Source: a virus. Taken from it: DNA of 30,034 bases. Both the position numbers and the translations under genes were made by a program. How positions within the stretch are numbered: the first letter of the stretch is position 1; the number at the start of each line of letters is the position of its first letter. The DNA lies in IMG/VR virus record IMGVR_UViG_3300025151_007596, positions 1 through 30,034 of that record; one strand, 5' to 3'. This document shows positions 1 through 30,034 of the stretch, one piece after another. The notes under the pieces were generated by a model that saw only the letters and a list, made by a program, of their open reading frames with translations, did no database searches and had not been told where the DNA came from.

Positions 1-1
1 T

Positions 2-505
2 ATTGGCTATATTAACGGCGTGGAGCAGAGCATCGAACCGAACTTCTCGGTAATGTTTGTATACGAATGTAAGAGTGGAAACTTTTACGTTGTTAATGAG
101 CAGTTTGTAAATGATATGAAAAAGGAAGGTTTATGGAGCCCTCAATTAGCGGAAGCTGTTAAGGAAGTTGACGGCGATGTTATGCTTCTTGACATTCCTG
201 AAAAATACCAAGAAAAATATAAAACTGCTTTTGATCGCGATATGTTCAAATTGATTGAATGTAACGCCGCCAGACAAAAGTGGATTGATCAAGGCATCTC
301 ATTCAACCTTTACAACAAAGGCACCAGCCTAAAATATTTAAATGATATTTATATGGCCGCTTGGGAAGCTGGACTAAAAACGACTTATTACTTGCGTAAC
401 CGAGGTGCATCAAAAGTTGAGAAGTCCACCAAAAAAGAGTATACAAAAGAAGAGCAGATAGCTTGTTCTATTGCTAACCCTGAAGCTTGCGAGGCTTGCC
501 AGTAA
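2..505 (+). CDS. nrdA: Ribonucleotide reductase class I large subunit, C-terminal part (5' cut by window edge)
   Basis: The frame is open from base 2, so this is the C-terminal piece (about 167 residues) of a longer protein whose start lies outside the window. The large subunit reduces ribonucleoside diphosphates or triphosphates to deoxy forms for DNA synthesis. Family landmarks seen: the SIEPNFS stretch, the tandem tyrosines in TTYYLRNRG that carry the radical to the active site, the KVEKST segment, and a C-terminal CEACQ tail, the swinging dithiol that re-reduces the active site. It is followed by a glycosyltransferase gene with a TAATG stop/start overlap, and nrdB comes next. The GTG at base 20 is an internal codon. 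The YY dyad shows that the radical-transfer path on this side is kept, which matters because the partner R2 lacks the usual tyrosine. Confidence 0.93.
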   Translation: MGYINGVEQSIEPNFSVMFVYECKSGNFYVVNEQFVNDMKKEGLWSPQLAEAVKEVDGDVMLLDIPEKYQEKYKTAFDRDMFKLIECNAARQKWIDQGISFNLYNKGTSLKYLNDIYMAAWEAGLKTTYYLRNRGASKVEKSTKKEYTKEEQIACSIANPEACEACQ

Positions 506-1263
506 TGGATTACAGTAAAGTTAATATATTTTATCCTGTGATTGGATTTACAGGAATGGTTCATTCTGACTACATGATGAGTACCATAAACTTGATGCTA
601 CTTTGTAGGCAAAAAAATATTAAGTTAGGTATGCGTTCTATATGGTTTGAAAGTTTAATTAGCAGAGCGCGAAATGCTTCAGTAGCTCATATGCTGGAAA
701 AAGATTATACTCATTTATTATTTGTAGATACTGATATAAGTTTTAGCGCTTATGATGTATTAAGATTAATTGATGCAGATAAAGATGTTACAGTTGGGGT
801 GTATTCCAAAAAGTATATTAGCAATCAAAAAGTAGAAATTATGGCCAATCATACAGGGTTCCCTAAAGATTGGAGGCCTCTTGTAGGTGATTTTTCCACT
901 GAAATTAACAACGAAAATTTACAAAAAGCGAAAAGTGAAAATATTGTAGAAGCTGAATACGCAGCTACAGGATTTATGCTTATCAAGAGGCAGTGCATAG
1001 AAAAAATAATAGAAGAGCGGCCGGATATAAAATATATAAATGACATTGACGGATATATGGATGCTGGAGACAATTTTTATGACATTTTTCAATGTAAGAT
1101 AAACCCCGAGACTAAAAAGTATGAAAGTGAAGATTATGGATTCTGTAAATTATGGAAGTCTCTTGGGGGCAAAATTAATGTAATTACTGATATAACTTTA
1201 AATCATCGCGGATTTAATAATTTTGAAGGAAATCTAAAACGACAAGTAAACTTTTTTAAATAA
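505..1263 (+). CDS. Phage-type family 2-like glycosyltransferase
   Basis: This 252-residue protein starts at the ATG overlapping the nrdA stop (TAATG); a TTG 18 bases upstream is less likely. It resembles the small GT-A-fold proteins common in marine phages. An N-terminal beta-alpha region is followed by LLFVDTDISF, whose DTD is the metal and nucleotide-sugar binding DxD motif, and then by DKDVTVGVYSKK, which I recognise from cyanophage-like glycosyltransferases. A later EAEYAATGFMLIKR segment and an ESEDYGFCKLW stretch resemble the acceptor and catalytic-base region of GT2 enzymes. The likely role is sugar transfer to phage DNA, a virion protein or a host surface polysaccharide; the substrate cannot be read from the sequence. 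It sits between the two ribonucleotide reductase genes, so it is probably co-transcribed with them. No transmembrane segment is evident. Confidence 0.72.
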   Translation: MDYSKVNIFYPVIGFTGMVHSDYMMSTINLMLLCRQKNIKLGMRSIWFESLISRARNASVAHMLEKDYTHLLFVDTDISFSAYDVLRLIDADKDVTVGVYSKKYISNQKVEIMANHTGFPKDWRPLVGDFSTEINNENLQKAKSENIVEAEYAATGFMLIKRQCIEKIIEERPDIKYINDIDGYMDAGDNFYDIFQCKINPETKKYESEDYGFCKLWKSLGGKINVITDITLNHRGFNNFEGNLKRQVNFFK

Positions 1264-1265
1264 AT

Positions 1266-2282
1266 ATGAGTGACTCAAAGACAGGACAAGTACTGGGAAA
1301 AGATATAGCAGGTGTAAATTGTATTCTGCCACACAAACATAAAACAGCTTGGGATTTATTTCTTAAAGGCTGCGCCAATAATTGGATGCCTACAGAAATA
1401 TCTATGGCCGAAGATATTAAACAATGGAAAAATGGAGAAATAACAGATGATGAAAAACTTTTGGTTAAACGTTCGCTTGGCTTTTTTGCTGGCAGTGAAT
1501 CTCTTGTTGGTAATAATCTTTTGCTTAGTGGGTTTCGCTATATTACTGATGCTGAGTGTCGCCAGTATATTTTACGACAAGCGTTTGAGGAGAGCCTTCA
1601 TAACCTTACTATTGTTTACGTTTGCGATTCTTTGGATCTTAAAATAGATGAAGTATATCAAGCTTATTTAAATATACCTTCTATCAAAGCTAAGGATGAC
1701 TTCTTGATGAGTATCACTACTGATTTGAGTAGGCCAGATTTCAACCCTCACACTCAAGAAGGAAAAAAGGAAATTTTAAGAAATTTCATAACTTATTGGA
1801 TTGTTTGCGAAGGAATATTTTTCTTCAGTGGTTTTGCTATGCTTTTAGCTCTTGGCCGTCAAAATAAAATGCAAGGTATAGCAGACCAAATAAAATATAC
1901 CCTGCGCGACGAAAGCTCTCACATTCAATTTGGGACTTATGTAATTAACCAAATTATCGAGCAAAACCCCAAGATATGGAGTAAAGCGTTTCAACAAGAA
2001 GTGACTGAACACATACAGAAAGCTGTGCAGCTTGAGATAGCTTATGCTAAAGATGTCCTACCTAGAGGTATTCTTGGTCTTAACGCTGATATGTTCGTTG
2101 ACTACATGCATTACATAGGTAATCGCCGACTAGAAGGTATTGGTCTTGAATATCGCTTTCCTAGCGACAAGAATCCATTCCCTTGGCTCGGAGAAGTAGT
2201 TGACGTTCAAGCTATGGGTAACTTTTTTGAGCGCCGAGTAAGAGAATATCAACAATCTGGTTCCCTTGAAGATGACTTTTAA
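1266..2282 (+). CDS. nrdB: Ribonucleotide reductase class I small subunit (R2), tyrosine-less, class Ic-like
   Basis: This 338-residue protein has the full length of an R2 subunit, the ferritin-like partner that generates the oxidant for NrdA. All six carboxylate and histidine metal ligands can be assigned: D50 (in MAEDIKQW), E109 and H112 (EESLH), E182 (CEGIFFF), and E216 and H219 (DESSH). The C-terminal tail ends SLEDDF, preceded by a tyrosine (REYQQSG), as expected for docking to R1. The residue four after H112, where E. coli R2 has radical Tyr122, is Ile116. The surrounding HNLTIVYVC aligns with the Chlamydia R2 pattern HTHTFLYIC, where Phe takes that place and a Mn/Fe centre stores the oxidant. 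A metal-based (class Ic-like) cofactor is therefore the likely mechanism. The ATG start follows the glycosyltransferase stop by two bases. Confidence 0.95.
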   Translation: MSDSKTGQVLGKDIAGVNCILPHKHKTAWDLFLKGCANNWMPTEISMAEDIKQWKNGEITDDEKLLVKRSLGFFAGSESLVGNNLLLSGFRYITDAECRQYILRQAFEESLHNLTIVYVCDSLDLKIDEVYQAYLNIPSIKAKDDFLMSITTDLSRPDFNPHTQEGKKEILRNFITYWIVCEGIFFFSGFAMLLALGRQNKMQGIADQIKYTLRDESSHIQFGTYVINQIIEQNPKIWSKAFQQEVTEHIQKAVQLEIAYAKDVLPRGILGLNADMFVDYMHYIGNRRLEGIGLEYRFPSDKNPFPWLGEVVDVQAMGNFFERRVREYQQSGSLEDDF

Positions 2283-2303
2283 TGTAACAGTTTATGAACA
2301 ACG

Positions 2304-2498
2304 ATGTCACGATTTAAATTCGCTACTGAGTCTTTTATGTTGGGTCAAATTTCTTGCGAAATCATAGCCCTATCCCAACATTTAAACGAAAACCACGGGC
2401 AAAAACTTAATGGCGAATTAGTAGAACTTGACAAAATAATAAATAGAGTTAATAGAGTTAAAAAAATAATGCTTAGAAAGGATAAAGAAAATGCCTAA
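2304..2498 (+). CDS. Hypothetical small protein (64 aa)
   Basis: This is a 64-residue protein of unknown function, predicted mostly helical, with a basic C-terminal third (INRVNRVKKIMLRK) that could contact nucleic acid. No family is recognised. The ATG lies 21 bases after nrdB, downstream of an ATGTAA element related to the GTGTAA motif seen before other genes. Its end overlaps the next gene by eight bases, so the two are probably translated together. Coding status rests on the packed, co-directional layout. Confidence 0.55.
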   Translation: MSRFKFATESFMLGQISCEIIALSQHLNENHGQKLNGELVELDKIINRVNRVKKIMLRKDKENA

Positions 2499-2688
2499 TG
2501 TATCTGAATTTGAAAGGAATAAACCTCGCGAAACTTATAAAGCTATTGTAAAAGCTAAAGAAAAATACGAAAACTTAGTAAAATCCACTGTCGTTATGGA
2601 AGATACTGACGCGGTGCGCGTTGAAATGGCAAACTGTATCCTAAAAGATCTCAAAGAAATTTTTCAAAAATTCAAATCTGGCGAATAA
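2491..2688 (+). CDS. Hypothetical small helical protein (65 aa)
   Basis: This 65-residue, Lys/Glu-rich, probably all-helical protein of unknown function overlaps the preceding small gene by eight bases. The A-rich and AGGATAAAG stretch just upstream can act as its ribosome binding site. No motif or membrane segment is visible. It may form a pair with the preceding 64-residue protein. Confidence 0.55.
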   Translation: MPNVSEFERNKPRETYKAIVKAKEKYENLVKSTVVMEDTDAVRVEMANCILKDLKEIFQKFKSGE

Positions 2689-2706
2689 TATTGTGTAACA
2701 ACATAT

Positions 2707-3336
2707 ATGGCTAGTATAGCAGATCAATTCAAAGGCCTCCCAATTGGGACACTCATCGCGGAACCATTACTTGGCGCAGCTAAAGCGCAGGGACAACTCG
2801 CTCACACAACAGAAAATTTTATTAGAGACATCGGGTTGCAAGACGATGGCAACGGTAACCTTAAAGCTCGAACAGTAGAATTTGACTACGATGCTCCTGT
2901 TGAATCGAAAGATGGAGATGGAAATATTACAACCACAATCGAAAACAGAAAATTAAAAGTTCCTCTTCTTTCAGTTATTCAAACTCCAAATTTATCAGTC
3001 AAAAAAGCCACTGTTGACTTTGATATGGAGGTTAAGTCCAGCACTCAGGATACTAGCTCCGTAAATACTCAGACCGACCTTAGTGTTAAATATGACAACT
3101 GGTGGTCACCAGTTAAGGTAGACTTAAAAGCTTCTGTATCCACGAAAAGTGAAAATATTCGTAAAACAGATAATTCGGCAAAATATACTGTTCATGTAGA
3201 AGCCCGCGATGATGGCACTCCGGAAGGACTAATGAAAGTACTTGACATTCTTGGGTCTGCCATCCAACCTGTTGCTTCTAGCGGAGGTAGCGGAGGTAGC
3301 GGAGGCTCCTCATCGGGCGGTAGCGGTAGTAATTAA
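2707..3336 (+). CDS. DUF2589-like protein, first of a tandem pair
   Basis: This 209-residue protein matches my memory of the DUF2589 family, which has no established function. The N-terminal third is helical (LPIGTLIAEPLLGAAKAQGQ) with a conserved-looking FI.DIG segment. A beta-rich core follows, including VPLLSVIQTPNLSVKKATVDFDMEV, then KASVSTKS, YTVHVEARDDGTPEGL and a closing helix. After residue 190 there is a low-complexity Gly/Ser tail of about 20 residues, possibly a flexible linker or an exposed tail. There is no signal peptide. Its ATG lies 14 bases after a GTGTAA element. Its stop overlaps the start of the next gene by one base (TAATG), and that gene encodes a diverged relative, which suggests the two proteins form a hetero-oligomer. 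Confidence 0.68.
   Translation: MASIADQFKGLPIGTLIAEPLLGAAKAQGQLAHTTENFIRDIGLQDDGNGNLKARTVEFDYDAPVESKDGDGNITTTIENRKLKVPLLSVIQTPNLSVKKATVDFDMEVKSSTQDTSSVNTQTDLSVKYDNWWSPVKVDLKASVSTKSENIRKTDNSAKYTVHVEARDDGTPEGLMKVLDILGSAIQPVASSGGSGGSGGSSSGGSGSN
3280..3306 (+). repeat. Short tandem repeat coding for Ser-Gly-Gly
   Basis: Three 9-base units (agcggaggt, agcggaggt, agcggaggc) in frame encode the start of the Gly/Ser-rich tail of the first DUF2589-like protein. Copy number could vary by slippage without breaking the frame. Confidence 0.85.
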
Positions 3337-3812
3337 TGGCTGACGACAAATTATCTTATTCAAAATCTGGATCATTTAAAGGTGCTCCTGCGTTAAAAAC
3401 GTTCGATCACCTGATCCAGTGTCTCTATAACTCTGTAGTTTATGCTCAAAGATACGTAGAAACCGAGCATCTAAAACGGGTTATAGGGACATATTTTGAT
3501 GAATATGGTCGCCCAATTACAAAAAAAGTTGTTCTTCCTACAACTGAAGGTGATCAAGAGGTAGAAATACCTCTAATGACCTTGGCTGGACACAACCATC
3601 TTAAAATAGATAGTTTAGAGATGGAATTTGACGTAGATTTAGGCCAGTTTGAGAATGAAGATAATCATAAAAAACGCCGAATGATTGCAATGATCGGCCG
3701 TAAAGACCCTAAAAATACTTTAGCCAAGGTTAAACTTACCATAAAAAATGGCGATACCCCTGAAGGTCTTGCGAGAATAAACGATAAAATTGTAAAAACT
3801 ATCCCTACTTAA
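3336..3812 (+). CDS. Diverged DUF2589-like protein, second of the tandem pair
   Basis: This 158-residue protein has unknown function. The C-terminal half parallels the preceding gene: EVEIPLMTLAGHNHLKIDSLEMEFDVDL corresponds to its KVPLLSV...LSVKKATVDFDMEV, and IKNGDTPEGLARINDKI to its ARDDGTPEGLMKVLDIL. The N-terminal half differs: it is helical, with a FDHLIQCLYNSVVYAQRYVE segment, and lacks the Ala-rich helix of its neighbour. There is no signal peptide or membrane segment. The one-base TAATG overlap with the upstream gene implies coupled translation. The shared core and adjacency indicate an old duplication followed by specialisation. Assignment to the DUF2589 superfamily is by pattern and needs a profile search. 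Confidence 0.6.
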   Translation: MADDKLSYSKSGSFKGAPALKTFDHLIQCLYNSVVYAQRYVETEHLKRVIGTYFDEYGRPITKKVVLPTTEGDQEVEIPLMTLAGHNHLKIDSLEMEFDVDLGQFENEDNHKKRRMIAMIGRKDPKNTLAKVKLTIKNGDTPEGLARINDKIVKTIPT

Positions 3813-3818
3813 TATAAT
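3790..3818 (+). promoter_or_regulatory. Possible sigma70-type promoter before the small helical gene
   Basis: TTGTAA (3790-3795), a 17-base spacer, then a perfect TATAAT (3813-3818). Transcription would start at or very near the ATG at 3825, which would give an almost leaderless message. AT-rich DNA makes chance matches common, so this is tentative. Confidence 0.3.
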
Positions 3819-3824
3819 AAAGAT

Positions 3825-4061
3825 ATGCCAAGTGGTTATTTAAGATTAATGTTGGATTCGGCTAGGCGTTGCGCCGCCGCTACTCAAGATGCAGCAGAAG
3901 ATGCCCGAAAAGCGTCAGAAGAGGCTCGTCACGAAGCTCAAGAAATTGATCAAATGGCTCAAGATGCAGCGTCTAAAGCTGTCGAAGCCAGTGAAAGAGT
4001 CAAAGTTTTAGAGGCAAAAGTCCTAAAGCATGATAATATGGGGCAAGCTGAATCGGCTTAG
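3825..4061 (+). CDS. Small Ala-rich coiled-coil protein
   Basis: This 78-residue protein of unknown function is almost entirely helical from about residue 10 to 66. It has dense Ala with alternating Glu/Arg/Lys and heptad-like spacing (DAAEDARKASEEARHEAQEI), typical of a coiled coil. It lies 12 bases after the DUF2589-like pair and in the same direction, so it may be a scaffold, adaptor or regulator for it. Its stop overlaps the stop of a convergent minus-strand gene by three bases. No enzymatic motif is visible. Confidence 0.6.
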   Translation: MPSGYLRLMLDSARRCAAATQDAAEDARKASEEARHEAQEIDQMAQDAASKAVEASERVKVLEAKVLKHDNMGQAESA

Positions 4062-4378
4062 ACTAACCTATCTTTGATAGACTCTATTATGTTTAGTTGA
4101 TTTTCTATTCTAATGTATTTAGTAACGATAGTCGCTCTTTGATTCCTAACTTGGGTATCGATACTTAAACCCTTCTCTTCTAATGGAAGAATTATGTCAG
4201 AAATAAAATCAAACATACCCCTTTGGTTTAGAAATTTCCAATATAAGTCTTTGGTTCCACATTCACATTCCAAAAGCACATCCATATCGCAGTCAAGTCT
4301 AGCGCAGGATAAAACGTATCTAAACGGTAAAGATTCTGTAGGCGGTTCAGATAACGGTGCTCGAACTATTAAGTTCAT
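4058..4378 (-). CDS. Hypothetical protein (106 aa), lone minus-strand gene
   Basis: This frame fills the space between two plus-strand blocks exactly: its stop overlaps the preceding gene's stop, and its ATG is 16 bases from the divergent pyrophosphatase start. The protein has three close cysteines (DCDMDVLLECECG), too few for a classic zinc ribbon, followed by a helical C-terminal half with mixed charge. No family is recognised. A 62-codon plus-strand frame inside it is the weaker alternative. A GTGTAA element lies 14 bases upstream of the ATG on the minus strand, as for other genes here. No strong Shine-Dalgarno sequence is visible. Confidence 0.58.
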   Translation of the reverse strand: MNLIVRAPLSEPPTESLPFRYVLSCARLDCDMDVLLECECGTKDLYWKFLNQRGMFDFISDIILPLEEKGLSIDTQVRNQRATIVTKYIRIENQLNIIESIKDRLV

Positions 4379-4394
4379 ATAATATATTACACTA
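4379..4394. promoter_or_regulatory. Sixteen-base divergent spacer with TATA and GTGTAA elements
   Basis: Only 16 bases separate two divergent starts. The region is almost all A/T. A TATAAT reads at 4378-4383 on plus, and GTGTAA reads at 4392-4387 on minus. Any promoters must overlap the flanking genes. No convincing -35 element is seen in either direction. Confidence 0.3.
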
Positions 4395-4940
4395 ATGAGT
4401 CATGTTAATCTAGTAAACGATATACCAATCACAAAAGATGGATTTGACCATGTAAGCTGTATTGTTGAGATTCCTAAAGGTACGAATACTAAATACGAGT
4501 ACAATGAACAGCATAATATTTTTGAATTAGAACGGTGTCTTGTTTCGTCTTTACAGTATCCTATTAACTACGGATTTATAACTCAAACTTTCGCATTAGA
4601 TAATGACCCTTTGGACGTTTTGATATTTAACCACGACCCTATAGACAGGGGCAGTCTAGTTAGATGTAGGGTTTTAGGAGTTCTTGATTTTGTAGATAAT
4701 AATGAAATAGATTACAAAGTTATAGCTGTTCCTCATTGGTCTCCAAAAAGTCGATACCCAAGGTTAAATTCAATAGAGCCAGAGCACCTTAAAATATATA
4801 AACAATTTTTCCGTATATATAAGATAGACAGGCTAAACACTGTGAAAGTTGGGGAATGGAAGAACGGTAAAAAAGCAACAACAGTAGTTTTAGACGCTCA
4901 TAATAGATGGCAAGAAAGACAAAAAAATGGGAATGTTTGA
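4395..4940 (+). CDS. ppa: Family I inorganic pyrophosphatase (EC 3.6.1.1)
   Basis: This 181-residue soluble enzyme hydrolyses pyrophosphate to phosphate, pulling DNA and RNA synthesis forward. The length matches bacterial family I enzymes (about 175). Active-site residues line up with E. coli PPase: E25, K33 and E35 (EIPKG...KYEY), R47, Y59, the signature DNDPLDV with D69, D71 and D74, then D101, D106 and K108 (DNNEIDYK), and Y142-K143 (RIYK). All metal-binding carboxylates are present, so it should be active. It heads a string of overlapping genes that also encodes serine hydroxymethyltransferase, which fits a nucleotide-metabolism role. Its stop lies inside the next gene (14-base overlap). 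Carriage by a phage is unusual. Confidence 0.95.
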   Translation: MSHVNLVNDIPITKDGFDHVSCIVEIPKGTNTKYEYNEQHNIFELERCLVSSLQYPINYGFITQTFALDNDPLDVLIFNHDPIDRGSLVRCRVLGVLDFVDNNEIDYKVIAVPHWSPKSRYPRLNSIEPEHLKIYKQFFRIYKIDRLNTVKVGEWKNGKKATTVVLDAHNRWQERQKNGNV

Positions 4941-5457
4941 TGACATAATCGTACCGAAGTCTTATTTGAAAGGCTTGTTAACAAAAGAGCAAGAGAAGTT
5001 AATTAAAGATAATAATTATCAAACTAAATCTCTTGAAAACTTCTTAGGTCAATATAAAGTTTATAGACAAAAGCTCTTTATAAAAAAGGATAAAGAGTGG
5101 GTTAAGGATACTCATACCGGAAAAATTAATTTTTACACATCCTTCTGCGATAAAGACGAAAACACATGGTGGAGTGAATATGAATTTACCTTTAGAAACG
5201 GGATTATAGATAAAAAAGAGTTGGTTAAATTCGAAATACAAGAAACTGCCGAAGAGGCAGAAGCGCGAGATAAAGAATGGGAAAAAATTACAGCTCAAAG
5301 AAGACTCTTTGAGAGAACTTTAAGATATAAACTCTACAACAAAATTTCTAATTTTTTGTTTAAATTATCACAATGGGCTTATCAAAAAACCTTGCCACCA
5401 GTAGTTAAAAAAACAAAAATAAAAGAAGAAAAGTTAAGTTTTTGGAAGCACTCATGA
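4927..5457 (+). CDS. Conserved-type phage hypothetical protein (MGMFDDI start)
   Basis: This 176-residue protein begins MGMFDDIIVP, an opening I recognise from many uncharacterised phage proteins with MGMFD starts. The first 100 residues look beta-rich with aromatic pairs (TWWSEYEFTF). A charged helical linker follows (about 105-135), then a hydrophobic and basic C-terminal tail (FLFKLSQWAYQK). The function is unknown. It overlaps the pyrophosphatase gene by 14 bases at its start and the next gene by ATGA at its end, so it is an internal member of the operon. Confidence 0.65.
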   Translation: MGMFDDIIVPKSYLKGLLTKEQEKLIKDNNYQTKSLENFLGQYKVYRQKLFIKKDKEWVKDTHTGKINFYTSFCDKDENTWWSEYEFTFRNGIIDKKELVKFEIQETAEEAEARDKEWEKITAQRRLFERTLRYKLYNKISNFLFKLSQWAYQKTLPPVVKKTKIKEEKLSFWKHS

Positions 5458-5678
5458 GTATACCTCAAAAAGGGTACAGAGAGCTAAAAGAAGACTGCCC
5501 TCCTGTTCCTGAAGATACATGCCCCCACATAGACAAAGCTCAGAAATATCTGGAGGGGCTAAGAGATCAAAACGAAGCACTTAGAGATATTGGTAAATTC
5601 TGGAGAGCTACAGCCATTAACTTGCTTCAAGAATGTTGTGACTTGAATCAGTATATAAAACAAATTGAAGATGAATGA
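5454..5678 (+). CDS. Small phage hypothetical protein with helical core
   Basis: This 74-residue protein uses the ATG that overlaps the upstream stop (ATGA); a TTG 12 bases earlier is less likely. After a Pro/Cys-rich start (DCPPVPEDTCPHIDKA), the rest is one or two amphipathic helices with the pattern LRDQNEALRDIGKFW, like small phage proteins of unknown function that pair a CPHIDK-type motif with a coiled coil. Four cysteines are present. It ends with an ATGA overlap into the prepilin-like gene. Confidence 0.62.
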   Translation: MSIPQKGYRELKEDCPPVPEDTCPHIDKAQKYLEGLRDQNEALRDIGKFWRATAINLLQECCDLNQYIKQIEDE

Positions 5679-5950
5679 AAAAAGGATTCACAGTATTGGA
5701 GTTATTATTAGCCATTACTGTTATATTGTTGTTAGTTTCTTTATCTCTACAAAGTTACGCAGATGCGCAACGCCAAGCTAGAATCGCTGCGTGTAAAGTA
5801 TATAGGAAGCAAATACAAACCTTTGACGAAATGCCAGAATATGACTTACCAACCATATCAGACTCCGATATTAAAGCTTTGGTGAGGACTTATGAACGAT
5901 GTTATCAATGCCACACAACAGCAAGAGTCCCTTATTATTACGCAGAATGA
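5675..5950 (+). CDS. Type IV prepilin/pseudopilin-like protein with a CxxCH motif
   Basis: This 91-residue protein opens with a textbook prepilin signal. A short basic leader (MKKG) precedes the peptidase site G4/F5. The mature F-T-V-L-E start then carries the invariant Glu at mature position 5, followed by a hydrophobic helix of about 20 residues and the usual polar helix (DAQRQARIAACK). Such proteins are inner-membrane subunits of type IV pili or type II secretion pseudopili after cleavage by a PilD-type peptidase. The globular part is tiny (about 45 residues), so it is at most a minor pilin or pseudopilin. C76-Y-Q-C79-H80 matches the covalent haem c site CxxCH in a domain that would face the periplasm; this may be chance. 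It overlaps both neighbours by ATGA. A GspC-like gene lies two genes downstream. Confidence 0.8.
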   Translation: MKKGFTVLELLLAITVILLLVSLSLQSYADAQRQARIAACKVYRKQIQTFDEMPEYDLPTISDSDIKALVRTYERCYQCHTTARVPYYYAE

Positions 5951-7089
5951 AAAAAGAAATAAAACACATTCTAGATAAAGAAAAAATTAGACAAGACACC
6001 ACCGTAGAGTTAATAGCAAGTGAAAATTTTGCTAGTCAGTCAGTTATGGATTTATGCGGAAGCATATTCACAAATAAATATGCAGAAGGGTATCCGTCGA
6101 AAAGATATTATAATGGTTGTGAGAACATGGATCAAATAGAAGACCTTGCTATAAACCAATTAAAAAATATATATAAATGCAACTACGCAAATGTCCAACC
6201 TCATTCTGGAGCTAACGCCAATACTGCTATCTATTTAGCTTTTCTTAAGCCTCAAGATAAGATACTTGGTATGGATCTAGCCAGCGGAGGTCACTTAACT
6301 CATGGAGCTTCGGTTAATATATCTGGTAAATTTTTTGAATCGCATTCTTACAAAGTAGATGAGCAAGGCTTTTTAGATTATGATAAAATAAGAGATAAAG
6401 CTCTATCATACAAACCAAAAATGATTATTGCTGGAGCTAGCGCTTATCCTAGAATAATCAATTGGAAGCTTTTTAGGGAGATAGCAGACGAGGCAGGAGC
6501 ATATCTTTTAGTCGACATGGCTCACTACTCTGGGTTAATCGCTGGAGAAGCTTATCCTAACCCAGTAGAATATGCAGATTTCGTAACAAGCACCACTCAT
6601 AAAACATTAAGAGGGCCAAGGGGAGGAATTATACTTTGGAATAATCACGAGTACACAAAGAAAATAAACTCAGCAGTATTTCCGGGAAGTCAAGGAGGAC
6701 CATTGATGAATATAATTGCAGCTAAAGCTCAAGCTTTCGCAGAAGCTTCAACACTAGAGTTTAAAGAATATTCCATGAATGTCATAGAAAATGCCCAAGA
6801 AATGTGCAAGGTTTTTACAAAAAATAAAATTAAAGTTCAGACAGGAGGCACAGATAGCCATCTAATATTAGTTAATTTATCTAATAATAAATATAGCGGT
6901 AGAGAAGCAGCAGATTTACTAGAAGCAAATAATATTACAGTAAATAAAAATGGGATACCTAATGACCCAAGGTCTTTTGTAGAAACAAGCGGCATAAGAA
7001 TAGGCACAGCCGCAGAGACCACAAAAGGACATGACAAACAATGGTTCAATAACTTAGCAAATAAAATATCAGACATATTAAACAAATGA
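5947..7089 (+). CDS. glyA: Serine hydroxymethyltransferase (EC 2.1.2.1)
   Basis: This 380-residue PLP enzyme converts serine and tetrahydrofolate to glycine and 5,10-methylene-tetrahydrofolate, the one-carbon donor for thymidylate and modified pyrimidines. The start is the ATG overlapping the previous stop (ATGA); a frame extension to 5899 has no support. Landmarks: ELIASENF (about 21-28), NKYAEGYPSKRYY, ANVQPHSGANAN, GGHLTHG (H119), DMAH (D190, H193, cofactor ring contacts), TSTTHKTLRGPRGG with Schiff-base Lys219, FPGSQGGP, NITVNKN, and SGIRIGT with substrate-binding R351. All catalytic residues are present. It is about 35 residues shorter than E. coli GlyA, mostly from trimmed ends and surface loops. 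It sits inside the overlapping operon between the prepilin-like and GspC-like genes. Confidence 0.96.
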   Translation: MKKEIKHILDKEKIRQDTTVELIASENFASQSVMDLCGSIFTNKYAEGYPSKRYYNGCENMDQIEDLAINQLKNIYKCNYANVQPHSGANANTAIYLAFLKPQDKILGMDLASGGHLTHGASVNISGKFFESHSYKVDEQGFLDYDKIRDKALSYKPKMIIAGASAYPRIINWKLFREIADEAGAYLLVDMAHYSGLIAGEAYPNPVEYADFVTSTTHKTLRGPRGGIILWNNHEYTKKINSAVFPGSQGGPLMNIIAAKAQAFAEASTLEFKEYSMNVIENAQEMCKVFTKNKIKVQTGGTDSHLILVNLSNNKYSGREAADLLEANNITVNKNGIPNDPRSFVETSGIRIGTAAETTKGHDKQWFNNLANKISDILNK

Positions 7090-7766
7090 AAAAATTGTTA
7101 CTACCCCTTTTATTAGCTACCTCCGTTTCGGCAGAGCAGAGAGACTACAGCGGAATCGCAGATAGAAACGCCTTTACCCTACTTAAAGAGGTGCCAGCAA
7201 AAGTCGAGATCCCAAAACTACTACAGAAACCGCCTATCAAACTTAATCTGACGGGTATCATAGTCAGGAGAGGAGTCACTAATGTGTATATGTTTTCCAA
7301 AGATGTCCCAAAGAGGTTCTTGACCCTGTCCTCTAAAAGGAGAACAGATAGCGGGGTAACGCTGCTGAGCGTAGAGAGAGGGTTAGTGGAAGTAGATAAC
7401 AACGGGGTAAGGGAACTTCTTTCGTTCGATACCCACAAGTTACCATCCACAATTACATTACCTAAACTAAATACTAAACCCACGGTGATAAAAAAGAACT
7501 CTAAAGACGATAAAGATAAAAATAAGAATATTGCGCCTCCTGCCCCTAAACCCTCTGTCGTAAAAGTCCCTTCACGCCGACCTAAAATAGATCCAAAGAT
7601 AATTCAGAAAGGGTTAGAGTACATAGATAGGATAGACGACAAAGAAAAGAGGGAATACATCCTTAAAAGACTAGAAGGACTTCAGAGCGGTCAAAATAAT
7701 TTGGATAGAAAAATTGACGCCAACGAAAGACGCCGTCAATATGATGAGCGTCGCCGAGATAAATGA
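7086..7766 (+). CDS. Exported GspC-like (type II secretion HR-domain-like) protein
   Basis: This 226-residue protein begins with a clear signal peptide (MKKLLLPLLLATSVSA, cleavage near residue 17), so the mature protein is periplasmic. Residues about 20-120 (ADRNAFTLL, then LNLTGIIVRRGVTNVYMF, and VERGLVEVDNNGVRELLSF) follow the layout of the GspC/PilP homology-region domain: a LxLTGI strand, an inserted value-like strand, and a closing VxVxNNGxxExLxF strand. The ADRNAF opening resembles proteins I associate with Verrucomicrobiota secretion or pilus operons. The C-terminal half is Lys/Pro-rich and then a very charged helix (about 165-226), with no transmembrane helix as in true GspC. ATGA overlaps join it to glyA and to the next gene. 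The family call is by pattern and uncertain. Confidence 0.5.
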   Translation: MKKLLLPLLLATSVSAEQRDYSGIADRNAFTLLKEVPAKVEIPKLLQKPPIKLNLTGIIVRRGVTNVYMFSKDVPKRFLTLSSKRRTDSGVTLLSVERGLVEVDNNGVRELLSFDTHKLPSTITLPKLNTKPTVIKKNSKDDKDKNKNIAPPAPKPSVVKVPSRRPKIDPKIIQKGLEYIDRIDDKEKREYILKRLEGLQSGQNNLDRKIDANERRRQYDERRRDK

Positions 7767-7975
7767 ATATTCCTAAGGAAGGGTTGATAGAGTTTGTAAA
7801 CTTTGTTAATGAATGTTGTGCCGTTATGGATCATGACTATGTCGCTGAATGGCTAAATAAACCTCACCCAGACCTCAATATGCAAAGCCCTATGGATTTG
7901 GTTAACGACGATGCGGGAAGAGAAAAGCTTTATCGTCTCTTGTATTTTATAGATATTAACGAAGCTGATCTTTAA
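7763..7975 (+). CDS. Small protein like the toxin-binding domain of Xre/MbcA/ParS antitoxins
   Basis: This 70-residue protein. Residues about 27-66 (VAEWLNKPHPDLNMQSPMDL, then DDAGREKLYRLLYFID) follow the pattern of the MbcA/ParS/Xre antitoxin C-terminal domain, typically A..WL..PNPaLgG.sPldLl.t..G...V..lL..I. In those antitoxins this domain blocks RES-type (NAD-degrading or ADP-ribosylating) toxins, and an N-terminal helix-turn-helix controls transcription. Here the DNA-binding part is absent and no RES toxin gene is adjacent. The protein could neutralise a host toxin, or the fold may be used for something else. It ends the operon, overlapping by three bases the stop of the convergent IPT/TIG gene. 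Confidence 0.45.
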   Translation: MNIPKEGLIEFVNFVNECCAVMDHDYVAEWLNKPHPDLNMQSPMDLVNDDAGREKLYRLLYFIDINEADL

Positions 7976-10900
7976 GTCTCCGGAACACTGCTTACAACGG
8001 CCGTTGTGCCATCCGGAAATCTAGTTCTGGTAACCAAAAACACTACTCCGCCAATTGTTTCTTTTTGAGTAAAGTTGCCTACTCTTGTCGAGCTTGCAGG
8101 TACGTCGTTTTCTTCCACTATGTTAAACTCGACCACCGAAGCGTCTAGAATAACCTCAAAATCTCCTACCGTATCGTTAGTTCCTCCAGATAGAAGGAGA
8201 GTAGTCATGCCCCGAGACTCTATAGCCTCTTCCGGAACTGGAGCGGTTATTTTATTATCTGAGTTTCTTACGAAGTTTGACCGCAAAGGTTCGCCAGAAG
8301 GTATTTGAAAGAATACGCCAGTAACTTCGTTAAATCCGGCTCCTGAGATTAATACATTTTCACCAGTAACTCCTCTAGTTGGGCCATAACCAGTAGCGTT
8401 TACTCGAGTTCCATTTATAATATATTGACCGGGGAAGTAACTGATTTGAGAAGGCAAATAATTTCCTGTAGCTATATCACTTGCTGCAAATAGTTCGTCC
8501 GTGGCTGACACTCCAGCGTTATCAGGTTGAAGTATAAAGAACTGTCCTGTGCCAATAAAACTACTATCTAACTCAAGATCAAACTTACTATAAAAACAAT
8601 TAGGAGAATTTAGTATCCCGCTCCCTGTGGTTATGCTATTTACAGTATATAAGTGAGCCTGTGCATTACTTGTAGCTGTCCCAGTGCCTGTTATACCAAT
8701 CCAATACTCTAATCCGGAATTTGGTATGTCGATATCTATTTCAGGCGGTACTGTATTAGCATTCAAACCTGTAATAGTTATAGAAGAACCACTAGTTACT
8801 TGACTGGAAGAGTTAAACCCTGAAATTCCTGTTATAGTTGGTAAAGGTGTAAAAAGATTAGTCTCTAAACCTTCTCGATTGGCTCTCCCTGTTAATCGTA
8901 TACCTTGTGTTTCTACTATACCTGTAGGAACCTCAACTGTGACACTTGTAATACCGCTTAAACCGGGCGCAGAACTAGAGACAGAAGTGGCTTTTATATT
9001 TTCATTTTTATAATCTGTAAACAAGACATCTAAACCATTTAATTCGTAACCTGAAATAGTTAAGTTTCTACCTGCTCCCACATACACTTCGTTATAATTG
9101 AAACCACTTACGCTAGCTATATTTATACCAGAAGCAGAGACAGTAGTAGAAGAAACTGTCCTATCTTTAAAATCTTTTAACTCAAAAAGCCCACTACCAT
9201 CTCCAGTGTGGATAGTAGGAGGAACATTAAAAACTAAATTATTAGGCCTCTTTTGCCAAAATTGATCTATCTTTACAGTGCCATCTACTCCTGTAAAATG
9301 TATACCTGTGACTAGGTTCAGCCTACTTCCAGTAATAGTTGCAAACTGACCTTCCACCATTATTTGGTTGTAATCAAAAGTAGAAGGAACATCTCCAGCT
9401 CCTGCATAATAACCACTAATAGCAGGTTTACTCGGCGAAACACCTAAAATACCCGTAGTGCTTATCAATCCCCCACTCGTATCTATGTTTATAACATCAC
9501 TTAAAGCGTTAGCCGGAATAGTAAAGTTTATACCAGTCGTACTACTTTGAGTATATTCAGTAATCACTCTATTACCTATAGTAAGCCCACTTGGTTTAAT
9601 GCCTTCGAAGAAACCAGATACAACAATATTATCTCCAAACTCACCGCTTGAAGGAGCTAATTCAGGTGGCCCATCTATACTAGGAGCAGCGATTACTGTT
9701 ATAGATTTTAAGTTGCTACCAGCACGTCTACCATGAGCCCTTATTTTATAGTTTATACTTGATCCTTGTAGCGTACCTGTAGGGAATGAGTTAGGATAAG
9801 TAAAAACAATTTCTTTATCATTGTTTAAATAGCCACTTATAGATAAATCGTTTAAATAACCAGCAGGAGCTGAAGACGTATTTCTTAAACTTAAAGTTGT
9901 TCCAGAATAAAGATTGGTTCCATAAACTGTACCTGTACTTCCGGGTAACACATCAGTATCTGGTATAATTGAGCTTATAGTAGGCGAACCCAGTATATTA
10001 AAATTAGTAGGGGATGCTGCATCTCCAAAAAAACCTAACACTCCTATAGACAGTAATTCTCCTGTAGTTTCAAAACTAGTGGTTGACGGAATAGATGTAG
10101 TTATAGTAGTTCCGGGAATAAGATCATTTACTGTAGGTGGGGCGGTTCCAAATCCTACTGGCCCTCCTACGCCGCTTATTGCAATGCCCGTAATACCAAA
10201 CAAATTAGTCCCACTTATGGTAATCTCATCGTCATTAATTCCTGAAGTAGGGCTTATGCTAGTAATAGTTGGAGCCCCTACAGCGGGAGTATAAAAACTT
10301 GTTGAAGGGTATTGCTCAGGAAAATTAACAGAAAATATACTAACCAAACCTGATGAAGAAACTGGAAGATCGCCAGCTGCAATATTTCCACCACTAACAC
10401 TCATACTAAAATCAAGAGGTACAATCCCACTCATTCTATTACCATCTAATATTTTAAAATTACCTGTAGTGTTTCCTATAGAAACCATGTAACGGTCATA
10501 CTCTTCACCAGAATACATAATTCCTGAATCAAAGTTTTGCCCTGAGATAGTAAGCAGCTCCCCGCGCTCTATATTTGAAGCTACTCCAGTAATTTTTGCG
10601 AAAGGATTAAATAAAATATTACTTGGAGAAGTATAAGATATACCACTCTTTAAATTTAAAACGGGGGCTCCAGAAACAAATCCACTCGGTACTTGCCCTC
10701 GTACTCCGGTTGAATTGGGGATAGTCACAGAGTTGAACTCTATTCCGTTAACACTTATACCTGTCACTCCTGAAAAAGAAGTCCCTTGCACGGTTAGAGT
10801 TTCTCCTGTAGTCAAACGGTTTGCACTTAGCCCTGTAACTTCTGGAATAGGGACGAATTGATTTACTGTTATACCACTAGCTTTCGAAATATTTCCAGCT

Positions 10901-11346
10901 AAACCTGTTCTTAAAGAGGAGAACACTGTAACTCCACCAAAATCTGCATTTTGAGGTACTCTTACTTCTATTTCTTCAGGTGATATAACGTTAAAAGCTC
11001 CACTAACATCTCCAAAATTTACATCTGTTATTTGGTAAAAATTTTCACCTGTAAGAGTTATCAATTTTCCAGCCTGACCACTTACATCTTCTGGTTGAAG
11101 TCCGCTTACTACTACCTGACTTAAAGAATCTAAAACTACTTGTTGTACTCCTAAATTTAAAGTAGCGGCGTTACTTTCTATAGTAAGCTCTTGAGTGTAA
11201 GCAGCGGCTGGAACAACTCCTGAAATTCCTGTTTTATCTAAATATTCAAACTCAGTGACTTCTTCTTGGCCAAACATAACCCTTCTTGTGAAGTTCATGT
11301 TTGAACCACTAAGTGTAAAAGCTCTTTTTGGAAAAAATGTAGGCAT
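7972..11346 (-). CDS. Large multi-IPT/TIG (Ig-like) domain virion protein, probable tail fibre or decoration
   Basis: This 1124-residue protein consists almost wholly of about ten IPT/TIG-like Ig domains. Each opens with a PxITGIS or PTISSISP-type strand, followed by G..(I/L)T(I/V)(S/T)G.NF, a hydrophobic TGI.(I/V)...F strand, and a VP-containing turn. Examples are the segments near residues 90-160, 165-245, 250-330, 350-450 and 850-910. An N-terminal cap (MPTFFPKRAFTLSGSNMNF) is also Ig-like, and the C-terminus has a short non-Ig tail. Ser/Thr/Gly content is high and Cys is nearly absent, typical of exposed phage proteins. It is the last gene of the minus-strand block, sharing TAATG with the upstream tube-like gene. 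Likely roles are a side fibre, tail decoration or adhesin binding cell-surface sugars. No signal peptide argues against a host adhesin. Confidence 0.78.
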   Translation of the reverse strand: MPTFFPKRAFTLSGSNMNFTRRVMFGQEEVTEFEYLDKTGISGVVPAAAYTQELTIESNAATLNLGVQQVVLDSLSQVVVSGLQPEDVSGQAGKLITLTGENFYQITDVNFGDVSGAFNVISPEEIEVRVPQNADFGGVTVFSSLRTGLAGNISKASGITVNQFVPIPEVTGLSANRLTTGETLTVQGTSFSGVTGISVNGIEFNSVTIPNSTGVRGQVPSGFVSGAPVLNLKSGISYTSPSNILFNPFAKITGVASNIERGELLTISGQNFDSGIMYSGEEYDRYMVSIGNTTGNFKILDGNRMSGIVPLDFSMSVSGGNIAAGDLPVSSSGLVSIFSVNFPEQYPSTSFYTPAVGAPTITSISPTSGINDDEITISGTNLFGITGIAISGVGGPVGFGTAPPTVNDLIPGTTITTSIPSTTSFETTGELLSIGVLGFFGDAASPTNFNILGSPTISSIIPDTDVLPGSTGTVYGTNLYSGTTLSLRNTSSAPAGYLNDLSISGYLNNDKEIVFTYPNSFPTGTLQGSSINYKIRAHGRRAGSNLKSITVIAAPSIDGPPELAPSSGEFGDNIVVSGFFEGIKPSGLTIGNRVITEYTQSSTTGINFTIPANALSDVINIDTSGGLISTTGILGVSPSKPAISGYYAGAGDVPSTFDYNQIMVEGQFATITGSRLNLVTGIHFTGVDGTVKIDQFWQKRPNNLVFNVPPTIHTGDGSGLFELKDFKDRTVSSTTVSASGINIASVSGFNYNEVYVGAGRNLTISGYELNGLDVLFTDYKNENIKATSVSSSAPGLSGITSVTVEVPTGIVETQGIRLTGRANREGLETNLFTPLPTITGISGFNSSSQVTSGSSITITGLNANTVPPEIDIDIPNSGLEYWIGITGTGTATSNAQAHLYTVNSITTGSGILNSPNCFYSKFDLELDSSFIGTGQFFILQPDNAGVSATDELFAASDIATGNYLPSQISYFPGQYIINGTRVNATGYGPTRGVTGENVLISGAGFNEVTGVFFQIPSGEPLRSNFVRNSDNKITAPVPEEAIESRGMTTLLLSGGTNDTVGDFEVILDASVVEFNIVEENDVPASSTRVGNFTQKETIGGVVFLVTRTRFPDGTTAVVSSVPET
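7994..8007. repeat. Perfect 14-base palindrome flanked by TCCGGA copies
   Basis: ACAACGGCCGTTGT is its own reverse complement, and a TCCGGA copy lies on each side (at about 7979 and 8013). It is inside the last codons of the IPT/TIG gene, just past the convergent stop overlap. There is no loop or U-tract, so it is not a standard terminator. It could be a protein-binding site or chance. Confidence 0.5.
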
Positions 11347-12227
11347 TATAAATTCCCTAGGTTCCCTTCTGGACCTGTCGTGCCGATTCCTACTGCGCTA
11401 GAGTTTCCAGCATTATCTGTTATACTTCCTACAAAAACTGTGGTTGCTTGAGTGGATGCTTGAACTACATTTATTGTTTGTTTAATGTAAGATCCGGCTG
11501 CTGAAGAAATGTTTCTGTTTTGTATTTCCCCAGAACAACTAAAATTTTCCACTATATCATTATCTGAATTTTTTAAGTCTACTGATATCAAAGCATTGGT
11601 TCCAGAAACCGGAAGATATCCCGTAGGGTTATCTATTTCAAAATTCATGCTTACATTTTTAACACCGAAACTTACAGAGCTAGGTTTAGTTTCGTTCATT
11701 AAGTAAACCGGATTCACCTCCATTGAATAATTGTAAGTACCCTCTATAAAATTATCTACTTCTCCACTAGCAAACTGTCCAGATACAACCCCTTTTTTAA
11801 AGTTTAACATTTGAGTGCTGGTTGGTGCGGCTGACTCTACGGAAGAAAACTCTCCGTTTAACTGGTCATAAAAAGCTATAGTAGCACTTGCCGTTGCTGC
11901 GGCATTTGGACCAAAATTTACCGAATAAGAAGTTAAATAACCACTATCAAAATTAAGGCCTCCAAAATTTCCCGAAATAACCTGACTAGAAGACTGAGGA
12001 ATCTCTCCTTGTCCAGTTATGAACGTTTTAAAATAATCTCTCCCAGTTATAAAATAGTTAAATGAAAGTTGGCCCCCTATTCCATTACTTGCAAAATAAT
12101 CATTACTGTTTCTTTGAGTGATTAAGTATCGAGGAGAAAGAGAAGTCCCGAGCGTTATATTCGCGTCGGAAGCTAAAATTTCATTTCCGTTTATTCTTAG
12201 TTTGGCGTTGTTGGCAGAGTAGAGCAC
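11346..12227 (-). CDS. Tail-tube-like structural protein, paralogue 3
   Basis: This 293-residue, beta-rich protein is low in Cys and high in Ser/Asn/Gly. The start is GTG (minus), one base after the upstream stop; an overlapping ATG is out of frame. N-terminal LRINGNEILASDANITLGTS parallels LLASDCSVSFSNS of the next paralogue. The segment SGYLTSYSVNFGPN with its following alternating strands parallels GFLNSYGFDV and GYLDSYSASC in the other two. The three genes are therefore tandem paralogues. The hydrophobic alternation and size suit a tail-tube fold or a tube-decorating protein, but I cannot prove it. It overlaps the IPT/TIG gene by TAATG. Confidence 0.62.
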   Translation of the reverse strand: MLYSANNAKLRINGNEILASDANITLGTSLSPRYLITQRNSNDYFASNGIGGQLSFNYFITGRDYFKTFITGQGEIPQSSSQVISGNFGGLNFDSGYLTSYSVNFGPNAAATASATIAFYDQLNGEFSSVESAAPTSTQMLNFKKGVVSGQFASGEVDNFIEGTYNYSMEVNPVYLMNETKPSSVSFGVKNVSMNFEIDNPTGYLPVSGTNALISVDLKNSDNDIVENFSCSGEIQNRNISSAAGSYIKQTINVVQASTQATTVFVGSITDNAGNSSAVGIGTTGPEGNLGNL

Positions 12228-12228
12228 A

Positions 12229-13107
12229 TTAATAAGCGGCCGTTAAGCTCTTTTGGGTTCTGACGATATCATCTAGCCCTACCGACATAGATGTTGATAC
12301 TTGCTTGGCATTTTTAATTCCTACTTGCATCTTATTAGTAGAATCAGCCTCTAAACCTTTTAAATCTATATTGATGTTGGCGATATTAGTTTCGTCGAAT
12401 GCCAATCCTGAATTAAATACATCCTCAGTTACATTTATATTTTCAGAAGCTGTAGTATAAAAAGTTGTAGTAGGAAATTCCTGACCTACTTTAAAAACTG
12501 GGCTATGATTAAAGCTTATAGAGTAATCTGCTCCAAAAATAGTTCCTACTTCTGTTGCCGCTGTGGGAGACGATATTTCAGTTTGCAGCGCCGAAGGTAA
12601 GGTGGTGTACCTACCATGAGCTATACCGGTGGCTAGCTGAGTGGCTGTTGTAGCAGGGGAATACAAAGATCCAGAAAGCCTACCGCTTACTGGAAGCTGT
12701 TCTCCGGAGCCGAAAAAACTGAAAGAAGCATTAGAGGTAGAAATAGTGTTACTCGACACATCAAAACCATAAGAATTTAGGAAACCAACACCTGAAACTC
12801 CTGCAAATTCTATTGTAACACCTGTAGCTACCGAGTTTGTTGAGTTTTTAATACCGCTCGCTATGTAATTGATAATATTCCCGGGTTGGCCAAAATTACT
12901 ACCCGTAATACTAGTTAAAAAACTAAAAGAAACATCTCCTTGCCTAGCTGCATTTGGGTACTGACCTAAAGCTCCCTTATTACCAATGGCATAAAAAGGC
13001 TGCTGCGAATTACTGAAGCTCACACTACAATCTGAAGCTAAAAGGACTTCTGACACATTTGCCACTGTGACCTTTACCGCTGCCTTATCGTAGAATACTG
13101 TTGCCAT
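12229..13107 (-). CDS. Tail-tube-like structural protein, paralogue 2
   Basis: This 292-residue, beta-rich protein has an N-terminal ASDCSVSFSNSQQPFYAIGN followed by GDVSFSFLTS, which matches the layout of a tail-tube-like domain (a strand, a loop carrying an aromatic, then F/S-alternating strands). A central GFLNSYGFDVSSNTISTSNA region corresponds to the paralogues' GY-L-x-SY block. A later INIDLKGLEADSTNKMQVGI segment looks like the closing strands. It starts with an ATG preceded by AAGGT and a GTGTAA element 19 bases upstream. It is one of three tandem paralogues. It could be the major tail protein or a minor tube or baseplate component. Confidence 0.62.
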   Translation of the reverse strand: MATVFYDKAAVKVTVANVSEVLLASDCSVSFSNSQQPFYAIGNKGALGQYPNAARQGDVSFSFLTSITGSNFGQPGNIINYIASGIKNSTNSVATGVTIEFAGVSGVGFLNSYGFDVSSNTISTSNASFSFFGSGEQLPVSGRLSGSLYSPATTATQLATGIAHGRYTTLPSALQTEISSPTAATEVGTIFGADYSISFNHSPVFKVGQEFPTTTFYTTASENINVTEDVFNSGLAFDETNIANINIDLKGLEADSTNKMQVGIKNAKQVSTSMSVGLDDIVRTQKSLTAAY

Positions 13108-13131
13108 ACCTTGTTAGCTATTACACTTTTT
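13108..13131 (-). promoter_or_regulatory. Intergenic element with GTGTAA motif
   Basis: A 24-base gap between two minus-strand genes. On the minus strand GTGTAATAGC (13126 downwards) precedes AAGGT and the ATG at 13107. The same hexamer recurs before other genes. A T-tract on plus (an A-tract on minus) just upstream may add curvature. Confidence 0.35.
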
Positions 13132-13962
13132 TTACCTTAAAATGAAAGATGTTAAGGCAAAATCAATACTAGCATTGTCTGTCGCTCCCCCTTGAAATGA
13201 TTCCGAAACCAATAACATATCATTAAAAGAATACTTTAATAATTCTATGTTGCTATTATTTTTTTTCAAAGTTATCGTGGTATCTTGAAAAACTGTTTGC
13301 TCTGGTACAAATCTCATATTTTTTATCTCATAATCGTCTGGTTCAATGCTAAAATTTACATCTACTCTTACAGGATTTCCAGCAATCACCCCTGTGGGAG
13401 TAGCAATTCCCAATGCGTAAAGAGGTATTCTAGGGGTAGTAATACTTACGCTAAAATTATTCACACGGTTAGTCTCAAAAGTATCTAGGTTTATCTCCAT
13501 GGAGCTATAACTAGGTATATTTAGGGTCGTTGGGTAGGAGTCTGTAGGCACATTAGCTAAAACTCCTGTACCGAACTCTCCGTATATGGTCGAACTGGTA
13601 GAAATTTGAGGTATTTCTCCAATAGAGCAGCTTGCAGAGTAAGAGTCTAGATACCCTTCAGTAAAAATAAAACTCTTCTCTCCATGCTCTACTACCCCGC
13701 TAAAAGCTATGTCTCCCGTGAAATTTTGCAAAACATCCACTGAAGTAACCGGGGCGCTAGGAGAAGCGGTGTGCGTAAATAAAGAATTAATGCTCAAACT
13801 AGCAGATTGAGGCCCTTCTGGAGCAAATTGTATGCTGTTTATACCTAAATTCCTCAAAGGAGCGGCTACTGAATCATATGACGCTGAAATAGACTGTACT
13901 CCTTGTATCCCACTTCCGTTAATAGTGATACTTTCAGCCTCTCTTGTAATTCTTCCTAACAT
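13132..13962 (-). CDS. Tail-tube-like structural protein, paralogue 1
   Basis: This 276-residue protein is the first gene of the minus-strand structural block. N-terminal ITINGSGIQGVQSISASYDS and PLRNLGI resemble the start of siphovirus tail-tube proteins, where a GvQSvs strand follows the N-terminal arm. GYLDSYSASCSIGEIPQIST aligns with the same block in the two downstream paralogues. The C-terminal third (TITLKKNNSNIELLKYSFN) is beta-rich. There is no membrane or signal segment. Its ATG faces the M-like tail gene across a 63-base divergent control region. Of the three, this one looks most like a tube protein, but the identity of the major tail protein is not settled. Confidence 0.62.
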   Translation of the reverse strand: MLGRITREAESITINGSGIQGVQSISASYDSVAAPLRNLGINSIQFAPEGPQSASLSINSLFTHTASPSAPVTSVDVLQNFTGDIAFSGVVEHGEKSFIFTEGYLDSYSASCSIGEIPQISTSSTIYGEFGTGVLANVPTDSYPTTLNIPSYSSMEINLDTFETNRVNNFSVSITTPRIPLYALGIATPTGVIAGNPVRVDVNFSIEPDDYEIKNMRFVPEQTVFQDTTITLKKNNSNIELLKYSFNDMLLVSESFQGGATDNASIDFALTSFILR

Positions 13963-14025
13963 TACCTTATCTTTATTTTACACTCTTTTTTATGTGTAAT
14001 ATAATAAATAAAGGAATAAGGAGAA
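13963..14025. promoter_or_regulatory. Divergent promoter region between tube-like and tail-tip genes
   Basis: This 63-base spacer is the main strand switch of the tail region. On plus, TTTACA (13977-13982), a 17-base spacer and TATAAT (14000-14005) make a strong sigma70-type promoter. AAGGAG (14018-14023) sits just before the ATG at 14026. GTGTAA occurs on both strands as an inverted pair (TTACAC at 13978-13983 and GTGTAA at 13994-13999, ten bases apart), each copy reading toward its own gene. The pair could be an operator or part of divergent promoters. The minus-strand gene has AAGGTA directly before its ATG. Confidence 0.5.
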
Positions 14026-14586
14026 ATGGCAAATAGCATATATGACGTTCCAATTCATAATTCAAGTAAAACCTACTTGAAAAATTCCATTGTTTTCGTC
14101 AAATCTAACATCGGAGACAGTGGAATCCCTAAAGAAATCAAATATTATTATGCTTTAGAGGATGTGCCAGCAGGACAAGCAATTACTGCTACCCAATATT
14201 GGGGAGGATATGTAACTGCTCAAAATGGTGAATCTATTCCCAACTTTCTTTGGACTCCTTCTTACAATCTTTCAACTTCTCATAATCCTAGAGTTAACTC
14301 CGTAGTTTTTGGTAACGGATACGAACAAAGAATACCAGACGGTATTTATACAGGCTTAATTACCTTAGATGTTTCTTTCGATATGAGGAGTGAAAACGAA
14401 ACGCGTGCTATCATACATTTTCTACGAACTCGTAAAGGGGCTGAAAGTTTTGCAATTAAAAACTTACCTGAGATTTATGCAGACTCAAGTTATACTAAAA
14501 GGTTCGTTTGCCCTTCTTTTAATAGTAATTTTGCTTTCCACAATAATTACTCTATAAAAACTCAATTTGTAGAAACAAACAATTAA
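14026..14586 (+). CDS. Phage minor tail protein, lambda gpM-like, with N-terminal CBM-like module
   Basis: This 186-residue protein has residues about 72-182 matching the phage minor tail protein (gpM) family: FLWTPSY, then NPRVNSVVFGNGYEQRIPDGI, the hallmark FGxGYxQR...DGI block, then an FLRTRKGAESF stretch. gpM binds the tail-tip complex beneath the tape measure. The first about 65 residues are extra compared with lambda gpM. With YDVPIHNSSKTYLKNSIVFV, KYYYALEDVPAG and QYWGG, they look like a small aromatic CBM5/12-type module. It starts the plus-strand tail-tip operon behind a good promoter and AAGGAG. The L-like gene starts one base after its stop. Confidence 0.82.
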   Translation: MANSIYDVPIHNSSKTYLKNSIVFVKSNIGDSGIPKEIKYYYALEDVPAGQAITATQYWGGYVTAQNGESIPNFLWTPSYNLSTSHNPRVNSVVFGNGYEQRIPDGIYTGLITLDVSFDMRSENETRAIIHFLRTRKGAESFAIKNLPEIYADSSYTKRFVCPSFNSNFAFHNNYSIKTQFVETNN

Positions 14587-14587
14587 G

Positions 14588-15859
14588 ATGCCGGATTATA
14601 CGACAGCAGACTCAGAAAGAGCTAAATCCTCAATTAAGTCTTTAAACTTTGAGCTTACTAACTTGACCCCTTCGGCGATGGTTACAATGTTCGAGATAGA
14701 CTTAAATAAACTACTCGAAACTAAGGAAATCACTTTGGGAGAAGATGCAACTCAAGTCGGTTTCCCCGGTGATGTTAATGATGGAATTTTAAGATTCCAC
14801 AACAACATAAAAGTTTTTAACTCTTTTATTATTTGGCAAGGGTATGAATACTATCCAGCCCCGATAATTGCAGAAGGTTTTGAAGCTACTACTAAAGGCA
14901 CACTACCACGCCCCACTTTAAGTTTGGCCAGTCAATCTCAGACAGGAATAGACCAACTAGCTCTTCTCAGAAACGAGATAAGAAAATTTGGAGATATTAT
15001 CGGAGCAAAAGTCACTCGCAGACGGACGTTTGCAAAATATCTAGATCGTAGGAACTTTGTGGGGGCAGGTGCAGGAGCAACCTTTAAAAATATAGGCAAT
15101 ATACCCATTCCACAAGGTTACGAACCCGATCCTTACGCCGAGCTCCCCAAAGATGTATATTTTATAGAAAGAAAAGACACAGAAAACAAATCAATACTCA
15201 GTTATGAACTTTCTTCTGTGTTGGATCTAGAAGGCACAAAACTACCCAAGAGAATGATTGTGGCCGACAAGTGTGTTTGGCAATACCGCGGACTGGGATG
15301 TTGGTATCAAGACGGTAAGAGTGATGTAATTAATGCGGGAACCGCAGAAGAAAAAACTGTAGTTCCGCTGTTAGAGAAAGCTGAATTAGCTAGTTTACCC
15401 GGCGTTCCATCTAACCTTAACTTGCAACCTTCAGAAGCTACTGGCTTACCTAAACAAGCGGTACCCGTGGCTAACGACAAAGACGAAAGAATATCAACTT
15501 TATTAGGAGGTACTGGCCCAGCCCTCGCTGTAAAAGATGATTTAGGCCTGTGGGACAAGTCAACAACATACGAAAAAGGTGACTACTGTTATCTACTGAA
15601 AGAAAATATAAAATATTACTTTGTCTCTAAAGGTGCTATTGGTGAAGGCGCAGCAGCCATTCCCAACTTAGGAAAAGTTCCACCTAATTCTGAATTTTGG
15701 ATAGCTGACGAATGTTCCAAATCTCTTACTGGTTGCAGAATGAGATGGGGAGCCGGAACAGTAGGTAAAGTTGAACCCGGAGCAGGTTGCCCTATTCAAA
15801 AAGGAGAACTCCCTTATGGCGGTTTTCCTGCAGCTAATAAAATGTCCAGACAACAATGA
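14588..15859 (+). CDS. Phage minor tail protein L-like, Fe-S cluster protein with large insertion
   Basis: This 423-residue protein compares with 232 in lambda gpL, the tip protein that binds a [4Fe-4S] cluster and caps the central hub. The four cluster cysteines are kept with lambda spacing: C229 and C238 (KCVWQYRGLGC, nine apart), then C376 and C383 (ECSKSLTGC, seven apart). The family's closing LPYGGFPAANK motif follows. Between the pairs lambda has about 22 residues; here there are 137 (239-375). The last part of the insertion, about 320-375 (LWDKSTTYEKGDYCYLLKEN, ending FWIADEC), resembles a CBM5/12 carbohydrate-binding module. The N-terminal half (FELTNLTPSAMVTMFEIDL) is typical of gpL. 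It overlaps the K-like gene by ATGA. Confidence 0.9.
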   Translation: MPDYTTADSERAKSSIKSLNFELTNLTPSAMVTMFEIDLNKLLETKEITLGEDATQVGFPGDVNDGILRFHNNIKVFNSFIIWQGYEYYPAPIIAEGFEATTKGTLPRPTLSLASQSQTGIDQLALLRNEIRKFGDIIGAKVTRRRTFAKYLDRRNFVGAGAGATFKNIGNIPIPQGYEPDPYAELPKDVYFIERKDTENKSILSYELSSVLDLEGTKLPKRMIVADKCVWQYRGLGCWYQDGKSDVINAGTAEEKTVVPLLEKAELASLPGVPSNLNLQPSEATGLPKQAVPVANDKDERISTLLGGTGPALAVKDDLGLWDKSTTYEKGDYCYLLKENIKYYFVSKGAIGEGAAAIPNLGKVPPNSEFWIADECSKSLTGCRMRWGAGTVGKVEPGAGCPIQKGELPYGGFPAANKMSRQQ

Positions 15860-16596
15860 TTTTACAAGAATCCATAAAAGAATCTATTAAAAATCATGCT
15901 TTAGAAGATCAGTCTAAAGAATGTTGTGGTATTGTGTTAGAAAAAGATGAAAATCTGAAAATTTTCAGATGCACCAATGTATCTGAAAAAGCGGACAAGC
16001 ATTTTTCAATAAGGCCTTTGGATTATGCTTTAGCTGCTGATGAAGGAAGGGTAAAAGCTGTATATCATTCTCATAATTCTAACAACGATAAATTTTCCCC
16101 GAATGATATGTTAAATAGTAAATCTCATAATTTACCATTTATACTTTACTGCTCTAAAAAAGATTCTTTCAGTTTTTTTGATCCTAACAAGAGTAAGACT
16201 TTTCTTTATGATCGCGTATTTAAGATAGGGGAATCGGATTGCTATACTGTTATAAAAGAGTATTATAAAAACTTAGGAATAAAGCTTTCGGGGGAAAATA
16301 AGTTAGGAGATGACTGGCATAAGAAAAACCCCGCCTTGATACAACAATTATTTGACCTTAATAAAAATAATCCTAATTTACCAATAATCGAGCTTCCTCC
16401 TTCTAGCTTACTAAAAAAACACGACGTAATAGTATTTGAATTTATAAAAGGTAAAGGGCCTAATCACGTTGCAGTTTTTCTTGGGGATGGAAACATTATG
16501 CATCATCCACGGAACAAATACTTGTGTATTGAACCTTTAAACAAATCCCTCACTAAAACAATCTGTAAAATATATAGACATGAGCAATTTAGTTAA
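15856..16596 (+). CDS. Tail tip protein K-like: JAMM/MPN plus NlpC/P60 peptidases
   Basis: This 246-residue, two-domain protein has the lambda gpK architecture. The N-terminal Mov34/JAB domain has E22 (ECCGIVL) and the metal motif H71-S-H73-x7-S81-x2-D84, all present. The C-terminal NlpC/P60 domain has the nucleophile C129 (GESDCYT), the catalytic His204 (NHVAVFLGDG) and a following His216/217. The family role is tail-tip assembly together with cleavage of peptidoglycan or other peptide or isopeptide bonds during entry. It overlaps L by ATGA and I by 17 bases, the standard lambda K-I arrangement. Confidence 0.92.
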   Translation: MILQESIKESIKNHALEDQSKECCGIVLEKDENLKIFRCTNVSEKADKHFSIRPLDYALAADEGRVKAVYHSHNSNNDKFSPNDMLNSKSHNLPFILYCSKKDSFSFFDPNKSKTFLYDRVFKIGESDCYTVIKEYYKNLGIKLSGENKLGDDWHKKNPALIQQLFDLNKNNPNLPIIELPPSSLLKKHDVIVFEFIKGKGPNHVAVFLGDGNIMHHPRNKYLCIEPLNKSLTKTICKIYRHEQFS

Positions 16597-17350
16597 CATA
16601 AAAGTTCACGGTGTTCTAGCAGAACAGCTCGGTCAGTCCGAATGGAACTTGGCCGCTAAAAACGTAAGCCAAGCAGTAAGAGGAGTAGAATGTAACTCTA
16701 AAAAACTTTACAAGTCACTGTTAGAAAACGATAAAAAAAATATAAAGTATAGGGTACTTATTAATAAAAAAGATTTCCAAATAGAAGAAGGTAAAGACCC
16801 TAATACTATTGAAGGTTTAAAATGCTCAGAACTTGCGATGTCTAGCAGTAAAATAAAAACAATAGATATCGTTCCAGTTATAGAGGGTTCTGATGATTTT
16901 ATGTCTATTTTAACTATTATAATAGGAGTTGCTTTAATTGCTGTTGGTGGATTTGGTTTAATGGGGGTAACTGCTATGGGAGCTGGTGGCGCCATGGGAA
17001 CAGCTTTAGTTTTGGGCGGTATAGGATTAGTAGCGGCGGGAATAACTAACCTACTAACCCCAATGCCAGAATTTGGAGATTTTAACGAAATAGAAAGAGG
17101 GGGAGCTAAAGCTTATTTATTTAGTGGGCCTGAAAATACAGTAAGAGAAGGTGGCCCTGTATTTGTAGGCTATGGAAGACTTTTAGTTGGGAGTCATGTG
17201 GTTCAATCTGCTAGCGATGTTGTTGATGCTTCTGCAGAAATTGCGCCAAAAGATACATGGGGTGAAACTAAATACGGTTTATTATACAATATACCTAATG
17301 CAGGTAAACTATTACAGTCGCAAGTTGATACTTGGGGAACTCAAGGATAA
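16580..17350 (+). CDS. Tail assembly protein I-like
   Basis: This 256-residue protein sits in the I position between K and J. An N-terminal ubiquitin-like domain (VNIKVHGVLAEQLG through about residue 100, ending IDIVPVIEG) is followed by a Gly/Ala-rich hydrophobic stretch (about 108-160) that could insert in a membrane. Then comes the family's FSGPENTVREGGPVFVGYGR motif (181-200) with LLVGSHVVQS. In lambda, gpI works in tail-tip assembly and is not in the finished tail. The overlap with K and the three-base gap before the J-like gene support one operon. Confidence 0.88.
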   Translation: MSNLVNIKVHGVLAEQLGQSEWNLAAKNVSQAVRGVECNSKKLYKSLLENDKKNIKYRVLINKKDFQIEEGKDPNTIEGLKCSELAMSSSKIKTIDIVPVIEGSDDFMSILTIIIGVALIAVGGFGLMGVTAMGAGGAMGTALVLGGIGLVAAGITNLLTPMPEFGDFNEIERGGAKAYLFSGPENTVREGGPVFVGYGRLLVGSHVVQSASDVVDASAEIAPKDTWGETKYGLLYNIPNAGKLLQSQVDTWGTQG

Positions 17351-17353
17351 AAA

Positions 17354-20300
17354 ATGGGAAGCAAGAAAAAACAAAAAGAAGCACGTCCAGTAGTAACTGA
17401 TTTATCAGCAGTAAAAGTCGGCGATAACTACGTTGTATCGCGCGGCTTTGCAGAGACAGTAGATTTAATCAGTGAAGGCGAAACTGAAGGTATAGTAAGC
17501 GGGAATTATTCTTATCAAGGTGAAGCTAACGTAACTGGTTATCAACGAGTAGATTTCGCCAACTACACAGCTACAGGAGACTCTCTTACATCCAATTTAG
17601 ACCTAGGTTTTCTTCAGTCTATTTATTGGAATGACGTACCTCTTGTTGATGAAGGGGGCTTCTATAACTTTCCTGCTATCAACGTTGAAACAGTTAACGG
17701 GTCAGCTGTTGGAAATATCCCATCTTTAAATAGTGAAATGACTAGCTATGCTGGAATGACTTCTAGCGATTTCCTAGACTTAAGCGTAGCTCGACAGATA
17801 GGCGAAAGACTTTACGGCCCAGAGATACAAGGGGGAGAAGAAACTCCTACAGATACAAAACCCGCCACTTTAAAACCGGGAGTAACGATAGATAAATACT
17901 CAAAAACATATACCGTTCTAAATAAAGAGTTATCTAAAATAGAAGTTAACGTAAAAATACAAGCTTTATTTGAAAGCATTCAATCCGGTCCAAAAACTTA
18001 TCAAAAAACCAGCGAGTTAAAAAAATGCAGAAAAGCTTCTACTGGCTTTGGCGACACTAAAGCTCGTACTATTGAGTACAATATTTACTACCAACCTATG
18101 TTTGACGTTAGGTTTGAGCAGTCCACTACAACTTCAGGAAGCAATGTGGTAACCCCGAGGGACACTACGGGAGATGGTAAATGGCTTGGCCCTGTTAAAG
18201 AAAAAGTTTTAGGTAAAGTAGATGACGTATATATAAGAAAAACTCTTATAGATGTTTCAGCGTTTAATTATAGAGAAACACCGGGATTTGAAGGATGGAG
18301 AATCAGAATAGTTCGCATAACTCCTGAATCTTTAACTTCATTTTTAAAGAATATGAGTTTTGTAGATTCTATCGTTGAAATCTATGGAACAACTTTGCGT
18401 TACCCTTATTCGGCAATGGTCTACTCTCAATTTGACGCAAGATCTTTTAGCCGTATACCAGCAAGAGCTTACGACACGCGTTTAATTAAGGTAAAAGTTC
18501 CTAATAACTATAACCCTATTGCTAAAACTTATGGAAACAGTTCAAGTACCACAATAGAAACTCGAGTAGGATGCGAACATTTTTACAGTGCTAGTAAACA
18601 GCATTGGATAAGAAACAATTCGGGTTCAGGAGGAGGTTGGGACGGAGAGTTTAAAAGGACAGACGATAACTTGGCCCCAGCACTTAGAAAAGGGGAATAT
18701 GTTAGAGAATGGACTGATAACCCTGCTTGGTGTTTTTACGACCTAATGACTAACCCTCGTTATGGACTGGGAGAGTACATAGAAGAAGATAGAATAGATA
18801 AATGGACTTTATATGAAATTGCTCAGTACTGTGATTGCCTAGTTCCTGACACTTATGGAGGGTTAGAGCCGCGATTTACTATTAACTATATTATAACTAC
18901 TCGTGAAGACGCTTTTAAAGTTCTAAATGATTTGACTTCTATATTTTTAGGTATCGCTTATTACGCAAACGGAAACGTATTCGCAGTACAAGACAAATAT
19001 AAAGACGCTGTATATCAATTTAACAATTCCAATGTTCTAGAAGGCAACTTTACCTACTCCAGTTCTTCAAAAACTGCTCGTCACAGTGTTGCGGTAGTTA
19101 GGTACAATGACAAAAAGAATTTATTTCAGCCCGCTATTGAATATTTGGAAGATGAAGAAAGCGTAAGAAGATATGGTATAAGAGAAATAGAAACTACAGC
19201 TTTGGGCGCTACTAGTCGCGGTCAAGCTCGTCGTTTTGCTAAATGGATACTATCGAGCGAAGCTCAAGAAACTGAAACGGTAAGCTTCTCGGCAGGGCAA
19301 GAAGGCGCTTATATAATGCCCGGAGATGTAATTCAAATCTATGATAACTTTAGAACATCTTTAAAATACAGCGGCCGAACAAATGCTGTTATACCTTTAA
19401 CAGCAAATTATACTAATGCAAATCCAGCGGTTGTAACCCCAGCAATATCTAACAAATTTAACAGTATAATTATTGATCAGGCTTTAAACTTTACTGATAA
19501 CACTCTTTATAAATTTTCATTATTAACTCCAACATACAATACTAACACGGGAGACGCCAATGAAATTAGAAGACCTCAGATACAAAACTTGTTATTTAGC
19601 GGCGCTCATACTACTACCATAACAGGAAATTATAGATCTGATTTAAGCGGCGTTTGCACTCAAATATATTTTAATACTGGCACAGCTTTCGGCGGAACTG
19701 GTAATCAATTTGATTTTGATAATTATGTTATAACTGGATATACAAATACAGGTGTCCAAACTGCTGGTAACGATATACCACCACTATTACCTGCAGAGGT
19801 AACTAGCGCCCCTTATTCCGGAGGGTGTTTTTCGGGTGAAAATTTAATATGGAGTGTTGAACCTAATGATCCTAATGATGCAGAGGTTATCAGCGGAAGT
19901 TACTCTAACTATAAAGTTGTAAATATCGCCGAGAATGAAGGTACTTATGATATTTCTGCGTTAGCTTACTCTACAGGAAAATATGACGAAGTATATAACT
20001 CAGCTAATTTGACTTCTACCCAAGCTGTTAAACAACCACTTTTTGCAACAGGAGATTATCGTAATGTAGCTCAAACAAGTTTTTACCACCCAAGACAAGC
20101 ACTTCATGTGGTTAAAGGTAACGCTTATTCGGAGTCAATTGGCGGTAACGACCCAGTTTATCATACTGTAGAAGTAACAATCCCCCAAGCCGGTTATGAA
20201 GTCAGTGTCACTTTTGATGAAGATAAAGATGCTTACAATTATCAAATAATAAAAAATGAAGAAGCTCCATACGATATAAATTATGTAATTGGTATACAAA

Positions 20301-22771
20301 GTACAGGAAACCCTCTTCCGGGATTAGGGGCTCTTAACACAAGTAGAACTTACGTGGTTCCCCCTACTGAATATTACAATTTCAAAAATAATATAAATAC
20401 GCAAATAATTCATTATACAGATAAAGATCACGTAGAAAAATTTGATGAGAAACTTTCAAAAGTTCATACTGAATTTTTAATAGACGAAAACGCAGATTAT
20501 TATGTCTCTGTCTTCGCTGTTTCAGAAACTAACACTCCATCTTATGGAATGGTTAAAAGGCTAACTGTCGACGACATTACAGTAGGTTTATCCAGTCTAG
20601 TCGGTACTGTCTCTTTAACAAATTTAGCTACAGAAGGTATCACTCACGTAGAAGGCCCAGATTTATCTTATAAACCTTCAGGTATAGAATCTTCCGAACC
20701 CGGTTTTGAATGGCAAAGCTCCTTTCAAGGAATATTTGATAATGAAGATCAAAACTTCACCATACCTTTTCCAGAAGATATTTTGGAATACAGAATAACT
20801 GTACGCGAACCTAGTTCTAGTAATATACCTGACGGTAACGTATTTATTGAAATAACTGGCTACAACACTCCCGCCGCTAACCCTAACTTCGTACTTCAAC
20901 AGTTATACAACAATCCTAATTCTATCAGGGATTATAGACACGATCCACATGTAACAGGCTGGAAAGATGGAGAAGCTATTAATGGTTGGGGTACAATGAA
21001 TAACGCTGCTAAAGATGCTGCAGGAGCTCAGTGGCTTTCTGTAAGTGGTAGTGGATTCAATGTGTTAAATCAACCAGACCGTTTCCCTCGTAGACAGTTT
21101 GATGTTGTGGTAGAAGCTCACGACGGACAAGGTAATACTAGCGCAGGAAACAAGGTCTTTTCTAATACTTTATTTACTGATGTAAAAGGGTACGAAGAGT
21201 CTTGGGAAAATAAAACCTCTAACTATGACATTTTAGGAGTTAGCATAGATGCACCAAGCGGATTGTTTTTCGCGCAAATAACTGGTTTCCCACTTAAAAC
21301 TCGTTACATATCTCCTCAAACTGCTTATAACAGAAAATTCCCTTATTTAGCAGAAACTTACGTTTATCCAAATGGAATGCTGGAGCTGAACATAGGCCAT
21401 GCGCAAAACGCTGACGGCCAAACAATATCAACCGATATTGAGCTCGAAAATATGTTTAATAATACAGCAGGTTTAGTTTATTATTATACAACTGGTAATA
21501 ACCAGATAGTATTTAGCGACAGCAACGATATAGAAGCTACTAGTATTCCTAGAACTCCTAAAAGATCTCCTGAATTTCAAGTAAGGGCTACTGAAGATAA
21601 TCTAACTAGCGCTTCTAATATTAATTCAAGTGATGAAGTTCAAATGGTAAATGGAGAAGCTGTAGCTTTTGGCGGATTAGTTAACTTAGGTAAAGGAGGA
21701 TTTTCACCGGTTAAAAATACAGTGCATAGAGGTTACTATATGTTAAATGATTCAGATAATCTTTCTAATCTTAAAATCCCTTTTCCTAGTATCAGTGATC
21801 ATCTTGTAGAAAATATGGAAGTAACTATTGGCTTTTTTGACGAACTGCATAAAACTTCTGCTTTTGAACCAGATGGAATCACGCCTAAATTCTTTGAAAG
21901 CACAAATTTAAAAACTCCTTTAATATATAGATTGCCGGGAATCAATTACTCAACTTCTGTAAGTTCAGACACTGAATATCCGGCCGCTGCGGGTCAAAGC
22001 TTAGATGAAGTTATAGATGAAGAAGATTACCAACAGTCATTTAAAGATACCCCGGGCAGCAGCGTTTTTGTAAATGAAAGCAGTTTGATGGGAGCGGATG
22101 ATGAAGCTTTATCTTTTAGAGGGTGGGGTAAAATAGAGATCAGACCTTATAGCATAAAGAATTTCTTTTGGGATACTCCAGATGGAACGGCGGCAGGAGC
22201 TGCTATTTATAAAGGGAGAACTACTAACAGTAGCACTGGCAAACCTTGGAAAAATGGAGCTGAAAGAATTGCAGCTGGAGATGGTAGTGGAACCATTATG
22301 GCAAACTATTATGGCATAGGGTATAAATATATAGATTCAGCAATTATCCCCTTATCTGAAGCTAATAAACGTGATCCCATAACCAATGCAATTGGCTTAA
22401 AGTATGCGTCTAAAAATTTGTTTAATCCTAAAATTACTCTTTTTAATCAACAATCTAAAAGAGTAGCTTTGTTCAGAGGAATAGAGGTGGAAATAGATGG
22501 ATTAGCGCTAGACCCAGAGAAAGCTTCTGTATGGATAAACTGCCAAGTTGAGTACCCAGTGGATTCTGGCAGTGGATGGAAAGGGATTAGGCCTTGGCGA
22601 ACCACTAAAAATAATGAAAACTGTTCAACAAATTCAATTATAAATAATACTAGTATTATTGTAGGATCAGAATTTAGTACAACGACTGCAAGTACTGATG
22701 GCACAGAGCGGAGTTTAGGTTTCCCTAGACGAATTGTCCTTCAATTTGGAATTCTAGAAACTAATGAGTAA
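17354..22771 (+). CDS. Central tail tip / host specificity protein J-like
   Basis: This 1805-residue protein compares with 1132 in lambda gpJ. The first 670 residues align well with the gpJ N-terminal half: a basic start (GSKKKQKEARP), LISEGETEGIVSG (39-50), GWRIRIVRITP, then NPAWCFYDLMTNPRYGLGEY (about 455), DKWTLYEIAQYCD, LVPDTYGGLEPRF, the RYGIREIETTALGATSRGQA block, and PGDVIQIYDNF (about 655). These form the hub rings around the tail exit channel. The following about 1100 residues are beta-rich with repeated fibronectin/Ig-like traits (SNYKVVNIAENEGTYDISAL, TEFLIDENADYYVSVFAVSE) and should carry the tip fibre and receptor binding. No coiled-coil end is seen; the last part is globular. 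The host range determinant is most likely in residues 1000-1805. Confidence 0.9.
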   Translation: MGSKKKQKEARPVVTDLSAVKVGDNYVVSRGFAETVDLISEGETEGIVSGNYSYQGEANVTGYQRVDFANYTATGDSLTSNLDLGFLQSIYWNDVPLVDEGGFYNFPAINVETVNGSAVGNIPSLNSEMTSYAGMTSSDFLDLSVARQIGERLYGPEIQGGEETPTDTKPATLKPGVTIDKYSKTYTVLNKELSKIEVNVKIQALFESIQSGPKTYQKTSELKKCRKASTGFGDTKARTIEYNIYYQPMFDVRFEQSTTTSGSNVVTPRDTTGDGKWLGPVKEKVLGKVDDVYIRKTLIDVSAFNYRETPGFEGWRIRIVRITPESLTSFLKNMSFVDSIVEIYGTTLRYPYSAMVYSQFDARSFSRIPARAYDTRLIKVKVPNNYNPIAKTYGNSSSTTIETRVGCEHFYSASKQHWIRNNSGSGGGWDGEFKRTDDNLAPALRKGEYVREWTDNPAWCFYDLMTNPRYGLGEYIEEDRIDKWTLYEIAQYCDCLVPDTYGGLEPRFTINYIITTREDAFKVLNDLTSIFLGIAYYANGNVFAVQDKYKDAVYQFNNSNVLEGNFTYSSSSKTARHSVAVVRYNDKKNLFQPAIEYLEDEESVRRYGIREIETTALGATSRGQARRFAKWILSSEAQETETVSFSAGQEGAYIMPGDVIQIYDNFRTSLKYSGRTNAVIPLTANYTNANPAVVTPAISNKFNSIIIDQALNFTDNTLYKFSLLTPTYNTNTGDANEIRRPQIQNLLFSGAHTTTITGNYRSDLSGVCTQIYFNTGTAFGGTGNQFDFDNYVITGYTNTGVQTAGNDIPPLLPAEVTSAPYSGGCFSGENLIWSVEPNDPNDAEVISGSYSNYKVVNIAENEGTYDISALAYSTGKYDEVYNSANLTSTQAVKQPLFATGDYRNVAQTSFYHPRQALHVVKGNAYSESIGGNDPVYHTVEVTIPQAGYEVSVTFDEDKDAYNYQIIKNEEAPYDINYVIGIQSTGNPLPGLGALNTSRTYVVPPTEYYNFKNNINTQIIHYTDKDHVEKFDEKLSKVHTEFLIDENADYYVSVFAVSETNTPSYGMVKRLTVDDITVGLSSLVGTVSLTNLATEGITHVEGPDLSYKPSGIESSEPGFEWQSSFQGIFDNEDQNFTIPFPEDILEYRITVREPSSSNIPDGNVFIEITGYNTPAANPNFVLQQLYNNPNSIRDYRHDPHVTGWKDGEAINGWGTMNNAAKDAAGAQWLSVSGSGFNVLNQPDRFPRRQFDVVVEAHDGQGNTSAGNKVFSNTLFTDVKGYEESWENKTSNYDILGVSIDAPSGLFFAQITGFPLKTRYISPQTAYNRKFPYLAETYVYPNGMLELNIGHAQNADGQTISTDIELENMFNNTAGLVYYYTTGNNQIVFSDSNDIEATSIPRTPKRSPEFQVRATEDNLTSASNINSSDEVQMVNGEAVAFGGLVNLGKGGFSPVKNTVHRGYYMLNDSDNLSNLKIPFPSISDHLVENMEVTIGFFDELHKTSAFEPDGITPKFFESTNLKTPLIYRLPGINYSTSVSSDTEYPAAAGQSLDEVIDEEDYQQSFKDTPGSSVFVNESSLMGADDEALSFRGWGKIEIRPYSIKNFFWDTPDGTAAGAAIYKGRTTNSSTGKPWKNGAERIAAGDGSGTIMANYYGIGYKYIDSAIIPLSEANKRDPITNAIGLKYASKNLFNPKITLFNQQSKRVALFRGIEVEIDGLALDPEKASVWINCQVEYPVDSGSGWKGIRPWRTTKNNENCSTNSIINNTSIIVGSEFSTTTASTDGTERSLGFPRRIVLQFGILETNE

Positions 22772-22780
22772 AATATAGTA

Positions 22781-23650
22781 ATGAAACCTGAAATATTTCA
22801 AGCTTCTCTTGAAAGAGGGTCTAACAAACTTTACGTACAGTCTGATAAACAAATCGCCGTTAGAAATGGCGCGTTCATTAAACTTGGCGGTAATGATATA
22901 TTCTACAGAGCAGAAAGTAGTGAAAACGTAAATATCAAAAGAAAATTTGATTATTCCGGCGAAACCTTAACAATAAAAGGTAACTACCAATTCAAATTAG
23001 CAAAAGGAGATCTAGGAAAAATTTCTTTTAATGAGTATGAAGCGATAAACATCAACTCAATTGAAGAAAACGAATACAAGTATTCCATAGGAGATTTATT
23101 TTATGCGCAAGGAGGTAATCCTTCCAGTTCAAGCGGTAACTTAACTGGCGAATATACAGAGTTCAAAGTAACGCGAGTTAAGGAAGATGGCAGTATAGAT
23201 ACCATAGAAATCAATAGACCGGGTCTTTACATACATCCTCCTCAGAATCCCGTAGAAGCTCTGGAAGAAAGCGGGAAGAAAATAAAACTGAATGTAGAGT
23301 ATGATATATCCTCACAAGTTTCAATCGTCGAAAGAGATTTCAAAAGTATTGAATGTTCCCCCATAGAAACTCGAATAGGTCTTTCTTATCCTTTAGAGCG
23401 CGGAATAACTGAAGGTGAGTTTATAGTTTCTAAACAAGTTATATATTTAAACAAGGCTTACGATTCAGAGTCGTTTGAAACTGAAGTTTGCCAAATAACT
23501 TTCGATTATTCTCCTGTTAACGGCATACCTCTTTTGCCGCCTAACAGTATTGATCCTCAAACTTCATACAATGAAGCTGTAGCTATTATTGATAAAAAGC
23601 TACAGGAGATGGACAAGAGAATTACCCGAATGGAAAATATGAACTATTAA
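22781..23650 (+). CDS. Hypothetical tail-tip-associated protein with C-terminal coiled coil
   Basis: This 289-residue protein follows the J-like gene after nine bases, so it is the last gene of the tip operon. It is mainly beta-structured (VQSDKQIAVRNGAFIKLGGN, YQFKLAKGDLGKISFN, LNVEYDISSQVSIVERDF) and ends in a short amphipathic helix (IDKKLQEMDKRITRMENM) fit for trimerisation or for docking another fibre. The family is not recognised. Position and composition suggest a fibre or fibre-attachment protein. Its stop overlaps the tape measure stop on the other strand by four bases. Confidence 0.62.
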   Translation: MKPEIFQASLERGSNKLYVQSDKQIAVRNGAFIKLGGNDIFYRAESSENVNIKRKFDYSGETLTIKGNYQFKLAKGDLGKISFNEYEAININSIEENEYKYSIGDLFYAQGGNPSSSSGNLTGEYTEFKVTRVKEDGSIDTIEINRPGLYIHPPQNPVEALEESGKKIKLNVEYDISSQVSIVERDFKSIECSPIETRIGLSYPLERGITEGEFIVSKQVIYLNKAYDSESFETEVCQITFDYSPVNGIPLLPPNSIDPQTSYNEAVAIIDKKLQEMDKRITRMENMNY

Positions 23651-26600
23651 CGCGAGGTCTTTTGTCCTGTTTGTTGTAGTAGTCCACCGGGACGTTGCTG
23701 TTTGACGATTTCCTGCAGAACAACTCCTTGGAGAATCTTTCCGAGCTCCTTGTTCTTCTCTGTTTCTTGTATGTCGTCTCTTTCTTGTCCAGTAGACTTT
23801 TGTTCAGTTGCTTCAGCAGTAGCTTCAGTTTTACCACTCTTATCAACGTTGATATTTATTTTTACGTTGTTTGTAGTATCGCCGATACCCCCCATTGCAG
23901 CGCCGGAAGCTCCTCCTTGGTTTCCTACCAATCCGCCACCTGCGTAACCCGGTAGGTTGCCGCGGTTTAATTCGGACATAACATTTACTCCATGAGTACG
24001 TACAGCAGAAGGACTCATAATGTATTCGCCACCCATTACTCGAGCTAAGCCTCCACCTACACCGCCTCCTGTGGCCACAGTCCTAACACCGCTCCCATAG
24101 TTTGTTTGAAATTCATTAAGTCCCGGACCCATTGCGTCATCAGCACCTACCATGAAAGCTTCACTTCCACCACCGCCATTACCACCGCCCATAAACTTCG
24201 CGCCACCAATTAACATAGCTGCACTTGCATAAGCTTGAATTAAGTTTCCGCGTTTCTTTCTTTTAACTGCGTCTACTGCGTCTTTTCGTCGTTGAGTTTC
24301 TGTGGCTAAATATTGTTGGTATTTAGACATTCTCTGCTCTTTTTCAAACATACGAGCAGTTTGAGGGTCACCTTCACTTAACCTACCAATTAAGGATAAC
24401 CTATCACTTACTTCAAATCTTCCTTCAGTTGGTCGAGCAGCTTCACTAATTAAAGCGCCAGTTTTAGGATCACGTCGGTAATAAACAAAAGCTTTATTTA
24501 AAGAAACAGATGCTGCTCCTCCTCCAGCTCCTATTCTATCTGCGCCGCGAGCATCGGGGTCTGGCCCACCTAAGAAACCAAGTTTACTACGACCAAAACC
24601 ATAATCTTGAGAAGGTAAAGGTTTAGGTCCTGCAGATTGTCCACCACCTCTGAGTATCCCACCCAAAGCTGCGGCTCCAGCACCTATAGCTAACATTTTA
24701 CCCATGCCGGGACCTTTAGTTTTGCCGCCTGTAGCATAACCATTTATAGCATTCAAAGTGTCCACACCTAATTTATTAACGGCAGACTTACGAATTACAA
24801 ACTCGCCGCCTTGCATTGCTGTTAACACATCATCCTTGTGTCCAGATCCGCCAGTTACTAGTCCTCCAGATTGATAACCTTTAACTAGCCCTCCTCGCGC
24901 AAAACCCATAGACTGAAACATCATTTTCGACGCCATATCAAAAGACATCTTAGAGATAGAGTCTAATATACTCTGAGCCATTCCTGCAAAAGCATCCCCT
25001 GCTGAAGCAGCTCCACTAGCTATAGACTGAAAAGCATCTGCAAACGAACTTTGCATATTTTTCGCTACATTCACAACGCCTTCTTCGAATTCTAGTACAG
25101 CATCAATCTCATTGTAACTAAATGCATCGCGGAAAGCTTGCCCCGGATTCGCCGCACTTGCTCCTTCTAGCCTTATCTGAGCTCTCCTTGCGTCGGTTCT
25201 AGCAGCAGCAAGTTCTTGGCCGCTAATACCAAACCCTCTATTTCTTTGGCTTTGTAACCCTGATGCCCTGCTAGAAGCCCTCGTAAAATCGTCACTTATT
25301 TTTAAATCTTCTGCAACAGCATTGAACTCTAACATCCTTTTCCTCATCTCTATTAGAGTTTCTGCATTTTCATCTATTATATCAGTTTGATTTTTTGTAG
25401 ATTTATTTCTTTCTTCGTTTAAGTGTTCGGTCTCAGCATTAATCGCTTTTTCTTTACTAAGTAATTCAGTCAAATAGTTTACTCGAGCTTCCTCAGCTGT
25501 GGTTAACGCTCCTTGTGTATTTTCTATCTCTGTATACTTGTCTAACTCTGTCTGTATAGCTTCGCCTCTAAGGTTTTTACTTTTTTCTGTAAACTCTTCT
25601 AGACTTTTTATATTGGCTATTCTATCTTCAAATTCATCAGCTTTAACTTTTTCTAAATCACCTAACGCTTTCTCTCTTAGTTTAATTTCTTCAGCATCCA
25701 GTTTGGATTTTTGTTTTTCGCGTAATTCATCTTCTGCTTGAAAAGCTTTGTCTAAAACGCCTTGTCTTTGAATTGTAGCTTGTTGATTTATTAAATCATC
25801 TCCAGCGAACTGGAATTGCAACATCCTATTAGCGTTAGCCCTTTCTGCAGCAGATGTAGCCCCTGCTCTTTTTATCCTCCCTAATTCTCTATCTGAGCCG
25901 AATCTTCGTCCCCTACCAATTCTTTCATTTTTTAATCTAGCAGCTGTACGAGCTGCTCTCACGTCTCCAGCTCCTGCTTGAGGCCCCATAATATCCACAG
26001 GAGGGAGCTCTGTAGCTCTGAAAAATTCAGGGTCAGCGAATAAAGGTATGATCTTTTTCCCCTCCTGTACGATCCTACTCATAAGTTTTAATTGAGTCAG
26101 TAAATTTTGAGGACTAATGTCCCTGCCACTTCCTTCTCTAGCAATATTCGTCTGGTTATAATCGCCCCGATCAAGGGCAGCAAGACTTCCTTTCGTTAAA
26201 AACTTAGGATCTATATTTTGAAGATTTTTTAATACTTCGTCTATCTGCTCAGCAAAAACTCTTTCTCCAGAAGCTTTCATCAATTCCCTAAATCGAGTCA
26301 ACTGAGGCCCCATTTTTATAAAATTAGAAAGTCTATTTTTCCCTTGACCGGACGCATCCCCGCCCTCCCTTAGAGGGGCTATTGCCGATCCACCAAACTG
26401 CTCCATGCCAGAGATAATATCTTTGATTATATCAACTCCTTGAAGCCCTCCTATATTTACATCAGCTATACTTTGTTGTATACCGGGTTTAAAAATATCT
26501 CTAGTTAAAGCTCTTACACTATCACCAGTACCAGTCGCCCTTCTATTAAATGCTGAAAATCTGTTGCCAATTGCTATTTCTTGCTCAATTCTAACCTGCT

Positions 26601-29600
26601 CTGCCTCCATTCTAGACTGCAAATCTATTAAATCTTCACCACTAAAATCTGAAAACTTTTTACCCTCAAAAATACCTTTACCCCCTATTCTCTTCATGTA
26701 ACTTTCTCTAGCTTTTACTACGTGTTCTTCGTCTCCTGCTAGAGATTCTAAAACTTTTTCATGTTGAAGTTGTAGCTTATTTAACTTCTCCAGTCTTTTT
26801 GCAGGGGTATCGTCCTGCAAAGTGCTCATTGAATCTAGAACTGAGCCTAATGTACTCATAGCTCCAGTAATTTCATTTATACTGTCTAAAGTTTCTTGTA
26901 AAGCTGCTTGACGTCCTGCTTCGCCAAAAGCCATACTGAAATCTCCCATAGAAGTAACAGCGCCTAAGCCGCCCCCTATAAGAGCTCCTATTGGTCCCCC
27001 CATTGAAAACCCCATCATAGCACTAGTACCAATATTACTAAAAGCATTTATACCACCTTGTAGTTGTGGTCCTGCGCCCATTGATGAAGCCGCTCCACTT
27101 GTCAACATGCTTATGCCAATTGATGCCATCATCATTTTGTCGGCTGCTGCACCCATACCTTTCCCAGCTTTCATTTGGTCTTTACCTGCTTCAGCTTGTA
27201 ATTTAGCAACTTTCTCTTCAGCTCTTTTTATAACAGCGTCTGAGACCATAAAGTTAGGAACAAAACCACCAGCAGCGCCATGAGTTTTAGGATTAATTCC
27301 CATAGACCTTGAGCGCGCTATACCTTGATTTAATCCACCCGGCTCGTGGAAAGTGTTATAGACCCCTATCCCGTTAGGGTTACCAGCAGAACGTAAAGCT
27401 GGACTGCTTCCAACTCTGATGGATGAAGCAGGAACTCCCGCAGCCATCTCTCTACCTACAGCAGAAGACAAGCCAGAGAAGTTAGGAACAAAACCGCTCG
27501 CGGCCATAGCCATTTTACCTCTTTTACCTTTTGCTGCTGTTAAGGTTGAAAATTCATCTTTAAATAATTGGAGAATTTCTTTTTTGTCATACCCCACCAT
27601 ATCATCATTGATCATTTTTCTGGGGATATTTCCACTAATAGCTGCCTCTTCACCTATTTTAGCCTCTATCTTAGATTTAGTTGGATTAAGATTAGCAGAT
27701 CTACCTTGCCTATTGAAAAAGCCTATCAATCGAGTGTTAGCGTACTTTTTACCCATATAGTCAAAAGCTGCTAATCTATCATCATTTCTAGCGCCTCCTA
27801 CAGCTACCCTAACACCCTCTTCAAATATATCTCCCATTGTGCCCCGACTCAATGCGTCTACATCAAAGTCCCGAGCCACATCTGTAGTGCCAAACATTTC
27901 TTTTGACAATTTTTTGCTATATTTATTTAAGCTTCCTTGAAGATAACTATCAGGTTTTGTTGGGCCTTTGCCTCCTTTACCTTGTACATTTTCTCCTGCA
28001 ATTGGGAAAATTGGTACTACGGGAATACCGGACACCCTAAGTTGAGCAGAGCCTACTCTTCTTCCATCAGCGCCTCTCCATTGAGACATCAACTTGGATA
28101 AAGCTGGTATACCCGCTTTAGGGTTCATTATGTTTTGACTAAATTGAATTGGGGTAGTAGCACTTCCTGTCTCGGTTATAATCCCCATATCTTTCTTATT
28201 TGAGGGGACGGTTAAATCCAAATTGACAACATCACCTCTTTTACCGGGAGCTAGTCCCATAGACTCTGTTTTTTGACGTCTAAAAGTAGCCGCGGCCGCT
28301 GGATTAAAATTAGGAATAAAGCCAGAGCCAGCATAAGGATTGAAACCATGTGCAGCGCTGAAAGCTGCTTTATAACCAGCTCCCGCAGGGCTACCTTTAG
28401 GCGGCATGATTGCTGATTGAGTCATCCCCGGAAAACGTTTAACTGTTTCGGCGGAATTATACATCACGCTTCCGCTACCGGGTTGATTCATGGTACGAAT
28501 AGCGCCAGCCCTATATCCTCCCGCTGCCGCCGCTGCCCTCTCACTATTAGGATTAGCGAAGTTAGGAATGAAGCCTCCTGCGGCCCCCGGAGCTACTGTG
28601 CCTTTTGGACCTGTAACAACACCTCTGCCACCTAAACTTCGGGCTAAAGACTTCGCTATTAGAGCAGCTCTTCTTCTTTCGGCGTTTTGTTGTTTTACCG
28701 TATTTAGTATTTGCTGTTCTAAATCTAAAAGTCCGTTTTCACTACTCTTAACTTTATTAATTAATTGTGGCTCTTTAATTAAAAGACTTGTAATAGTCTC
28801 TTGAAGGGCTAACCTAGACTGTGTAGCCTTGTTAAGGCCCATGAATTCCTTGAAAGCAGTTTTAGCAAATTTAGCTAAGTTAGCTACAAGCTTACCTATA
28901 GCAACACCCGCTAACAATATCCCGGGACCACTTATAAAAGCTCCTACCCCAGTCATCAAACCTTTGCCTAAAGTTTCCCCTAATCTTTCGAATTGTCCCC
29001 CTTCCCCAAAAGACTCAATGGTAGCGTTGACTCCATTTAATAATTTTCTTATAGCTGGTTCTAAAGTAGCACCTCCTATATTAGCTCCTGCTTGAGTTAA
29101 ATTGGCTAGAGTCTTATTAGCTAAAGCATCTAGAGTCTGATTCAATTGTTGATTTCTTACATAAGCTTCGTCAGTGGCAGTATTTGCAGTTCTCAACGCT
29201 TGAGCATATTGACTATTTTTTTGAACTAAGTCAGACATAGCAGCTTTAAGTATGTTGATTTGAAACACACCTGCTACCTGTTCCCCAACTGCAGCCTGTT
29301 CTGCTTTGGCCAATCTACTATAACTACCAGATAAATTTTCCAGTATCGTTATAGCGTCTAACATTTTACCGTTACTGTCGGTAACCGCTACACCCATATC
29401 TCTTAACGTCTTTTGGACATCACTTCTCTGAATACGAGTAAAAATTGTTTTAAATGCGTTACCAATCACTGCACCACCTCGAGCTGTTTTTTGTTGAACA
29501 GCAGTAGTTATAGCCATCAACTGATTTAAACTTACTCCAGCGTCTACAGCAGATGAACCAACACGTGAAACAGCCTTAGCCAAGTCTTCAGAGCTAACTG

Positions 29601-30034
29601 CAAAGGCCGCATCAACTTTGGCCATGCGGTTAACAACTTGAGCAGATGTGACACCTTCTTTATTGAAAGAGTTAACAGCAGCAGTAAGAGACTTAACAGA
29701 ATCTGCGGCGTTCATTCCTGTCAAACGTGTTAAAATGAGAGCATCTTTTGTTCGGTTTAGGGTTTTTTCCATTCCCAAACCTTGACGAGCTAATTCTGTA
29801 GCAGCCTCCGCTACTGTATCAAAACCTTGAGCTGTCTCCTTAGCTACCCTAAACATCCCCTTACCAAATTGTTCAAGAGTTTTAACAGACGCATTCATAA
29901 CTACATTCACGTCTGCCATAGCTTTCTCTACTTTAACAGCAGATGCCACCATAGATTTGAGAGCTCTTTCTACTCCCACTATAACTCCAGCTGAAGCGCC
30001 GAAAGCTATAACACGAGCATTAGAAGCTTCTAAA
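23647..30034 (-). CDS. Giant tail tape measure protein (N-terminus beyond window edge)
   Basis: At least 2128 residues; the frame stays open to the last base, and the GTG at 29979 is internal. Numbering here is from that GTG. Residues about 20-250 are the TP901-type tape measure core (ATELARQGLGMEKTL, VSRVGSSAVDAGVSLNQL, GGAVIGNAFKTIFTRIQ). Hydrophobic stretches lie at 341-371 and 952-1010, and a charged coiled coil at about 1400-1530. The C-terminal third has glycine-rich loops and the recurrent GGEFVIRKSAV (1724) and GGEYIMSPSAV (1983) motifs. Between 450 and 910 four GF(I/V)PNF motifs frame a nuclease-like segment. The protein sets tail length and enters the cell with DNA; at about 0.15 nm per residue a fully extended form would span roughly 300 nm. 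The gene faces the J-like operon tail to tail, which is unusual. Confidence 0.93.
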   Translation of the reverse strand, partial: LEASNARVIAFGASAGVIVGVERALKSMVASAVKVEKAMADVNVVMNASVKTLEQFGKGMFRVAKETAQGFDTVAEAATELARQGLGMEKTLNRTKDALILTRLTGMNAADSVKSLTAAVNSFNKEGVTSAQVVNRMAKVDAAFAVSSEDLAKAVSRVGSSAVDAGVSLNQLMAITTAVQQKTARGGAVIGNAFKTIFTRIQRSDVQKTLRDMGVAVTDSNGKMLDAITILENLSGSYSRLAKAEQAAVGEQVAGVFQINILKAAMSDLVQKNSQYAQALRTANTATDEAYVRNQQLNQTLDALANKTLANLTQAGANIGGATLEPAIRKLLNGVNATIESFGEGGQFERLGETLGKGLMTGVGAFISGPGILLAGVAIGKLVANLAKFAKTAFKEFMGLNKATQSRLALQETITSLLIKEPQLINKVKSSENGLLDLEQQILNTVKQQNAERRRAALIAKSLARSLGGRGVVTGPKGTVAPGAAGGFIPNFANPNSERAAAAAGGYRAGAIRTMNQPGSGSVMYNSAETVKRFPGMTQSAIMPPKGSPAGAGYKAAFSAAHGFNPYAGSGFIPNFNPAAAATFRRQKTESMGLAPGKRGDVVNLDLTVPSNKKDMGIITETGSATTPIQFSQNIMNPKAGIPALSKLMSQWRGADGRRVGSAQLRVSGIPVVPIFPIAGENVQGKGGKGPTKPDSYLQGSLNKYSKKLSKEMFGTTDVARDFDVDALSRGTMGDIFEEGVRVAVGGARNDDRLAAFDYMGKKYANTRLIGFFNRQGRSANLNPTKSKIEAKIGEEAAISGNIPRKMINDDMVGYDKKEILQLFKDEFSTLTAAKGKRGKMAMAASGFVPNFSGLSSAVGREMAAGVPASSIRVGSSPALRSAGNPNGIGVYNTFHEPGGLNQGIARSRSMGINPKTHGAAGGFVPNFMVSDAVIKRAEEKVAKLQAEAGKDQMKAGKGMGAAADKMMMASIGISMLTSGAASSMGAGPQLQGGINAFSNIGTSAMMGFSMGGPIGALIGGGLGAVTSMGDFSMAFGEAGRQAALQETLDSINEITGAMSTLGSVLDSMSTLQDDTPAKRLEKLNKLQLQHEKVLESLAGDEEHVVKARESYMKRIGGKGIFEGKKFSDFSGEDLIDLQSRMEAEQVRIEQEIAIGNRFSAFNRRATGTGDSVRALTRDIFKPGIQQSIADVNIGGLQGVDIIKDIISGMEQFGGSAIAPLREGGDASGQGKNRLSNFIKMGPQLTRFRELMKASGERVFAEQIDEVLKNLQNIDPKFLTKGSLAALDRGDYNQTNIAREGSGRDISPQNLLTQLKLMSRIVQEGKKIIPLFADPEFFRATELPPVDIMGPQAGAGDVRAARTAARLKNERIGRGRRFGSDRELGRIKRAGATSAAERANANRMLQFQFAGDDLINQQATIQRQGVLDKAFQAEDELREKQKSKLDAEEIKLREKALGDLEKVKADEFEDRIANIKSLEEFTEKSKNLRGEAIQTELDKYTEIENTQGALTTAEEARVNYLTELLSKEKAINAETEHLNEERNKSTKNQTDIIDENAETLIEMRKRMLEFNAVAEDLKISDDFTRASSRASGLQSQRNRGFGISGQELAAARTDARRAQIRLEGASAANPGQAFRDAFSYNEIDAVLEFEEGVVNVAKNMQSSFADAFQSIASGAASAGDAFAGMAQSILDSISKMSFDMASKMMFQSMGFARGGLVKGYQSGGLVTGGSGHKDDVLTAMQGGEFVIRKSAVNKLGVDTLNAINGYATGGKTKGPGMGKMLAIGAGAAALGGILRGGGQSAGPKPLPSQDYGFGRSKLGFLGGPDPDARGADRIGAGGGAASVSLNKAFVYYRRDPKTGALISEAARPTEGRFEVSDRLSLIGRLSEGDPQTARMFEKEQRMSKYQQYLATETQRRKDAVDAVKRKKRGNLIQAYASAAMLIGGAKFMGGGNGGGGSEAFMVGADDAMGPGLNEFQTNYGSGVRTVATGGGVGGGLARVMGGEYIMSPSAVRTHGVNVMSELNRGNLPGYAGGGLVGNQGGASGAAMGGIGDTTNNVKININVDKSGKTEATAEATEQKSTGQERDDIQETEKNKELGKILQGVVLQEIVKQQRPGGLLQQTGQKTSR
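27250..28575 (-). repeat. Four dispersed GF(I/V)PNF repeats in the tape measure protein
   Basis: The motif occurs at residues 469-474, 553-558, 829-834 and 905-910 (bases 28558-28575, 28306-28323, 27478-27495 and 27250-27267). Each copy follows a small-residue run (AAG, GSG, AAS, AAG) and precedes a helix-like stretch. The DNA copies differ at several synonymous sites, so selection keeps the peptide and the copies are not recent duplications. Confidence 0.85.
27655..27882 (-). other. PD-(D/E)XK nuclease-like segment inside the tape measure protein
   Basis: Residues about 700-775 hold GDIFEEGVR (E720/E721 in a predicted helix), AAFDY (D740) and KIEAKIG (E772-x-K774). That order and spacing matches the E, D, ExK core of PD-(D/E)XK nucleases. 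The segment lies between the second and third GF(I/V)PNF repeats. The match is motif level only. Confidence 0.35.

Follow-up and report, generated by a model that had tools for sequence, protein, structure and literature searches.

What do two adjacent genes of the DUF2589 family do in a marine virus of bacteria, and what do their relatives do in bacterial genomes? The window, the whole stretch of DNA that we analysed, is a virus record of 30,034 nt (IMG/VR IMGVR_UViG_3300025151_007596). Its left part encodes a ribonucleotide reductase small chain, an inorganic pyrophosphatase and a serine hydroxymethyltransferase, and its right part holds a tail block. The two genes, A and B, and a small third gene, C, are placed between the reductase and the pyrophosphatase genes, and in the window's clade the neighbours of A/B are genes of nucleotide and one-carbon metabolism. 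The features of the locus are as follows.

2707-3336, plus strand: gene A, DUF2589 protein of 209 aa, A-type paralogue (PF11655 E 4.9e-33; relatives in viral and bacterial loci).
2743-2835, plus strand: A residues 13-43, long conserved N-terminal helix, GLPxxxLIxxPLxAAxxAQ (AF2 helix H13-43; invariant columns).
3073-3141, plus strand: A residues 123-145, conserved amphipathic beta-hairpin with Ser/Thr/Lys-rich flanks, predicted from hydrophobic alternation (AF2 confidence low here).
3220-3231, plus strand: PEGL motif of A, preceding the C-terminal helix (sequence; alignment columns 172-175 invariant or nearly so).
3271-3333, plus strand: Gly/Ser-rich tail of A, residues 189-209, unconserved among relatives (sequence; alignment).
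3336-3812, plus strand: gene B, DUF2589 protein of 158 aa, B-type paralogue (PF11655 E 5.1e-17; profile relation to A).
3759-3770, plus strand: PEGL motif of B, preceding the C-terminal helix (sequence; alignment).
3825-4061, plus strand: gene C, Ala-rich predicted coiled coil of 78 aa (17 loci, always after B; heptad pattern).

The stop codon of A and the start codon of B overlap by one base (TAATG), and 12 nt separate B from C. The core ends in DDGTPEGL in A and in NGDTPEGL in B. Coordinates and sequences thus agree with the first-pass annotation, which had described these reading frames, their overlap and the shared core ends. Compared with 16 relatives, A, B and C have dN/dS values of 0.007-0.11 where saturation permits an estimate. 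Since these values are low, all three are real genes under strong purifying selection, and a coding artefact is ruled out.

Several other genes of the window are recorded here in their own right. At 487-1263 (plus strand) lies a conserved phage gene of unknown function (phrog_1574, E 8e-35) whose match to a glycosyltransferase model is weak (Anp1, E 4e-5, below cut-off). A pilin-like N-terminal methylation segment is encoded at 5675-5950 (plus strand; N_methyl E 0.003, below cut-off), and a relative in the same clade (locus L185) encodes a 326-aa prepilin-type protein (N_methyl E 8.5e-8). The gene at 7086-7766 (plus strand) specifies a 226-aa protein with a signal-peptide-like start that is conserved in the clade and in two loci (L203, L204) lies just upstream of the A/B pair. 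By eye it resembles PilP/GspC; Pfam and PHROGs gave no match.

Pfam profile searches place both proteins clearly in DUF2589 (PF11655), over nearly the full model of 154 positions. A scores 115.1 bits across model positions 1-153 and B 63.1 bits across positions 2-153, against a curated cut-off of 23 bits. The profiles of the two families align with each other across 165 columns (hhalign probability 98.9, E 1.4e-17), and we read A and B as ancient paralogues. The first-pass annotation had suspected both the family and the relationship, and it had also stated that the family has no established function. The literature that we searched bears this out, with no function and a lone passing mention; it describes neither the division into A and B, nor their pairing, nor the genes linked to them. 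PHROGs and NCBIfam hold no family for A or B. Searches of PDB sequences with A, B and a family of ~90-aa proteins described below returned nothing relevant, the matches of A being Gly/Ser linkers in antibody fragments rather than relatives. In BFVD a single protein matched, at 40% identity, and it is evidently a family member.

AF2 monomer models give A and B the same layout: a long helix at the N-terminus leads into four strands, and the C-terminal helix comes after PEGL. Confidence is modest (pLDDT 69 and 71, pTM 0.53 and 0.50, for A and B respectively). Foldseek and VIA searches with both models found no match of weight (best Foldseek E 0.53, VIA Z <=3.8), the hairpin region having low pLDDT. 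Within the segment of residues 123-145, which contains a Gly/Pro turn, hydrophobic alternation reaches a mean z of 2.1 in A versus 0.25 in B, and 92% of 71 A sequences exceed 1; B has no counterpart of this amphipathic pattern. Beta pore-forming proteins of the aerolysin type carry an amphipathic hairpin with Ser/Thr-rich flanks inside a beta core, and A is like them in this respect, although the same pattern also fits soluble strands. Unlike them, A has no profile or fold match, begins with a long helix and needs a partner paralogue. The hairpin could insert into membranes or form a ring, or could simply add two strands to a soluble sheet.

We next asked what is conserved around the two genes. 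IMG/VR holds at least 374 stretches with relatives of A, of which the best 80 were used. Of 81 viral loci, 79 have A and B side by side (A-B in 24, B-A in 55), and the two exceptions, with A alone, are fragments in which A lies at or near the end of the stretch. A further 82 loci came from a collection of bacterial species (78), plasmids (4, one record being present in both sets and counted once) and a fecal phage contig (1). Two or more neighbouring DUF2589 genes occur in 79 of these mostly bacterial loci, with a median gap of 64 nt. Their order is mostly B-A and sometimes A-B, with A-A in many Bacillota and Treponema; the long A proteins of these two groups bear extensions only, in which a fusion search recognised no domain. 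In two of the three exceptions (L174, L179) a common protein of 245-290 aa follows that looks B-like by eye. Likewise, scans of whole genomes found PF11655 confined to such clusters, with at least two copies in 26 of 29 bacterial genomes and exactly two in each of ten virus records. The bacterial hosts belong to Pseudomonadota, Thermodesulfobacteriota, Bacillota, Spirochaetota, Bacteroidota, Myxococcota, Campylobacterota, Verrucomicrobiota and Ignavibacteriota. Searches of isolate phage records gave a match to A in just one unverified fecal contig, and no match to B. Together the results show that the conserved unit is a two-gene A/B pair of near-obligate adjacency. Because the pair is obligate, a hetero-oligomer of A and B, built on the shared helix/four-strand/helix core, is likely, in line with the hetero-oligomeric assembly that the first-pass annotation had suggested.

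A single branch (support 99/95, 100% of bootstraps) in a tree of 71 A proteins separates the 15 phage sequences from the others, and the group sits among bacterial sequences. With the A proteins of phages in one supported clade, the pair is old in phages. On the simplest reading, it would have entered phages once and descended there for long, with a change of gene order. That one old phage lineage has kept it, in records that span about 34 to 200 kb, would suit a structural protein of the virion or one carried in the particle and ejected from it. However, the window pair lies outside the tail block, PHROGs has no such family, and the bacterial relatives lie outside tail gene sets in the loci that were read, so we consider a virion role quite improbable.

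The third gene is a different matter. C is present in 17 loci, all of the window's clade and each time directly after B. Its product contains 23% Ala, 15 of 17 heptad a/d positions are Ala, Ile, Leu, Val or Met, and it narrowly misses the Ala-zipper model of Pfam (22.9 bits, cut-off 23.1). Bacteria instead have an unrelated, unnamed family of ~90 aa in 61 of the 82 other loci (consensus DLxxVxxVKRVxVGxxNP...YHIGFxRKPxWL), which has no Pfam or NCBIfam entry. Its 22 copies in the 29 genomes all lie, by coordinates, at DUF2589 loci (one ~2.5 kb off and on the other strand), and it is absent from the ten phage records scanned. In a second bacterial type a zinc-ribbon protein adjoins A and B. Since C is limited to one clade, and bacteria have a ~90-aa or zinc-ribbon gene in its place, the third gene varies by lineage. 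The first-pass annotation had named partners that do not stay together in relatives as grounds for rejecting its three-gene module. Judged in this way the module of three genes fails, holding in the window's clade only, and the module of A and B stands.

Other neighbours recur around the bacterial genes. A multi-pass membrane protein (cluster c4) is found near the pair in loci of Xanthomonas, Amantichitinum and Bacteroidota (L118, L119, L124, L141, L144, L163), and proteins of a single cluster recur beside the DUF2589 loci of unrelated bacteria (L126, L152, L158, L183); the neighbour matches to PatG_C/PatG_D are probably theirs. The Vibrio plasmid pVDT1 (L257:12415-13938, 14939-18294) encodes a TcdA/TcdB-type glycosyltransferase and an HlyD/peptidase-ABC exporter a few kb from its DUF2589 pair. 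Marinomonas MED121 (L258:9171-9800, 13961-15427) has a zinc-ribbon gene with its second DUF2589 pair, and a tail-collar-like gene and others separate this pair from a reb cluster.

The distance between that second pair and the reb cluster is ~6 kb, and this one genome raises the reading that A and B form a polymer of the R-body type, a coiled protein ribbon. Reb clusters likewise encode small cytoplasmic proteins as tandem copies, and their loci too have a scattered, horizontal distribution. However, RebB occurs in just four of the 29 genomes and is near the pair in one of them, with unrelated genes between. The RebB profile of Pfam is unmatched by DUF2589 proteins, A, B and C giving no match at E up to 10. 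We rejected R-body identity on these grounds and hold it to be scarcely credible.

A strong association emerged from the enzymes that neighbour the bacterial genes. Among 201 bacterial neighbours scanned with Pfam, all within ~2 kb of the cluster, the matches listed include Pesticin, Phage_lysozyme, GH108, GH25, Glucosaminidase, Amidase_2, CHAP and holin families, with only two matches to Phage_holin_4_1. The matches listed for a comparison set of 105 genes 4.5-8 kb away include one Muramidase. Six hydrolase families were located in the 29 bacterial genomes. Of their 48 copies, 13 have a DUF2589 cluster no more than 2.5 kb away, versus 0.075 expected (Poisson P 3e-25, which is too optimistic since the families were partly picked after being seen nearby). 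The effect is far larger than this bias of choice. The 13 copies are spread over 12 genomes, and more than half of the 29 genomes have none of the six families within 2.5 kb. For GH108, five of nine copies, in four genera, are near DUF2589. Phage-island context alone was rejected as the cause: integrases, which mark genomic islands and served as a control, are not comparably near, with one within 2.5 kb among about 150 of 257 matches listed. These data show that bacterial DUF2589 loci are strongly linked to exchangeable peptidoglycan hydrolases of unrelated families, a linkage that is new here.

Among phages, one clade carries a lysis cassette next to the pair. Recombination genes of the YqaJ/RecT type flank the pair on one side there, and spanin-like and endolysin-like genes, encoded on the other strand, flank it on the other. 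The latter endolysin-like gene matches phrog_33083 (E 1e-14) and phrog_3000 (E 2e-35), and the same endolysin family occurs in three of the 29 bacterial genomes, in two of them 63 bp upstream of A. Two further phages have phrog_3000 at a distance of 30-54 kb from the pair, and five others gave no match to it. The window's clade has neither lysin nor holin beside the pair; the NlpC/P60-JAB protein of the window (15856-16596) is in the tail block and not near the pair.

The linkage bears on the role that the first-pass annotation had favoured, an intracellular scaffold, compartment or counter-defence complex acting during infection. The metabolic genes around the window pair, and the lack of a transmembrane stretch in A, B and C of the window, are compatible with that role. 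However, positive evidence for it is absent: the PADLOC defence models gave no credible match (the best, B to the JetA model, has E 0.018 and is not significant), and there is no fold match. It leaves the wall enzymes of the bacterial loci unexplained; the gene neighbourhoods in bacteria suggest the cell wall instead. We now consider it unlikely.

The account that we put first, tentatively and at less than even confidence, is that A and B form a cytoplasmic hetero-oligomer that works with a wall-cutting enzyme in passage across the envelope, during release or lysis. A and B would function only jointly, as an oligomer on their common core, and the lack of a transmembrane stretch in the window proteins fits a cytoplasmic location. 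The oligomeric and possibly membrane-active element would be the conserved amphipathic hairpin of A; B, which has no hairpin, would be A's partner. Together with a wall hydrolase the complex would let something cross the cell envelope, much as type 10 secretion systems and phage lysis cassettes do. In phages the pair would serve around lysis or exit, and C may be a helical accessory of its clade. Type 10 secretion is exemplified by TtsA, a muramidase for the release of typhoid toxin. TtsA has been described as a secretion muramidase (PMC6996933). The DUF2589 loci are like type 10 secretion and phage lysis cassettes, in which the gene of a lysin such as a muramidase adjoins genes for something that has no signal peptide, in that hydrolases lie beside DUF2589 genes in the relatives named above, bacterial and phage. 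They are unlike them in that the window pair has no adjoining hydrolase, and in that no holin lies at the window locus, with few at other loci. Neither A nor B resembles any known holin, spanin or lysin.

Archaeoglobus is an archaeon that has no murein. Because it has a DUF2589-related cluster, AF0414-AF0417 (PMC3949148), and because the window's clade has no lysin nearby, wall hydrolysis cannot itself be the core task. For this reason the main rival is a carrier or chassis: A and B would bind or deliver diverse toxic enzymes, with wall hydrolases as the commonest cargo, and would not themselves breach the wall. The archaeal cluster accords with such a carrier, as do TcdA/TcdB-type glycosyltransferases and an M91 metallopeptidase near bacterial pairs, together with nuclease-like and papain-like genes there that were read by eye. 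Delivery systems typically combine a fixed core with variable cargo. However, delivery components such as a spike or a sheath are not conserved beside the pair, and the enzymes other than hydrolases each occur in few loci. We regard a carrier as rather unlikely. Returning to envelope passage, its fullest form would place the A/B pair at the centre of an undescribed machine, common to several bacterial phyla and to one old lineage of marine phages, in which an oligomeric, perhaps pore-like, complex and an exchangeable wall hydrolase release proteins or phage; we offer this as a speculative possibility, doubtful as it stands.

The literature searched contains no description of the pairing, of the ~90-aa family linked to it or of the link to hydrolases. 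A family that was only a name gains its first testable lead: DUF2589 is almost always two fixed paralogues, with a third unnamed protein in many bacteria and with wall-cutting enzymes nearby far above chance. A name that had no function thereby becomes a concrete question, whether A and B bind each other and whether they regulate the hydrolase linked to them, carry it or depend on it. Should this be so, bacteria and phages would have a widespread additional route across the cell envelope.
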